From Polynucleobacter finlandensis (GTDB taxonomy: Bacteria; Pseudomonadota; Gammaproteobacteria; Burkholderiales; Burkholderiaceae), in NCBI RefSeq assembly GCF_018881755.1, contig NZ_JACVPS010000006.1, positions 1 to 64,000 on the forward strand: a stretch of 64,000 nt of DNA. Reading direction: 5' to 3'. Shown here piece after piece: positions 1 to 64,000 of this stretch. Positions within the stretch are counted from its first letter, which is position 1. Each line of letters starts with the position of its first letter. A program made the position numbers and the translations under genes. A model generated the notes under the pieces. It ran no database searches. It was not told where the DNA came from and worked only from the letters and a program-made list of their open reading frames with translations.

Positions 1-1
1 C

Positions 2-316
2 ATTGCCAATGAAGAAAAAGAAAAACGCGCCGCAGAGCTTTTGATTGCCAATGAAGAAAAAGCCAAGCGCGCTGCAGAGCTTTTTATTGCTAATGAAGAA
101 AAAGCTAAACGGGTGGATGAATTAATCATTGCCAATGAAGAGCTGTTGTGCGAGAACGAAAAAAAAGAAAAACGCGCCGCAGAGCTTTTGATTGCTAATG
201 AAGAAAAAGAAAAACGTACTGCAGAGCTTTTGATTGCTAATGAAGAAAAAGAAAAACGAGCCGCAGAGCTTTTTATTGCTAATGAAGAAAAAGCTACACG
301 GGTTAATGAACTAGTC
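2..316 (+). repeat. 42-bp in-frame tandem repeat array in the histidine kinase
   Basis: Units start at 2, 44, 86, 191, 233 and 275, each 42 bp (14 codons, consensus IANEEKEKRAAELL with variants). A longer 63-bp unit at 128-190 carries an extra LLCENEK-type insert. The array probably continues left of the window. Near-identical DNA between units points to recent unit duplication or slippage. Confidence 0.9.
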
Positions 317-1051
317 ATTGCTAATAAAGGCTCTGAAGCCGCCCTCAAAGTTAAAACGCAATTTATTGCCAATATGTCCCATGAGATCCGCACCCCAATG
401 AATGGGATCATTGGGCTGTCTTCTTTGGCCTTAAATCAACCTATAAGTCCAGACGTACATGACTACCTAGTTGGTATTGAATCTTCTGCTAAATCTTTGC
501 TGACGATTCTCAATGATGTTCTTGATTTTTCGAAGTTAGAGGCTGGTAAGGTGGAGTTAGATCAGGTTCCTTTCCAGCTTACGGATATTTTATCCAACGC
601 TCATTACCTCTTTATTGAAAGCGCTAAAGCCAAAGGCCTGGAATTGATCTGTTTAAGTAAGCTCGATATAAAGACCAAGCTTATAGGCGATGCTTTTCGC
701 ATTAACCAGGTGCTCAGTAACTTGATTGGCAATGCCATTAAGTTCACCATGAAAGGAACCATTACCCTTACGGTAGGTCTAAAAGGTATGGAAGGTTCCA
801 ATATAACCTTGCGCTTTAGTGTTAAAGATACAGGTATCGGTATGTCTCCCGAAGCTCAGGTCAAAATATTAGAGCCTTTTACTCAGGCAGATAACTCAAT
901 TACTCGCAATTTTGGTGGTACGGGCTTAGGTTTGTATATTAGCAATGAACTATTAGGGCTCATGGGTAGTAAGCTTATCGTTGCGAGCTGCGATGGACAG
1001 GGATCCACCTTTAGCTTTGATTTATTGTTGGGTAATGCTTCAGAGAAATAG
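2..1051 (+). CDS. Hybrid-type sensor histidine kinase, 3' part (cut by window edge)
   Basis: The frame is open to the left edge, so the N-terminal sensor part is missing; 349 codons remain. The first 105 residues are charged tandem repeats of the type IANEEKEKRAAELL, expected to form a coiled coil. The DHP helix follows with the H-box FIANMSHEIRTPMNGIIG, where His is the phosphoacceptor. The ATPase domain shows the N box (NLIGNAIKFT), G1 (DTGIGM), an F-box (EPFTQAD) and G2 (GGTGLGL). The protein ends right after the ATPase domain, with no receiver on this side. The family autophosphorylates and passes phosphate to a response regulator. Partner and signal cannot be seen. No neighbour in the window looks like a partner regulator. 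Confidence 0.9.
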   Translation: MANEEKEKRAAELLIANEEKAKRAAELFIANEEKAKRVDELIIANEELLCENEKKEKRAAELLIANEEKEKRTAELLIANEEKEKRAAELFIANEEKATRVNELVIANKGSEAALKVKTQFIANMSHEIRTPMNGIIGLSSLALNQPISPDVHDYLVGIESSAKSLLTILNDVLDFSKLEAGKVELDQVPFQLTDILSNAHYLFIESAKAKGLELICLSKLDIKTKLIGDAFRINQVLSNLIGNAIKFTMKGTITLTVGLKGMEGSNITLRFSVKDTGIGMSPEAQVKILEPFTQADNSITRNFGGTGLGLYISNELLGLMGSKLIVASCDGQGSTFSFDLLLGNASEK

Positions 1052-1386
1052 CATGGGTAGATGGCAATGGAGGCGTAAGGAGGGTTAAGAAACGGCCCTT
1101 TAGGATATATTTATGCGTCAAAAAAGGTTTTATTTCATGCAATAACTTGACGAGCAAAATAAGACTGATTCAGTCTACAACCAGTCTATTTTTGGGCCAC
1201 GTTTAGGCCACACAAGAATTATTAAAATTAGTGCCTATTTATAGAGGACTAAATTGTTGGTAAATTTATCTAGCATTAGGGTAGTTGAGTTGTTGGCTAA
1301 CTCCTAGCGCCTCATGAGCCGTACTTTTTCCGACTCAATTGGCAATTAAGTTTTTGTTTTACCGATTAGGGTAAAATATTTCTTTT
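1052..1386. other. Intergenic stretch between kinase and tRNA-Val
   Basis: About 335 bp without a convincing gene. An 11-codon frame starts at 1052 directly after the kinase stop but has no support. An AT-rich segment with TAAAAT about 9-14 bases before the tRNA could be the tRNA promoter -10 element, but I see no clear -35. Nothing else stands out. Confidence 0.4.
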
Positions 1387-1463
1387 AGGCTCGTAGCTCA
1401 GCTGGTTAGAGCACCACCTTGACATGGTGGGGGTCGTTGGTTCGAGTCCAATCGAGCCTACCA
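1387..1463 (+). tRNA. tRNA-Val (anticodon GAC)
   Basis: A 77-nt cloverleaf. Acceptor arms AGGCTCG (1387-1393) and CGAGCCT (1453-1459) pair fully, followed by A and an encoded CCA. The anticodon stem CCACC/GGTGG encloses loop TTGACAT, giving GAC. The T arm carries GGTTCGAGTCC. It lies just upstream of thrS. Confidence 0.97.
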
Positions 1464-1576
1464 ACGAATAAAGACCCAAAAGTGCGCGGTTGCCTAAAGC
1501 TTCCGCGCTTTCTTTTTAGTGGATGTCGTGCTGTACTGATGCAAATGTTGCCGTATATAAACAAGATGGAGTGGTC

Positions 1577-3499
1577 ATGCTAGTAGTAACTCTGCCAGAT
1601 GGATCAAAACGTGAATTTGAGGCTCCCGTTCGCGTAGCTGACGTTGCCCAAAGCATCGGCAGTGGGCTTGCTAAAGCCGCCTTGGGTGGCATTGTTGACG
1701 GCAAGATGGTTGATACGAGTTTTGTGATCGACAAAGATAGTCAGCTCGCCATCATTACCGATAAGAGTCCTGAGGCGCTAGAAATTGTGCGTCATTCCAC
1801 TGCACATTTACTGGCATACGCCGTAAAAGAATTATTTCCAGAAGCGCAAGTCACCATCGGTCCAGTAGTGGATAACGGTTTTTACTATGACTTCTCTTAC
1901 CATCGCCCCTTTACGCCCGATGACTTAGTTGCTCTAGAAAAGAAAATGACTGAGTTGGCTAAAAAAGATGAGCCAGTGACGCGTAGCGTATTGCCCCGTG
2001 ATGAGGCGATCAAATTCTTCAAAGATCAGGGTGAGCATTACAAGGCTGAGCTGATTGCTAGCATTCCACAAGGTGAAGATGTTTCACTCTATGCAGAAGG
2101 TAAGTTCACCGACTTATGTCGTGGCCCCCATGTACCGTCTACTGGCAAGCTCAAAGTATTTAAGCTCATGAAGCTTGCTGGTGCTTACTGGCGTGGCGAT
2201 AGTAAGAATGAGATGTTGCAGCGTATCTATGGCACTGCTTGGTTGAAAAAAGAAGATCAAGACGCTTACCTGCATATGTTGGAAGAAGCAGAGAAGCGTG
2301 ACCACCGCCGTTTAGGTAAGACTTTAGATTTATTCCATTTCCAAGAAGAGGCCCCAGGCCTCATTTTCTGGCACCCAAAGGGCTGGTCGATTTGGCAAGA
2401 AGTTGAGCAATACATGCGCCGCGTTTATCAAAACGAAGGCTACCAAGAAGTCAAAGCGCCACAAATTTTGGATCGCGGGCTTTGGGAAAAATCAGGCCAC
2501 TGGGATAACTACAAAGAAAACATGTTCACGACGGAGTCGGAGAACCGTGCTTATGCATTGAAGCCGATGAACTGCCCTGGCCACATACAGATTTTCAATT
2601 CTGGATTGCATAGCTATCGTGAGTTGCCACTGCGTTACGGCGAGTTTGGTCAATGCCACCGCAATGAACCATCGGGTGCCTTGCATGGTTTGATGCGCGT
2701 ACGTGGTTTTACTCAAGATGATGGCCATATTTTCTGTACAGAAGATCAGATTCAGTCAGAAGTAGCTGCTTTTGATAAAGCGGTGCGTGCGGTATATCAA
2801 GATTTTGGCTTTACTGAGGTTGCAGTTAAGCTCGCCTTGCGCCCAGTCAAACGTGTCGGTGATGATGCGATTTGGGATAAAGCGGAAGCGGCCCTTCGTG
2901 GAGCCCTGAAAGCTTCCGGCCAAGAATGGGAAGAATTGCCAGGCGAGGGTGCTTTTTATGGCCCTAAGATCGAATATCACCTCAAAGACTCCATTGGGCG
3001 CACTTGGCAGTGCGGCACCATTCAGGTAGATTTCTCCATGCCTGAGCGCTTAGGCGCTGAATATGTCACCGAAGAAAACACCCGCAAGGCCCCAGTGATG
3101 CTTCATAGGGCAATTGTGGGTTCTTTAGAGCGTTTTATCGGTATTTTGATCGAAAACCATGCTGGAAACATGCCGGCTTGGCTTGCTCCTACCCAGACCG
3201 TTGTCCTCAATATCTCCGATAATTCTGCTGCATATGCACAACAAGTCCAGCAATCGTTGAAAAAACAAGGGTTTAGAGTCGAATCCGATTTGCGAAATGA
3301 GAAAATTACGTATAAAATACGCGAGCACGCATTACAGAAGATCCCATTTTTGCTAGTTGTTGGTGATAAAGAGTCTGAAAGTAATACTGTGGCCGTTCGT
3401 GCCCGTGGCGGAGTGGATTTAGGTGTAATGCCTCTTGAAGCCTTCGTTGCCCGACTCCAGCAGGATATATCCCAGAAGGTCGGACCCGAGCAAAGCTAG
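1577..3499 (+). CDS. thrS: Threonine--tRNA ligase
   Basis: Charges tRNA-Thr with threonine in the cytoplasm. Starting at the ATG at 1577 gives 640 residues, the usual length, beginning [14 protein letters not shown] (TGS domain). A GGAG lies five bases upstream. An in-frame ATG at 1523 would add 18 residues unlike the family. Visible in order: TGS domain, the editing domain with [10 protein letters not shown], a second zinc/editing motif around CRGPHVP, class II core with the zinc-site MNCPGH and [10 protein letters not shown], motif 3 ([11 protein letters not shown]) and the anticodon-binding domain at the C-terminus. First gene of the thrS-infC-rpmI-rplT-pheS-pheT-ihfA series, the same order as in E. 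coli. Confidence 0.97.
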
Positions 3500-3540
3500 G
3501 GGTGGATGGCTTTTATTGTTAATTTATAAGGAATTAGAAG

Positions 3541-4065
3541 ATCGCTACTGATAAATCGCAGCGCATTAACCGGGAAATTACTGCTCCTGAAGTGCGTCTG
3601 ATTGGACTGGATGGTGAACCCATCGGTGTAGTTAAGTTGAGTGAAGCCCTGGCTTTAGCCGAAGAGAAAGAGACCGATCTGGTTGAAATTGCTCCGACAG
3701 CTGTGCCTCCTGTAGTCCGGATCATGGACTTTGGCAAATTCAAGTACCAAGAAGCTAAGCGTATGCATGAAGCTAAGCTGAAGCAAAAGGTGATTCAGGT
3801 GAAGGAAGTTAAATTCCGTCCCGGCACTGATGATGGTGACTATGGTGTGAAACTACGCAATCTAATCCGCTTTTTGGAAGATGGTGATAAGACAAAGATT
3901 ACGCTGCGGTTTCGGGGTCGTGAAATGGCCCATCAAGAAATCGGAGTCAGAATGTTGGAGCGTTTGAAGTTGGACCTTGTTGAACATGGCCAAGTCGAAC
4001 AGTTTCCAAAAATGGAAGGCCGCCAGATGGTGATGGTATTGGCCCCCATTCGTAAGGCTAAGTAA
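3541..4065 (+). CDS. infC: Translation initiation factor IF-3, AUC start
   Basis: Binds the 30S subunit, prevents premature 50S joining and proofreads the start codon. From ATC at 3541 the protein is 174 residues and has the full N-terminal domain ([15 protein letters not shown]), the linker and the C-terminal domain ([17 protein letters not shown]). There is no ATG, GTG or TTG between the in-frame stop at 3535 and family residue 1. AAGGA at 3528-3532 lies eight bases before the ATC. E. coli infC uses AUU in the same way, so that IF-3 represses its own mRNA. The first in-frame ATG-like start offered by a simple caller (3592) would remove 17 conserved residues. Confidence 0.93.
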
Positions 4066-4204
4066 CAAGACAATTCTTTGGAGTTAGATTGTTGTTTATG
4101 TAGGGAGGGGTCGCAAGACTCTGGTTTTTAGAAGTGCTTCTAGGTACAGGAAGAGTGACCGTCGGTTGCCACCTATGTTGCACAAGTAGATGAAGGGGTG
4201 CTTT

Positions 4205-4402
4205 ATGCCCAAGATGAAGAGCAAGAGTAGCGCTAAAAAGCGCTTTACGGTTCGCGCAGGCGGAACGATTAAACGAGGTCAGGCTTTCAAACGCCACATC
4301 CTCACCAAGAAGACCACAAAGAACAAGCGTCATTTGCGTGGTACTACCGAAGTTGCGAAGGCAGACGTTAAGTCAATTCGCTCCATGCTTCCTTACGCTT
4401 AA
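4205..4402 (+). CDS. rpmI: 50S ribosomal protein bL35
   Basis: 65 residues, basic, starting [14 protein letters not shown] as in the whole family; part of the large ribosomal subunit. An in-frame ATG at 4190 lies in the leader; the start at 4205 matches family length and has AAGGGG upstream. It sits between infC and rplT. The 139-bp gap after infC is longer than the other gaps in this cluster and could hold a translational control site for bL20. I could not fold it reliably. Confidence 0.95.
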
Positions 4403-4427
4403 CCTCAGACTAAATTAGGAGAATTAA

Positions 4428-4793
4428 ATGCCAAGAGTCAAACGTGGGGTTACAGCAAGAGCCCGTCATAAAAAAATCACCGATGCCGCAACAGGTTACC
4501 GCGGTCGTCGTAAGAACGTATTCCGTATTGCTAAGCAAGCGGTTATGCGTGCTGGTCAATATGCATATCGTGACCGTCGCAATAAGAAACGTGTATTCCG
4601 CGCTTTGTGGATTGCTCGTATCAACGCGGCAGTACGTCAGCATGACATGACCTATAGCGTATTCATGAATGGTATGAAGAAAGCTGCGATCGAACTTGAC
4701 CGCAAAGTACTTTCTGATATGGCCATTGCTGACAAAGCAGCTTTTGCCGCTTTGGTTACTCGGATCAAATCCGTAGTAAGCGCTGCAGCTTAA
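4428..4793 (+). CDS. rplT: 50S ribosomal protein bL20
   Basis: 121 residues, very basic, starting [16 protein letters not shown]. It binds 23S rRNA early in 50S assembly and in several bacteria represses the infC-rpmI-rplT mRNA. Conserved [15 protein letters not shown] and the C-terminal globular part around [10 protein letters not shown] are present. AGGAG lies seven bases before the ATG. Spacing to rpmI is 25 bp, so the two are surely cotranscribed. Confidence 0.97.
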
Positions 4794-4821
4794 TTCTTAG
4801 TTACTAAAAAACTAAGCTGCA

Positions 4822-5868
4822 ATGGTTTCTCTCGACCACATTGTCGAGGATGCTAAACGTGATTTCCTCGGAGCTGCCGATGCGGCAGCTCTAGAGGATG
4901 CCAAAGCCAAGTACCTCGGTAAATCAGGTGTTCTCACCGAGCGTCTCAAGGCGCTTGGTGGAATGTCGCCTGACGAGCGCAAAAGTGCTGGCGCCCAAAT
5001 TAATCAAGTCAAAACAGCAGTAGAGGTGGCTCTCCAAGAGTGTCGCCAAGCTTTGGCTGATGCCGTATTGCTGCAACGTCTCGCAGCTGAATCCATTGAT
5101 GTATCCCTTCCGGGTCGTGGTCAAGCAGTTGGTAGCTTACATCCCGTGATGCGCACTTGGGAGCGCGTTGAAGAAATCTTCCGCTCCATTGGGTTTGATG
5201 TTGCTGACGGCCCTGAAATTGAAACCGATTGGTTTAATTTCACAGCCTTAAATAGCCCTGAGAATCATCCCGCCCGTTCGATGCAGGATACTTTTTATAT
5301 TGATGGCAAAGATTCTCAACAGAAGCCTTTGTTATTGCGTACGCATACCAGTCCGATTCAGGTTCGTTATGCCAGTGAGCACGTTAAGAAATACGCTCAT
5401 GCCGATGTCATGCCGCCAATCAAGGTGATTGCGCCTGGCAGAACCTACCGCGTGGATAGTGATGCAACGCACTCGCCGATGTTTCATCAAGTTGAAGGCT
5501 TGTGGATTGCTGAGACCGTCTCATTTGCAGACCTTAAGGGCGTTTATACAGATTTCTTAAGAACTTTTTTTGAAACGAATGCATTACAGGTTCGCTTTCG
5601 CCCATCGTATTTCCCATTCACAGAACCCTCTGCTGAAATTGATATGGCCTTTGGTGGCGGCAAGTTAGCCGGCCGTTGGTTGGAGATTTCTGGAGCAGGG
5701 CAGGTGCATCCAAATGTATTGAGTAATATGGGTATTGATCCAGAACGCTATACCGGATTTGCTTTTGGTTCTGGCTTAGAGCGCTTAACCATGTTGCGTT
5801 ATGGCATTGATGATTTGCGACTCTTCTTCGAGAATGATTTACGTTTCTTAGCGCAATTTCCAGCTTAA
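4822..5868 (+). CDS. pheS: Phenylalanine--tRNA ligase alpha subunit
   Basis: 348 residues, normal length. Forms an alpha2-beta2 enzyme with PheT and carries the aminoacylation site. An N-terminal coiled coil (residues 1-90) binds tRNA; the class II core shows [12 protein letters not shown] (motif 1/2 region), MFHQVEGL and the C-terminal [18 protein letters not shown] (motif 3 with the phenylalanine pocket). It lies 28 bp after rplT and 22 bp before pheT on the same strand. Confidence 0.97.
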
Positions 5869-5890
5869 GCAGAACGGTAAAGATAAGGCT

Positions 5891-8350
5891 ATGCAATTTT
5901 CAGAATCTTGGCTCCGTCAGTATGTAAACCCAGCGCTTGATAGCGGTGCATTAGGTCATGCTATGACCATGGCAGGTCTTGAAGTAGAAGAGCAGCATTC
6001 AGTAGCCCCCGCGTTTACGAAGATTGTGATTGCACAAATTCTGTCTGCCGAGCAACATCCCGACGCTGATCGTTTACGCGTTTGCAAAGTAGACGCTGGT
6101 ACTGGTCACGAATTGCAAATCGTTTGTGGTGCCCCGAATGCACGTGCTGGGATCAAAATTCCTTGTGCCATGGTTGGTGCAGAGCTCCCACCGGCAGAAG
6201 CTGGTGGCAAGCCGTTCATGATCAAAGTAGGCAAGCTGCGCGGTGTAGAGAGTCAAGGTATGTTGTGCTCTGGTCGCGAGCTAGGTTTAGGCGATGACCA
6301 CGAAGGTATTTTGGAATTGCCTGCCGATGCGCCAGTAGGTCAAGACATCCGCGAGTACCTCGATCTGGATGATCAAATTTTTGTGATTAAGTTAACGCCT
6401 AATAAGGCTGATTGCTTGTCATTAATTGGGATGGCTCGTGAAGTCTCTGCCATTACTGGCGCTGCTTTATGTACTCCAAAATGGAATACTCCAACTACAG
6501 GCATTCAAGACAAAATCAAGGTGACTGTTGAGAATAAAGACTTGTGCGGTCGTTTTGCTGGTCGCATGATCCGCGGCGTTAATCCAAAAGCTAAAACGCC
6601 GAGCCATATAGTGCAGCGTTTAGCTCGCGCCGGTCAGAGAAGTATTTCTGCTTTAGTCGATTTATCCAATTACGTCATGTTAGAAATGGGTCAACCCACC
6701 CACGTGTTTGATATCGATAAGTTATCTGGTGACATCACTGTGCGTTGGGGCAAGGCTGGCGAAACCCTCGAATTACTCAACGGCCAAACAGTTACTCTGC
6801 TTGGTCCTGATTCTTCAGGAAAAACACAGGATGCGGGTGTTGTTGCCGACCAAACTGGTCCGGTAGCCCTAGCCGGCATCATGGGTGGCAATCATTGCGC
6901 CGTCAGCGATGACACTCAAAATATCTATGTAGAGGCAGCTTATTGGTTGCCATCTGCGATTCAAGGCCGTGCCCGTCGCTTTAATTTCAGTACCGATGCA
7001 GCGCATCGTTTTGAACGTGGTGTAGATCCACAAGCTACTGTTATTTGCTTAGAGTATTTAAGCTCTCTCATTCTTGAAGTGTGCGGTGGTCAAGCGGGTC
7101 CTGTTGATGATCAAATTCTCAATGTGCCAGAACGCAAACCAGTACGTATGCGTTTAGCGCGTGCGATGAAAGTCATCGGCATTCCCCTAACCAATGACAT
7201 TGTGGCAGACGTATTTAAGCGCCTTGGCTTTGAGTTCAAACAAGATGCGAATGATGTTTTTGTTGTGACGCCACCAAGCTATCGCTTTGATATTGAAATT
7301 GAAGAAGATTTGATTGAAGAAGTTGCGCGTATGTACGGCTTCGAGAATATTCCAGATCAACCTCCGGTTGCCTCGTTAAAAATGAGTGCTAAAGCCGAAG
7401 CAAAGCGGGGCGTTCATTTATTGCGCCAGCGTTTTGCCTTGCAAGGCTATCAAGAGGCTGTGAATTTTGGCTTTACCGATCAAGAAAGCGAACAGCGTCT
7501 TGCCGGGGTAGCGGAAAAAGACCTCATTAAGGTATTAAATCCGATTGCCAGTCAGTATGGCGTAATGCGTAGCAATCTTTGGGGTGGCTTATTGGGTAAT
7601 CTCAAAGCTAACCTCAATAGGGGTGCCAGCCGTGTTCGCCTATTTGAAACTGGTCGTGTATTTAAGCGTGATACCAGTATTGCTGAAGAAGCTGGCAAAG
7701 TAGCAGGGTTTGCACAGCCTCAACGGATTGGCGGTATAGCTTATGGTGCATTTGTGCCGGAGCAGTGGGGAAGTGCAAATCGCGCAGTCGATTTCTTTGA
7801 TGTCAAAGGCGATTTAGAGCGAGTCTTAGATCCGCTCCATTTCGTTACTCAAACTGCTGTGCATCCAGCATTGCATCCTGGTCGTTCAGCTAATATTGTG
7901 TTGCAGACACCAGAGGGCATGTTAAATGTTGGCTGGATTGGTGAATTACATCCTGGCTTGCAGCAATCCTACGAACTACCCCAAGCCCCCATCCTTTTTG
8001 AATTAGATTTAGAAGCCATTCGTGAGTTGGGCTTGCCCGCGCCAGAAGAGTTAAGTAAATTTCCTGCAGTGCAGCGAGATTTAGCGGTAGTCGTCAAACA
8101 GAATGTCTCGGCACAATCTTTGCTCGATGTTATGACGGCTAGTAAGCAGAATTTTGTGCGTTCGATAGAGCTTTTTGATGAATTCAAGCCCAAGACTGGT
8201 TCTAGTAGTATGGCTGACGATGAGAAGAGTTTAGCGTTCCGTGTGACTCTGCTAAACCCTAATGAAACTTTGCAAGACCCCCAAATTGATGCAGTTATGG
8301 CATCTTTATTGGGCACTGTTGAGAAAAAGTGCGCCGCACGTCTGCGCTAG
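5891..8350 (+). CDS. pheT: Phenylalanine--tRNA ligase beta subunit
   Basis: 819 residues, normal for the long bacterial form. Order: short N-terminal B1 part, tRNA-binding OB fold (about 40-150, with CGAPNARAG and SQGMLCSGRELGLG), B3/B4 editing domain, B5 domain, a catalytic-like core that does not catalyse, and a C-terminal ferredoxin-fold anticodon-binding domain (from about 725, KFPAVQRDLAVVV). It recognises tRNA-Phe and edits Tyr-tRNA-Phe. Cotranscribed with pheS. Confidence 0.97.
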   Translation: MQFSESWLRQYVNPALDSGALGHAMTMAGLEVEEQHSVAPAFTKIVIAQILSAEQHPDADRLRVCKVDAGTGHELQIVCGAPNARAGIKIPCAMVGAELPPAEAGGKPFMIKVGKLRGVESQGMLCSGRELGLGDDHEGILELPADAPVGQDIREYLDLDDQIFVIKLTPNKADCLSLIGMAREVSAITGAALCTPKWNTPTTGIQDKIKVTVENKDLCGRFAGRMIRGVNPKAKTPSHIVQRLARAGQRSISALVDLSNYVMLEMGQPTHVFDIDKLSGDITVRWGKAGETLELLNGQTVTLLGPDSSGKTQDAGVVADQTGPVALAGIMGGNHCAVSDDTQNIYVEAAYWLPSAIQGRARRFNFSTDAAHRFERGVDPQATVICLEYLSSLILEVCGGQAGPVDDQILNVPERKPVRMRLARAMKVIGIPLTNDIVADVFKRLGFEFKQDANDVFVVTPPSYRFDIEIEEDLIEEVARMYGFENIPDQPPVASLKMSAKAEAKRGVHLLRQRFALQGYQEAVNFGFTDQESEQRLAGVAEKDLIKVLNPIASQYGVMRSNLWGGLLGNLKANLNRGASRVRLFETGRVFKRDTSIAEEAGKVAGFAQPQRIGGIAYGAFVPEQWGSANRAVDFFDVKGDLERVLDPLHFVTQTAVHPALHPGRSANIVLQTPEGMLNVGWIGELHPGLQQSYELPQAPILFELDLEAIRELGLPAPEELSKFPAVQRDLAVVVKQNVSAQSLLDVMTASKQNFVRSIELFDEFKPKTGSSSMADDEKSLAFRVTLLNPNETLQDPQIDAVMASLLGTVEKKCAARLR

Positions 8351-8399
8351 GTTTAGTATTAGTCAAATATCATATAAATAGCAATATAAGAGACTGGCA

Positions 8400-8723
8400 A
8401 TGAGCGAAATAATTACCAACGACACCGTTACAAAAAATGAACTATCTGAAGCGCTCTTTGACCAAGTTGGGCTAAACAAGCGTGAAGCAAAAGATATGAT
8501 CGACGCTTTTTTTGATCGTATTGGTGAATCACTACAGGCTGGTGTTGAGGTCAAGATCTCCGGTTTTGGTAATTTTCAGTTGCGCAATAAATCAGCTCGT
8601 CCAGGTCGCAATCCAAAAACAGGTCAAATGATTCCGATTGCAGCTCGCCGTGTAGTGACTTTTCACGCTAGTCAAAAGCTTAAGGACGTAGTTGAGTCTC
8701 ATGCTCGAGAAAACAGCATTTGA
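8400..8723 (+). CDS. ihfA: Integration host factor alpha subunit
   Basis: 107 residues of the HU/IHF fold. It bends DNA sharply as a heterodimer with IhfB and acts in recombination, replication and promoter architecture. Seen: the dimerising helices [20 protein letters not shown], and the DNA-intercalating arm with GRNPKTG and the following Pro. It follows pheT by 49 bp, as in E. coli. Its end overlaps the next gene by 23 bp. Confidence 0.95.
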
Positions 8724-9051
8724 CTCTGGCGCAGCACTGCATAGTTCGCAGTTGCCGCCGATACCCGCCAAGCGTTACTTCACTATTGGTGAGGTTGCAG
8801 ACTTGTGCGGAGTACGCTCACATGTTTTGCGTTACTGGGAACAAGAATTCTCACAGCTAAGCCCTCAAAAACGACGCGGTAACCGCCGTTACTATCAACA
8901 TCACGAAGTCGTATTGATTCGTAAAATTCGATCTCTTCTCTATGAAGAGGGTTTCACGATTAGCGGTGCCAGAAATCGCTTAGATGAAGCGCGTGGCGAG
9001 CTACGCTTGCGCGATGAGTTGCAAGCAGTGCTGCAGATTCTCGCTAAATAG
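8701..9051 (+). CDS. MerR-family transcriptional regulator
   Basis: 116 residues from the ATG at 8701, which lies inside the end of ihfA, so translation is probably coupled. A winged-helix MerR domain fills residues 25-95: [22 protein letters not shown], then RRGNRRYY. The C-terminus is a short helix, too short for an effector domain and without metal-binding cysteines. Proteins of this type sit after ihfA in many beta- and gammaproteobacteria; their targets are not well known. A TTG at 8692 is an alternative start. Confidence 0.88.
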
Positions 9052-9076
9052 TTACTGATACAATTTTGTTTTCCGT

Positions 9077-9154
<78 letters not shown>

Positions 9155-9176
9155 TACATCCAACCATGAAAAACGA

Positions 9177-9602
9177 ATGTTTATGAGCACTGAGAATTCC
9201 TCGTCTCCTAGCCGGACACCAGTCAACTATTTTGGACTCAATATCCCATTTCTGGATCACTTGGGCGTAGTGCCTGAGTTTGCTGAGGGAGGCAAGTCTC
9301 GCATTAGCGTTCAGTTAAAGCCTGAGTACGAGAATAGCTTTCAGGTTGCTCACGGTGGCCTGATCATGACTTTGCTGGATTTTGCGATGGCCGCCGCAGC
9401 TCGCAGCAGCATGAATCATGCCTCCGGCGCTATTACTGTTGATATGACAATTAGTTTTTTACGCCCAAGCGTAGGAAAGATTGTTGTGGAGGGCACTACG
9501 CTGAAGTCTGGCAAGACTATTAATTACTGCGAAGCTGTTGTTCTGAATGATGCCGGTGAGGTAACTGCCAAGTCTAGCGGTACATTTATTTTAAGAAGAT
9601 AA
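9177..9602 (+). CDS. PaaI-type hotdog-fold thioesterase
   Basis: 141 residues from ATG 9177 (ATG 9183 also possible). A frame extending back to 9105 runs through the tRNA and is not credible. Single hotdog domain with the signature [19 protein letters not shown]; the family hydrolyses acyl- or aryl-CoA thioesters with an acidic residue in this helix. Substrate cannot be told from sequence. It directly follows tRNA-Pro, with no separate promoter obvious. Confidence 0.85.
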
Positions 9603-9705
9603 TATTTATTGGTATTATTATATTTATATTTTTTATACGTATAATCAATTACTACCGCTATTAAACCTTGATAAATATAGGATATTTACTAATCGCATGA
9701 CTATA

Positions 9706-9733
9706 TTGTGACTTATCTAGAAGTGTATATAAT
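9706..9733 (+). promoter_or_regulatory. Likely sigma-70 promoter of the H-NS-like gene
   Basis: TTGTGA (9706-9711), a 16-bp spacer and a perfect TATAAT (9728-9733). It lies in a very AT-rich 200-bp intergenic stretch (9603-9801), the kind of DNA that H-NS proteins bind; autoregulation is likely but inferred. Confidence 0.6.
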
Positions 9734-9801
9734 CACTCCATAATTAACAGATTATCTGATTAATTGCTATAAATTACATTTAATTATTTGGGAGTAAATA
9801 T

Positions 9802-10086
9802 ATGTCTTCATATAAAGAGCTATTGGCGCAACGTGAGTTGCTAGATAAACAGATTAAAGAAGCTGTTCAGCGTGAAAAGGCTGATGGCATTGCAAATGCA
9901 AAAGCAATTATTGAGCAATATGACTTAAGCGCCTCAGACTTATTCAGCCGTAAAGCCGGATCTAAAGGCGGAAGTGGCAAGGTAGCCCCAAAATATCGCA
10001 ACCCATCAACAGGCGAGACTTGGACTGGTCGGGGTAAAGCGCCTAAGTGGATTGATGGCAGAGATCGTAGCAACTATTTGATCTAA
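9802..10086 (+). CDS. H-NS family nucleoid-associated protein
   Basis: 94 residues. An N-terminal coiled-coil oligomerisation part (1-45, LLAQRELLDKQIKEAV) is followed by a flexible linker rich in Gly and Lys and the C-terminal DNA-binding domain with PKYRNPSTGETWTGRGKAPKW. The TWTGRGKAPKW core is the H-NS signature, its RGK-type loop inserting into the minor groove of AT-rich DNA. The length is typical of the short betaproteobacterial H-NS proteins. GGGAG precedes the ATG by eight bases, and a strong terminator follows the gene. Confidence 0.93.
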   Translation: MSSYKELLAQRELLDKQIKEAVQREKADGIANAKAIIEQYDLSASDLFSRKAGSKGGSGKVAPKYRNPSTGETWTGRGKAPKWIDGRDRSNYLI

Positions 10087-10111
10087 TGCATTGATTTAAT
10101 TCAGTTTTACT

Positions 10112-10144
10112 AAAAAAGCCGCCCAAAACTGGTGCGGCTTTTTG
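10112..10144. terminator. Bidirectional Rho-independent terminator
   Basis: AAAAAGCCGC (10113-10122) pairs with GCGGCTTTTT (10134-10143) across an 11-nt loop. A-run on one side and T-run on the other let it end both the H-NS transcript (+) and the convergent HTH gene (-). Confidence 0.9.
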
Positions 10145-10168
10145 TATTTCAAATGTCGAATCTTAATG

Positions 10169-10873
10169 CTAGGCGCACTTCCTGCTCAGCGCCTCTATAA
10201 AGATGGGCTCGAGAAGCTCGTGGCGATTTTTTTTATAGTTTATCGAGGGGTCTTGTTCTGGATCGGTTTCAGGGTAGCCAATAATGAGGGGATTTAACTC
10301 AATCAGGCCATTTTCCAATTCCTCCTGAATGCTTTCTGTTGATGGCGGCCTAACACCCCCAGAATTTTCATCTGCAAGCACGATCACTCCAGGGTGAAGT
10401 TTGATAAATCCCTCATCTACCAATATAGGAATATGCTGCGTGTCCTTGTTTTTACTCAAATAATGGATGAGATGGACCTGTTCAACGGGTGGAATCAATG
10501 CATCTAGGAAGATGAGATCTGGGGCGATGGAGACTGCTTTCATTAATCCCTCCAGGCTATCTATCGCAATATCCATATCCACTTTAAGCTGCCAATCTTG
10601 GATGGACTCTTTTAACTCTTCACCATTCTCAATTCTTCTGAAGATACCCATAGCAATGCAGTTTTGGGTTGTTTTTTGCCGCATTGCACGTTTGCGCCTT
10701 TGGAGCTGCTGATTTAAGGAGCTCGCAAGTATCCGCCGGTGGCCGCCACGGGTCTTCCAGGCGATTAATTCGCCTAATTCCACCATTTTCTGGACTGTGC
10801 CAAGGGAGACTTGCAGGACTTTGGCACTTTGCCGTGTGCTGAGATATTCCATTTCAGGGGTAATTGCTTTCAT
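10169..10873 (-). CDS. Excisionase-type HTH protein with receiver-like domain
   Basis: 234 residues. Residues 7-60 form a MerR/excisionase-like winged helix (YLSTRQSAKVLQVSLGTVQKM, then TRGGHRR, the recognition turn). Residues about 75-160 resemble a response-regulator receiver: the segment APDLIFLDALIPP has an Asp at the phosphorylation place and a Pro turn, and NKDTQHIPIL follows. The acidic pair normally near the start of a receiver is not evident, so phosphorylation is doubtful. The last 70 residues are unlike known domains to me. Function is probably DNA binding; target unknown. It is divergent from sucA across 300 bp. Confidence 0.7.
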   Translation of the reverse strand: MKAITPEMEYLSTRQSAKVLQVSLGTVQKMVELGELIAWKTRGGHRRILASSLNQQLQRRKRAMRQKTTQNCIAMGIFRRIENGEELKESIQDWQLKVDMDIAIDSLEGLMKAVSIAPDLIFLDALIPPVEQVHLIHYLSKNKDTQHIPILVDEGFIKLHPGVIVLADENSGGVRPPSTESIQEELENGLIELNPLIIGYPETDPEQDPSINYKKNRHELLEPIFIEALSRKCA

Positions 10874-11173
10874 ATTTCCTTAATGTCATTAATTCACTTG
10901 AAGATTTAGAGAATAAAAATCAATTTGATTTCAATCTGTCGGGAATGTCTGAAAGCTCAGTAGGAAAGTTCTTATTCATGGAGATCTAATGGGTAAATAC
11001 CCGTGGGAATAGGAAAATCAGGGAAAGCCCTTTATGAATAAGTGGTTAATCGTGTTAAATTAGTGGGGTAGTAAGCAGTATTTGCACAGATCAATTCGCA
11101 GGATGGTGAAGCCTGAATGCGAGTGGTTTTAACCACAGTTTTTATTCGGGAAACCCGATGAAAGGTGAGCATC
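10874..11173. promoter_or_regulatory. Divergent control region between the HTH gene and sucA
   Basis: About 300 bp between divergent genes, so promoters for both must lie here or nearby. I see a short palindrome GTGGTT-TT-AACCAC near 11122-11135 shortly before sucA. No promoter pair is convincing enough to place exactly. Confidence 0.4.
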
Positions 11174-14029
11174 ATGATGCAGGACCAAAGAGATAACTCG
11201 TATCTCTTCGGCGGAAACGCCCCATACGTAGAAGAACTCTACGAATCCTACTTGCACGATCCAGCATCTGTTGCTGATCATTGGCGAGATTATTTTGATA
11301 ACGTGAAACAGGTTCCAGCGGTAGATGGCTCGTCTCGAGTGGATATTGCTCATGGACCGATTGTTGCGTCATTTGCTGAGCGCGCTAAGCAAGGCCCCAT
11401 CAGAACGGTTTCTGATTCGGCTGACTCAGAAATGGGTCGCAAGCGCGTTGCTGTCCAGCAGTTGATTGCCGCGTATCGCAACGTTGGTAATCGCTGGGCA
11501 GATATTGATCCGTTGAAACGCACTGAGCGTCCGGATATTCCAGAATTAAATCCAGCCTTCTATGGCTTCACTGATGGCGATATGGATATCGTCTTCAACA
11601 CCAGCAATACATTCTTCGGCAAAACCGAAATGACATTGCGTGATCTATTACAGGCTTTACGTGAAACCTATTGCGGCACGATTGGTGCCGAGTACATGTT
11701 CATTGCTGACCAGAAGATAAAAAAATGGTGGCAAGAAAAATTAGAGTCCATTCGCTCAACACCGCGCTTTAATGTGGATGAAAAGCGCCAGATTCTTGAT
11801 CGTATAACCGCTGCAGAAGGTTTGGAGCGCTATCTCCAGGCTAAGTACGTAGGTCAGAAGCGCTTCTCACTCGAAGGTGGTGAAAGCTTCATCGCTTGTA
11901 TGGATGAGCTAGTGCGCGATGCTGGCGAGAAGGGTGTACAAGAGATTGTGATTGGCATGGCCCACCGTGGTCGTCTGAACGTCCTTGTTAATACTTTGGG
12001 CAAGATGCCAACCGATTTGTTTGCAGAGTTCGAGCACAAAGGCCCAGAAACATTGCCAGCAGGTGACGTTAAATATCACCAAGGCTTCTCAAGCGATATC
12101 TCAACTCCGGGCGGTCCAGTGCATTTGTCATTGGCCTTTAATCCATCCCATTTAGAAATTGTTAATCCAGTAGTAGAGGGTTCTGCACGTGCTCGCATGG
12201 AGCGTCGTGGCGATTTATTGGGCGAGCAAGTATTGCCAGTATTGGTTCACGGTGATGCGGCGATTGCAGGTCAGGGCGTTATGCAAGAGACTTTGGCAAT
12301 GGCTGAAGTTCGCGGCTACTCCACTGGCGGCACGATCCATATCGTCATTAACAATCAAATTGGTTTCACAACATCTGATCCACGCGACTTACGTTCAAGC
12401 TTGTATTGCACTGACATCATGAAGATTATTGATGCTCCTGTATTACACGTGAACGGCGATGATCCTGAAGCCGTAGTATTGGCAACCAAGTTGGCTGTTG
12501 AGTTCCGCACTCAGTTCCATAAAGATGTGGCCATTGATATTGTTTGTTTCCGCAAGTTAGGGCACAACGAGCAAGACACTCCAGCCATGACTCAGCCTTT
12601 GATGTACAAAATCATTGCTGCGCACCCTGGAACACGTAAGGTCTACGCCGATAAACTAGAAACCCAAGGTGTATTGCCTGCCGGTACTGGCGACTTAATG
12701 GTCAAAGAGTATCGCGCTGCCATGGACGAAGGTAAGCAAACCTCTGATCCAGTCTTAAGTAATTTCAAAGGCAAGTTTGCAGTCGATTGGGCGCCATTCC
12801 TGAATAAGAAATGGACTGATGAGGCGGATACCGCTATTCCGCTTACTGAGTGGAAGCGTTTGGCAGAGAAAATCTCTACCATTCCAGCAGACTTTAAGGC
12901 GCATCCACTAGTGGAGAAGGTTTACCGTGATCGCGCTGCCATGGGTCGTGGTGAAGTCAATGTTGACTGGGGTATGGGCGAGCATATGGCTTTCGCATCT
13001 CTGGTAGCAAGTGGCTATCCAGTCCGTTTATCCGGTGAGGATAGCGGCCGCGGCACATTTACCCATCGCCATTCTGTGTTGCATAACCAAAATCGTGAGA
13101 AGTGGGATACCGGTACTTATATCGCGCTTCAACACGTCACTAAAGATCAAGCGCCATTCCTGGTGATCGATTCGATTTTATCGGAAGAGGCTGTGCTCGG
13201 TTTTGAGTACGGCTACGCTGCAGCCGAACCAAATACTTTAACCATATGGGAAGCGCAGTTTGGCGACTTTGCTAACGGTGCTCAAGTAGTGATTGATCAG
13301 TTCATTGCATCGGGCGAGGTGAAGTGGGGCCGTGCTAACGGGCTTGTGATGATGCTGCCGCATGGCTATGAAGGCCAAGGCCCAGAGCACTCATCTGCAC
13401 GTCTAGAGCGCTTTATGCAGTTATGTGCTGATACCAATATGCAAGTGGTTCAACCCACTACTGCATCGCAGATCTTCCACGTATTGCGTCGCCAGATGAT
13501 TCGTCAGTTCCGCAAGCCTTTGATCTTGATGACGCCAAAATCCTTATTGCGTAATAAAGAAGCTGCATCACCATTAAGTGAGTTCACTAAAGGCGGCTTC
13601 CAAACAGTCATCTCTGAGCGTGATGCTGCTATTGATCCGAAGCAGGTAACTCGTTTAGTAGTTTGTTCAGGCAAAGTTTATTTTGACTTAGCCAAGGCTC
13701 GTACAGAGAAGAAGTTGAGCGATGTTGCGATTATTCGTTTGGAGCAGTTATACCCATTCCCGCACAAAGCGATTGCTACAGAGCTGAAGAAGTATCCAAA
13801 ACTTGAAGAGGTAGTGTGGTGTCAAGATGAACCGCAAAACCAAGGTGCATGGTTCTTTGTTCAGCACAACTTGTTGGAGAACATGTCTGATGGTATGAAG
13901 TTGGCTTATTCAGGCCGACCTGCATCAGCATCGCCAGCTTGTGGCTACGCTCACCTGCACCAAGAACAACAGAAGTCTCTGCTTAATGCAGCTTTTGCAA
14001 AACTAAAGGGTTATGTGGTCACGAAGTAA
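11174..14029 (+). CDS. sucA: 2-oxoglutarate dehydrogenase E1 component
   Basis: 951 residues from ATG 11174 (a GTG at 11165 and the next ATG at 11177 are alternatives; AGGTGA lies just upstream). TPP-dependent decarboxylation of 2-oxoglutarate in the TCA cycle, with transfer of the succinyl group to the lipoyl arm of OdhB. Seen: the small N-terminal E2-binding segment (NSYLFGGNAPYVEELYESY), the E1 core with MAHRGRLNVLVN, the TPP/Mg site HGDAAIAGQGVMQE, and the C-terminal transketolase-like half with SGEDSGRGTFTHRH and LPHGYEGQGPEHSSARLER. First gene of sucA-odhB-lpdA. Confidence 0.97.
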   Translation: MMQDQRDNSYLFGGNAPYVEELYESYLHDPASVADHWRDYFDNVKQVPAVDGSSRVDIAHGPIVASFAERAKQGPIRTVSDSADSEMGRKRVAVQQLIAAYRNVGNRWADIDPLKRTERPDIPELNPAFYGFTDGDMDIVFNTSNTFFGKTEMTLRDLLQALRETYCGTIGAEYMFIADQKIKKWWQEKLESIRSTPRFNVDEKRQILDRITAAEGLERYLQAKYVGQKRFSLEGGESFIACMDELVRDAGEKGVQEIVIGMAHRGRLNVLVNTLGKMPTDLFAEFEHKGPETLPAGDVKYHQGFSSDISTPGGPVHLSLAFNPSHLEIVNPVVEGSARARMERRGDLLGEQVLPVLVHGDAAIAGQGVMQETLAMAEVRGYSTGGTIHIVINNQIGFTTSDPRDLRSSLYCTDIMKIIDAPVLHVNGDDPEAVVLATKLAVEFRTQFHKDVAIDIVCFRKLGHNEQDTPAMTQPLMYKIIAAHPGTRKVYADKLETQGVLPAGTGDLMVKEYRAAMDEGKQTSDPVLSNFKGKFAVDWAPFLNKKWTDEADTAIPLTEWKRLAEKISTIPADFKAHPLVEKVYRDRAAMGRGEVNVDWGMGEHMAFASLVASGYPVRLSGEDSGRGTFTHRHSVLHNQNREKWDTGTYIALQHVTKDQAPFLVIDSILSEEAVLGFEYGYAAAEPNTLTIWEAQFGDFANGAQVVIDQFIASGEVKWGRANGLVMMLPHGYEGQGPEHSSARLERFMQLCADTNMQVVQPTTASQIFHVLRRQMIRQFRKPLILMTPKSLLRNKEAASPLSEFTKGGFQTVISERDAAIDPKQVTRLVVCSGKVYFDLAKARTEKKLSDVAIIRLEQLYPFPHKAIATELKKYPKLEEVVWCQDEPQNQGAWFFVQHNLLENMSDGMKLAYSGRPASASPACGYAHLHQEQQKSLLNAAFAKLKGYVVTK

Positions 14030-14072
14030 TCGTTGACATAACTCACACCAAATACATTAGATAGGATTAATC

Positions 14073-15272
14073 ATGGCTATATTTGAAGTTAAAGTTCCCC
14101 AACTCTCTGAGTCAGTAGCAGAAGCCACTTTGTTGCAATGGAAAAAGAAAGTTGGCGATGCCGTCGGTCAAGATGAGATCTTGATTGAAATCGAAACAGA
14201 CAAAGTGGTGCTGGAAGTACCCGCGCCTTCTGCTGGTGTATTGACTGAGATCGTGATTGCTGATGGCGGTACTGTAATTGCTGAGCAATTGATCGCAAAG
14301 ATCGATAGCACTGCTGTTGCAACTGCTAAACCAGCCGCCGCCGCTGCTCCCGCAGCTGCTGCTCCAGCCCCTGCAGCCGCTCCAGCTGCAAAATCTGCCG
14401 GTGCTGCCGCAGCTCCTTCTGCCGCTAAATTGATGGCAGAAAATAATGTGAGCGCAGCTCAAGTTGCCGGTTCTGGTCGCGATGGTCGCATCACCAAAGG
14501 CGATGTGCTTAGTGCAGTTGCTGGTGGCACAAAGTCTGCCGCCTTACCAAGCGCACCTATTCCAACTGGCAATCGCCCTGAAGAGCGTGTGCCAATGAGC
14601 CGTTTGCGTGCGCGTATTGCTGAGCGCCTGCTTGAATCACAAGCTAATAATGCAATCTTGACTACCTTTAATGAAGTCAATATGGCTCCAGTGATTGCCA
14701 TGCGTAACAAGTACAAAGACCAGTTTGAAAAAGTCCATGGTGTTAAGTTAGGCTTCATGTCTTTCTTTGTTAAAGCGGCAACTCATGCTTTGAAGAAATT
14801 CCCATTGTTGAATGCTTCTGTTGACGGCAATGACATCGTTTATCACGGCTACTTTGATATCGGTATCGCTGTAAGCTCGCCACGTGGCTTGGTTGTTCCA
14901 ATCTTGCGTGACGTTGATCAAATGAACTTGGCTGATATCGAAAAGAAGATTGCTGAATATGGTGCCAAGGCACGCGATGGTAAGTTGTCGATTGAAGAAT
15001 TGACTGGCGGCACATTCTCCATTTCTAACGGTGGTGTATTTGGTTCCATGCTCTCAACTCCAATCATTAACCCACCACAATCTGCGATTTTAGGTATACA
15101 TGCAACTAAAGAGCGTGCAGTGGTTGAGAATGGTCAAGTGGTGATTCGCCCAATTAACTATCTCGCTTTGTCATACGATCACCGCATCATTGACGGTCGT
15201 GAGGCAGTACTTGGTTTGGTTGCCATGAAGGAAGCTTTAGAAGATCCTTCACGTCTCCTCCTTGATTTGTAA
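14073..15272 (+). CDS. odhB: Dihydrolipoyllysine succinyltransferase (E2) of 2-oxoglutarate dehydrogenase
   Basis: 399 residues, typical. One lipoyl domain (1-77) with the lipoylated Lys in [11 protein letters not shown]; an Ala/Pro-rich flexible linker (about 80-112); a peripheral-subunit-binding domain (about 115-150, [20 protein letters not shown]); a second linker; and the catalytic acyltransferase domain ending with [12 protein letters not shown], whose His and Asp are catalytic. Forms the core of the complex, taking succinyl from SucA and giving succinyl-CoA. Also called sucB. 43 bp after sucA. Confidence 0.97.
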
Positions 15273-15283
15273 GAGGGGACATC

Positions 15284-16720
15284 ATGAGTCAATCATTTGA
15301 CGTAGTAGTTATTGGCGGTGGCCCCGGCGGCTACATCGCTGCAATCCGTGCTGCGCAACTGGGCTTTAAGGTTGCCTGTGCTGAGTCACAGAGCTATGAC
15401 GATCCAAAGGGTGAGCCACGCTTAGGTGGAACTTGCTTAAACGTTGGCTGTATTCCTTCTAAGGCTTTATTGGCCTCTTCAGAAGAGTTTGAGAAGATTA
15501 GCCATCATGCTGCTGATCACGGTATTAAAGTTGGGTCAGTCAGCATCGATTCGAAGAAGATGGTGTCTCGTAAAGATGACATCGTGACGAAGATGACCGG
15601 TGGTATTCAGTATCTATTTCGCAAGAACAAGATTACTTTGCTCAAAGGACATGCATCTTTTGAAGGAAAAACTGCTGATGGTTATCAAGTCAAAATTGAT
15701 GGCAAAGATAAAGAAATAGTGACTGCTAAGAACGTCATTATTGCTACGGGTTCCAAAGCGCGTCATTTGCCTGGTATTGCTGTAGACAATGTGTTGGTTT
15801 GCGATAACGAAGGCGCACTCAAATTTGACTCCACCCCTAAAAAACTCGGCGTCATTGGCGCTGGTGTGATTGGTTTGGAGTTAGGCTCTGTTTGGCGTCG
15901 TGTTGGCTCTGAAGTGACTATTCTGGAGGCAATGCCTTCATTCTTGGGTGCTTGTGATCTGGGCATCGCTAAGGAAGCGCAAAAGCTATTAAGCAAGCAG
16001 GGCTTGAACATTCACACTGGTGTCAAGATCGGTGAAGTGAAGGTTGATAAAAAAGGCGTGGTCGTTAACTACACCGATAGCGCTGGCAAAGCAGCCAAGT
16101 TGGAATGTGATCGTTTAATCGTTTCTGTTGGTCGTGTGCCCAATACCGATAAATTAGGCTTAGACAAAATCGGCCTTAAGGTGGATGAGCGTGGCTTTAT
16201 TCCCATTGATGACCATACCTGCCAAACAGCAGCGCCTGGCGTGTACGCCGTTGGCGATGTGGTGCGCGGTCCAATGCTGGCACATAAAGCAGAAGACGAA
16301 GGCGTATTGGTAGCAGAAATTATTGCTGGCCAAAAACCCCATATTGATTACAACTGTATTCCTTGGGTAATCTATACCGATCCAGAAATTGCTTGGGTTG
16401 GTAAGACAGAGCAACAACTCAAAGAGGCTGGTATTGCTTTTAAAGCGGGTCAGTTCCCATTTGCTGCCAATGGCCGCGCACTGGGCATGGGCCGTGCCGA
16501 TGGTTTCGTAAAGGTCTTGGCTGATGCAAAGACAGATGAAATCCTTGGCGTTCATATCATTGGACCAAATGCTTCTGACTTAATTGCTGAAGCTGCTGTT
16601 GCCATGGAATTCAAAGCGGCGGCGGAGGATATTGCTCGTATCTGTCATCCACATCCAAGCTTGTCAGAAGTGATGCGCGAGGCAGCATTGGCAACGGATC
16701 AACGTGCATTAAATATGTAA
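15284..16720 (+). CDS. lpdA: Dihydrolipoyl dehydrogenase (E3)
   Basis: 478 residues. Reoxidises dihydrolipoamide with FAD and NAD+. Seen: FAD-binding [15 protein letters not shown], the redox disulfide [15 protein letters not shown], the NAD-binding [36 protein letters not shown] and the active-site [10 protein letters not shown] at the dimer interface. RBS GAGGGG precedes the ATG. Eleven bases after odhB, so part of the same operon. Whether it also serves pyruvate dehydrogenase is unknown from this window. Confidence 0.96.
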
Positions 16721-17824
16721 TTGAAAGCATTAGAGTATTACCATCAAGAGTTAAAAGCGCGCGGGTATCATAGCGATCCCGCGCAGCTTCGCGCCATTGA
16801 GCGCCTGCAACAATGCGAAGACGAGTGGATTGCTTATAAAGAAATTCGCAGCAACGGCTTAAAAAAGAAATTATTTAAACCTAAATTACCCCGTGGTATT
16901 TACTTGTGGGGTGGCGTCGGTCGCGGCAAATCCTTTCTGATGGATTGTTTTTATGCTGCATCCCCTTTAGAGAAGAAAATTCGCATTCATTTTCATGAGT
17001 TCATGCGTGAAGTTCACCGTGAACTGCATGAGCTTTCTGGCCTTGCTGACCCTTTGGATGAGCTAGCAATACGGATCTCTAAACGCTATCGCCTCATTTG
17101 TTTTGATGAGTTCCACATCAATGACATCGCAGATGCGATGATTTTGTATCGCCTGCTTACTGCCTTATTTGAAGATCGCGTGCAATTTGTAATGACCTCA
17201 AACTATCGCCCTGATCAACTCTATCCCAATGGGCTACATCGCGATCGACTGATTCCGGCAATTAAGTTGTTGGAGTCACAGTTAGACATCATGAATGTGG
17301 ATGCTGGTAGTGACTATCGCCGAGTGCAAATGGCCCAGGTTGAGGCTTACTTGACGCCACTGAATGAGCAAACCGACGTGGCTCTTAAGGAGATGTATCA
17401 GACACTCATTGGCAACCAGCCAGAAAATGCTTGTCCGATCCTGTATATCGAATCTAGGCAATTAAGACCGCTTTATATGGCTGATGGGGTGGTGTGGTTT
17501 GATTTCCAGACCCTGTGTTGTGGCCCTCGATCCCAGAATGACTATTTGGAGATTGCCAATCAATTTCATACGGTGATTTTGTCTGGGGTCCCTTATATGC
17601 CACCCCGTATGACCAATGAAGCTCGGCGCTTTATTTGGCTGATTGATGTTTTATATGACCATAAGATTAAGCTCATCATCTCGGCAGAGGTTCCAGTCGG
17701 TGATTTGTATACGGAAGGCCAGATTACCGGTGAATTCTCCAGAACCGTCTCCCGCCTTATCGAAATGCAGTCTCGGGACTACTTAGATGCGCCTCGCCGT
17801 GTGATTGACACCGGCTTGACCTAA
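16721..17824 (+). CDS. zapE: Cell division protein ZapE (AFG1-like ATPase)
   Basis: 367 residues. AAA-type ATPase that acts at the division septum in E. coli. Walker A is GGVGRGKSFLMD, Walker B is LICFDEFHIND, and the sensor region is MTSNYRPDQLYPNGLHRDR. The only start consistent with family length is a TTG that begins on the base after the lpdA stop, so its translation is probably coupled to lpdA. No other start with a ribosome site lies nearby. Confidence 0.93.
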   Translation: MKALEYYHQELKARGYHSDPAQLRAIERLQQCEDEWIAYKEIRSNGLKKKLFKPKLPRGIYLWGGVGRGKSFLMDCFYAASPLEKKIRIHFHEFMREVHRELHELSGLADPLDELAIRISKRYRLICFDEFHINDIADAMILYRLLTALFEDRVQFVMTSNYRPDQLYPNGLHRDRLIPAIKLLESQLDIMNVDAGSDYRRVQMAQVEAYLTPLNEQTDVALKEMYQTLIGNQPENACPILYIESRQLRPLYMADGVVWFDFQTLCCGPRSQNDYLEIANQFHTVILSGVPYMPPRMTNEARRFIWLIDVLYDHKIKLIISAEVPVGDLYTEGQITGEFSRTVSRLIEMQSRDYLDAPRRVIDTGLT

Positions 17825-17833
17825 AATAGGGTT

Positions 17834-18682
17834 ATGACCAGCGTTTCCACCTTAAATGCCGATTTGCATTGCCACTCAGTTGTTTCCGACGGGACATTGA
17901 CACCCGAAGAGCTTGCCGAACGTGCACACGCCAATGGCGTCCATTTATGGGCGCTGACAGATCATGATGAGCTTGGTGGACAAGAGCGTGCTCGTGCTGC
18001 CGCTAGCGCTTTAGGTCTGGATTATTTAGGTGGCGTAGAGATTTCTGTAACCTGGATGGGTCAAACCATTCATATTGTTGGCCTTGGTATTGACGCTGCC
18101 CACGCTGGAATTTTAGAAGGCTTGCGTCGTACTCGCGATGGCCGCGGTAATCGCGCCAAATTGATGGCAGAGCAACTACTAAAAGTTGGTATACCGGGTG
18201 CTTATGAAGGCGCTCTACATTTTGCTGGCAACCATGACCTCATTTCGAGAACACACTTTGCACGGTTTTTGGTAGAGCAGGGTGTGTGTCGCGATACAGA
18301 GCAGGTCTTTAAGAATTATTTGATTGAAGATAAGCCGGGCTATGTGCCACACTTGTGGGCAACTCTAGATGATGCTGTCGCTTGGATTAAAGCAGCTGGT
18401 GGTGTGGCGGTGATTGCTCATCCTGGTAGGTATAAGCTGAATGCCATGCAAATGGATGAGCTATACAAACACTTTAAAGATATTGGTGGATTAGCGATTG
18501 AAGTGATTACCGGTAGCCATAGTCCACATCAGTATCAAACATACGGCAAAATTGCCCAGCAGTATGGTTTTTTAGCTTCACGTGGATCTGATTTTCATGA
18601 TCCGAATGAAAGTCATATTGATTTAGGGCGTTTGCCGCATTTACCTGATCATCTGACGCCGGTGTGGTCAGCGTTTCATTAA
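17834..18682 (+). CDS. PHP-domain phosphoesterase, RNase AM (YciV) type
   Basis: 282 residues, single PHP domain. Metal-binding motifs are visible: DLHCHSVVSDG (residues 10-20), ALTDHDELGG, VIAHPGRY and GSDFHDP. Family members remove 5' nucleotides one by one; E. coli YciV (RNase AM) trims the 5' ends of rRNAs. Nine bases after zapE on the same strand. The 3' end overlaps a non-credible N-terminal extension of trpS. Confidence 0.88.
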   Translation: MTSVSTLNADLHCHSVVSDGTLTPEELAERAHANGVHLWALTDHDELGGQERARAAASALGLDYLGGVEISVTWMGQTIHIVGLGIDAAHAGILEGLRRTRDGRGNRAKLMAEQLLKVGIPGAYEGALHFAGNHDLISRTHFARFLVEQGVCRDTEQVFKNYLIEDKPGYVPHLWATLDDAVAWIKAAGGVAVIAHPGRYKLNAMQMDELYKHFKDIGGLAIEVITGSHSPHQYQTYGKIAQQYGFLASRGSDFHDPNESHIDLGRLPHLPDHLTPVWSAFH

Positions 18683-18723
18683 CAGATTGTTTAACGAATT
18701 ACTCATTAAGAATAAAGAAAAAG

Positions 18724-19926
18724 ATGTTTGCTGAACGCGTTCTCTCTGGCATGCGACCTACAGGTAATTTGCACCTAGGTCATTACCACGGTGTTTTAAA
18801 AAACTGGGTACGCTTGCAGTCTGAGTATCCATGCTTCTTCTTTGTTGCTGATTGGCATGCATTGACCACTCACTATGAAACTCCGGATGTGATTGAGCAA
18901 TCGGTTTGGGATATGGTGATTGATTGGTTGGCTGCTGGCGTAGATCCAAACCAAGCCACTTTGTTTATACAGAGCAAGGTACCAGAGCATGCCGAACTCT
19001 TCCTCTTGCTGTCGATGGGAACCCCATTAGGCTGGCTCGAGCGTGTGCCGACCTATAAAGACCAAATTGAGAAATTAAAAGAAAAAGATTTGCAGACCTA
19101 TGGCTTCTTGGGTTATCCGTTGCTGCAAGCTGCTGATATCTTGATCTACCGAGCACAGCATGTGCCAGTAGGCGAGGATCAAGTGCCTCACGTAGAAATG
19201 ACTCGGGAAGTTGCACGTCGCTTCAATTATCTTTATGGTCGTGAACCTGGGTTTGAAGAAAAGGCGTTAGAAGCTGTCAAGAAATTGGGTAGCAAGCGCG
19301 CCAAGATGTATGCAGAGTTGCGCGTGGCCTTTCAGGAGCGCGGTGATGAAGAGGCGCTTGAACAGGCTAAGGCCTTATTACAAGAAGCGCAAAGTTTATC
19401 GATGGCAGATCGCGAAAGACTGTTCGGCTTTTTAGAAGGCTCTCGAAAAATCATTCTGCCTGAGCCGCAAGCTTTGTTGACTTCAGCATCGCGCATGCCA
19501 GGCATCGATGGTCAGAAGATGTCCAAGTCCTACGGCAATACCATTAGCATTCGCCAGCAACCGGACGAAGTGATTAAATCCATTCGGACTATGCCCACTG
19601 ATCCTGCGCGAGTTCGTCGCACTGATGCGGGCGACCCCGCACGTTGCCCCGTATGGCAATTGCATGCGGTGTATTCAGATGCACAAACCAAGCAATGGGT
19701 TGAGAAGGGCTGTAAATCAGCTGGCATTGGTTGCTTAGAATGTAAGCAGCCTGTGATTGATGCGATTCTTTTGGAGCAGCAGCCGATGTTTGAGCGCGCG
19801 CAAAAGTATTTGGATGATCCAAGCTTGTTGCGCTCCATCATTGCTGATGGTTGCGATAAGGCACGTAAAGTTGCACAAGAAACCATGAGAGAGGTTCGCG
19901 AAGCAATGGGCCTCGCTTACGATTAA
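18724..19926 (+). CDS. trpS: Tryptophan--tRNA ligase
   Basis: 400 residues from ATG 18724, which gives the family start (MFAERVLSGMRPTGNLHLGH). An upstream in-frame GTG at 18664 lies in the PHP gene and is not needed. Class I enzyme: HIGH variant is HLGHYHG and KMSKS is QKMSKSYGN. About 60 extra charged residues (roughly 200-260) sit between the two motifs; this makes the protein longer than the usual 330-340. The long form is common in Betaproteobacteria. Confidence 0.95.
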   Translation: MFAERVLSGMRPTGNLHLGHYHGVLKNWVRLQSEYPCFFFVADWHALTTHYETPDVIEQSVWDMVIDWLAAGVDPNQATLFIQSKVPEHAELFLLLSMGTPLGWLERVPTYKDQIEKLKEKDLQTYGFLGYPLLQAADILIYRAQHVPVGEDQVPHVEMTREVARRFNYLYGREPGFEEKALEAVKKLGSKRAKMYAELRVAFQERGDEEALEQAKALLQEAQSLSMADRERLFGFLEGSRKIILPEPQALLTSASRMPGIDGQKMSKSYGNTISIRQQPDEVIKSIRTMPTDPARVRRTDAGDPARCPVWQLHAVYSDAQTKQWVEKGCKSAGIGCLECKQPVIDAILLEQQPMFERAQKYLDDPSLLRSIIADGCDKARKVAQETMREVREAMGLAYD

Positions 19927-19939
19927 TGCCGCGCAAGTA

Positions 19940-20503
19940 ATGCCTGGCACTCACAATGAACTGATTGATGCATCTGCGTGGGTAAAACGCTTTGCCTCAG
20001 CAATTCCTCAAGAAGGCTTGGTATTGGATTTGGCCTGCGGCTCTGGTAGACATTCTCTCTACCTGGCTCATTTGGGGTATTCAGTTTTGGCAGTAGATCG
20101 CGACACCACAAGTTTAGAGTCTTTGAAGCTGCCTTTAATACAGACTGAGACGCTGGATTTAGAGGGGGAGGTCTGGCCACTCGCGAATCATCAATTTGCA
20201 GGCATTGTGGTGACCAATTACCTCTATCGTCCTTATCTTGATCTTTTGCCTAATATGTTGGTTGACGGTGGCATTTTGATCTACGAAACCTTCGCTTTGG
20301 GAAATTCTGAATTCGGCAAACCCTCCAATCCTAATTTCCTCTTAAATCCAGGGGAATTGCTTACTTTAGCCCAAAGCCATGGCCTGCAGGTACTCGCTTA
20401 CGAGGATATTTACGTGGATCACCCCAAACCAGCCATGATTCAACGGATTTGTGCCGTAAAAGGCGGGTTAAAAGGGCGCATTCCGTTACAATTTGCTGGT
20501 TAA
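19940..20503 (+). CDS. SAM-dependent methyltransferase (class I)
   Basis: 187 residues. The SAM-binding motif I is LVLDLACGSGRHSLYLA, with motif II acidic residue in VLAVDRD and motif IV around GIVVTNYLYRPY. It resembles small TehB-like methyltransferases, but substrate cannot be read from sequence. It starts 13 bp after trpS and ends 27 bp before dapA, so it is likely cotranscribed. Confidence 0.85.
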   Translation: MPGTHNELIDASAWVKRFASAIPQEGLVLDLACGSGRHSLYLAHLGYSVLAVDRDTTSLESLKLPLIQTETLDLEGEVWPLANHQFAGIVVTNYLYRPYLDLLPNMLVDGGILIYETFALGNSEFGKPSNPNFLLNPGELLTLAQSHGLQVLAYEDIYVDHPKPAMIQRICAVKGGLKGRIPLQFAG

Positions 20504-20530
20504 CTTAGCTAGAAAATTGGTACATATTCG

Positions 20531-21454
20531 GTGACAAACACAAGCCATTCCAAAGGTAGTCAAAAGCCCATAGCTGGCAGCATGCCAGCCATCGTTACGC
20601 CGATGTTTGAAGACGGCAGCTTGGACTTCGCTAGCTTACGGTCTTTATTGGACTGGCATGTAGCTGAAGGCACGGATGGGATTGTCATTGTGGGTACTAG
20701 CGGTGAGTCTCCAACTGTTTCTGTAGAAGAGCACTGTGAGCTGATTCGTGCAACTGTTGAGCATATTGCTGGACGCATTCCAGTCATCGCTGGCACTGGC
20801 GGTAATTCCACGATTGAGGCTATTGATTTAACCAAATTTGCTAAAGAAGTTGGTGCTGATGCCAGCTTACAAGTCGTACCTTATTACAACAAGCCCACAC
20901 AAGAGGGTATGTATGCGCACTTCAAGAAGATTGCTGAGTCTGTCGATCTGCCGGTGATTTTGTATAACGTCCCTGGACGCACAGTTGCCGATTTAGCTGG
21001 TGATACGGTAGTGCGTTTGGCTGGAGTGCCGGGCATTATTGGCATTAAGGATGCAACCGGTAGTCTGGAGCGGGGCACTTTATTGCTTGACGCTCTGAAG
21101 CGCGCAGGATACAGTGATTTTTCTGTATTTTCTGGTGATGACTTGACTGCGGCCATGCTCATGTTGATGGGCGGTAAAGGGAACATCTCCGTTACTGCCA
21201 ACGTTGCGCCACGCTTAATGCATGAGTTATGTGTTGCTGCGATGTCTGATGATGTGAAGCGGACACGTGAGATCCAATATCAGTTGATTGCAGTGCATAA
21301 AGCCATGTTCACAGAAGCAAATCCAATTCCAGTCAAATGGGCTCTGCATGAAATGGGAAAAATTACTGCAGGCATTCGTTTGCCTTTGACTCCCTTAAGC
21401 GCTGCATTGCGCGAACCTTTAAAGATTGCATTAAAACAGGCCGGTTTACTATGA
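20531..21454 (+). CDS. dapA: 4-hydroxy-tetrahydrodipicolinate synthase
   Basis: 307 residues from a GTG start. Condenses pyruvate with aspartate semialdehyde in lysine and peptidoglycan precursor synthesis. TIM barrel with [13 protein letters not shown] (pyruvate carboxylate site), the catalytic Tyr in [10 protein letters not shown] and the Schiff-base Lys in [10 protein letters not shown]. About ten residues longer at the N-terminus than E. coli DapA. Its stop overlaps the bamC start by 4 bp, the same dapA-bamC pairing as in E. coli. Confidence 0.96.
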
Positions 21455-22599
21455 TGATTGTTGCGCAAATTCTCCGTCGAGTGATTTCGGCTGTTGCTGT
21501 TCTAGCGTTCGTGGGTTTTGGCTTAGTCGCCTGTAAATCAGTTACCTCTAACGATGCCGTTGACTATAAGAGTTCTGGCGCAGTTCGTGGCCCTAACTTA
21601 TCCTATCCGCCTGATTTAATTACTTCACAAGCGGATCGTCGCTACATTGTTCAGGACGGCACTGCCACCATGTCCGAGTACAACGCGGCCGTAAAGAAGT
21701 CTGCGCAATTGCGAACCAATGTCATGACCGGTATACCGGGTATGCGCATCGCACGTGACGGTGAGCGTCGCTGGTTGGTAGTTGAAAAGCCAGCGCCTGA
21801 GCTATATCCACAGGTAAAAGATTTCTGGCAAGAAAATGGTTTTCTCTTAGTTGTTGACTCACCATCTACCGGCATTATGGAAACTGATTGGGCAGAAAAC
21901 CGTGCCAAGATTGCGCAAGATTGGATTCGTTCAACGATCGGCGGGGCCCTTGATTCTGTTTATGACACAGGCGAACGCGATAAATACAAAACTCGCTTAG
22001 AAGTCAGCAAGCCCACTGAAACCGAGATTTATATTACCCAGCGTGGCGCTATTGAAAAATGTACGACTGATACCACTGGCACTTGTTTATCCACTATTTG
22101 GACTTCGCGCCCCAATGATCCTGAGTTAGAAGCTGCATTTTTGGCTCGCCTAATGGAGCGTTTGGGGATGACACAAGAGCAAGCTAAAGCGATGGTTGCA
22201 GTGCCTTTGGGACCCAAGACGGCTAAGGCTAAATTAATACAAGACGGCGTTAATAAAGCCCATATCGATGTCAACGCTGGTTTTGACCGTGCCTGGCGCG
22301 ATGTTGGCTTAGCCCTTGATCGCTCAAACTTTACGGTTGAAGATAGAGACCGCTCAAACGGGGTTTACTTCGTGCGCTACGTTAATCCTAAGGACCTTGG
22401 TGATACCAAAGGCTTCTTCACTAATTTATTTAGCAGTAAGGATGACTCAAGCTTGAAAGCTAAGAAGTATCAGGTAGTGGTTAAGAAGACTGGTGATGAA
22501 GCATCCACAGTATATGTACAAGATGCGGATGGCAAACCAGAAAATACGCCAGCTGGATTACAGCTTCTCACTTTACTTACCGAGCAATTAAGTCGCTAA
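21451..22599 (+). CDS. bamC: Outer membrane assembly lipoprotein BamC
   Basis: 382 residues. A signal peptide ends in the lipobox LVAC (Cys about 27), followed by an unstructured segment ([11 protein letters not shown]) that in E. coli BamC binds BamD, and two helix-grip domains. Part of the BAM complex that inserts beta-barrel proteins in the outer membrane. Start ATG 21451 overlaps the dapA stop; ATG 21454 is an alternative. A terminator follows. Confidence 0.9.
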
Positions 22600-22624
22600 T
22601 TATTCTCAATAAAATATGAGCAAT

Positions 22625-22653
22625 AAAAAAGCCGCTTTTCAGCGGCTTTTTTT
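22625..22653. terminator. Bidirectional Rho-independent terminator
   Basis: AAAAAGCCGCT (22626-22636), loop TTTC, AGCGGCTTTTT (22641-22651). It lies between the convergent bamC (+) and small lipoprotein (-) genes and can serve both. Confidence 0.92.
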
Positions 22654-22667
22654 CTTCAAGAAGAAGA

Positions 22668-22835
22668 TTACTTCTTAGCTTCAGGAGCAGCTGGAGCTGG
22701 AGCAGCAGCAGGAGCTTCAGCAGCAGGAGCAGCAGGAGCGGCAGCAGGAGCTTCAGCAGGTTTTGCTTCTTCTTTTTTACCGCAAGCGGCCAAAGCGATA
22801 GCTAACATTGCAGCGAATACGAGTGACTTCTTCAT
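22668..22835 (-). CDS. Small Ala/Pro-rich lipoprotein
   Basis: 55 residues from ATG 22835, preceded by AGAGGAAATT as ribosome site; the open frame extends 10 codons further but the signal peptide starts here (MKKSLVFAAMLAIALAAC). Lipobox LAAC, then GKKEEAKPAE and a low-complexity Ala/Pro tail ending in Lys. Likely anchored in the outer membrane and possibly associated with the cell wall. No known function. Simple-sequence repeats of GCAGGAGC make the tail length prone to change. Confidence 0.8.
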   Translation of the reverse strand: MKKSLVFAAMLAIALAACGKKEEAKPAEAPAAAPAAPAAEAPAAAPAPAAPEAKK

Positions 22836-22951
22836 TTGTAATTTCCTCTTAAGAATGAACATCAATAACCGGTTATTGTTGCTAGAAAAAACTAAGGGCT
22901 AATCCCTAAGTGTTTTCCAGCAATTATTATAGCCACGTCTTTAATTCTGGA

Positions 22952-24181
22952 TTAAAAAATTAACCAGCCTGCCGTGTAAGCCACATAAAGACTACTCTCA
23001 TCGGTACTTTTGAGTCCTATTGACCGAGCGAGCTCTTTGTGGGATGAAAGATTTCTCCAGGCAAGGCATACCGCTTTTGTTTCCCTTTTGGTGACATTCT
23101 CCCCATTGCAAAAGACGGTTGCACCTAGGCTGAGGATGCGAGTCTGGGGGTGGGGTTTGAGTGCCTTGCTTCCCAAGATCTTATCAAACTCACCTGGTGA
23201 AAGTGGCTCAATAGGAGCACGGAAAATAGCCTGTTGCTTAGGTTCGCTTAAATAGGCGGTAATCCCAGGTAAAAAGCTGCTTACTTGATCAAGCTTCAAG
23301 CCTTTTAGCTTCCCTTCAATTTGCTTGATAAGTTCTGCTGGAAGTTGCTCTGCACTGGCGCTAGCCGCTTGCATCGGATCTGCAAAGTGTTGCTCTAGTT
23401 CTGGAATATCTTCCAGAGACTCTGCTAAGCGCCATAGACCTTCTTGGAGTAACTCTTTATAACTTTGTGAGCGAAACCCCACTGACCAGGTTTGACAGCC
23501 AGCATCCAGTGCAATGCCATCATGCGCAACATGGGGCGGAAGATAGAGCATGTCGCCTGGCTCTAGATCCCACTCTTGTTCAGGCTTAAAGCTTTGCAAA
23601 ATTTTGAGGGGTAACTTGGGGTTGAGGCTTAAGTCTTTCTGCTCTGAAATTTGCCAGCGCCTACGACCTGCCATTTGAATTAAGAACACATCGTAAGAGT
23701 CAAAGTGGGGTCCAACACCACCACCTGGACCCGCAATACTAATCATCAAATCGTCAAGACGAGCGTCTGGAATAAATCGAAACCAGGACAGGATCTTGGC
23801 TGCTGCAGGATGATGTGCCTCCATGCCCTGAAGAAGTAGCGTCCAATGGGGGGTATCAATACTGGGTAATGCTCTTTTGTGAAATGGACCCTCTGTAAAG
23901 CTCCAAGGCTTAGCCTTGATGAGTCTAGATTCAGCAGCATCATTACCGGCGATCTTGAAAAGGCCTTCTGCAGAAATGGGGCTTGCCAAAGGTTCATTTG
24001 CTTCTTGGGCGAGCTTAAATGCTGGGATGGCGCCTCTGATCAGCATAGGCTTTTTATGCCAATAGGTTTTCATGAACTTTTGCGGGCTGATTCCCCCAAA
24101 TAAGGCCCACGGCTCGTCTAGAGGCAAGGTTTTGGGTGCTTGGGGAGGCTCGTACGGCTTGCTCAAGTAAAATGAAGTCAT
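22952..24181 (-). CDS. roxA: Ribosomal protein uL16 arginine hydroxylase (cupin, JmjC-like)
   Basis: 409 residues. The JmjC-type fold shows the Fe(II)-binding GPHFDSYDVFLIQ (His-x-Asp) and the later His in LYLPPHVAHDG, and a C-terminal winged-helix and dimerisation region. E. coli RoxA (YcfD) hydroxylates an Arg of uL16 with 2-oxoglutarate and O2. Length and domain order agree with that family. It is divergent from slyD across about 50 bp. Confidence 0.88.
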   Translation of the reverse strand: MTSFYLSKPYEPPQAPKTLPLDEPWALFGGISPQKFMKTYWHKKPMLIRGAIPAFKLAQEANEPLASPISAEGLFKIAGNDAAESRLIKAKPWSFTEGPFHKRALPSIDTPHWTLLLQGMEAHHPAAAKILSWFRFIPDARLDDLMISIAGPGGGVGPHFDSYDVFLIQMAGRRRWQISEQKDLSLNPKLPLKILQSFKPEQEWDLEPGDMLYLPPHVAHDGIALDAGCQTWSVGFRSQSYKELLQEGLWRLAESLEDIPELEQHFADPMQAASASAEQLPAELIKQIEGKLKGLKLDQVSSFLPGITAYLSEPKQQAIFRAPIEPLSPGEFDKILGSKALKPHPQTRILSLGATVFCNGENVTKRETKAVCLAWRNLSSHKELARSIGLKSTDESSLYVAYTAGWLIF

Positions 24182-24234
24182 AAAGTAAAAGCTATATAGA
24201 AACTAATTAAAAATAAATGTTTGATGAATTCCGC

Positions 24235-24864
24235 ATGAAGATCGCAAAAAATACAATCGTATCCCTTCGCTACAAGTTAACCGATGCTCAGAATAATGTC
24301 ATTGAGGAACCTGATTCTCCGATGGTATACCTGCACGGTGGCTATGACGGCACTTTTCCAAAAATCGAGACTATGTTAGATGGTCAGGATGTTGGCTATG
24401 AAGCCACTATTCAGCTCGAGCCTAATGAAGCATTTGGTGACTACGATCCAGAACTACTCAAGATTGAGCCGCGTGTGCGCTTTCCGGAGCCACTAGAAGT
24501 AGGTATGCAATTTGAGGGTGTTCCTGAAGCTGAGGCCCAAGAGGGTGCCGAAGCAGCAAGCTTAGCCGCAGAAGTTGATGATGGTGATGAAGATACTTTG
24601 ATTTATACCGTCACCGATGTTGCTGACAATCAAGTGGTGTTAGATGGGAACCATCCGCTTGCTGGTATGGCTTTACGTTTCTGGGTTCAGGTAGAAGATA
24701 TTCGTGAAGCAACCCGTAATGAAATTGAAAATGGCCACCCTGAAGGTGCTGAGAGTTTTATCTTTGGTATGCCAAATGATCAAGATGGGGATGATGAGGA
24801 AGATCTAGATAGTTTGCTCGACAACAGCACTCTAAATAACCCCAATCCTCGAACCTTGCACTAA
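24235..24864 (+). CDS. slyD: FKBP-type peptidyl-prolyl isomerase, SlyD type
   Basis: 209 residues from ATG 24235 (MKIAKNTIVSLRYKL, the family start); an ATG at 24217 would add six residues. An FKBP fold is interrupted by an insert-in-flap chaperone domain (about 70-140) with an extra acidic insertion rich in Ala/Glu near 105-120, longer than in E. coli SlyD. The C-terminal tail is acidic (DQDGDDEEDLD) and lacks the His/Cys-rich nickel-binding tail. Probable folding helper in the cytoplasm. Confidence 0.85.
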   Translation: MKIAKNTIVSLRYKLTDAQNNVIEEPDSPMVYLHGGYDGTFPKIETMLDGQDVGYEATIQLEPNEAFGDYDPELLKIEPRVRFPEPLEVGMQFEGVPEAEAQEGAEAASLAAEVDDGDEDTLIYTVTDVADNQVVLDGNHPLAGMALRFWVQVEDIREATRNEIENGHPEGAESFIFGMPNDQDGDDEEDLDSLLDNSTLNNPNPRTLH

Positions 24865-24883
24865 GCAAGATTTATTCTAAGAC

Positions 24884-25648
24884 TTACTCTTTAAGCCATT
24901 CTTTTAGGGCGCCAAGGTCGCGCTTGGTGTCACTCTCTTCATTTAAATTAGTGTCGCTAGCGGGGTTTCCTAATTTTGCTAAAGCTTGTTCAAGAGCGAC
25001 TATCTTTGCCTCTTGCTCAAGGCTCGCGTCGATCAAACCTTTTAGAGCCATCGATACTGGATCATCCACGTTTGGGGTGATGCCATAAGCAGAAAAATAT
25101 TCTTTGGTTTTGCTGTCAGAGCTTTTGGGTAAATCCGGATGCAGTACTCGCGCAGGAATACCAACTGCTGTCGCGCCAGCTGGAATTTCTTTCAGAACCA
25201 CAGCATTGGAGCCAACGCGTGCACCGTCGCCCACTGTGAAGCCGCCCAGCACTTTTGCACCAGCGCTAATCACGACATCTTTGCCAAGAGTAGGGTGGCG
25301 CTTCACACCTTTATAAAGCGAGGTGCCACCTAAGGTGACGCCTTGGTAGATCGTGCAATCATCACCAATCTCAGTAGTTTCGCCAATCACAATGCCAAGG
25401 CCGTGATCTAAAAATACGCGCCGGCCAATCTTGGCCCCCGGATGAATTTCAATCCCGGTTAAAAATCTTGCAAATACGGATAACAGACGTGCAATCCACT
25501 TGAGACCAAGAGACCATAAAAAATGAGAGATACGATGCAGCCAAATAGCATGCAAGCCGGGATAGCAGGTGATGACCTCAAGACGGTTTCTTGCGGCAGG
25601 GTCACGGGCAATGATGGAGTCGACTTGGTCGAAAAGCGAATTAAGCAT
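24884..25648 (-). CDS. cysE: Serine O-acetyltransferase
   Basis: 254 residues. Makes O-acetylserine for cysteine synthesis. Left-handed beta-helix hexapeptide repeats are clear (EIHPGAKIGRRVFLDHG, TIYQGVTLGG, VVISAGAKVLGG, AVVLKEIP). The C-terminus is extended by about 70 residues of mostly charged sequence after the beta-helix, with no IPGxx-type last residues as in E. coli; feedback by cysteine or binding to CysK may therefore differ. Directly follows trmJ on the same strand (23 bp). Confidence 0.93.
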   Translation of the reverse strand: MLNSLFDQVDSIIARDPAARNRLEVITCYPGLHAIWLHRISHFLWSLGLKWIARLLSVFARFLTGIEIHPGAKIGRRVFLDHGLGIVIGETTEIGDDCTIYQGVTLGGTSLYKGVKRHPTLGKDVVISAGAKVLGGFTVGDGARVGSNAVVLKEIPAGATAVGIPARVLHPDLPKSSDSKTKEYFSAYGITPNVDDPVSMALKGLIDASLEQEAKIVALEQALAKLGNPASDTNLNEESDTKRDLGALKEWLKE

Positions 25649-25671
25649 GGTTTGATTTTAGCGGGATACGC

Positions 25672-26415
25672 TTATTTTCTCAGGAGCATTTGTTTTGCGA
25701 TGCCCCGAAGAAGATCAATTTCTTCTTTATGAAGCCGACTTCTAGAGAATAGGGCCTGTAGGCGAGCCATGAGCTTCTTAGGATGGGAAGGGTCAAGATA
25801 GCCAATCGCCTCTAAACCCTCTCTCCAGTGCTCCAGCATGGCCGCAACAGCAGCCGGATCTGCATAGTCAGGCAAGTCCTGAGCACCTTGAGTGACGCTA
25901 GAGGGCTTACTGAGAGCCTCTCTGAGGGTAAAAGCGCAAACCATCAGCGCTTGGGCGAGGTTTAACGAGGGATAGGCGGGGTTTGCATCGAGCCATACCC
26001 GATGGGTGCACAAGGCTAGATGTTCGTTCTCTAGACCAGTTCTTTCCGTTCCAAAGACCATTGCAACCCTCCGATGATTTGCCACGGTCTCTTGAATCAG
26101 GGCGCGGGCAGATGCCCAATCAATTGGAGGGGGCCCAAACTCACGGTCTCGACTGGTAAGACCTAAAACTAATGAACAATCTTGCAGCGAGGATTCTAGG
26201 GAATTGGATTCTTGGCTAGTCGCCAAGACATCGCCGGCACCACTAGCTAAAGCGATAGCCTCGGGTTCTTGAGCAATGCCCTTGACCTTGGGATTAATCA
26301 GGCGCAAATCACTAAAGCCCATGGTTTTAAGCGCTCGCGCAGCAGAGCCTACGTTCCCAGGGTGGCTTGTCTCAACAAGCGCCCAGCGGATTAAGTTGGC
26401 TTCTGCGGTATTCAT
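25672..26415 (-). CDS. trmJ: tRNA (cytidine/uridine-2'-O-)-methyltransferase TrmJ
   Basis: 247 residues from ATG 26415; an in-frame TTG at 26472 is less likely. SPOUT (trefoil-knot) enzyme that 2'-O-methylates position 32 of some tRNAs. Motifs: VETSHPGNVGSAARALKTMG (N-terminal), VFGTERTGLENEHL (motif 2) and LNLAQALMVCAF (motif 3). The C-terminal helical extension (about 170-247) is typical of TrmJ. It is divergent from suhB. Confidence 0.92.
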   Translation of the reverse strand: MNTAEANLIRWALVETSHPGNVGSAARALKTMGFSDLRLINPKVKGIAQEPEAIALASGAGDVLATSQESNSLESSLQDCSLVLGLTSRDREFGPPPIDWASARALIQETVANHRRVAMVFGTERTGLENEHLALCTHRVWLDANPAYPSLNLAQALMVCAFTLREALSKPSSVTQGAQDLPDYADPAAVAAMLEHWREGLEAIGYLDPSHPKKLMARLQALFSRSRLHKEEIDLLRGIAKQMLLRK

Positions 26416-26545
26416 ATTAGGGTTCGGTTCGAGGCGATTTTGGTTGGAAAGGGTGTGATCGTTTAGAATCAAGCTGTTAGCTCGTTATTGTCCTGTAGTT
26501 TTCAATATCGCGAGTTTGTTCTTATTTAATTTGTCCATCAATACT

Positions 26546-27334
26546 ATGCATCCCATGTTAAATGTGGCCATTAAGGCCGCTCGTCGTGCAGGAACCGTCA
26601 TTAACCGAGCCTCCCTCAATTTGGAGCGCTTGCAGGTTGATCGCAAGCAGCACAATGATTTTGTGACTGAGGTGGACAAACAAGCAGAAGCTGCCATCAT
26701 TGAAACCCTGAGTGAGGCGTACCCAAGCCACGGCTTTCTGGCTGAAGAAACTGGTGCGCGCAACGCTGATGCTGAGTATGTTTGGATCATTGATCCATTA
26801 GATGGCACAACCAACTTCATCCACGGCTTTCCTCAATATGCGGTATCAATCGCATTGGCAGTTAATGGCGTAACTCAACAAGCGGTTGTCTATGATCCAA
26901 CCCGCGATGAACTCTTTACCGCTACGCGTGGCGCCGGTGCGTACTTAGATCGTCGGCGTTTGCGTGTTGCGACCCAAGATCGTTTGGCAGGTTGTTTGTT
27001 GGGAACGGGTTTTCCATATCGCGAAGACCAAGATCTTGAAAAGTATTTAAAAATATTTGCCGATATGACACGTCAGTGTGCTGGACTGCGTCGCCCAGGC
27101 GCTGCATCTTTAGACCTCGCTTATGTGGCTGCGGGCCGTTACGATGGTTTCTTTGAGAGCGATCTCAAGCCGTGGGATATGGCAGCTGGAGCGCTATTGA
27201 TTACTGAAGCTGGTGGCCTGATTGGTAACTATCGTGGCGAAGAAGGCTTCTTGCAAAGTGGCGAAGTGATGTCCGCCAATCCACGGATTTTTGCCCAAAT
27301 GGTTCAGTGTCTATCAAAGTACTCGACCTGCTAA
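26546..27334 (+). CDS. suhB: Inositol-1-monophosphatase family protein
   Basis: 262 residues from ATG 26546, starting [16 protein letters not shown], nearly the same as E. coli SuhB; an earlier TTG is unlikely. Metal and phosphate residues are seen in [22 protein letters not shown] and [20 protein letters not shown]. Besides hydrolysing inositol phosphates, SuhB in E. coli is part of the rRNA antitermination complex. Which role applies here is not visible. Confidence 0.93.
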
Positions 27335-27370
27335 AGAGGTCAGCAGGAACGAAGACTGCAGTTGTGGTGT

Positions 27371-28162
27371 TTACTGAGCTTTTACTAGGTCGGTGTAATG
27401 CACGCCACTCGCATCAATTCTAAGGGCGCTTGCCTTCGGTAAGCTGCTTTCGGGATGATCTAAATCCCAATCCGATAACACCCAGCGTTGCCAAGTTTGT
27501 TCATGCAACTGCTCATGATGATGAGCAGGTAGGTGGGTATGCCCATGGATTAATTTATTGCCAGACAAATCTCTTTGCAGGGCAGCGCAGGCATGTAAGG
27601 TGACGTTGGTTTTTCTAGCCCTCTCCTCAGGGGCATTACCTGCATAGCTTTGATATTGAGCAGAGCTATTGCTACGCAGATTTTTGGCAATCGACTTACG
27701 CCAATGCAAAGGCATTCTCAAGAATATTTTTTGTAGCCAAGGTTTACGAACCCAGTTGCGGAAGATTTGATAGCCAACATCAGCAGTGCATAGTGAATCA
27801 CCATGGCACAGAATGTACTCATTGCCAGCAATAACAATCTTAGATGGATCTGGCAATAAAGTCATACCCGTTTTTTTAAGATAATCAGCACCAATCAGAA
27901 AGTCACGATTGCCATGCATGTAAAACGTTTTGGTTTTGGTTGAGAGATTGGCAATCGCTCTTTTAACTTCTTGCTGAAAAGGCGAATCCAATGCAGCATC
28001 ATCGCCAATCCAATATTCAAATAAATCGCCTAGGATGAAAACCGCTTCGACCCCAGGGCCTTCTTTTTCACAAAAATCAAAGAAGCGTTGCGCCGTCAAA
28101 GGCATTGACGGCGTGAGGTGCAAGTCAGAAATGAGCAGGGCGCTCGAGAACTGCACAATCAT
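27371..28162 (-). CDS. lpxH: UDP-2,3-diacylglucosamine diphosphatase
   Basis: 263 residues. Fourth step of lipid A synthesis, giving lipid X. Calcineurin-type metallophosphoesterase motifs in order: [32 protein letters not shown] and [10 protein letters not shown]. Start ATG 28162 overlaps the ppiB stop by 4 bp, so translation is coupled. A C-terminal 10-15 residues extend past the usual end. Confidence 0.93.
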
Positions 28163-28662
28163 TCCTCGAGAACGCTAGCCTTTTCAATCACGACATCTTC
28201 AGTTGGCACATCTTGATGAAAGCCGGAGTTGCCAGTCTTTACTTTACGAATGGCATCAACCACATCTATGCCATCAGTTACCTTGCCAAATACAGCATAA
28301 CCCCAGCCTTGTGCATTTTTAGCGCTGTGATTTAAAAAATCGTTATCACCCACGTTAATAAAAAACTGCGCGGTAGCAGAGTGAGGATCGCTTGTGCGAG
28401 CCATGGCTACAGTGCCACGTTCGTTCTTCAGGCCATTGTCAGCCTCGTTTTCAATTTGGGCACCAGAAGACTTTTCTTTTAGGCCAGCAGTCATACCGCC
28501 ACCTTGAATCATGAAATTATCAATCACACGGTGAAAGATAGTGCTGTCGTAGTGTCCTTTTTTGACATACTCTAAAAAGTTGGCAACAGTTTTAGGTGCC
28601 TTTGCAGAGTCAAGGGTAAGGGTGATATCACCTTTATTGGTTTTGAGAAGTACTTTCGCCAT
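28159..28662 (-). CDS. ppiB: Cytoplasmic peptidyl-prolyl cis-trans isomerase (cyclophilin)
   Basis: 167 residues, single cyclophilin domain with no signal peptide. Catalytic region [15 protein letters not shown], then [17 protein letters not shown] and [17 protein letters not shown]. The ppiB-lpxH pairing is common in proteobacteria. Upstream is a TPR lipoprotein gene 19 bp away. Confidence 0.94.
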
Positions 28663-28681
28663 TGTTTGGTCTGCTTTCTGA

Positions 28682-29515
28682 TCAGTTAGTGGGTGAAATA
28701 GATTTATTGCTAGCCGCTGGTTGAGCAGCTCTAGGTGTAGGCTTCAAAATCTCAAGCAATGCCTTTGCACGGTTGCTGAACATGCGCTGATTGGGTTGTG
28801 CTTCAGCTGCGTTCTCATAGGCCTTTGCGCCTAGACGAATATAGACTTCGCCCAGATTGGCTGAGGCAATAGCGTAGCTTGGACGTAGTTTGAGGGCAAG
28901 CTCCAAATAATCGCGCGCCTCAATCCACTGATTTTGGTTTGCAGCCAAGGCGGCAAGATTGTTATAGGGCTCAGGCAACTCCGGAAATTGCTGCGTAATT
29001 TCCAGTAAAGTTTTTTTGGCTTGATCAAACTGGCGCTGCTCAATTTGTAGACGTGCCTTCAAAAACCGCAGCTGCACATTGCGGGGTGATTTTTTAATGT
29101 GGGTGTTTACGAGATCGATCGCCTCAGGATATTTGCGCGCCTTGAGGAGTTTCTCCACATCAGAGGGCACTGCGTTCTTGGTGACGGGATCTGGCTCAAT
29201 AATCAAGAATGAGAGGAAAGGTAGACCCACTTCCTCAGATAGCTGAGGGCTTAGAGGGTCGTAGCCCGTATTGGTAGAGAGCCTAGGTGGATCATTAGGG
29301 CCATACGCACCCAAATAGGGCTGAGTTGCAGCGGCTGGTGTTTCGCTTTGCTGTGCATTTAAGGCTTTAATTTCAGCGCTTGCTTGCTGTTGACCTGGCG
29401 TGCTGCACCCTGCTAGGCCAATAGCGACTAATAAAGTACCTAAGATCCAAATATGGATTTGACGCAATGCTGAAGGGGTAGCTGACATAAGGGGAAGGGT
29501 GTAAAACTGACTCAT
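28682..29515 (-). CDS. TPR-containing lipoprotein
   Basis: 277 residues from ATG 29515 (ATG 29488 would also give a complete signal peptide). A hydrophobic segment ends in lipobox LAGC, so the protein is probably lipidated. Residues about 105-240 hold tetratricopeptide repeats ([57 protein letters not shown]). Likely a periplasmic protein-interaction scaffold; partner unknown. It shares strand and spacing with ppiB-lpxH, and is divergent from cysS. Confidence 0.8.
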
Positions 29516-29575
29516 TCGATATACTCAGCGCTCAGTCTAACAAATTGGCGCAACTTGCCCACCTTTTATAGCCAT

Positions 29576-31000
29576 ATGCTGCAAATCTATAACACCCTTA
29601 GCCGTTCTAAACAGGTATTTAAGCCCATCGTGCCGGGCAAGGTGAAGATGTACGTCTGTGGCATGACAGTTTACGACTTTTGTCATATTGGCCATGCGCG
29701 CGTCATGATCGTTTTCGATATGGTGGTGCGCTGGTTAAGGGCAAGTGGCTATGAGGTGATTTATGTGCGCAATATCACCGATATTGACGACAAAATCATT
29801 AAGCGCGCCGTTGAGAATGGCGAACCGATTGCAGCACTGACCAATCGTTTTATTGAGGCGATGCATACTGATTCGGAAGAGCTGGGTTTAATGCATCCCG
29901 ATCAAGAACCGCGTGCCACCAATTACATCAAGCAGATGCAGGGCATGATTGGCCGCTTGATCGAAAATGAGCTGGCTTATCAAGTCGATGAGGGCGATGT
30001 GAACTTTGCCGTTCGCTTATTTCCGCAATATGGACAGCTCTCAGGCAAAAGCCTGGATGAGCTTAATGCTGGCGAGCGCGTAGCTATTGGTGGTGGTAAG
30101 CGGGATCCTCTGGATTTTGTTCTATGGAAGAGTGCCAAACCTGATGAGCCTGCTGATACTCGTTGGAAATCCCCTTGGGGTGAAGGTAGGCCTGGTTGGC
30201 ATATTGAGTGCTCGGCAATGTCATGTGACTTACTTGGCGAGCATTTTGATATTCATGGTGGTGGCGCAGACTTGCAATTTCCTCATCATGAAAATGAGAT
30301 CGCGCAAAGTGAAGGCGCTTTGTATGGCCAAGCTCGCAAAGCTGGTGACGATCCCTTTGTTAATTACTGGATGCATAACGGCCATATTCGGGTGAACGAA
30401 GAGAAGATGTCTAAGTCATTAGGCAATTTCTTTTTAATTCGAGATGTATTAAAAAGTTTTGATCCTGAAGTAGTGCGCTTTTTTATGCTTAAGGCGCATT
30501 ACCGCAGCCCCATTAATTACAGCGATGCTCAGTTAGAGGAGGCGCGTACGGGCTTGGTGCGTTTATATACCGCTCTTGCTCAAGTGCCCGTGATCAGCAA
30601 TACGCCACTGGATCCTGCATCCCCATGGGTTGAGCGTTTTACAGCGGCAATGAATGATGATTTTAATACACCAGAAGCGATAGCGGTACTGTTTGATTTA
30701 GCGACTGAACTCAATCGAGCGCAAGGTGATGAGAAATCACGCTTAGCGAACACTTTAAGATCGCTTGCTGCAAGCCTCAATTTTTTGCAACGCGATCCAA
30801 CAACTTTCTTGCAAGCAGGGTCAAGAGATGGTGATCAAGGTTTGGATGCCGCAGCGATTGAAGTGCAGATTGCTGCGCGTGTTGCTGCTAAACAAGCAAA
30901 AGATTTTGCAAAAGCCGATGCAATTCGCAAGCATTTGTTAGAGCAGGGCGTGGTGCTGGAAGATAAGCCAGGCGGCATTACTGAGTGGCGTAGAGCATAG
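29576..31000 (+). CDS. cysS: Cysteine--tRNA ligase
   Basis: 474 residues from ATG 29576 ([13 protein letters not shown]); an ATG-less extension to 29555 is not supported. Class I synthetase: zinc/HIGH region [17 protein letters not shown], the zinc-site [27 protein letters not shown], and KMSKS as [14 protein letters not shown] anticodon-binding domain follows. The stop overlaps the next start by one base. Confidence 0.96.
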
Positions 31001-31665
31001 TGACGCCTGTAAAAGAAAAGAGTGTGGATGTGACTGTTGAAGATATTGCCCCAGAGTATTGGGGTCAGGCGTGCACTGAACTCATGAAGCATGACCGTAT
31101 CCTGAAGAAATTAATTCCGAAATACGGCTCTGGTTTTTTAGTCACCCGTGGCGATGCTTTTACTACCTTAGCGAGAGCAATTGTTGGACAACAAATTTCT
31201 GTAGCTGCGGCACAATCCGTTTGGAACAAAGTTCTGCTTGTCGCCAAAAAGAAAGTGAACCCTAAAAACATCTTGGCATTGACTGTTGAAGAGTTACGCG
31301 CCGCAGGATTGTCTGGTCGTAAGGTGGAGTACATCCGTGATTTGGCGGATCACTTTAATTCTGGTCGATTGCACAAAAATCAGTGGAAAGACATGGATGA
31401 TGAAAGCGTTATTAAGGAATTAACCGCAATTCGGGGAATTGGACGCTGGACAGCTGAAATGTTCCTGATTTTTAACATGGTCAGGCCAGATATCCTGCCT
31501 TTGGACGATGTAGGCCTCATTAGGGCTATTTCCCTCAATTACTTCAGTGGAGAGCCTGTTAGCCGGCATGAGGCCCGTGAGGTGGCTGCCAATTGGGCCC
31601 CGTGGCGTACGGTTGCAACCTGGTATATGTGGAGAAGTATCGACCCCATCCCAGTTGAATATTAA
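31000..31665 (+). CDS. DNA-3-methyladenine glycosylase II (AlkA-type, HhH-GPD)
   Basis: 221 residues from GTG 31000, which shares a base with the cysS stop (TAGTG). HhH-GPD fold: AIVGQQISVAAAQSVW, the helix-hairpin-helix LTAIRGIGRWTAEMFLIF and catalytic Asp in LPLDDVGLIRAI. It lacks the N-terminal domain of E. coli AlkA, so it belongs to the shorter form. It removes alkylated bases. It has no iron-sulfur cluster. Confidence 0.9.
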   Translation: MTPVKEKSVDVTVEDIAPEYWGQACTELMKHDRILKKLIPKYGSGFLVTRGDAFTTLARAIVGQQISVAAAQSVWNKVLLVAKKKVNPKNILALTVEELRAAGLSGRKVEYIRDLADHFNSGRLHKNQWKDMDDESVIKELTAIRGIGRWTAEMFLIFNMVRPDILPLDDVGLIRAISLNYFSGEPVSRHEAREVAANWAPWRTVATWYMWRSIDPIPVEY

Positions 31666-31674
31666 AATCAAGCT

Positions 31675-32646
31675 ATGAAAACGACTTTCCTGGATTTTGA
31701 GCAGTCAATCGCCGAATTAGAGTCGAAGATTGAAGAACTGCAATTTGTACAAGATGAATCATCAGTAGATATCTCTGATGAGATCAAAACGCTCTCTGAA
31801 AAGAGCTTACAGCTGACTAAAGATGTTTATGCCAATCTGACGCCATGGCAGGTATCGCAAGTTGCCCGTCATCCCCAAAGACCGTACACATTAGATTATC
31901 TCAATGCCTTGTTTACAGACTTCCATGAGTTGCATGGCGATCGTAATTTTGCAGATGATCAATCGATCGTTGCAGGCTTAGCGCGCTTCGGTGATGAGCC
32001 ATGCATGGTCATTGGCCATCAAAAGGGGCGTGACACAAAAGAGCGCGCCTTAAGAAACTTTGGCATGAGTCGTCCAGAGGGTTATCGAAAAGCAATGCGC
32101 TTAATGCGTCTTGCAGAAAAATTTGGTCTACCAGTATTTACCTTTGTTGATACACCGGGTGCTTTTCCGGGTATCGATGCAGAAGAGCGCAATCAGTCCG
32201 AAGCGATTGGCCGAAACCTTTATGTGCAAGCTGAGCTAGAAGTTCCCATCATCGCCACGATTATTGGTGAGGGCGGTTCGGGTGGAGCATTAGCGATTGC
32301 GATGGGCGACGTTGTACTGATGTTACAAAACTCAACTTACTCAGTGATTTCGCCAGAAGGTTGCGCTTCTATTTTGTGGAAGACTGCAGAAAAAGCACCT
32401 GAAGCAGCAGAGCAATTGGGCTTAACAGCACAACGCCTGAAAACCTTGGGGCTGATTGACAAGATTGTGGCTGAGCCAGTTGGTGGCGCACATCGTGATT
32501 ACGACACGATGATGGTCAATATGCGTAAAGCATTGGCCGAATCCTTAAAGACCTTCCAGGGTATGAAAGTGGATGCGCTGTTAGAGCGTCGCCATGAGCG
32601 TTTGATGAGCTATGGCAAGTTCAAGGAAATCGACAGCAAGTCTTAA
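31675..32646 (+). CDS. accA: Acetyl-CoA carboxylase carboxyltransferase alpha subunit
   Basis: 323 residues. Pairs with AccD to carboxylate acetyl-CoA for fatty-acid synthesis. N-terminal coiled coil ([16 protein letters not shown]), then the crotonase-type core with [32 protein letters not shown] and [12 protein letters not shown]. Overlaps tilS by 35 bp. It starts 9 bp after the glycosylase stop. Confidence 0.97.
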
Positions 32647-33973
32647 GGCAAGCAAGCGAATCGCAGTTGCCTTGAGCGGCGGCCTAGATTCGGTTGTATT
32701 GCTCGATATTGTTTGCAAAGCACAGCAAACAAATCAGTTGGCCACCAAAAAGACAGACACAAAAACATCAGGCGAGGCCCCGGTCGAGATCTGGGCTTTT
32801 CATATTCATCATGGCTTACAAAAGAGCGCTGATCAGTGGCTGTTATTTTGCGAGAAGCTAGCCAAAAAATACAAAATCCATTTTGACTTTCGGCTACTGC
32901 ATTTAGCGGGCGATACAACGCAAGGCAATATCGAGGCTAGAGCAAGAGCGGGACGCTATGAAGCCTTGACTGATCTTTGTCTTGAGTATGGCATTACAGA
33001 CTTATTGCTGGCCCACCATCAAAACGACCAAGCAGAAACGGTTTTGTTACAGCTCTTACGCGGTGCTGGTGCTGCTGGGCTGTCTGGTATGCCAGAGCAG
33101 AGATTTTTAGATTCAGAAGCTAAAAATATTTTTCTCAAACGGCCGCTTTTGGACCAAAACAGAAAAGAGCTAGAGGCTTACGCTAAGAAAAACAAACTTA
33201 AATGGATTGAAGATCCAAGTAATCAAGACACCAGCTACCGCCGCAACGCTATTCGCAAAGAGATTATTCCGCGACTAGAAAAAATTCAGCCTGACGCAAT
33301 TGCTAATTTAGCCAGAAGCGCTCAATTGATGGCTGATGCACAAGTGTTGTTAGATAGGGTTGCTCATCAAGATGGCAAAGCTATCCTTAACAAAAATCAA
33401 TTGACGCTTAAGTCCTTGCTTAAGCTGGCCGAAAGAGATTTACCCGCAGCGAATAATCTCATTCGTTTTTGGCTTAAGAGTCATCAGCTTGCAATGCCCT
33501 CACAAGAACGCTTGCATTCCTGGTGGGCAGATTTAAAACAGGTTAAATCAGACTCCAAACTGGAGTGGCGCCATGATGGCTCGAGTATTCGTCTATGGCG
33601 CGGGCATTTGCAGGTGACCCAAAAAGAGCAAGATTCTCAAGAAACTGGGCAGTGGGTATTTAGACCCATCTCCTTAAGAAGCAAGACTCCCGGTCTTTCA
33701 GCGCAGTGGGTTGCTGAGTGCCAGCAGCGGGGCAGCGTGGAATTCAAAGTGCGCCAGGGCTCTGAAAAGCTGCAACTGAAGGCGAATACCCCACGCAAAA
33801 CCCTGAAGAATCTCTTTCAGGAGGGTGATATCGCCCCTTGGTTGCGCCAGGCGCCATTGCTGTACATCGATGGCAATTTAATTGCTGTCGCCGGTCTTGG
33901 GGTCAGTTACCCCCACCTCAAGGCATCAGGCAAGCGAGTGCTGCCTGAATGGGTACAAAACCCTGTAAAATAA
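32612..33973 (+). CDS. tilS: tRNA(Ile)-lysidine synthase
   Basis: 453 residues. Adds lysine to C34 of the tRNA-Ile CAU anticodon. PP-loop [15 protein letters not shown] near residue 18, [12 protein letters not shown] and [21 protein letters not shown]; a central TilS substrate-binding domain and C-terminal TilS_C with [13 protein letters not shown]. The start lies inside accA; no later start leaves the PP-loop intact with margin. Confidence 0.94.
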
Positions 33974-34034
33974 GCCCTTTTTAGACACACAGGGATTTGT
34001 TTCCCTGCTACAGATAGTTAAATAGACAGTTTTT

Positions 34035-35285
34035 ATGGCTCTTATTGTTCATAAGTACGGTGGCACCTCAATGGGCTCAGTTGAGCGCATACAGAATGTC
34101 GCCAAGCGCGTTGCTAAGTGGATGCGTGCTGGTCACCAGGTTGTGGTGGTTCCTTCTGCTATGTCAGGCGAAACCAATCGCTTGTTGGGGTTGGCAAAAG
34201 ATATTAATCCAGAAGCAAATCCCCGCGAGCTTGACCAGATTGCTTCAACAGGTGAGCAGGTTAGCTCCGGCCTATTGGCGCTGGCTTTATTGCGTGAAGG
34301 TGTTGACGCTGTGAGTTATGCGGGTTGGCAAGTCACTGTGCATACAGACTCATCATTTACTAAAGCGCGCATTAAATCCATTGACGATAAAAAAATTCTA
34401 GCTGACCTCAATGCTGGTCGTGCAGTGGTGGTCACAGGCTTTCAAGGTGTTGACCCTCAAGGCAACATCACAACATTAGGCCGTGGCGGTTCAGATACCT
34501 CCGCTGTTGCGATGGCAGCTGCCCTGAAGGCTGATGAGTGTTTGATTTACACCGACGTAGATGGTGTTTACACCACCGATCCACGCGTCTGTGAAGATGC
34601 GCGTCGTTTAGACAAAATTACTTTTGAAGAAATGCTGGAAATGGCCAGCTTAGGTTCGAAGGTGTTACAAATTCGTTCGGTTGAGTTTGCCGGTAAGTAC
34701 AAAGTTAAAACCCGGGTTCTGTCATCCCTGACAGATCCTTTGATGCCCCTCGACATTGAAATGAAGTCGGGCACCTTGATTACATTTGAAGAGGACAGCA
34801 CTATGGAAGCCGCCGTTATTTCCGGCATCGCCTTTGCGCGTGATGAAGCGAAGATTACCGTTCTGGGAGTTCCTGATCGCCCAGGTATCGCCTATCAAAT
34901 CTTAGGTCCGATCGCTGATGCAAATATTGATGTCGACATGATCATTCAGAATCAGTCATACGAAGGTAAGACTGACTTCACTTTTACAGTCCCTCGTGCC
35001 GAGTATCAAAAGGCGCTTGACCTCTTGAAGAGTGGTGTTCAAGCCCATATTGAAGCCAAAGAGATTACTGGCGACCCAAAGGTTTCTAAGGTTTCAGTTG
35101 TCGGCGTTGGTATGCGCTCTCATGTGGGTATTGCTAGCAAGATGTTCCGTACTTTGTCGGAAGAGGGCATCAACATCCTCATGATCTCTACGAGCGAAAT
35201 CAAGATCTCCGTTGTGATTGATGAGAAATACATGGAGCTAGCTGTACGCGCTTTACACAAGGCGTTCGAGCTCGATCAAAAGTAA
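34035..35285 (+). CDS. lysC: Aspartate kinase
   Basis: 416 residues. First step of the Lys/Thr/Met pathway. Kinase domain (1-245) with VHKYGGTSMGSVERI and LGRGGSDTSAVAMAAAL, then two ACT domains (about 265-410; ITVLGVPDRPGIAYQI, VSVVGVGMRSHVGIASKMF), where feedback inhibitors bind. Likely also encodes a separate beta subunit from an internal start, as in relatives. A short hairpin CAGGGA/TCCCTG lies upstream at 33995-34005 region; no lysine riboswitch is recognisable. Confidence 0.96.
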   Translation: MALIVHKYGGTSMGSVERIQNVAKRVAKWMRAGHQVVVVPSAMSGETNRLLGLAKDINPEANPRELDQIASTGEQVSSGLLALALLREGVDAVSYAGWQVTVHTDSSFTKARIKSIDDKKILADLNAGRAVVVTGFQGVDPQGNITTLGRGGSDTSAVAMAAALKADECLIYTDVDGVYTTDPRVCEDARRLDKITFEEMLEMASLGSKVLQIRSVEFAGKYKVKTRVLSSLTDPLMPLDIEMKSGTLITFEEDSTMEAAVISGIAFARDEAKITVLGVPDRPGIAYQILGPIADANIDVDMIIQNQSYEGKTDFTFTVPRAEYQKALDLLKSGVQAHIEAKEITGDPKVSKVSVVGVGMRSHVGIASKMFRTLSEEGINILMISTSEIKISVVIDEKYMELAVRALHKAFELDQK

Positions 35286-35355
35286 GGATTAAGCAGTAAT
35301 CCCACTGTCTGGCGGTAATCCGTTAAACTGTGGGGCGTTGTAAATGCATTAATAC

Positions 35356-35450
35356 GGAGACGTGGCCGAGCTGGTCGAAGGCACTCCCCTGCTAAGGGAG
35401 CATCGGGGCTAAAACTCTGATCGGAGGTTCGAATCCTCTCGTCTCCGCCA
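35356..35450 (+). tRNA. tRNA-Ser (anticodon GCT)
   Basis: 95 nt with the long variable arm typical of tRNA-Ser and encoded CCA. Acceptor arms GGAGACG (35356-35362) and CGTCTCC (35440-35446). Anticodon stem CTCCC/GGGAG encloses CTGCTAA, giving GCT. Confidence 0.97.
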
Positions 35451-35461
35451 GTATTTATATG

Positions 35462-35488
35462 AATAAAGGGGCTACTAGCCCCTTTATT
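35462..35488. terminator. Rho-independent terminator after tRNA-Ser
   Basis: AATAAAGGGGC (35462-35472), loop TACTA, GCCCCTTTATT (35478-35488), 12 bases after the tRNA. It can also terminate the convergent lipoprotein gene. Confidence 0.88.
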
Positions 35489-35518
35489 TATTTCCCCTGT
35501 ACTGTATTAGAAAGTCGC

Positions 35519-36058
35519 CTAACGACTGATTCCATCTACGGCCTTCAAATATCCTTGGATATATTGAGGTGGCACATACAGATCAGTCTTCACTCCCGAT
35601 TTTGAAGAGATGTTCATTTGAAAGCCATTCTTCAGATGATCTTTTAAGAAAGCATCCGTTAGGCTGATCGAGAGCAGCTCCTTAAACGTGCAGCCACTCG
35701 CTTCGCAGACACCAGCTTCTCTGGAAATCACTTTGAAAGTAGGGGCAGGGGCGTTCGCTAAGCTTGCTGAATCGTAGTAACGCCATTGTGAAAAATAGGT
35801 GAGGTGAACGAGAAGTTCATACGATTTGACGCCTTGCTTTGTTTGCTCGCTTCTTAAGCTAAACATCTCGTAAGTATTGGCTGCATCCATTGTATTAATG
35901 GGTGGCCCAACATAGGTTTTTTCACCAGTAACTGGATTGGGTGTGACCATGGTCGATTGATATACATCGTTTATTTCCCATGAACCAACCTTTTTATCGT
36001 TATTGGCACAAGCCAATAACCCAAAACTTACTACTAGTAACAAAGCAATACGGTACAT
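35519..36058 (-). CDS. Hypothetical lipoprotein
   Basis: 179 residues. Signal peptide MYRIALLLVVSFGLLAC with a clear lipobox (LLAC). The mature part has no motif I recognise. Two Cys (EAGVCEASGCTFKE) four residues apart could form a disulfide after export. Probable periplasm-facing lipoprotein of unknown role. It stands alone, between a tRNA terminator and the phasin promoter region. Confidence 0.75.
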   Translation of the reverse strand: MYRIALLLVVSFGLLACANNDKKVGSWEINDVYQSTMVTPNPVTGEKTYVGPPINTMDAANTYEMFSLRSEQTKQGVKSYELLVHLTYFSQWRYYDSASLANAPAPTFKVISREAGVCEASGCTFKELLSISLTDAFLKDHLKNGFQMNISSKSGVKTDLYVPPQYIQGYLKAVDGISR

Positions 36059-36220
36059 TTTTAGCTCCCTTAGACCCTCCGAATCATACTATCGTCTCTT
36101 CCAGGGTCATTTTCTTTACATCCGCGTGGGGCAGAATCAACATAATCTTGGCTTATATGGCCATTTTTAGGCTATTCAGAGCACTTTTCTAACTTTTTGT
36201 TGCTTTGCACCAAATAAATG

Positions 36221-36249
36221 TTGCAAGTGCACAAAAACTTCCTTAGAAT
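36221..36249 (+). promoter_or_regulatory. Phasin promoter with TGCA-type repeats
   Basis: TTGCAA (36221-36226), exactly 17 bp, TAGAAT (36244-36249). Around it lie several TGC/GCA elements (TTTGCACC, AAGTGCAC, GGTGCATCGCAAC), of the kind bound by PhaR-type repressors in PHA-storing bacteria. The promoter fit is visible; the repressor site is inferred. Confidence 0.65.
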
Positions 36250-36297
36250 GGTGCATCGCAACAAATTAACTCATCTACTTAAGTAAGGAAAATAATC

Positions 36298-36870
36298 ATG
36301 TTTCAAAACCAATTAAACGATCAAATCTCTCAAGCTCAAGCTAAAGCTGTTGAAAGTGCAAAACATTTAGCTCAAGTAGCCGTTGAAAGCGCGCAAGAAT
36401 TAGCAGAAATTAATCAAGCAGCTGCTAAAGATGCTTTAGCCGCAGCTCAAGACGCTAGCGCACAGTTGTTAGCTATTAAAGATGCACAACAATTATCTAA
36501 ATTAGCTCAGCCAGAAGTTGCTCAAGAAGCCGCTAAGTACGCTGCTGCTTACCAAGCTAAAGTTAACAAAGTAGTTCGTAACGGTAACAAAGAAGTTGCT
36601 CAAGTAGTTGACGCTTCTATTGATGATGCACGTGACGATCTAGTTAAGTTTGTTAAACAAGCTACTAAGACTGCTCCTGCTGGTTCAGAGGCTTTTATCT
36701 CTGCATTCACATCTGCTTTCGAAACTTCACTCCAACAGTTTGATCAAGTTCGCGCTACTGCAACTGATGCATTTGCAAACTTTGAGAAGAGTGTTGACGC
36801 TGCATTGGCAAACATTCAGGGTCAGTACGCACCTGCTAAGCCTGCTGCAAAAAGCCGTAAAGCCGCTTAA
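36298..36870 (+). CDS. Phasin (PHA granule surface protein)
   Basis: 190 residues, almost wholly helical and amphipathic, rich in Ala, Gln and Lys, with the phasin_2 pattern (LNDQISQAQAKAVESAKHLA; LAEINQAAAKDALAAAQ). The C-terminal tail AKPAAKSRKAA is PhaF/PhaP-like. Phasins coat polyhydroxyalkanoate granules. Codon use is strongly biased (many GCT, GTT, GAA), which suggests high expression. It has its own promoter and terminator. No pha synthase is in the window. Confidence 0.88.
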   Translation: MFQNQLNDQISQAQAKAVESAKHLAQVAVESAQELAEINQAAAKDALAAAQDASAQLLAIKDAQQLSKLAQPEVAQEAAKYAAAYQAKVNKVVRNGNKEVAQVVDASIDDARDDLVKFVKQATKTAPAGSEAFISAFTSAFETSLQQFDQVRATATDAFANFEKSVDAALANIQGQYAPAKPAAKSRKAA

Positions 36871-36891
36871 CTCGTTTTAACTGTTTTACTG

Positions 36892-36914
36892 AAAGCCGCC
36901 TTCGGGCGGCTTTT
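36892..36914 (+). terminator. Rho-independent terminator after the phasin gene
   Basis: GCCGCC, tetraloop TTCG, GGCGGC followed by TTTT, a compact strong hairpin. Confidence 0.93.
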
Positions 36915-37028
36915 GCTTTTTCTACTCCGAAACTGCCACGCCTGGAATTCTTTAGGGCCGCTAGGCAACTACCAATCTAAATACAGAGCTTTGAAGCATT
37001 AAAACAACATCTACAAATAATTGTTCAC

Positions 37029-37061
37029 AACTTCACAACATCTGAAGTTCTGTGGTATAGT
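37029..37061 (+). promoter_or_regulatory. Promoter with operator-like palindrome
   Basis: A perfect inverted repeat AACTTCA (37029-37035), 7-nt spacer, TGAAGTT (37043-37049) lies just before a -10 element TATAGT (37056-37061). A loose -35 (TTCACA, 18-bp spacing) overlaps the left arm. A bound dimer would block the promoter. The HTH protein encoded right after is the natural candidate; this is inference. Confidence 0.55.
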
Positions 37062-37081
37062 GATTACTCGAAAGGAGCGTT

Positions 37082-37261
37082 ATGAAAAGACTGGTGCCAA
37101 AAACCCATCAAGCGATTGAGTGGGTGGGGAAGGGTTTGAGTGCTGCTCAGGCTGCGAGAAAGATGGAGATCTCGGAATCTAGTGTTTACGCAGCGCTCAG
37201 AAAATTTAAAGCAAAAGATTCAGGTTGTTGTCCAACGTGCGGTCAGAAAGTTAGGAAATAA
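37082..37261 (+). CDS. Small HTH protein with C-terminal zinc-knuckle
   Basis: 59 residues; a clear AAAGGAG ribosome site lies six bases before the ATG. Residues 13-42 read as a helix-turn-helix (GLSAAQAARKMEISESSVYA, a resolvase/Hin-type pattern). The end holds CCPTCGQK, a CxxC pair fit for zinc or a redox switch. It is separated by one base from the next gene, so the two are cotranscribed. Likely a small DNA-binding regulator; target unproven. Confidence 0.75.
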   Translation: MKRLVPKTHQAIEWVGKGLSAAQAARKMEISESSVYAALRKFKAKDSGCCPTCGQKVRK

Positions 37262-37262
37262 A

Positions 37263-37559
37263 ATGAAAAAGACATTACTAGCAGGCGTTTGTGTATCCGT
37301 AGCTGCATTTGCTTATGCCAACACAACAACTGATTCATCGGCATTGATGACTCAACAATGCAAGATTTCAGCTGAGACTGTGGCAACCTTGAAAAATCTT
37401 CAGTACGGCAATACAGCTATCCGCAAAGATGTGGCAAGTTTGATTTCGGCAACACTAAAGGTTCAGGACAATCGAGAAGTTGCCCAAAAGGCAATGAATC
37501 AAATGGTTGACGATAAGGCCAAAGATGCAAGTACTTTAGAGATGAAGTACTGCTCATAA
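37263..37559 (+). CDS. Small exported protein, unknown
   Basis: 98 residues from ATG 37263. A Sec signal peptide (MKKTLLAGVCVSVAAFAYA) is followed by a short mature protein of about 79 residues with two Cys (QQCKIS near the start, KYCS at the end) that could form one disulfide. Predicted mostly helical. An earlier in-frame start at 37140 lies within the HTH gene in another frame and is rejected. No family recognised. Forms an operon with the HTH gene. Confidence 0.75.
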   Translation: MKKTLLAGVCVSVAAFAYANTTTDSSALMTQQCKISAETVATLKNLQYGNTAIRKDVASLISATLKVQDNREVAQKAMNQMVDDKAKDASTLEMKYCS

Positions 37560-37602
37560 GATAGAGATACGGAAGACCTTGAGAGGCCTTGCGTAATAAG
37601 TT

Positions 37603-38871
37603 TTAGTAGCCGAAGGGGGCTACAAAAGGTCGCCCGAAAGGCCTGCCTGCACGAATTGTTTGTACTGGAACCAGGCTATACATGCCAGGTCGTTTATTGC
37701 CGCGCGTGTCCAACCATTCCACAGGTTTCTCAACCAGATCCAAAATAGATATATCGGCTGGGGCATTTTTCTTGAGAGTGCCCAGCAGTGGATCTCGATT
37801 AATAATTGCTGCTGGTCTATTGGTTGTCATGGCTATTACTTGATTCAAACTAAAACCAAGCGTTAAAAACTTACTCATAACATTGGGTAAATAAGGAATG
37901 CTGGGAGAGTTTCCACTGAAAGCATGCAAGTCGGAGGAGATCGTATCCGGTATTAAACCTTGCTGGATGGCAGGTTCGGCAATAGTAAAGTCAAAGCTAC
38001 CACCGCCATGACCAACATCTATGATGACGCCGCGTTTTTTTGCTTCTAGCGCCGCTGCAATGAGTTTGCCATTTTGTACGGTGTTATTACCTGCGCCACT
38101 ATAGGCATGGGTCAGGATATCGCCTGGGCGCAACAGATCCAATAATTTACTGAGGTCTCCAGGGGCATTGCCAATGTGACACATCACTCGAGCGCCTTTA
38201 ACGCCTGAGCGTTCTGCCGCTTCCCTTGCGCGGCGTAATGGTTCAATGCCATTTTCTCCAACGACATCCAGGGTCTCGCGAACTTTAATTCCGAGAACGA
38301 TGTCAGGATTTTCATTAACAACCCGTGCTGCTAAATCAATATTGGCGTAATCGATATTTCTCATTTCGCCTACGGGGTAGCCAGCCAAGCCAATAGATGA
38401 AATGTGAACAAATGCAAACATGCGACTTCTTGCTTGTGCCTGAATGTAGTGTTTGAAGGCAGAGAAGTTATTGCCACCAGCATCGCCAGCACTCACATAG
38501 GTGGTCGTGGCAGTAAATGGTACCAGTTCGTCGGCCGGTAAACCAATGGCAGAGGCCTGAGGGTAGGTATGTGCATGTAAATCAACTAAACCAGGAGTAA
38601 TGATTTTGCCGCTAGCATTAATTTGCTGAGCAGCCTTATCTTTTGGTAAATCTTTTTGTATATCAACGATGCGGCCATTGCGGATACCAATATCCATTAC
38701 CGCATCTAAATTTTGTGACGGGTCAATCACGCGCGCGCCTGTCACTAACAAATCATATCCACCGGGTGCAGATAAACCCTGTTGAGCTAAGCTTGTACCT
38801 ATGCCACCGATGATGGGCAGTGATGCTACGCCCAATGAATACTGCAATATTTTTCGTCTTTGATGATCCAT
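37603..38871 (-). CDS. Exported amidohydrolase/deacetylase-family metallohydrolase
   Basis: 422 residues. N-terminus MDHQRRKILQYSLGVASLPI looks like a twin-arginine signal. The amidohydrolase superfamily core follows: LVDLHAHTYPQ (metal His-x-His), GIKVRETLDVVGENG (bridging-Lys region), RVMCHIGN, ITHAYSG and SSDLHAFSG (Asp/His). It matches the COG3964 type, often misnamed dihydroorotase; a studied member hydrolyses acetyl-(R)-mandelate. Substrate here unknown. Follows the exported hydrolase gene by 27 bp on the same strand. Confidence 0.83.
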   Translation of the reverse strand: MDHQRRKILQYSLGVASLPIIGGIGTSLAQQGLSAPGGYDLLVTGARVIDPSQNLDAVMDIGIRNGRIVDIQKDLPKDKAAQQINASGKIITPGLVDLHAHTYPQASAIGLPADELVPFTATTTYVSAGDAGGNNFSAFKHYIQAQARSRMFAFVHISSIGLAGYPVGEMRNIDYANIDLAARVVNENPDIVLGIKVRETLDVVGENGIEPLRRAREAAERSGVKGARVMCHIGNAPGDLSKLLDLLRPGDILTHAYSGAGNNTVQNGKLIAAALEAKKRGVIIDVGHGGGSFDFTIAEPAIQQGLIPDTISSDLHAFSGNSPSIPYLPNVMSKFLTLGFSLNQVIAMTTNRPAAIINRDPLLGTLKKNAPADISILDLVEKPVEWLDTRGNKRPGMYSLVPVQTIRAGRPFGRPFVAPFGY

Positions 38872-38898
38872 GCTTGTCTCCTGCTGTTTGAATATTTG

Positions 38899-39993
38899 TT
38901 ATTTTTTAAGTGTTGCCAAGAATTCTGCGATCACCTTGTTCTGAAATTCATTTTCATCTTTAGTTGCGCCGGCGCCGGATAGATGCCCCATAGGCAAGCG
39001 ATCATTAATAGCCAGATACTTTGCTCCTGGAATTAGTTTGGCCGATGCTTTGGCATCTGCTTCAGGATTGAGTAAGTCACCGGTGCCAGCGAGGATGAGA
39101 GTTTTAGCTTTAATGGATTTGAGGGCGCCAGCTGTATCGCCATTAAAACCTTTGGTTTGGCCAACATCATGGCGGTCGTAAGCACGTGATTGCCAGATCC
39201 AGTCATTAGCATCCATACGCTTCCAGCCACTGTCTTGTACCTTTTTGAGATATTCCACTTCGGCCTCGGTTGTTGCATTTAGTTGATCTTGATAGGCGGG
39301 GGTTCTCACAATCACACCACTGAGCCATCCAGACCAAAGACGCATTCCTTGCTCAACGGGTTTATCGTACTTACCACCTTGATAAGCTGGGTCAGTCATG
39401 ATGCTTTGACGTAGCATCTCCAGTACGCCAGTCGTCCAAGCATGGGTTTTGGCGAGTGGAATAATCGGAATAATGGCCTGCATGGCATTGGGATAAGAAA
39501 CGGCCCATTGCAGTGCCTGCATGCCGCCCATCGAAGCACCAACAACGGCGACTAATTTCTTGATGCCAAAGTGGTCGGCAATCAGGCGATGCTGACTGTT
39601 CACCATATCGCGCATATTGAACTCTGGAAAACTCACATTAGGCTGCGACTTGCTGTTTGAAGGTGAAGTACTTAGCCCGTTACCAATGGCATCAGTGCAG
39701 ATCACAAAGTATTTATCAGTATCAAGCGCTTTTCCGGGGCCAATCAGGTAGTCAATGCGATGATGATTTCCGCCAATCGCAGTGACCATGAGGATGGCAT
39801 TGCTCTTATCAGCGTTTAATGTGCCTTGAGTTGTATATGACAGATCAAAGTCTTTGATGACCGAGCCATTTTCTAGGGCTAAATCACCTTCGGGATATAT
39901 CTGATGAGTCGGTTCATTGGGTTTATGGGCCAATGCGTTAATAGAAATCAATAGCAGGGCAAGCAGTAGCCCCTTCATAATGGTGCAATGCAT
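38899..39993 (-). CDS. Exported alpha/beta hydrolase of the MetX-like type
   Basis: 364 residues; ATG 39993 has AGGAG six bases upstream. A signal peptide (ALLLISINALA) precedes an alpha/beta-hydrolase fold with the nucleophile elbow VGASMGGMQALQWA, the Asp in LNPEAD and the His in MGHLSGAG. The closest pattern is homoserine O-acetyltransferase, but that enzyme is cytoplasmic; export argues for an esterase or amidase. It pairs with the exported metallohydrolase, so both may break down one external compound. Confidence 0.8.
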   Translation of the reverse strand: MHCTIMKGLLLALLLISINALAHKPNEPTHQIYPEGDLALENGSVIKDFDLSYTTQGTLNADKSNAILMVTAIGGNHHRIDYLIGPGKALDTDKYFVICTDAIGNGLSTSPSNSKSQPNVSFPEFNMRDMVNSQHRLIADHFGIKKLVAVVGASMGGMQALQWAVSYPNAMQAIIPIIPLAKTHAWTTGVLEMLRQSIMTDPAYQGGKYDKPVEQGMRLWSGWLSGVIVRTPAYQDQLNATTEAEVEYLKKVQDSGWKRMDANDWIWQSRAYDRHDVGQTKGFNGDTAGALKSIKAKTLILAGTGDLLNPEADAKASAKLIPGAKYLAINDRLPMGHLSGAGATKDENEFQNKVIAEFLATLKK

Positions 39994-40039
39994 TACTGTC
40001 TCCTTTTTATTATTCGATATTTATAACAGGAATTTCTAA

Positions 40040-40492
40040 ATGGCTCTCCCATGCGAATGTCCTGATTGTGGCAATCCTCGGCCACTAATGCATCACTGCC
40101 AGCATTGCGGTAGCGAGACCCTGCCTGTATTGCTGAGCGACACGATTGAGCTGAACTTAAAACGGGGCGGCCCAAGTGCAGAAGAAGCGTTGGACCGCTT
40201 AACTCACCATTTACGCCGTGCGAGTGAGGCGGGAGTCAAAGTGATACTGCTTATTCATGGTTACGGGTCGAGTGGTGAGGGTGGTCGCATTAAATGGGCT
40301 TTACATGATGCTCTAGAAAATAATTACTTTTCAGATCGAGTTGATCAATATTACTTTGGCGAGGATGTTGCTTATGCAAGCGATGCTTACCATGCCCTAT
40401 TGAGAAGACGCCCCAGCTTAAAGCGGCATCTAAAGCTTTTTAAGGAAGGAAATGCCGGTATGACGGTTTTATTATTGGGTGGGAACTCATAA
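40040..40492 (+). CDS. Zinc-ribbon plus Smr-like domain protein
   Basis: 150 residues. Residues 5-26 hold two CxxC pairs (CECPDCGNPRP, HHCQHCGSE), a zinc ribbon. The rest resembles a Smr (MutS2 C-terminal) domain: EALDRLTHHLRRASEAGVK, LLIHGYGSSGEGGRIK with the conserved HGxG, and a C-terminal strand. Smr domains are nucleic-acid nickases or binders. Divergent from the hydrolase pair across 46 bp. Confidence 0.7.
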   Translation: MALPCECPDCGNPRPLMHHCQHCGSETLPVLLSDTIELNLKRGGPSAEEALDRLTHHLRRASEAGVKVILLIHGYGSSGEGGRIKWALHDALENNYFSDRVDQYYFGEDVAYASDAYHALLRRRPSLKRHLKLFKEGNAGMTVLLLGGNS

Positions 40493-40533
40493 TTGCTTAG
40501 AATGGAACATAGGCCATTTTTTAAGGTAATGCC

Positions 40534-40872
40534 ATGACAGCTAGAAAACCAGCACACATTGAACATCCGGAAGCGAGCATTGATTCTGAGCAATTGGTTG
40601 GCGATTTCAAAGCCCTGATGGCAGATGCTGAGGCTTTGATTAAGGCGACGGCAGGACAAGAGGATGGCGTGATCGGTTCAATTCGCTCAAAGGCGCTAGA
40701 GACACTCTCCAGTGCAAAAGAGAATTTCTCGAATGCACAAGGTTCATTAACCGATAAAGCGAAAGTTGTTGCTGAAAGCGCTGATGAGTTTGTGCATCGA
40801 AATCCCTGGGAGGCTGTTGGAGTAGCTGCTGGTCTAGGATTGTTGATCGGCTTATTCATTCGTCGCCGCTAG
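40534..40872 (+). CDS. DUF883 (ElaB/YqjD-type) membrane-anchored protein
   Basis: 112 residues. A long acidic helix (20-80) is followed by a short C-terminal membrane segment AAGLGLLIGLFIRRR preceded by the conserved NPWEAVGVA. In E. coli YqjD and ElaB bind ribosomes at the membrane in stationary phase. First gene of a three-gene stress-type operon with the next two. Confidence 0.9.
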   Translation: MTARKPAHIEHPEASIDSEQLVGDFKALMADAEALIKATAGQEDGVIGSIRSKALETLSSAKENFSNAQGSLTDKAKVVAESADEFVHRNPWEAVGVAAGLGLLIGLFIRRR

Positions 40873-40879
40873 GAAAATA

Positions 40880-41248
40880 ATGTCACAAGAAAATTTACTT
40901 TCCTCGCTCAAGAATTTAGTTTCCACTGGTGCCTCGATTGCGCAAACCCGTCTTGAATTAATCTCAACGGATGTACAAATTGCCAGAAGCAAATTCATTA
41001 GCTTGCTGGTGATGATTGTTTTTACTTTATTCTTTTTATTCTTTGGCTTGGTGATGCTGGCATTGTTGATCGTGATTTATAGCTGGGAAACCGACCGCAT
41101 CTTGGCGCTCACTTTATTAACGAGTGGATTTTTAGCGGTAGGTGTGATTTTGGCTGCGGTCATTCTGCAATCTTTGCGAACCATGCCCAAATTATTTGAA
41201 GCTACTATCTCTGAGCTCCAGAAAGACCGCGAGGAACTGTCTAAGTAA
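40880..41248 (+). CDS. YqjE-type (phage holin family III-like) membrane protein
   Basis: 122 residues. Two transmembrane helices (about 40-65 and 75-100: LLVMIVFTLFFLFFGLVML and LALTLLTSGFLAVGVILAA), with charged ends inside. Same arrangement as E. coli yqjDEK. Its TAA overlaps the next ATG by one base. Confidence 0.88.
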   Translation: MSQENLLSSLKNLVSTGASIAQTRLELISTDVQIARSKFISLLVMIVFTLFFLFFGLVMLALLIVIYSWETDRILALTLLTSGFLAVGVILAAVILQSLRTMPKLFEATISELQKDREELSK

Positions 41249-41529
41249 TGGGCAACAATCTCAAGGTCTTAGAAAAGCGCCGTCAAGAATTGCAGAATAG
41301 GTCGGCTAAGGAGCGGCAGGAACTTTCCGCCCACTTTGAACCCTGGGAAAAGCCACTCTCCTGGGCTGACAAGGGGATCGATACTGTTAATTTCCTGCGT
41401 AATAACCCAGTTCTATGGAGTACTGCCTTTGCAGTGCTGGCCCATTACAAGCCCAAGTTGGCTAGCAAAGCGCTCGCTGTTGGTTGGGGTGCAATGAAGC
41501 TTTTGAAAAGCGCCAAGAGCATCATTTAA
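41248..41529 (+). CDS. YqjK-like protein
   Basis: 93 residues. A basic N-terminal helix (VLEKRRQELQNRSAKERQE) precedes GIDTVNFLRNNPVLW, a pattern of YqjK. The C-terminal half is moderately hydrophobic and basic. Function unknown; translation coupled to the YqjE-like gene (TAATG). Convergent with apt, 7 bp apart, where AAACCTT and AAGGTTT could form a shared terminator hairpin. Confidence 0.75.
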   Translation: MGNNLKVLEKRRQELQNRSAKERQELSAHFEPWEKPLSWADKGIDTVNFLRNNPVLWSTAFAVLAHYKPKLASKALAVGWGAMKLLKSAKSII

Positions 41530-41536
41530 ACCTTTT

Positions 41537-42055
41537 CTAAGCAACTATTAAGGTTTTATTTTGTATTCCATGTTGTGTGAGTAATGCTGAGCCATTTAAG
41601 CCCGCGATTTCTAACAAGGTTAAGGCACCACACACTTCAAAGCCAGCACTCTTGAGTAGCTTATTGGCAGCAATCAAGGTGCCTCCAGTAGCCAAGACAT
41701 CATCAACTAATAAAACACGCGCACCTTGCGGTAAGGTGGACTGCTGAAGTTCTAAGGAGTCGTTGCCATATTCAAGGCCGTAGGCTTCTCGGTGGCTTGC
41801 CAAGGGGAGCTTATTAGGCTTTCTGGCAAGCGCCAACCCCTTATGAGCATGGTGAGCCAGGGCTGAACCAAAGATGAAGCCGCGCGATTCAATCCCTAGA
41901 ATATGGGTGTAATCAAAAGTCTTGGCCAGATCATCTAATTGGCGAATAGCCTCTTTAAAAGCTGCTGGATTGGCTAATAACGGGGAGATATCCCTAAAGA
42001 GAATTCCGGGCTTAGGAAAGTCTGGGACTCCGGGTAGATAATCTAATAAATTCAT
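41537..42055 (-). CDS. apt: Adenine phosphoribosyltransferase
   Basis: 172 residues. Salvages adenine with PRPP to AMP. PRPP-binding VLLVDDVLATGGTLIAA, the N-terminal PGVPDFPKPGILFRDISPLL and the flexible loop RKPNKLP. Divergent from the nucleosidase gene by a dozen bases, and both act on adenine compounds: the nucleosidase frees adenine, Apt recycles it. Confidence 0.96.
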   Translation of the reverse strand: MNLLDYLPGVPDFPKPGILFRDISPLLANPAAFKEAIRQLDDLAKTFDYTHILGIESRGFIFGSALAHHAHKGLALARKPNKLPLASHREAYGLEYGNDSLELQQSTLPQGARVLLVDDVLATGGTLIAANKLLKSAGFEVCGALTLLEIAGLNGSALLTQHGIQNKTLIVA

Positions 42056-42066
42056 TATTGGCAGAC

Positions 42067-42630
42067 ATGAAAACAGAATTGCTCATTATTACCGCATTGG
42101 AGTCCGAGCTCAAGCGCGCAGCAATGCCGCAGGGGGTAAAGATTGTCTATTCTGGAATTGGCAAGATTAATGCATCACTCACCACGCTCAAGGCAATGCA
42201 GGAGTTGCAACCCAAAAGAATTGTGAACTTTGGCACCGCCGGCAAAGTCAATCCACAACTGCAAGGCTTATTAGAAATCGCTAGGGTGATTCAGCGTGAT
42301 ATGCAAACTGAACCTTTGGCCCCAAGAGGACAAACACCGTTTTGTCCAAGACCATTTGAATACTTCTCCTTGAGCGGTGAACATGTATGTGGCTCTGGAG
42401 ATAGCTTTGTGACTGCATTTGATCCATGGTTAGATGAACAAAAGGTCGACGTTGTAGATATGGAGCTATTTGCTATTGCTACAGTTGCTCATCAGCATGG
42501 AATTCCATGGCAGTCATTTAAATATATTACTGATGACGCCAATGAAGACTCCGCAAAGGATTGGCAAGCAAAGGTGAATCATGGCCAGACGCTTTTTTTA
42601 GAAAAGCTCAATGATTTAATGAAGTTCTAA
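42067..42630 (+). CDS. MTA/SAH nucleosidase-like phosphorylase-superfamily protein
   Basis: 187 residues from ATG 42067; a TTG at 42058 is an alternative. Nucleoside phosphorylase fold with IVYSGIGKINASLT near the start and the catalytic VDMELFAIATVAHQHG late (the usual VDMEGxA). Shorter than Pfs/MTAN (about 230). Likely hydrolyses 5'-methylthioadenosine or similar and frees adenine, next to apt; specificity inferred. Confidence 0.8.
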   Translation: MKTELLIITALESELKRAAMPQGVKIVYSGIGKINASLTTLKAMQELQPKRIVNFGTAGKVNPQLQGLLEIARVIQRDMQTEPLAPRGQTPFCPRPFEYFSLSGEHVCGSGDSFVTAFDPWLDEQKVDVVDMELFAIATVAHQHGIPWQSFKYITDDANEDSAKDWQAKVNHGQTLFLEKLNDLMKF

Positions 42631-42643
42631 TCAGGGTAAGCGT

Positions 42644-44314
42644 GTGAATTCTGCAAAGCCCTGGCTAAAGAATTACCCCGAGGGAGTGCCTCACGAGATA
42701 GACCTCTCTCATTATTCTTCATTAGTGGAGATATTCGAAGAATCGTTTAAGCGCTACCCCAATCGCAATGTACTAGAGTCTATGGGCAAGACCCTCACTT
42801 ACCGTGAGCTAGATCGCCTTTCGAAAGACTTTGCTGCCTATCTTCAGACCCAAGGTCTTGAGCCTGGCGCCCGAGTAGCGATTATGTTTCCCAATGTGAC
42901 GGAATACCTGGTATCCATGCTGGGTACATTGCGCGCAGGCTTTGTAGTTGTCAACGTCAATCCTTTGTACACACCCAGAGAGCTTGAGCATCAACTCAAA
43001 GATAGCGGTGCCGAAGTTCTGGTGATTTTAGAAAACTTCTGCCACATCTACCAGCAGATTGCAGATCAGGCGCAGCTAAAGCAAGTGATAGTGAGTAGCC
43101 TTGGTGAGCTTCTGGGCATCAAGGGTCTTGTGATCAACTTCGTGGCACGCCATATTAAAAAGCTCGTGGCTCCATGGGATTTCTCATGCGTGCGATTGAA
43201 TGAGGCCTTGAAGCTTGGCAAAGAACACTCATTTTCTAAACCTAGAATCGGTTTGGATAATATTGCCTTCTTACAATATACCGGCGGTACTACTGGGATA
43301 TCTAAGGGCGCCATACTGCTTCATCGAAATATCCTCGCTAATGTCATTCAAATCGAAACTTGGCTGGAGCCCGGACTCAAAGATGCAAAAGTGGAGCAGT
43401 TGGTCTTCTTATGTGCATTGCCACTGACCCATATTTTTGCCTTAACTGCTTGTGCTTTACTGGGTATGCGCAAAGGGGGGTTGTTGATTCTGGTACCTAA
43501 CCCAAGGGATATCTCTGGGTTTATCAAGATGCTTATAAAGCATCCCAACATCAACATCTTCCCAGGAGTAAACACCTTATTTCATGCCCTAATTCACCGA
43601 CCTGAATTCTTGCATGTGAAGCTACCCAATTTGTTGGTGACTATTGGTGGTGGTATGGCTGTGCAAAAGAAAACTGCAGATCTTTGGCAAAAACTCACAG
43701 GCATTCCTATTGCTCAGGGTTACGGTTTATCTGAAACCTCGCCTGTGGTGTGCGTCAACACACCTTTAGTCAATAGCTTTAACGGAACTATCGGTATGCC
43801 CGTTCCCAGTACGGATGTCATTATCTTGGATGATGATGGTGTGGAGTTGCCAAATGGGACGCCAGGAGAGATTTGTATCAAGGGCCCCCAAGTCATGGCG
43901 GGCTACTGGAATCAAGCGGAAGAAACAAAACGCTTTATTACGGTGGATGGCTTTTTCAAGTCTGGCGACATTGGTATCTTGGATGATGAGGGCTTCATTA
44001 CGATTGTTGATCGTAAAAAGGACATGATTGTTGTTGCTGGTTTTAAAGTATTCCCGAATGAAGTCGAGGAAGTCATTTCACAGATTCCAGGAGTACGAGA
44101 GTGTGCCGTTATTGGAGCTTCCCACCGTAAGCTAGGGGAGATCGTTAAGGCTTATATCGTCAAAGATGATAAGCATCTAACAGAGGCGCAAGTGATTCAG
44201 TTTTGCAAAGAGCAGATGACGAGTTACAAGCGTCCAAGAAAAATCATCTTTGTTCATGATCTGCCTAAATCCAACGTTGGCAAGATCTTGCGTCGTGAAC
44301 TCAGGGCTCTATAA
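42644..44314 (+). CDS. fadD: Long-chain fatty-acid--CoA ligase
   Basis: 556 residues from GTG 42644. ANL superfamily: ATP motif LQYTGGTTGISKGAILLHRN, GYGLSETSPVVCVNT, and the C-terminal hinge and Lys motifs IVDRKKDMIVVAGFKVFPNEVE and PKSNVGKILRRELR. Length and motifs fit FadD; chain length preference is unknown. 13 bp after the nucleosidase gene. Confidence 0.88.
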   Translation: MNSAKPWLKNYPEGVPHEIDLSHYSSLVEIFEESFKRYPNRNVLESMGKTLTYRELDRLSKDFAAYLQTQGLEPGARVAIMFPNVTEYLVSMLGTLRAGFVVVNVNPLYTPRELEHQLKDSGAEVLVILENFCHIYQQIADQAQLKQVIVSSLGELLGIKGLVINFVARHIKKLVAPWDFSCVRLNEALKLGKEHSFSKPRIGLDNIAFLQYTGGTTGISKGAILLHRNILANVIQIETWLEPGLKDAKVEQLVFLCALPLTHIFALTACALLGMRKGGLLILVPNPRDISGFIKMLIKHPNINIFPGVNTLFHALIHRPEFLHVKLPNLLVTIGGGMAVQKKTADLWQKLTGIPIAQGYGLSETSPVVCVNTPLVNSFNGTIGMPVPSTDVIILDDDGVELPNGTPGEICIKGPQVMAGYWNQAEETKRFITVDGFFKSGDIGILDDEGFITIVDRKKDMIVVAGFKVFPNEVEEVISQIPGVRECAVIGASHRKLGEIVKAYIVKDDKHLTEAQVIQFCKEQMTSYKRPRKIIFVHDLPKSNVGKILRRELRAL

Positions 44315-44341
44315 GCTAGGCCTATAGAGTTCTCCATATCT

Positions 44342-46087
44342 TTATTTTCTTGGTGTTTTGCCAACCATTTTCGCAGCGCGTAAGAAATCAAAATCCACAC
44401 CCTTATCTGCTTGTGTCACTGTGTCTAAGAATAATTTCTTGTAGCCACGATCTGCAGTCGGTTCGGTGATGGGGTTATCTTTCATGCGCTTGGCCAGTTC
44501 TTCATCAGAAATCAGCAGACTAATTTCGCGGTTCTTGACGCTTAAACGAATGCGATCGCCGTTGCGCACTTGAGCTAATGGGCCACCAATAGCCGATTCT
44601 GGGGTGACATGCAATACGATCGTGCCAAATGCCGTCCCACTCATGCGGCCATCAGAGATGCGCACAATATCTTTCACGCCAGCACGTGCCAATTTCATGG
44701 GTATGGGGATATAGCCAGCTTCGGGCATCCCGGGCGCACCCTTGGGGCCAATATTCTTTAATACCAGGATGTCATCTGCTGTGACATCAAGATCTGGACT
44801 GTCAATACGAGTGACTAGATCCTCAGCATTTTCAAATACCACTGCGCGACCCTCATGTTCCATGAGCTTTTCATTGGCTGCAGACTGCTTAATCACCGCT
44901 CCACCTGGGGCGAGGTTGCCATGCAAGACTGCAATACTGCCGCGGGGATAAATGGGATCATTAAATTTACGCACTACATCTTGTTTAAAGCTAGGCGGAG
45001 CATCATCAATTTCTTCACCCAATGTTCTGCCTGTAACAGTCATCGCATTGAGTTTTAATAAAGGCTTGAGTTCTCGCAAGAGGGTAGTCATGCCGCCGGC
45101 ATCATGGAAGTTTTCCATGTAGTGATCACCAGATGGCTTGAGATCAAGCAAGACAGGAGTTTCATCACCCATCTTATCGAGCGCTTCTAAATCAATTTCA
45201 AGCCCCATGCGACCAGCAATGGCTGCAAGATGCACAATGCCATTGGTAGACCCGCCAATCGCCAATAAAACACGCATAGCATTTTCAAATGCATCGGCTG
45301 TCAATACTTTATCAATGGTTAAACCATCTTTAGCCATTTGTACTGCACGAGTACCAGTCTCTTCGGCAATTCGAATTCTATCGGCGGTAACGGCCGGTGG
45401 AGATGCGCCACCAGGAACCGTCATACCCAATGCCTCTGAAATGCATGCCATCGTACTGGCAGTACCCATCACGGAGCAGGTGCCAACACTGGCGACAAGT
45501 TGATCATTGACCTCATCTTTTTCAGCTTCATCAATTTCGCCCGCGCGGAATTTACCCCAGTAACGGCGGCAGTCGGTACAGGCGCCAACGCGTTCGCTGC
45601 GATGCGAACCCGTTAACATCGAGCCGGTGATTAATTGAATTGCTGGAAGACCAGCAGAAGCGGCGCCCATCATTTGAGCTGGAACCGTTTTATCGCAGCC
45701 GCCAATCATCACCACTGCATCCATGGGTTGAGCGCGCAACATCTCTTCGGTATCCATCGACATGAGATTGCGTAAATACATACTGGTTGGCGCTGCAAAG
45801 CTCTCATGAATGGAGATGGTAGGGAAGTCCATTGGCAAACCACCTGCAAGCATGACACCACGTTTCACTGCCTCAATCAGTTGAGGCATATTGCCATGGC
45901 AAGGGTTGTAGGCGCTACCGGTATTAATGATGCCAATTACCGGGCGATCTAGTGCGCTATTGGTATAGCCAGCACCTTTGATAAATGCTTTGCGCAAGAA
46001 AAGGGAAAAACCTTTGTCGCCATAACTGGTGAGTCCTTTGCGTAAGCCAGTTTCAGTGGTCTTCGGATCTTTTGGCTTTGTAGTCAT
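44342..46087 (-). CDS. IlvD/Edd-family dehydratase, sugar-acid type
   Basis: 581 residues. Iron-sulfur dehydratase with Cys ligands in NPCHGNMP, GGCDKTVPAQMMG and GTCSVMGTASTMACI. Starting RKGLTSYGD, with GACTDCRRYWGKFRAGEID and ending near YKKLFLDTV, it resembles L-arabinonate/D-xylonate dehydratases rather than the branched-chain enzyme IlvD. Probably dehydrates an aldonic acid. It stands alone with its own 80-bp upstream gap; no sugar-acid transporter or aldolase is adjacent. Confidence 0.85.
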   Translation of the reverse strand: MTTKPKDPKTTETGLRKGLTSYGDKGFSLFLRKAFIKGAGYTNSALDRPVIGIINTGSAYNPCHGNMPQLIEAVKRGVMLAGGLPMDFPTISIHESFAAPTSMYLRNLMSMDTEEMLRAQPMDAVVMIGGCDKTVPAQMMGAASAGLPAIQLITGSMLTGSHRSERVGACTDCRRYWGKFRAGEIDEAEKDEVNDQLVASVGTCSVMGTASTMACISEALGMTVPGGASPPAVTADRIRIAEETGTRAVQMAKDGLTIDKVLTADAFENAMRVLLAIGGSTNGIVHLAAIAGRMGLEIDLEALDKMGDETPVLLDLKPSGDHYMENFHDAGGMTTLLRELKPLLKLNAMTVTGRTLGEEIDDAPPSFKQDVVRKFNDPIYPRGSIAVLHGNLAPGGAVIKQSAANEKLMEHEGRAVVFENAEDLVTRIDSPDLDVTADDILVLKNIGPKGAPGMPEAGYIPIPMKLARAGVKDIVRISDGRMSGTAFGTIVLHVTPESAIGGPLAQVRNGDRIRLSVKNREISLLISDEELAKRMKDNPITEPTADRGYKKLFLDTVTQADKGVDFDFLRAAKMVGKTPRK

Positions 46088-46167
46088 TCTTGTCTCGTTT
46101 TTTATATTTATTAAATGTTGCTAAATTGAGGTTTCTAGCAATTGTAGCGATAGGTGCCAGATTTCAT

Positions 46168-47040
46168 CTAAGGCGTGCCACCCCAACGATATTGCCAGGA
46201 AATCCCCACGGCGTTATAGCTGGTATCAGTGCGTGAATAAACACCTTTACTGCCGCTAAGGCGTATGGAGTTTTGTTTATCAATGGGGTAGGAGAGCGTA
46301 CTGCCAAAGCGCCAGTTTTCTTGTGTACCGCTAGCTGGCATGCCGTTGACATAGGTTTGGCCACCCGTGAAATAGGTAGCATCTGCAGAGATCCAGGCGG
46401 TGTTGGGAAAGTAATAGATGGCATGTGTTTCCCCTGAGTACACGGGATTTTGCGAGAGTGTATTACTACCCATGTAATTCGTATTGCTGGTGTAGATAGT
46501 CGCCATACCAGCCAATTCTAGGCGCCAGGGCCCAATGGCTTGAGAGAGGCCTGCTGCCGGCTGAATTAAGGAGCGATTGGCTCCCACATTAACCATCTGA
46601 CTGCTGTTGTACTTTCCCCAGGGGATGGTAGCGGCTAAGCTGGCGCCAATGATGAGGTCTTGTTGGTAGCTCGCAAATTGGCCATTTGTTAATGCTGGTG
46701 CCCCATAAAGATTGACGGATGCTTTGATCATAGGGTCTGATAGACCTTCAGCAGATGCATTAATGGACTGACCGCCAACGCGCCCTACACCGGAGAGTTC
46801 TGCATAGGGAACTGTCAAGGTGAGTCTGCCTGATTGCCCGGCAACGTCAAGGACATGTGTCAGGCTCACCGCCTCTGTGTTTAGCGTATATGAACCGCTT
46901 TTAGCTTGAGCAACTCCAGCAGTAACAAAGTTCATACCTATCGGCGCATTGGAATAGGCGCGCGCTTCAATTTCTTGACCGTAAGAAATGGCGGTCGTAA
47001 TACATAGTGCAATACTAAAAACGCAGCGTATAAAAAACAT
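46168..47040 (-). CDS. Outer-membrane channel-like protein (phenol-degradation MetA family)
   Basis: 290 residues with a signal peptide (MFFIRCVFSIALCITTAISYG). The rest alternates polar and hydrophobic residues in strands ending in aromatic positions, up to the C-terminal WQYRWGG, as in a beta-barrel. The pattern LTVPYAELSG, SVNLYGAPALTNGQF and AATIPWGKYN fits the Phenol_MetA_deg family of outer-membrane channels. Substrate unknown. Six bases downstream of the next gene on the same strand. Confidence 0.72.
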   Translation of the reverse strand: MFFIRCVFSIALCITTAISYGQEIEARAYSNAPIGMNFVTAGVAQAKSGSYTLNTEAVSLTHVLDVAGQSGRLTLTVPYAELSGVGRVGGQSINASAEGLSDPMIKASVNLYGAPALTNGQFASYQQDLIIGASLAATIPWGKYNSSQMVNVGANRSLIQPAAGLSQAIGPWRLELAGMATIYTSNTNYMGSNTLSQNPVYSGETHAIYYFPNTAWISADATYFTGGQTYVNGMPASGTQENWRFGSTLSYPIDKQNSIRLSGSKGVYSRTDTSYNAVGISWQYRWGGTP

Positions 47041-47046
47041 CTTTAT

Positions 47047-47583
47047 TTACTGGCCGGTCTTGCGCGGGCCAAAGAGTAGTTCGATGGTGGTGTCATCACC
47101 CAGCGCCATTTTTATGCCAACGAATAAAAGATAAGGCCAAATAATGAGCCAATAAATAATGGAGAGGGACAGAATATAAATTGGATCAGAATGCCCAAAT
47201 GAAAGAATTGAATCAATAAAGTGTCGACCATGGATGAGGCCATCTACTCCAGACTCTAGGTAACTCAGCAGCAGAACGATGATTGAGTAAATAAAGGAGT
47301 TCGCCAACAGCGAGGGGATGATGCCATGTTTTTTGCTGATGGTTAATGGATAGGCGGCTTGACCTATCAACATAAACTTTGCGCAAATACCCGCTTTAAT
47401 CATTGCAAGACCAAAAATCGTTGCATGAATAGGCTTTCCTTCTAAAGCAGTCAACGCTAAGAAGGTGATGGCGCAGAACCATACACCCAGATAGAGCGTC
47501 AAAAGAAGGGCCTTTTTGGCTTCATTCTCAATGCGGACTTTAATACTCAAGGGCTTGTTTTCAGGGGTTTGGCTTGGGTTCAT
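47047..47583 (-). CDS. Integral membrane protein, unknown
   Basis: About 178 residues from ATG 47583 (start uncertain; an open frame from 47718 overlaps the divergent parvulin gene). Four transmembrane segments: ALLLTLYLGVWFCAITFLAL, a middle one around TIFGLAMIKAGICAKFMLIG, FIYSIIVLLLSYL and ILSLSIIYWLIIWPYLLFVG. No family recognised. Cotranscribed with the outer-membrane protein. Confidence 0.6.
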   Translation of the reverse strand: MNPSQTPENKPLSIKVRIENEAKKALLLTLYLGVWFCAITFLALTALEGKPIHATIFGLAMIKAGICAKFMLIGQAAYPLTISKKHGIIPSLLANSFIYSIIVLLLSYLESGVDGLIHGRHFIDSILSFGHSDPIYILSLSIIYWLIIWPYLLFVGIKMALGDDTTIELLFGPRKTGQ

Positions 47584-47705
47584 CACATAATTGTAAGTGT
47601 CAGGGCGTTTAACCCAAAATTCATTGAGAAATTCCGATTCTCCATCAAAAGGGCTGCAGCATGGGCTGTTAAGATTGAGTCTAAATCCACTAGAAAGCAT
47701 TTGCC

Positions 47706-48524
47706 ATGAAATTGTCATTTACCAGTCTTATCGCTCCATTTTTAACCCTTGCAGCACTCTCTGGTTCGGTCTATTCACAAAGCAATCTTCCGCCGAATGC
47801 TGCCGCCAGCGTTAATGGCACTGTTATTACCAATGATGTAGTCGAGCAGGGTATTCAAGCTGCTTTATCTCAAGGCCAAAAAGATTCACCAGAATTGCGT
47901 AATGCAGTGCTGAGTAAATTAATTGAAATTTCTCTTTTATCCCAACAGGCTGATCGTGATGGCTTGGCCAATTCCGATAAAGCAAATCGTCAGTTAGCGC
48001 AAATTCGTCAGAACTATTTAGCTGATCTTGAGTTGGCAACATTCAGCGCTCAAAATCCAGTGTCCGATAGTGATATTCAAGCTGAGTACAACCGAGAAGT
48101 TGCCTCACTTGGACCACAAGGAACGATTGTGGAATACAAGGTGAGTGATATTGCCGTTGCTACCGAAGAGGATGCCAAAACTGCTTTAGCCAGAATTAAA
48201 AAGGGCGAGGCATTCGATAAAGTTGCCAAGAGCATGTCTTTGGCCCCAAACAAAGTTCAGGGTGGTGCGGTAGGCTGGGTTCAATCGGGCCAAGTTTCAC
48301 CACAAATTTCTTCTGTGTTGGTGGCGCTGTCAGTAGGACAAGTTTCACCTTTGCCCATCAAGATGCCACAAGGTTGGTATCTCATTAAATTGGAAGATAA
48401 AAAATCGAGCAAGCCGCCAACACTAGAGCAAGCAAAAGCGTCTATTCGTGCAGGCCTAACCCAGAAGAAGCAGTTTGAGTACTTGAATCAACTAAGGCAG
48501 GGCGCCAATATTGTGGTTCAGTAA
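47706..48524 (+). CDS. Periplasmic parvulin-type peptidyl-prolyl isomerase
   Basis: 272 residues. A signal peptide (MKLSFTSLIAPFLTLAALSG) is followed by a SurA-like N-terminal helical part and one PpiC/parvulin domain (about 140-235; VSDIAVATEEDAKTALARIK, GGAVGWVQSGQ, PQGWYLIKLED). One parvulin domain and about 270 residues match the PpiC-type proteins common in Betaproteobacteria. Likely an envelope folding helper. Confidence 0.88.
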   Translation: MKLSFTSLIAPFLTLAALSGSVYSQSNLPPNAAASVNGTVITNDVVEQGIQAALSQGQKDSPELRNAVLSKLIEISLLSQQADRDGLANSDKANRQLAQIRQNYLADLELATFSAQNPVSDSDIQAEYNREVASLGPQGTIVEYKVSDIAVATEEDAKTALARIKKGEAFDKVAKSMSLAPNKVQGGAVGWVQSGQVSPQISSVLVALSVGQVSPLPIKMPQGWYLIKLEDKKSSKPPTLEQAKASIRAGLTQKKQFEYLNQLRQGANIVVQ

Positions 48525-48562
48525 TCGAACGTCTTAGCAGCATCTAAATAGGACCAAGCCAA

Positions 48563-49882
48563 TTAGTCGACTGAACAGCTGGCTTGGTCGTTGCAACAAG
48601 ATGTCGCTTCTACTTTTGCTGGCTCATTGGTATAGCGAGCAATATAGGCATGCTTACTTGTTAATGGAAGTTGTATCCAGACAAAGTGGCCTGAACCTGG
48701 GGCCACATCGATAGATTCCCCTTTGGTATTCCACATTTGCTCTAGGACCATATCTTGATTGCCTTGCGGCTCAATGATCTCTAGCTTATCTCCAACAGAA
48801 AAACGATTTTTAACATCTACCTTGACGCGCCCGGATGCTGCATCTACCTCGAGAGTCTCTCCGACATAAAGACTTCTGCCGGATAGAGAATAGCCTCTCA
48901 TATAGAGTTGATAGTCTTTATCGTGATGACGTTCATAAAAGCCATCTGTGTAGCCACGATTCGCTAAGCCTTCTAAATTCCCAAGTAAAGTCTTATCGAA
49001 TGGCTTTCCTTGAACTGCATCGTTAATTGCAGTGCGATAGGATTGGCAAGTGCGCGCAACGTAGTAAGGTGATTTAGTGCGACCTTCAATCTTAAAAGAA
49101 TCCACTCCCATGGCAGTCAATCTCTCAATGTGCTCAACAGCACGGAGATCTTTGGAGTTCATGATGTAGGTACCATGTTCATCTTCTTCCATGGGCATTA
49201 AATCATCTGGTCTTTTGCCCTCCTGAAGTAAGACAATATCTCCGCTTGGGGCTGTTTGGGCCGGTTTCACTTTGTAATCCCAGCGACAAGCATTAGTGCA
49301 CGCACCTTGATTGGGATCCCTGTGAGACATATAGCCAGATAGTAAGCAGCGACCAGAGTAAGCAATACACAATGCGCCGTGTACAAAAACTTCGAGCTCC
49401 ATCTCAGGACAATCTTGACGCACTTCTTCGATCTCATCAAAGGAAAGCTCGCGCGACAAAATGACCCTACTAATGCCAACCGAGCGCCAGAATTTTGCAG
49501 AAGCCCCGTTCACGGTGTTTGCCTGAACTGATAAATGAATTGGCATATCTGGCCAAGCTTCTCTAGCCATCATGATGAGACCCGGGTCTGACATGATGAG
49601 GGCATCGGGCTTCAGAGCCACTACGGGTGACATATCTTTGATGTAAGTACGCGTCTTTGCTCCATGAGGAAGCAGGTTGGATACTAGATAAAACTTTTTA
49701 CCTAGCGAATGTGCTGTGTCAATTCCTTGTTGAAGAACTTCGATCTTGCCAAAATCATTGTTTCGCACTCGCAAGGAGTAGCGCGGTTGACCGGCATAAA
49801 TGGCATCCGCTCCAAAATCAAAAGCGGTTTTGAGCATATCAAGGCTGCCAGCTGGGGCAAGAAGTTCTGGAATCTTAGTCAT
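48563..49882 (-). CDS. trhP: U32-family protein, TrhP (YegQ) type
   Basis: 439 residues. Starts PELLAPAGSLDMLKTAFDFGADAIYAG and has the U32 signature EVFVHGALCIAYSGRCLLS with Cys for an iron-sulfur cluster, plus CTNACRWDYKV. In E. coli TrhP makes 5-hydroxyuridine at tRNA position 34 with prephenate. The C-terminus ends in a Cys-rich CCNDQASCSVD, unlike E. coli YegQ, as in several betaproteobacteria. The old name peptidase is doubtful. Confidence 0.85.
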   Translation of the reverse strand: MTKIPELLAPAGSLDMLKTAFDFGADAIYAGQPRYSLRVRNNDFGKIEVLQQGIDTAHSLGKKFYLVSNLLPHGAKTRTYIKDMSPVVALKPDALIMSDPGLIMMAREAWPDMPIHLSVQANTVNGASAKFWRSVGISRVILSRELSFDEIEEVRQDCPEMELEVFVHGALCIAYSGRCLLSGYMSHRDPNQGACTNACRWDYKVKPAQTAPSGDIVLLQEGKRPDDLMPMEEDEHGTYIMNSKDLRAVEHIERLTAMGVDSFKIEGRTKSPYYVARTCQSYRTAINDAVQGKPFDKTLLGNLEGLANRGYTDGFYERHHDKDYQLYMRGYSLSGRSLYVGETLEVDAASGRVKVDVKNRFSVGDKLEIIEPQGNQDMVLEQMWNTKGESIDVAPGSGHFVWIQLPLTSKHAYIARYTNEPAKVEATSCCNDQASCSVD

Positions 49883-49975
49883 CGGTCTATTTTAGTGAAT
49901 AACAAGAGTTTTGCTCAATTCTCCTCATTTTGGCTTTAATCGCCTCTGATTTCTCGGTTCTAGTCGTAAGCTAGC

Positions 49976-50097
49976 ATGCCACGCGTTTATATTGATGAGG
50001 AGTATTCTATGCAGTCTGTGGTGAGCCTTATCCGCATGGACCGGAGCCTTCCCTAGCTTTACCACCTCATATTGAAGGCATCAACGAAAGAATGTAA
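49976..50097 (+). other. Possible frameshifted short gene upstream of the unknown gene
   Basis: One frame starts at ATG 49976, with GAGGAG also placed well for the internal ATG 50009, and stops at 50056. A second frame has no start of its own and reads ...GEPYPHGPEPSLALPP...INERM before its TAA at 50095-50097, whose last base is the start of the next gene (TAATG). Joining the two frames would give a normal-looking 40-residue peptide coupled to the gene that follows. It may be a gene broken by a frameshift, or chance. Confidence 0.3.
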
Positions 50098-50681
50098 TGA
50101 CCAAGCTCAAATCAAAACCCATCCTCAAGCGAGCTAGCCACATACTGTCTCAGGAATTTTCTACGCCTAAAGATATTGCTTGGGCTTGGGTTACCTTGCT
50201 GATGTCGCAAGAAGAGGAGAAGCGGGATAGTGAAGAAAAGCGCTATAGCCGTATTGCAGAATTTGAAGCTTGGATCTTAGGATTAGATCTTCCTAGAGAC
50301 TCTAAAAATACTCAGGTCCACACAGTGAGTCCAGAGGCTGTAAAAAATGCTGCTCGCAATGTATTTGAATGGCCACATGAGTACATCTTTGAAGCGCCAG
50401 CGAGTCCTAACCATCCAGATACAAAAGTCACCTACAAAGATACGATCACGAAGCCTATTTTGGATGCACTAAAAGATGCAAGCGGATCTGATGATAGAGC
50501 TGCATTGATGGCGATTCTTGAGGGCTATGCAAAAGAGGGCAAAGAGCCTTTTGCGAACATTACTACAGAGGGTATTGAGTGGAAAGGTAGTCATTGGTCT
50601 GAAGGCGATAAATACAACCTTCTCACACTTAAGAGTTTGAACAACCGCCTAGCCAATCTGCGCAAAAAAGAATTGATTTAA
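50097..50681 (+). CDS. Hypothetical protein
   Basis: 194 residues, no motif I recognise, no signal peptide or membrane segment. Charged, helix-rich N-terminal part (LLMSQEEEKRDSEEKRYSRI) and a predicted mixed middle part with EWPHEYIFEAPASP. Ends in KSLNNRLANLRKKELI, a likely helix. Its start overlaps the stop of a short upstream frame, and its stop is followed by a terminator and tRNA-Asn on the other strand. Function unknown. Confidence 0.65.
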   Translation: MTKLKSKPILKRASHILSQEFSTPKDIAWAWVTLLMSQEEEKRDSEEKRYSRIAEFEAWILGLDLPRDSKNTQVHTVSPEAVKNAARNVFEWPHEYIFEAPASPNHPDTKVTYKDTITKPILDALKDASGSDDRAALMAILEGYAKEGKEPFANITTEGIEWKGSHWSEGDKYNLLTLKSLNNRLANLRKKELI

Positions 50682-50715
50682 GCTTTATCAATTAACCCGT
50701 CGCAGTTAGGAAAAG

Positions 50716-50741
50716 AAAAACCACCTAAAAAGGTGGTTTTT
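50716..50741. terminator. Bidirectional Rho-independent terminator
   Basis: AAAAACCACCT (50716-50726), loop AAAA, AGGTGGTTTTT (50731-50741). It ends the unknown gene (+) and tRNA-Asn (-). Confidence 0.92.
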
Positions 50742-50746
50742 GTATT

Positions 50747-50822
50747 TGGCTCCTCGACCTGGGCTCGAACCAGGGACCTACGGATTAACAGTCCGGCGCT
50801 CTACCAACTGAGCTATCGAGGA
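50747..50822 (-). tRNA. tRNA-Asn (anticodon GTT)
   Basis: 76 nt with encoded CCA on the minus strand. Acceptor arms TCCTCGA and TCGAGGA pair; anticodon loop TGTTAAT gives GTT; T arm GGTTCGAGCCC. It starts 21 bases from the divergent thiD start. Confidence 0.97.
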
Positions 50823-50843
50823 ATAAGCCGATATTATAGCAAG

Positions 50844-51722
50844 ATGAAAGCAACTCTTCCGACTTCCATCAAGATCCCCAAAGTACTGACCATTGCTGGG
50901 TCCGATAGCGGTGGTGGGGCGGGGCTGCAGGCCGATCTTAAAGTCATTGCTGCTCTTGGTGGATATGGGATGTCCGTCATCACGGCCATCACGGCCCAGA
51001 ACACTTTGGGGGTCACTCGCATCCAAGATGTAGACCTTGATGTGGTTGAGGCTCAGATCGATGCCGTGCTTCTGGATATAGGGGCCGATATCGTCAAAAT
51101 TGGTATGTTAGCGAGCCCAGAAATCGTTTTAACTGTGGCAAATAGTTTGCGTCGTCACGGTGTAAAAAATATTATCTTAGACCCAGTATTGAGGGCAACA
51201 TCTGGGGCTAGCTTAGGTGGTGACGATACAGCTCAAGCCATGATTAAAGAATTATTTCCGATGGCGACATTAATTACGCCAAATCTAGATGAGGCATCCT
51301 TATTATTGGGTCGTGAAGTTTCTGGTCCTGAGGATTTCAAACTGGCTGCGCAAGAATTACTCGATATGGGTCCACAGGCAGCGCTGATTAAAGGCGGTCA
51401 CTTAGATACAAAGCATACGCAGTTGATTGACTTCTTAATGTGGAGAACTGTGGAGGACGGTCTTGAGGTGATTCAGTCAAAAGAATTCAAGCACTATCGA
51501 GTTCCCACAGAGAACACGCATGGGACTGGTTGCTCATTGGCTTCAGCCATTGCCACCTACTTAGCAGATGGTCATGACCTTAGTCATTCGGTTGCTAAAG
51601 CAATTTCTTATGTTGAGGCAGGTTTAGAGGCTGGACGATTCTTGAGTATTGGTGAAGGTCCAGGGCCGCTGTGGCATATGTTCGAATTCTATCCAACAGC
51701 GCTTCCTAAAGAAGAGGGGTAG
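50844..51722 (+). CDS. thiD: Hydroxymethylpyrimidine (phosphate) kinase
   Basis: 292 residues from ATG 50844; the frame before it lies over tRNA-Asn. Phosphorylates HMP and HMP-P for thiamine synthesis. Ribokinase fold: TIAGSDSGGGAGLQADLKV, the nucleotide site DPVLRATSG, LITPNLDEASLLLG, ALIKGGH and the anion hole NTHGTGCSLASAI. Convergent with thiE, 12 bp apart, so it is transcribed outside the riboswitch operon. Confidence 0.95.
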   Translation: MKATLPTSIKIPKVLTIAGSDSGGGAGLQADLKVIAALGGYGMSVITAITAQNTLGVTRIQDVDLDVVEAQIDAVLLDIGADIVKIGMLASPEIVLTVANSLRRHGVKNIILDPVLRATSGASLGGDDTAQAMIKELFPMATLITPNLDEASLLLGREVSGPEDFKLAAQELLDMGPQAALIKGGHLDTKHTQLIDFLMWRTVEDGLEVIQSKEFKHYRVPTENTHGTGCSLASAIATYLADGHDLSHSVAKAISYVEAGLEAGRFLSIGEGPGPLWHMFEFYPTALPKEEG

Positions 51723-51734
51723 TTTTACTCCCCC

Positions 51735-52661
51735 TTAGGTTTTCATTAATTCTTGAAGTTTTTTGACTGCAGCTTTTGGATCTTTGGCGCTGGTAATAGC
51801 ACGAATCACTGCCACTGAGCCCACACCACTTTGTGCCACCGCATGAATACTGGTTTCATCTATGCCACCAATGGCAACGAGTGGATAGTGACTCATCAGT
51901 TTGGCGTATTGATAGATCCGGCCTAGACCTTGTGGGGCTGTGGGCATCTGCTTGATCGGTGTTGGAAAGACTGCGCCCATCGCAATATAACTGGGGCAAA
52001 AACGATCTGCGTAAACCATCTCGGCATATCCATGGGTGCTCAGGCCGAGTCGTAGGCCTGAAGAGCGGATCGCTTCTAAATCAGCAGTCTCCATATCTTC
52101 TTGACCAAGATGGACACCATAAGCTCCCGCATCCATGGCCTCTTGCCAATAGTCATTGATAAATAACAAAGTCTTACTACCCTCAACCGCTGCAACAGAT
52201 TGCGCAATCTGCTTTCTAATCTTTGATTTTTCGTCCGACTTAAAGCGCAGTTGCACGGTTGGTAGCTCAGCGTCAACCATACGCTTAATCCAATCAGAGT
52301 CTGGCATCACGCCGTACAGTCCTAAACGTTTTGGACATTCGGCAAAGGCCTTGGGATTCATATTGCGCGTCCAAGGGATTAAATCAAAATGTTCGGGTCT
52401 TCTGGGCCATTTAAAAGGATCGAAGCCACCATCTTGATACACCATGCGTGACCATGCTTTGCCAAGAACATTGGCATCAGACTCAATAAAGCCCATTTCA
52501 ATTGCTGCTAAGGCGCCAGCCAATTCATAATGGTCGCTTGCATGCTCGTTATCAATTTTTGGAGGTGGCGAAGCAAAGGTATAGACTGGAATCGCAATGG
52601 CTAAGTCTGCTGCGCGATGTGCTGCAACAATTTGATCTGCTAGGTCGCGAACAAGACTCAT
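51735..52661 (-). CDS. thiE: Thiamine-phosphate synthase with N-terminal extension
   Basis: 308 residues against about 210 for the usual enzyme. The TIM barrel starts near residue 112 (RLGLYGVMPD) and has TVQLRFK, LFINDYWQEAMDAGAYGVHLGQED, LGLSTHG and YIAMGAVFPTPIK, so it joins HMP-PP and thiazole phosphate to TMP. Residues 1-110 are an extra domain with no motif I know (ELAGALAAIEMGFIESDA, GGFDPFKWPRRPEHFD). Last gene of the thiC operon, 22 bp after thiG. Confidence 0.92.
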   Translation of the reverse strand: MSLVRDLADQIVAAHRAADLAIAIPVYTFASPPPKIDNEHASDHYELAGALAAIEMGFIESDANVLGKAWSRMVYQDGGFDPFKWPRRPEHFDLIPWTRNMNPKAFAECPKRLGLYGVMPDSDWIKRMVDAELPTVQLRFKSDEKSKIRKQIAQSVAAVEGSKTLLFINDYWQEAMDAGAYGVHLGQEDMETADLEAIRSSGLRLGLSTHGYAEMVYADRFCPSYIAMGAVFPTPIKQMPTAPQGLGRIYQYAKLMSHYPLVAIGGIDETSIHAVAQSGVGSVAVIRAITSAKDPKAAVKKLQELMKT

Positions 52662-52683
52662 ATCTTGATATTAACTGCCTTAG

Positions 52684-53502
52684 TTAGCTTTGATGCCAAA
52701 AGGGTGTACCAACCAATGGAGTGCTAGCTTGGGCGGAGTCTTGTGCCTGCATAGCGCCTGACAAAAATGCCGAGCGACCAGCATCGACAGCCATAGCAAA
52801 TGCTTTGGCCATCACCACAGGATCTTGCGCTAGAGCAACAGCGGTATTGAGTAATACACCATCAAATCCCCATTCCATCACCGTGCAGGCATGAGATGGC
52901 AAACCAAGCCCTGCATCTACCAGCAAGGGAACCTGTAGTCTCTCACGTAATAACTTCATGGCATAGGGATTCAGTGGCCCTTGGCCAGTACCAATAGGGG
53001 CGGCCCATGGCATCACAGCCTGGCAGCCAACATCCACTAAACGTTGACACAAAATCAGATCTTCAGTGCAGTAAGGTAGGACCTTGAAACCATCTTTAAT
53101 TAAAGTCTCAGCTGTTTGCACCAGTCTCAGCGTGTCAGGCTGCAAGGTGTAGTCGTCACCAATGAGCTCTAACTTAATCCAATCGGTCTCAAAAACTTCA
53201 CGAGCCATTTGGGCGGTGGTGATGACTTCTTGGGGGCTGTGGCATCCAGCAGTATTGGGTAGTACGGGCACCGCCATTTTCTTGAGCAGGTCCCAAAAAC
53301 CACTATGCGCTTCTGCAGTTGCGCTGCCTTGACGACGCAAGCTGACCGTAATCATGGCGGGATTGGATGCTGTAACAGCATTCTCCAGAATGTGTGGGGA
53401 AGGGTAACGTGAAGTGCCTAGCAATAAGCGACTAGCAAAACTTTCCCCATACAGCACTAAGGGGTCTGTATTTGCGAAGTGTTTGGGTAATGGTGCAGTC
53501 AT
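52684..53502 (-). CDS. thiG: Thiazole synthase
   Basis: 272 residues. Builds the thiazole ring of thiamine from DXP, iminoglycine and the ThiS thiocarboxylate. TIM barrel with the Schiff-base Lys in [10 protein letters not shown], then [38 protein letters not shown] and [12 protein letters not shown]. Nine bases after thiS in the operon. Confidence 0.95.
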
Positions 53503-53511
53503 CTTGATCTT

Positions 53512-53709
53512 TTACCCGCCAGTCACTGGTGCAATGATTTCAATACGATCGTTCTCATGCAGAATGTGCTCGGCATGTTTTGTTTTTGGAACGAAGCTCA
53601 GATTTACAGCAACCGCATAGGGTGGTTTGGCATCAATCAGCCCAAGCACATCACTGACATTGCTTCCCAAGGGAAGTTGACGCTCTGTTTGATTGATGAT
53701 TACGCGCAT
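53512..53709 (-). CDS. thiS: Sulfur carrier protein ThiS
   Basis: 65 residues with a ubiquitin-like fold and the essential C-terminal Gly-Gly (APVTGG), which is adenylated and thiocarboxylated to give sulfur to ThiG. Overlaps the end of thiO by 10 bp. The ThiF enzyme that activates it is not in this window. Confidence 0.93.
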   Translation of the reverse strand: MRVIINQTERQLPLGSNVSDVLGLIDAKPPYAVAVNLSFVPKTKHAEHILHENDRIEIIAPVTGG

Positions 53710-54848
53710 AGACTGAGCTCTTGAGTGCCGAGTACTTTATTGACGCGTAAGCCCAGATCCGTGGCTGTCTTACTATTGCCCTCATCGAGAAGTTCTAATG
53801 CGCAGTCCATGACTGCCGGTGAAATCATAAAGCCATGGCGATATAAACCATTAATCAACATCAATCCAGCTTGACCTTTTTCTTTGCTAAATTTAATTTC
53901 TGGAAGATTGTCTTTTAGGGTTGGGCGACATTGTGTTGCCATTTCTAAAATACGGGCTTCTGCAAAACCACTATGCACGGTATAGACCGAACTCAAAAGC
54001 TCCATGGCGGAACGCACGCTGACCTCTGAGAGATCTTCAGATTCAATTTCAGTAGCACCCACAACGTAAATATGATTTTCTTTGGGGGCGATGTAAATCG
54101 GGTAGCGCGGATGAATCAAACGAGTAGGACGTTGTAGATTGACCTCGGGTGCATAAAGTCGTACTACTTCGCCACGCACGCCACGTAAGGGGTTATGACT
54201 CGCATCATCAGCTTGCCATGCAGCTTTAGCACCAAGTCCGCGACAGTCAATTACCCAGTCGTAGCCACCATCTGCGCGCAATTGCTCTGGTTCGGCAGAG
54301 GTATTCCAGTGGCATTTGACCTTCAACAACTCCAGTTCGATGAGCAAGGCATCTAGCAACTGTCGGTTATCAAGCTGCCCTTCATCAGGTAAATACAAGC
54401 CCTGTGTAAAGCGATCCGCAACACTAGGTTCAATATCTCGTAGGGATTGGCTATCGAGTTTTTGTGGTGCAACTAGCTGCTGGTTATTGCGGCTATTTCT
54501 TTCAAGGTGGGACGTAAAGCGATCTGCCTCACTTGCATCTTGGCGGTGCCACAAAATGAGCGTGCCTTTTTGCTGAAAAAATACCGGCGTTGATAAGTCT
54601 TCAATGACTTGTTTCCAGCGAGGTAGGCTATGGACTCCCATACGGACCACGTTATCTTCCGTGATGGCAGATTCAGCCAGTGGGGCAAGCATTGCTGCGG
54701 CGATTCGGGCTGCCGAGAGATCAGCGCTTGTGCTGCCTTTCTCAAAGAGATTCACCTGGGCTCCGCGCTGAGCAAGCGCAACAGCAAGCATCCGACCCAT
54801 CAGACCGGCGCCTACTATTGCATATTTGCTATTAGCGAACTGACTCAT
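53700..54848 (-). CDS. thiO: FAD-dependent glycine oxidase ThiO
   Basis: 382 residues of the DAO family. FAD-binding VGAGLMGRMLAVALAQRGA at the N-terminus; the C-terminal GLMLINGLYRHGFMISPAV is the second FAD/substrate part. Makes iminoglycine from glycine with O2. Its presence in place of ThiH implies the aerobic route. 9 bp after thiC. Confidence 0.92.
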   Translation of the reverse strand: MSQFANSKYAIVGAGLMGRMLAVALAQRGAQVNLFEKGSTSADLSAARIAAAMLAPLAESAITEDNVVRMGVHSLPRWKQVIEDLSTPVFFQQKGTLILWHRQDASEADRFTSHLERNSRNNQQLVAPQKLDSQSLRDIEPSVADRFTQGLYLPDEGQLDNRQLLDALLIELELLKVKCHWNTSAEPEQLRADGGYDWVIDCRGLGAKAAWQADDASHNPLRGVRGEVVRLYAPEVNLQRPTRLIHPRYPIYIAPKENHIYVVGATEIESEDLSEVSVRSAMELLSSVYTVHSGFAEARILEMATQCRPTLKDNLPEIKFSKEKGQAGLMLINGLYRHGFMISPAVMDCALELLDEGNSKTATDLGLRVNKVLGTQELSLCA

Positions 54849-54857
54849 CGATATTGC

Positions 54858-56822
<1,965 letters not shown>

Positions 56823-56865
56823 CTAGCGTTTTTAGATGGACGAAACCGGGTGTCGGTCTGATGTA

Positions 56866-56952
56866 ACTCCCCACGCCAGCATTACCTGGATCGGGTTTTA
56901 GGGTCTTTCTCAGCACCTCCAGCAAAATATCCATTGGAGGGCACCCCTGTTT
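56866..56952 (-). promoter_or_regulatory. TPP riboswitch (THI element)
   Basis: On the minus strand the leader of thiC reads, in order, AGGGGTGCC, a P3 stem (CTCCA/TGGAG), GCTGAGA, GACCCT, ACCCGATCCAGGTAATGCTG and GCGTGGGGA. These are the conserved core segments of the THI box that binds thiamine pyrophosphate. The thiC start follows about 47 bases after its end, so control is probably by blocking translation or by an expression-platform terminator; I see no strong terminator there. Confidence 0.93.
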
Positions 56953-57023
56953 CATCCTTAGTTCAGATTTAACCACGAAAATGCCGCCCTAGGGATGATC
57001 CACATCAAGGGGCTGATTTAAGG

Positions 57024-57857
57024 CTATTTATGGTTCCGCAGTATGAAATCCGCTGTTACAAAGGCGGCATCGCTGGTGAATTCATCAGCCAAAATGCGGG
57101 CTGCAGCCTCGGCAAGGGAAATTTCGATGAAACCACTGACTTCACCGTCATGATTGGTGGGGATGAAGTTATCGGCAAGCTCAAGGTCATAAACATACAG
57201 TTGCTCATCATGAAAGCCTCGGCCTGGGATTGGTCGACGCATATGAATTCTGCCAACAGGCGTAATCTGGGCTGCAATGTGTGGAGGCACACCAGCCTCT
57301 TCCCAGAGTTCTCTGCAGGCATTAACCAAAGGGGTTTCATCTGCAGCAATGCCACCAGATGCCAAGTTATCCAGCCGTCCAGGATCGGTTGCCTTGCTTT
57401 CACTGCGGCGCCCAAGCCATACATTGCCTGCTTTGGTGTAACCGTTGATGTGGCTAGCCATACTTCTAAAGCCAAAGGTTCTAAATGCCGCTCGTTCTAA
57501 GCGGAAATACTCGTGACCGTTTTGATCAAGCCAAGAAAATTCTTCATTGCGCCATCCAGGGATAAAGCCTCCCGAGCGCATTCTTTCTGCCAAGGCGTTT
57601 AGGTTGGCTGAAAGCTCAATAGGTCGCACGGATGCAATATGCAAAGCCTCGTGCCCGAGTGCAATATTGGGAATCGGATCCTTCAGTAATGATTCTTGCA
57701 GGTAAGGAATAAATTCAGGATTAAGATGACCAATAATTTGATTGCTGTTACTCCCGCCTTCAAAGTAAATCGGCATATAGTCGGGCGGGGCCGATCTGGC
57801 AGTGTTTTGTAGCATCTCCTCTAATGCAGCTAGAGTGCTGGTGTTGAGCGTATTCAT
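57024..57857 (-). CDS. DUF4743 plus Nudix hydrolase
   Basis: 277 residues. N-terminal DUF4743-type domain (about 20-120; IPGWRNEEFSWLD, LERAAFRTFGF) precedes a Nudix domain with the box GGIAADETP...CRELWEEAGV (Glu residues bind Mg). The same architecture occurs in the Nudix half of fission-yeast Tnr3 and plant NUDT20/24, which hydrolyse damaged thiamine diphosphate analogues such as oxo- and oxythiamine diphosphate. Location between the thiC riboswitch and a TPP enzyme fits that role. Function by family plus context, not proven. Confidence 0.82.
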   Translation of the reverse strand: MNTLNTSTLAALEEMLQNTARSAPPDYMPIYFEGGSNSNQIIGHLNPEFIPYLQESLLKDPIPNIALGHEALHIASVRPIELSANLNALAERMRSGGFIPGWRNEEFSWLDQNGHEYFRLERAAFRTFGFRSMASHINGYTKAGNVWLGRRSESKATDPGRLDNLASGGIAADETPLVNACRELWEEAGVPPHIAAQITPVGRIHMRRPIPGRGFHDEQLYVYDLELADNFIPTNHDGEVSGFIEISLAEAAARILADEFTSDAAFVTADFILRNHK

Positions 57858-57879
57858 ATAGAAAGTGTAAGAGAAAAAG

Positions 57880-59541
57880 ATGGAGACAAAGAATAAATTG
57901 CCACACGGCGGCCAAATTCTGGCAAACGCCTTGGTAAGACAGGGCGTTGATTTGGCTTTTGGGGTCCCTGGGGAAAGCTTCCTGCCCTTATTAGATGGCC
58001 TAGTTGATCATTCCAAGGACTTTCGCTTCATCACCTGTCGCCAAGAAGGCGGCGCAGCTTACATGGCAGAGGCTTACGCCAAACTCACCGGCAAGCCTGG
58101 CGTAGTGATGGTGACCCGTGGGCCTGGTGCATCCAATGCCATGGTTGGAATACATACTGCGTATCAAGACTCCACGCCCTTGGTGCTATTGATTGGTCAG
58201 GTTGGTACTGATATGGTGGAGCGCGAAGCCTTTCAAGAGATGGATTACCGCCGTCTCTATTCGGAATGCACAAAGTGGGTTGGCAGTATTGATCGGGTTG
58301 ATCGGATTGATGAATTTGTCTCTCATGCCTTTCATATTGCGCAGTCTGGGCGTAAGGGTCCTGTAGTGCTGGCATTGCCTGAAGACATTCTTTACGAATA
58401 TGCTCACGAGAAACCAACAGCAGCAGCGCATATTGTTCAGCCTGGCTTAGATCTCGCTATATTCAATGATGCTATGGAGCTCTTTACCAATGCCAAGAAG
58501 CCAATGATTCTGGCTGGTGGCGGCAATTGGAATGCATCTGCTTGTGAAGTATTGAGTGCTTGGGCGAAGCGTGAAGGCGTTCCAGTTGCTACGAGCTTTC
58601 GGTCTCAGGACCTAATTGATAACCAAGATGCTTGTTATGCCGGTGACTTGGGGATTGGCGCCAACCCCGCACTCGTCAAACGCATTCAAGAGTCAGATGC
58701 TTTACTAGTCATTGGTGAGCGCTTGGGAGAAATGACCACGGCTGGCTACAGCATCCTCTCTGTGCCAACACCAAGCAATAAGGTCATTCATGTTTTATCT
58801 AGTCCGGATGAACTTGGTCGGGTGTATCGCCCAGAATTTGCGATCAACTGCAGTCCTGAGAACTTCTGCGCTGCTTTGAGTGAAGTTCAAATGGGTAAGC
58901 AGCACGATCTACAAGCGATGACTGGCGCTCATGCTGAGTATCTGGCCTTTTCAGCGCCACTTACAGTCAAAGGTGATCTGCAACTCGCCCACATCATGGC
59001 GTCATTACCTGCCAGCATTCCCCGTAATGCCATTTTGACTAATGGTGCGGGTAATTTCGCAACCTGGGTACACCGCTTTTACCCCTATGGCGGATTCAAA
59101 AGTCAATTAGCGCCTGCAAACGGCTCTATGGGGTATGGCCTCCCAGCGGCCATCGCTGCAAAAATTGTGGATCCCAGCAGAGTGGTGATTGCAGTGTGTG
59201 GTGATGGTGATTTCATGATGAATTGCCAAGAGCTAGCAACAGCAGCGCGTTATGAAGCATTCCCAATCATTCTCTTAGTCAATAACAGCATGCTCGGGAC
59301 TATACGCATGCATCAAGAGCGCGAGTTCAATCAACGCGTCATGGGCACGGGCTTAACCAATCCTGATTTCATTAAGTTTGCAGATAGCTTTGGTATGCCA
59401 GCATATCGAGCGAGTAAGACTGATGAGTTTGCTCCAGCTTTTGCCAAAGCTCTAGCAAGCAATCGTGGTGCTCTCATTGAGCTGGTGTTAGATCAAGAGG
59501 TGATCTCTCCATCAAAGCTGCTCTCACAACTAGGGAAGTGA
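57880..59541 (+). CDS. Thiamine-diphosphate-dependent enzyme (acetolactate synthase-like)
   Basis: 553 residues with the three-domain POX/AHAS fold: N-terminal with the catalytic Glu in CRQEGGAAYMAEAYAKL, a central domain, and C-terminal TPP-binding CGDGDFMMNCQELATAA...LLVNN (GDG to NN). Family members include acetolactate synthase, glyoxylate carboligase, oxalyl-CoA decarboxylase and sulfoacetaldehyde acetyltransferase. No regulatory subunit gene follows, so a biosynthetic acetolactate synthase is unlikely. Divergent from the Nudix gene by 22 bp. Confidence 0.85.
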   Translation: METKNKLPHGGQILANALVRQGVDLAFGVPGESFLPLLDGLVDHSKDFRFITCRQEGGAAYMAEAYAKLTGKPGVVMVTRGPGASNAMVGIHTAYQDSTPLVLLIGQVGTDMVEREAFQEMDYRRLYSECTKWVGSIDRVDRIDEFVSHAFHIAQSGRKGPVVLALPEDILYEYAHEKPTAAAHIVQPGLDLAIFNDAMELFTNAKKPMILAGGGNWNASACEVLSAWAKREGVPVATSFRSQDLIDNQDACYAGDLGIGANPALVKRIQESDALLVIGERLGEMTTAGYSILSVPTPSNKVIHVLSSPDELGRVYRPEFAINCSPENFCAALSEVQMGKQHDLQAMTGAHAEYLAFSAPLTVKGDLQLAHIMASLPASIPRNAILTNGAGNFATWVHRFYPYGGFKSQLAPANGSMGYGLPAAIAAKIVDPSRVVIAVCGDGDFMMNCQELATAARYEAFPIILLVNNSMLGTIRMHQEREFNQRVMGTGLTNPDFIKFADSFGMPAYRASKTDEFAPAFAKALASNRGALIELVLDQEVISPSKLLSQLGK

Positions 59542-59561
59542 TTTATCGAAGCACGAAAAAA

Positions 59562-59587
59562 GAAAAGGGCGCTAAGCGCCCTTTTTT
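59562..59587. terminator. Bidirectional Rho-independent terminator
   Basis: AAAAGGGCGC (59563-59572), loop TAA, GCGCCCTTTT (59576-59585), between the convergent TPP-enzyme and TctC-like genes. Confidence 0.92.
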
Positions 59588-59621
59588 AATGCCCGTAATT
59601 GAAATATCGCTACTTAAGTCA

Positions 59622-60647
59622 TTAATCGACTTTTGCACCAGAGTCTTTTACAACTTTAGTCCACTTGGCAATTTCATTCTTAATGTAGGCAGTAAATTGC
59701 GCTGGCGTATTGCCAACCGGCTCTGCACCCATTGCAATATATTTTTCTCTTACCGATGGGCTATTGATGGCTTTGATGAGTTCCGCACTTTCTTTATTGA
59801 CAAGATCTTGCGGCATTCCAGCGGGACCAACAATTCCGAACCAGGCAGTTGCTTCATAGCCAGGTAAATTCGCTGCTTCAGCAACGGTTGGCAAATCCGG
59901 GAATGCAGGTGAGCGTTTTAAGCTAGTCACCGCCAGTGCTTTTAGGCGCCCAGCACGAATGTAGTTAATGCAAGAAGGTAAGTTATCAAACATCAGGTCT
60001 ACATTGCCCGCCATGAGATCAGTCACGGCCGGCGGACTGCCCTTATAAGGCAGGTGGGTCATGAATGTCTTTGTCATTGACTTAAATAGTTCTCCGGCCA
60101 TATGGGTTGAGGTCCCATTGCCACTAGAGGCCATATTGATTTTTCCTGGATTGGCCTTAGCGTAGCGGATTAAGTCATTGACGGAATTGATATTGTTCTT
60201 TGCTGCAAATTCTGGGTTGAGCACAATGACGTTTGGTAGCTCAGCAGCAAGCGTAATCGGTGTGAAATCCTTAACCGGATCAAAAGGTAATTTGCCACCA
60301 CCTTGGGTATACAAAGGAAGGTTAATTCCGTGCGTGCCAACTGACGCCATGAGCCAGGTGTATCCATCAGGCGGAGATTTTGCTACCGCTTCAGCGCCAA
60401 TATTTCCACCGGCACCTGGTTTGTTATCGATGACAACAGTCCACTTCGCTGTAGAAAGTAATTCATTCTGAATGGGGCGCGCAATGTTATCAGTTGCGCC
60501 ACCAGCAGGAAACGGAACAACTAAACGAATTGGCTTATTCGGAAATGTACTTTGTGCGTATGCACTGAGTGTGATTGATGCGCAACACACAATAGTGGCA
60601 GCAATGAAACTTGCTGCGCTTGCACATCCATGGTGAATCTTTTTCAT
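59622..60647 (-). CDS. Bug/TctC-family tripartite tricarboxylate transporter substrate-binding protein
   Basis: 341 residues. Signal peptide (ITLSAYAQS) and the family pattern [65 protein letters not shown] and [17 protein letters not shown]. Bug proteins are abundant in Burkholderiales and bind organic acids such as citrate in the periplasm. No TctA/TctB genes are adjacent, so it is an orphan receptor. Ligand unknown. Confidence 0.93.
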
Positions 60648-60691
60648 TTCTGTCTCCGTCTTTATATTCTTTAGCTATATCAAGTATTGGC

Positions 60692-60700
60692 TTATACACA
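60692..60700 (+). other. DnaA box (TTATACACA)
   Basis: Perfect match to the TTATNCACA DnaA-box consensus, in AT-rich DNA about 100 bp from the double box. Confidence 0.6.
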
Positions 60701-60732
60701 ATGTAAACGATTATTTCTTTACTGGTAAGTAG

Positions 60733-60763
60733 TGCCTATTATTTAGGCAAGACAGGTCTGTCT
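60733..60763. repeat. Two adjacent perfect inverted repeats
   Basis: TGCCTA, spacer TTATT, TAGGCA (60733-60749), followed without a gap by AGACAG, spacer GT, CTGTCT (60750-60763). Both can fold as hairpins or act as dimer-binding sites. No T-run follows, so they are not ordinary terminators. Confidence 0.8.
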
Positions 60764-60798
60764 ATACAAATCGGTGACTTACGAAAACTTTTGTCGAT

Positions 60799-60821
60799 TT
60801 ATCCACAAAAGCTGTGGATAA
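60799..60821. other. Inverted pair of perfect DnaA boxes
   Basis: TTATCCACA (60799-60807), spacer AAAGC, TGTGGATAA (60813-60821): two perfect consensus boxes in opposite orientation, forming a 9-bp-arm palindrome. In chromosomes and plasmids such boxes bind DnaA at origins, at DnaA-titrating sites or in promoters. Confidence 0.75.
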
Positions 60822-61016
60822 GTTTTGGTCCCGCCGACAGGCTAATATCCATAAGGGTGCTAACCTACAAACTATATAGAATAAGGCTCTGCGGGTAGGA
60901 CATTTTTTAAGAGTGTACAGCTTTAGTCTCAATAGTGACCACCTAAATTATTCATAAATCCACTTGACAAATAAGTTCGACCCCTGATATTGGACACTTT
61001 AAAGGATATTGCTCTG

Positions 61017-61154
61017 TCACTCTTCGGGATCGTTGTTAAAACGGATGCCACAGGGCAAAAGTAGGGGTTCTTTAAGCTCCTTCACAGCACGCCTATAAGC
61101 GACTTCCATTACCTTCTCTAGAGTTATCTTCTCAGCAAGGCTTCCTAGCTGCAA
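61017..61154 (-). CDS. Possible small gene or gene remnant
   Basis: The minus-strand frame is open from 61205 to a stop at 61017. From TTG 61154 it gives 45 residues (MQLGSLAEKITLEKVMEVAY, then RRAVKELKEPLLLPCGIRFNNDPEE), or 30 from ATG 61109. The residue makeup looks protein-like, and it lies downstream of the polymerase-like gene on the same strand. No clear ribosome site. It may be a small third gene of the cassette, or the end of a decayed one. Confidence 0.35.
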   Translation of the reverse strand: MQLGSLAEKITLEKVMEVAYRRAVKELKEPLLLPCGIRFNNDPEE

Positions 61155-61325
61155 TACTTTTAGGACTTTTATCTCGCATCTATCATTAATAAACTCAGAA
61201 CTAAATCAATAATGAACTCAGAGGGCAACACCACTTTAGGTTACAGAGAATTAACTTAAAAATATGTCCCTATAAAGGGGTGGGGGTTGCCCCCTCGTTA
61301 CTAAGGTTAAGCTAAGGTAGTAATG

Positions 61326-61391
61326 AGCAATACCACCCCCAGTATTAGATCTAGTAATACCACCATAAGAAGTAACTAGATTAGTAATACC
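61326..61391. repeat. Iteron-like direct repeats
   Basis: AGCAATACCACC (61326), TAGTAATACCACC (61352) and TAGTAATACCAGA (61382) repeat with 27- and 30-bp spacing; the last two are each preceded by AGAT or AGATC and CTAG. A related AAGTAATACG occurs at about 63603. They lie just after the polymerase-like gene. Confidence 0.6.
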
Positions 61392-61419
61392 AGAGGTAGC
61401 TACTGGTCAACTAAAGGTA

Positions 61420-62709
61420 TCAATGCATTTCTTTGGTTACCTTGGAATCCCACCCAATAATGTGACTAAATGCTTCATGCATACATCCTTCAGGATGCTT
61501 GGAGTTCTGAGCGACTAAGAGTCCATCATGCAAGATCACGAAGCCATTATCCCGATCCATCATATTCATGACTGCTCTACCGATAATCCGGGATTCAAGA
61601 TTCATGAGCTCCATTCCAATCTCAGACTTTAGGTATTTCTTCAATATGGGTAGGTGCAGGATGAGGATGGTTTTAAGGGTGCTGTAACTGAGCTTGCATC
61701 CAGGAGGCATTAGACCTTCTGGACTATTTTTAAGTAAGGATGAGCTATTGAGTAGGGCATAAGCCAAAGTCTTAAACGTCCCCCTAAACTCTTCATAGCC
61801 AGGTATTAGAAAGGGGTCTTCTTGCGGTGCTTCTGTAGCGCCATCTCGATAGAGGAGCAGGTTGTAATACATAGCCTGGTAATCCAGATCCATAACCTTC
61901 TGCCCATCAATGCGGATTAGATGCCTCTCTTTAGCGGGGATGTTTTGCGCCCAATGTCCAAAATACCTTCCCCCTCGCTTAATCGTCCCTTGGTTAAAAA
62001 TTCGATGGTAGGAGGTACTAGATCGATCACATAAGTGGTCACCCGAATACTCAATCGTATGGCTCAGTAGGTAGTCATTGATCTTTCTAACGAAGGGGCG
62101 GATCGATTCCTTAATTTCTTTGCCCATATTTGTGGTGTCAGTGTAGTTAACTAACTCAGATGAGGACGAGGGCGTCTTTCTTTTAGATTTAAGAATAATG
62201 ACTTCCGTCTCCGGTCTAACGCTAAAACTTCCCCATTCCAGATCCCCATAGCAAATATCTTCAGTAAATCGAAGGGATGCCGCCTGTTGCACCAATGAAG
62301 TATCGCTTCCTCCGAAGGTTGAGCGAATCTGAATCATCTTCTTGGTTCCTACATCTTGGATGACTACCTTGGCATCGACAAGTATTTGAACTGCCCTAAC
62401 CACTAGTCTCTCAGTTATGAACTTGGGAAGATAGCGACTAGCTTGAAAGTTCTTCTTACCCATTGGATAAATTAAGGATGAATACCCCTGACTTTCCGCA
62501 TTTAGGAGATTGGCAAGAATATTAGTGACGATTGATTTAAGAAGGCGACCAGAGGATTTTCTGGTGAAGTCCTTGAGGTAATCCTGAAGATAGACCTCAA
62601 ATATTTCCTCAATGATTGATTCTGCTTCTGACCCTTCATTTGCCAGCAAGTTGTAATCAACCATCAGCGTGTCGGTTACAAGCTTGAAGTCCTTCTTAAC
62701 TCTTTTCAA
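61420..62709 (-). CDS. Compact family-A-type polymerase-like protein (TV-Pol-like)
   Basis: 429 residues from TTG 62709. The C-terminal half has the superfamily A motif series in order: QNIP (255-258) before motif A (VMDLDYQAMYYNLL, Asp 274/276); motif B RGTFKTLAYALLNS with Arg309-x3-Lys313 and Tyr317, as in the O-helix of DNA polymerase I; and motif C FVILHDGLLV with Asp395. Distances A to B (37) and B to C (82) are shorter than in Taq (53 and 122). No exonuclease domain is seen; residues 1-220 are unassigned. Motif C has HDG where DNA polymerases have HDE. A TTGA overlap couples it to the zinc-finger gene. Function inferred. Confidence 0.7.
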   Translation of the reverse strand: MKRVKKDFKLVTDTLMVDYNLLANEGSEAESIIEEIFEVYLQDYLKDFTRKSSGRLLKSIVTNILANLLNAESQGYSSLIYPMGKKNFQASRYLPKFITERLVVRAVQILVDAKVVIQDVGTKKMIQIRSTFGGSDTSLVQQAASLRFTEDICYGDLEWGSFSVRPETEVIILKSKRKTPSSSSELVNYTDTTNMGKEIKESIRPFVRKINDYLLSHTIEYSGDHLCDRSSTSYHRIFNQGTIKRGGRYFGHWAQNIPAKERHLIRIDGQKVMDLDYQAMYYNLLLYRDGATEAPQEDPFLIPGYEEFRGTFKTLAYALLNSSSLLKNSPEGLMPPGCKLSYSTLKTILILHLPILKKYLKSEIGMELMNLESRIIGRAVMNMMDRDNGFVILHDGLLVAQNSKHPEGCMHEAFSHIIGWDSKVTKEMH

Positions 62710-63434
62710 GTGATCCCCACCAAAGCAGACCGAACTCGTTTATCCAATTCTTCCTTCGAATCTATTCTCTTGGCAATAGCTTTACTAAATTGATACCCCG
62801 ATACACCGAAGACCTGGTTGAGAAGGTCGTATACGGTATTAACTTCAGGCACTCCCATCTCAACAACGTACTTGACTATTTTCTTACCTGTTCTCTTATT
62901 GATCAGAGCAGGGTCAACAAAGTGACTGATGCGTCTCACATGTTTAACCAGTTGATGCTTGTAAGACCTCTGATTAACAAAGATCCCAGGGGTGCTATCT
63001 TCAAAGCGCTGGAAGGATACCCACAGTAGCAACACCTCATCCATGGGAACATTCTTTAGAAGGCTCTGAAGCACCTGGTAGCCCTTGCGCTGACCTTTGA
63101 CACCCGCTAGTCCATCTGCTTGTTGCTTCAGGTATCTATCCACAGCTTTACCTAGGATCACCCAGCGTTCTCCCAAGGCTAATCTGAGGTCATGAAGAGA
63201 GGGGTTGCTCTTATTTGCCTCAAGTAACTCTTGGATTTCCTGGGTTGACCTCTGGAGACTGCTGATCTTGATCGACACTTGCATCGGGTCGCCCTTAAGG
63301 TGGAACCCGTGCTCATGCTTATTGCAGTATTTCTTGCCACTTTTCCTGTGTAGGGAACATCCAGCAATCTGACACTTACGACCGTACACCTGGGACATCT
63401 TTGCTTCACGTAAGGAGACTGGTGGCTGAGTCAT
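62706..63434 (-). CDS. Zinc-finger protein, partner of the polymerase-like protein
   Basis: 242 residues. Residues 18-51 hold CQIAGCSLHRKSGKKYCNKH and then a HLKGDP turn, the Cys/His finger seen beside HNH nucleases and in phage DNA-binding proteins; no HNH core follows. The rest is helical and basic with no motif I know (VSFQRFEDSTPGIFVNQRS, KHVRRISHFVDPALINKRTG). Its TGA overlaps the TTG of the polymerase-like gene. Probably binds nucleic acid and helps load or target the partner. ATG at 63398 is an alternative start. No clear ribosome site; GGTTAC repeats precede the start. Confidence 0.6.
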   Translation of the reverse strand: MTQPPVSLREAKMSQVYGRKCQIAGCSLHRKSGKKYCNKHEHGFHLKGDPMQVSIKISSLQRSTQEIQELLEANKSNPSLHDLRLALGERWVILGKAVDRYLKQQADGLAGVKGQRKGYQVLQSLLKNVPMDEVLLLWVSFQRFEDSTPGIFVNQRSYKHQLVKHVRRISHFVDPALINKRTGKKIVKYVVEMGVPEVNTVYDLLNQVFGVSGYQFSKAIAKRIDSKEELDKRVRSALVGIT

Positions 63435-63667
63435 GGTTACCCGGTGGTTACAGGTAGTTAACTCAAGATCCTGGTTGGATTCTTAATAGCTCTTGCCAAT
63501 AGCCATATTAAGGCACTTAGGGGTCAGGCTGGGAAGTGGGGTGGTTGAGTCAGTTTATGGGCGTCTCTAAACGGCCAGCAGTGGCCTTTGGAAAGTTAAA
63601 AAAGTAATACGCCATTAGCCATTTGAAATACGTAATTCAACGTAATCTTGGATGTGGAGATCTAGAT
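63435..63667. other. Intergenic stretch upstream of the zinc-finger gene
   Basis: 233 bp. Next to the start lies GGTTACCCGGTGGTTAC, a repeat of GGTTAC, and further on ATACGTAATTCAACGTAAT, a repeat of ACGTAAT. The promoter of the cassette should be here but I cannot place it. Confidence 0.4.
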
Positions 63668-63901
63668 TTAACGGCGCCGTCTTTGGTAATTTATTGTCAA
63701 AAGAAGAAACAAAAACATACCTACAATTAATGTCAACAAAGTAGTGCTATCACCCAAGCTTTCATAGAATACTGGACCGCCTAGGGCTGTCAGAATCCCA
63801 AAAATGAGCAGCGATACACCAAAAAAAGCGGTAATAGAAATAAGCCACAATTCAGTATCGCCTACTTGTACTTGACGTTTTTCGTTATAGATCTGATCCA
63901 T
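63668..63901 (-). CDS. Small two-helix membrane protein
   Basis: 77 residues. Two transmembrane helices (LWLISITAFFGVSLLIFGIL and LLTLIVGMFLFLLLTINY) and a basic tail (YQRRRR). GGAG lies eight bases before the ATG. No family recognised. It stands alone at the right edge, with its own promoter, and does not obviously belong to the polymerase cassette. Confidence 0.7.
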   Translation of the reverse strand: MDQIYNEKRQVQVGDTELWLISITAFFGVSLLIFGILTALGGPVFYESLGDSTTLLTLIVGMFLFLLLTINYQRRRR

Positions 63902-63933
63902 AGCAATTCTCCTTTTTCGAAGTCCTGAGACCT

Positions 63934-63961
63934 ACATTACGCCGACACAGGTAAATGTCAA
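63934..63961 (-). promoter_or_regulatory. Probable promoter of the small membrane protein
   Basis: On the minus strand a perfect TTGACA (63961-63956) lies about 55 bases before the start. A weak -10 (TAATGT, 16-bp spacing) follows. An inverted repeat GTAAAT/ATTTAC overlaps the -35 side. Confidence 0.5.
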
Positions 63962-64000
63962 TAAATATTTACGAGTAAAAAATGTATTGCATTGCAGAAT

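Follow-up and report, generated by a model that had tools for sequence, protein, structure and literature searches.

TV-Pol was proposed in 2008 as a superfamily A family of primase-polymerases (PMC2579912). In that description the palm carries two metal-binding Asp residues, a beta-hairpin with an absolutely conserved Arg precedes motif A, the fingers are inserted after the first palm strand and hold a conserved Asp and an RxxxK motif, the thumb consists of two antiparallel helices, and the exonuclease domain is absent (PMC2579912). The genes lie in neighbourhoods with a gamma-delta resolvase, a lambda-type integrase or a transposase, and phage Ma-LMM01 was listed as carrying a TV-Pol (PMC2579912). 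A comparable arrangement is that of the CcPol-MP and PolA-SSB systems of SCCmec and Bacillota, in which, in the sections of PMC7581432 and PMC10061031 at hand, an A-family polymerase gene and an adjacent small partner gene reside in an integrated element that also encodes a site-specific recombinase. In these sections CcPol of SCCmec needs no second protein for primer extension, but its priming requires MP (PMC7581432; PMC10061031), which is given as an OB fold in PMC7581432.

The window, by which we mean the whole stretch of 64,000 nucleotides of Polynucleobacter finlandensis DNA analysed here (positions 1 to 64,000 of contig NZ_JACVPS010000006.1), contains on the minus strand at 61420..62709 a gene with a TTG start, encoding a 429-residue protein with a helical N-terminal domain (residues ~28-148) followed by a polymerase core (~165-429). 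An earlier note on this DNA had proposed a TV-Pol-like A-family polymerase, and this proposal was supported, because the fold, the conserved motifs and the recombinase context agree with the account of Iyer (PMC2579912). We found two metal-binding Asp residues, the hairpin Arg, the fingers Asp with RxxxK, no exonuclease domain, and recombinases as neighbours. As in that account, the protein falls among stand-alone polymerases of 400-600 aa with an extra N-terminal domain and a core without exonuclease, encoded beside resolvases or integrases in proteobacterial mobile elements (PMC2579912). The evidence thus supports a TV-Pol-like enzyme, a minimal A-family polymerase whose gene resides in an integrated element. 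The locus goes beyond the TV-Pol description in that no helicase was seen in the island and in that the island is tRNA-integrated, with an empty site in relatives; it differs from the arrangements in the main text of PMC2579912 in having an overlapping gene for a zinc-finger/helical partner.

We evaluated the catalytic motifs across 80 aligned rows, including a few near-identical ones, for which relatives were taken from 11 phage records, 3 plasmids, 9 viral-contig loci and 60 genome-contig loci. Asp276 of motif A was invariant (80/80), as were G247, R248 and R262 (80/80 each), and R236 was present in 79/80 rows. The fingers Asp, D298, was conserved in 76/79 rows covering the position, both residues of R309-x3-K313 in 77/78, and H394 and D395 in 75/75 of the rows covering them. 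Position 274, which the earlier note had taken for a metal ligand, was Glu in 71/80 rows, and the metal-binding pair is, from this conservation, predicted to be D276 and D395. The two residues suspected there of altering nucleotide choice, the Gly of HDG and the Tyr at K+4, carried no special signal across the aligned relatives: position 396 after the HD was Ser in 61, Gly in 8, Ala in 5 and Cys in 1 of 75 rows, so that HDG is normal variation, and position 317 (K+4), Tyr in the window protein, was Asn in 38 and Leu in 25 of 77 rows and is not a family feature.

The order of the motifs (QNIP, A, B, C) was borne out both by conservation in the 80 rows and by profile-profile alignment (hhalign, free placement), in which WQNIP, motif A, R-x3-K and HD fell in register with 28 Pol I sequences over 206 columns. 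The family profile had 60 members, representing 60/73 loci; the 13 omitted were fragments, duplicates, contig-edge rows and three plasmid loci. The score was 31.8, whereas shuffling the columns 40 times gave at most 21.6, reversing the Pol I profile gave 15.4 and two unrelated families gave 18-19; the register with Pol I exceeds chance. The alignment upheld the motif register above all controls but returned a low HH-suite probability (7.6%), so that the polymerase claim is carried by the fold match. Pfam, NCBIfam and PADLOC gave no match for the 429-residue protein, and a sequence-profile search of the PDB gave none at E <= 10. The predicted absence of an exonuclease domain held, in that Pfam matched none in the window protein and the structural model showed none among its domains; two Pfam families appeared at chance level among the 60 members.

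The AlphaFold model of the polymerase was confident (pLDDT 90.7, pTM 0.89), and by this model the 429-residue protein has the palm and fingers core of an A-family polymerase, as the note had anticipated. All 50 matches listed by Foldseek against the PDB were Pol I-type polymerases (best 1xwl, E 8.1e-5; 12 chains at E <= 0.001 among the matches listed), with no unrelated family among them, and TM-scores to the solved polymerases were low (0.27-0.34). VIA aligned the model with the apicoplast polymerase (Z 11.6, 223 residues, rmsd 3.6 A), T7 DNA polymerase (Z 11.3) and yeast mitochondrial RNA polymerase (Z 10.4), at an identity to Pol I-type structures of ~12% over the matched region. The protein is thus like Pol I and T7 DNA polymerase (PF00476) in its palm and fingers fold with motifs A, B and C in register, and unlike them in its ~12% identity, in giving no Pfam match and in lacking exonuclease domains. 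In the model the conserved R248 sits in strands E235-238/E246-250 before motif A, residues 306-321 form the fingers helix, and a long helix (194-214), a candidate for one of the thumb helices, precedes the core. Among viral models the best matches were phage proteins without assigned function (BFVD, Aeromonas phage 4L372D, E 2e-21), and the fold also matched the Zamilon virophage replication protein (E 3.3e-4), which we take to be akin to Sputnik V13.

In PHROGs the polymerase matched phrog_4756, of unknown function (E 4.9e-28), as did 60/60 members of the wider alignment, placing it in the same protein family as proteins of Aeromonas, Vibrio and Shewanella phages, whose loci differ from the window in having no zinc-finger partner (3/3 loci examined). 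Most phage copies of phrog_4756 are unannotated. The Ma-LMM01 record gave no match to the 60-member profile, nor by single-sequence comparison, which likewise missed this genome's own Pol I; Ma-LMM01 gp134 and gp178 were discarded as candidate relatives, resembling by eye a DnaG-type primase and a split Pol I. The polymerase is sporadic, occurring in 2/200 genomes of the family, 5/369 of the class and 24/398 of the phylum, the window genome included each time. At the 73 polymerase loci a tyrosine integrase was found at 58, a serine recombinase at 18 and either at 61, on stretches of unequal length (4 to 21 kb) and with a few loci near-duplicates; the 61 include 52 of the 60 genome-contig loci, and the median distance to the nearest such gene was 855 bp.

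The polymerase gene had been described as outside any recognisable phage or plasmid and with no integrase nearby. Both statements have to be revised, as the gene is enclosed by two att repeats together with a tyrosine integrase 9.9 kb upstream, beyond the window end, in a tRNA-Arg island. The left att site GTCCCGCCGACAGG (60828..60841) is a 14-bp copy of the 3' end of tRNA-Arg(CCT), and the right copy GTCCCGCCGACAGG forms that 3' end itself (contig 74101-74114, beyond the window). Between them the island extends over 13.3 kb to contig 74,114, its left 3.2 kb lying in the window (60842..64000). The tRNA-Arg(CCT) gene (contig 74101-74173, minus strand) is the insertion site and stands beside the integrase gene (contig 72586-73950, minus strand; PF00589, E 9e-15), with the polymerase pair at the opposite island end. 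The left flank, made up of the gene for a TctC receptor and conserved non-coding DNA, was present in some form in 117/122 genomes of the genus; in 11/12 relatives it joined tRNA-Arg exactly at the 14-bp repeat, forming an empty site, and in the twelfth it reached tRNA-Arg within ~80 bp. Island G+C was 42.9%, against 47-48% in the flanks. With an integrase, a tRNA site, direct repeats and an empty site in relatives, the layout is that of a classical tRNA-integrated island.

Cytochrome c, YceI and lipoprotein-like genes lie between the integrase and the polymerase pair. Encoded at contig 64130-67189 are two cargo proteins, a cytochrome c of the di-haem type (PF00034) and a member of the YceI family (PF04264); another, of 77 aa, is membrane-like and has no significant family (63668..63901, minus strand). 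Among the larger island proteins scanned, which comprised the integrase and the cytochrome, YceI and lipoprotein-like open reading frames, no helicase was found.

Directly upstream of the polymerase gene, also on the minus strand, is a gene for a 242-aa protein (62706..63434) with a zinc-finger-like N-terminus (C21-x4-C26-x10-C37-x2-H40) and a mostly helical remainder. Its TGA stop lies within the TTG start of the polymerase gene in a TTGA overlap (62706..62709), an arrangement that suggests coupled translation of the two proteins. The structural model of the partner was mostly helical with two short strands and is of moderate weight because its pLDDT was 69.2 (pTM 0.60) and only four sequences entered it. 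A PDB profile search with the partner gave only TrwJ at E 0.17, which we treated as empty. Where PolA-SSB has an OB-fold SSB as partner, we thus found a predicted finger and helices, and no COG3378/DUF927 helicase was found among the island proteins scanned. In the sections of PMC7581432 and PMC10061031 at hand, the partner in CcPol-MP and PolA-SSB has an OB fold and no zinc, and a helicase gene (COG3378/DUF927) comes after it, whereas here the partner is zinc-finger/helical and no such gene stands after the polymerase.

The partner family was first seen at loci of N. galegae and viral contigs, and the window copy is a distant member. A held-out profile built without the window copy found the window partner at E 8e-5 among ~4,500 open reading frames, and the window partner as query found the Microvirga (6e-7) and L016 (3e-4) copies; comparison with this single sequence found no relatives in viral contigs, and none were found in phage records. 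The partner profile matched 10/398 phylum genomes, seven of them strongly (E < 1e-50), and in all seven the partner adjoined the polymerase on the same strand, at distances from overlap to ~710 bp, preceding it in five genomes and following it in two. Three pairs in all had the partner downstream (L022, G723 and G614). The chance overlap expected between 24 polymerase genomes and 10 partner genomes in 398 is 0.6.

The earlier note had asked whether the zinc-finger gene always accompanies the polymerase, which it does not: it was present at 5/73 polymerase loci (absent at 68) and in 7/24 polymerase genomes (absent in 17). It also occurred without the polymerase, in the stretches of G648 and Microvirga and as a second copy in the window genome, and its absence from most loci and its occurrence alone therefore indicate that it is no obligatory subunit. 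Partner-bearing polymerases nevertheless clustered in two trees, the first built from 77/80 rows and the second omitting 10 earlier rows and 11/24 of L124-L147, some replaced by longer stretches. Partner labels required 3 changes vs 4.9 in the first tree and 7 vs 10.6 in the second, and 0/500 shuffles were as low in each. The window polymerase fell inside the partner-bearing branch in the first tree (SH-aLRT 90). In the second, a branch of 15 held 10/11 partner-bearing rows (SH-aLRT 96) and the window polymerase lay outside it, grouped with G311 on a long branch; the program warned that this join may be false.

The overlapping zinc-finger gene is thus a recurrent, not universal, partner, and apparently a new one. 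We found no description of a zinc-finger partner of an A-family polymerase or TV-Pol in the open-licence literature. The arrangement does not appear in the main text of PMC2579912; the supplement of that paper (TV-PolN, C3RHD) was outside our comparison, so that an earlier sighting is possible. A candidate identity of the partner as a stand-alone TV-PolN was rejected, since a comparison of the two sequences showed no similarity between it and the polymerase N-terminal domain. A general preference of TV-Pol for zinc-type upstream genes (10/35 small upstream open reading frames vs 32/763 controls, p 4e-6) was likewise rejected as evidence, because seven of the ten belong to the partner family, whose loci had in part been included on account of the partner, and because two others (L079 and G301) may be chance.

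The second copy of the partner gene in this genome stands on contig C20 (701-4204 of stretch L166) with genes for a 667-aa Walker A protein and a resolvase (PF00239); genes for a WYL regulator and an HsdM methylase lie nearby. The two copies were 78% identical in DNA over 821 columns, from ~80 bp before the gene to just past the overlap, and the same TTGA junction was followed in C20 by the 667-residue protein instead of the polymerase. We label this protein helicase-like on the assumption that its Walker A PPTGTGKS, VIDES and QAMNR stretches are the motifs of such an enzyme; Pfam, PHROG, plasmid and PDB searches gave no support, and NCBIfam a DEXH helicase at E 0.13 only. The two partner proteins were 83% identical (dN 0.12; dS 1.73, near saturation; dN/dS 0.067). 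By this ratio the partner is under purifying selection between the polymerase and helicase-like settings, so that it was kept alike while the gene behind it was exchanged. As parts that replace each other serve one process in Iyer's argument (PMC2579912), this exchange points to replication.

These observations bear on whether the partner acts with the polymerase. It might instead be a regulator or DNA-binding protein (a remnant of an HNH-type finger, a repressor or a directionality factor) and not a subunit, with the polymerase only extending host primers. Such a role would agree with the lack of the partner beside most polymerases, with its place before a helicase-like gene in C20, and with faint matches of the finger region to HNH endonuclease profiles of PHROGs in two members of the family (E 0.035 and 0.023). 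However, no HNH residues were identified in the partner, and same-strand adjacency recurs in at least four differing arrangements. This repeated adjacency and the TTGA overlap favour joint action, and we hold the regulator reading to be somewhat improbable.

We consider it likely that this TV-Pol copies the excised tRNA-Arg island with the zinc-finger partner acting on the template or origin; the island would thus probably bring along, in this pair, its own machinery for copying and perhaps for priming. The att repeats, the integrase and the empty sites argue that the island entered the 3' end of tRNA-Arg(CCT) via its own tyrosine integrase. Once the island is excised, the polymerase would replicate it, and the partner would be produced in step with the enzyme, most likely to hold single-stranded template or the island origin and pass it to the polymerase; a helicase would be supplied by the host or by another element. 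By analogy with MP and CcPol in SCCmec, the partner would perhaps permit a primer-free start, and it is from this likeness that we infer priming by the pair. According to PMC7581432, the template is held by zinc domains in DnaG and PrimPol and by helical bundles in many AEP primases.

The product of the polymerase was considered at position 281, five residues after the motif A Asp, which is Tyr here and His in 60/80 rows. By the hhalign register Tyr281 corresponds to E710 of Pol I, given in the sections of PMC7581432 at hand as the residue that discriminates against ribonucleotides, and this position appears more telling for nucleotide choice than HDG or Tyr317. CcPol, in the same sections, retains the Glu and Phe of Pol I (E174, F225), whereas the window protein has Tyr281 and Tyr317 (PMC7581432). 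Replacement of the Glu may loosen sugar choice, and the fold kinship with mitochondrial RNA polymerase (Z 10.4) and the contact of one family member with Pfam RNA_pol (E 0.006) fit a polymerase that makes an RNA or mixed primer. However, an aromatic residue at 281 could equally exclude ribose. A role in defence or recombination of the island in place of replication finds no PADLOC match, and the neighbouring recombinases are the setting of replicating mobile elements; we regard a function of either kind as unlikely. That the polymerase is a decaying, now inactive remnant in a fixed island is very improbable, as against its TTG start, its long branch in the trees and the failure to find a close relative in genus or family (2/200 genomes including its own) stand an open frame of 429 codons with all catalytic residues kept, a confident predicted fold and a partner under strong purifying selection.

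If the polymerase and its partner do copy the island, a bolder version may be put forward, which we think doubtful at present: the pair would be a third kind of primase-polymerase, in which an A-family polymerase becomes primer-independent through a zinc-finger/helical subunit in place of the OB-fold MP, and in which that subunit is an exchangeable template or origin clamp, joined through one overlap junction to either a polymerase or a helicase. Were this true, two elements in one cell could share replisome parts, and if the zinc-finger protein confers priming, A-family polymerases would have turned into primases on more than one occasion, by means of unrelated partners. As far as we found in the literature, including the sections of PMC7581432 at hand, CcPol-MP is the only predicted primase-polymerase that was tested. 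In the present locus the TV-Pol is proteobacterial and its island is defined, with the att sites mapped and the site empty in relatives; the compact two-gene module should be easy to express, and the exchange of polymerase and helicase-like genes behind the partner gene shows how replication modules of such elements are assembled.

Other small genes were observed beside related polymerases. On one viral contig (L021, 1-552) an open reading frame that by eye is RNase HI-like overlaps the start of the polymerase gene; upstream of the polymerase in L174 and L013 are small Cys-rich proteins of another kind (CxxC...GSW...C...C), and in L028 and L065 the upstream protein is rich in neither pattern but is of a Cys/His kind marked by HGG...GP.

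A non-coding stretch of ~100 bases (60738-60841) next to the tRNA-Arg att site is conserved across most of the genus; Rfam gave no match at E <= 1 on 60600-64000. On the chromosome side of this site, at 60799-60821, we observed a palindromic pair, TTATCCACA-N5-TGTGGATAA, whose arms presumably resemble the DnaA-box consensus. The exact pattern was present in 99/122 genomes of the genus, once in each genome listed, with constant arms around a variable 5-base spacer, and the reversed control pattern was found 0 times among the genomes listed. Judged from its sequence, the pair may be a conserved single-copy DnaA-binding site.
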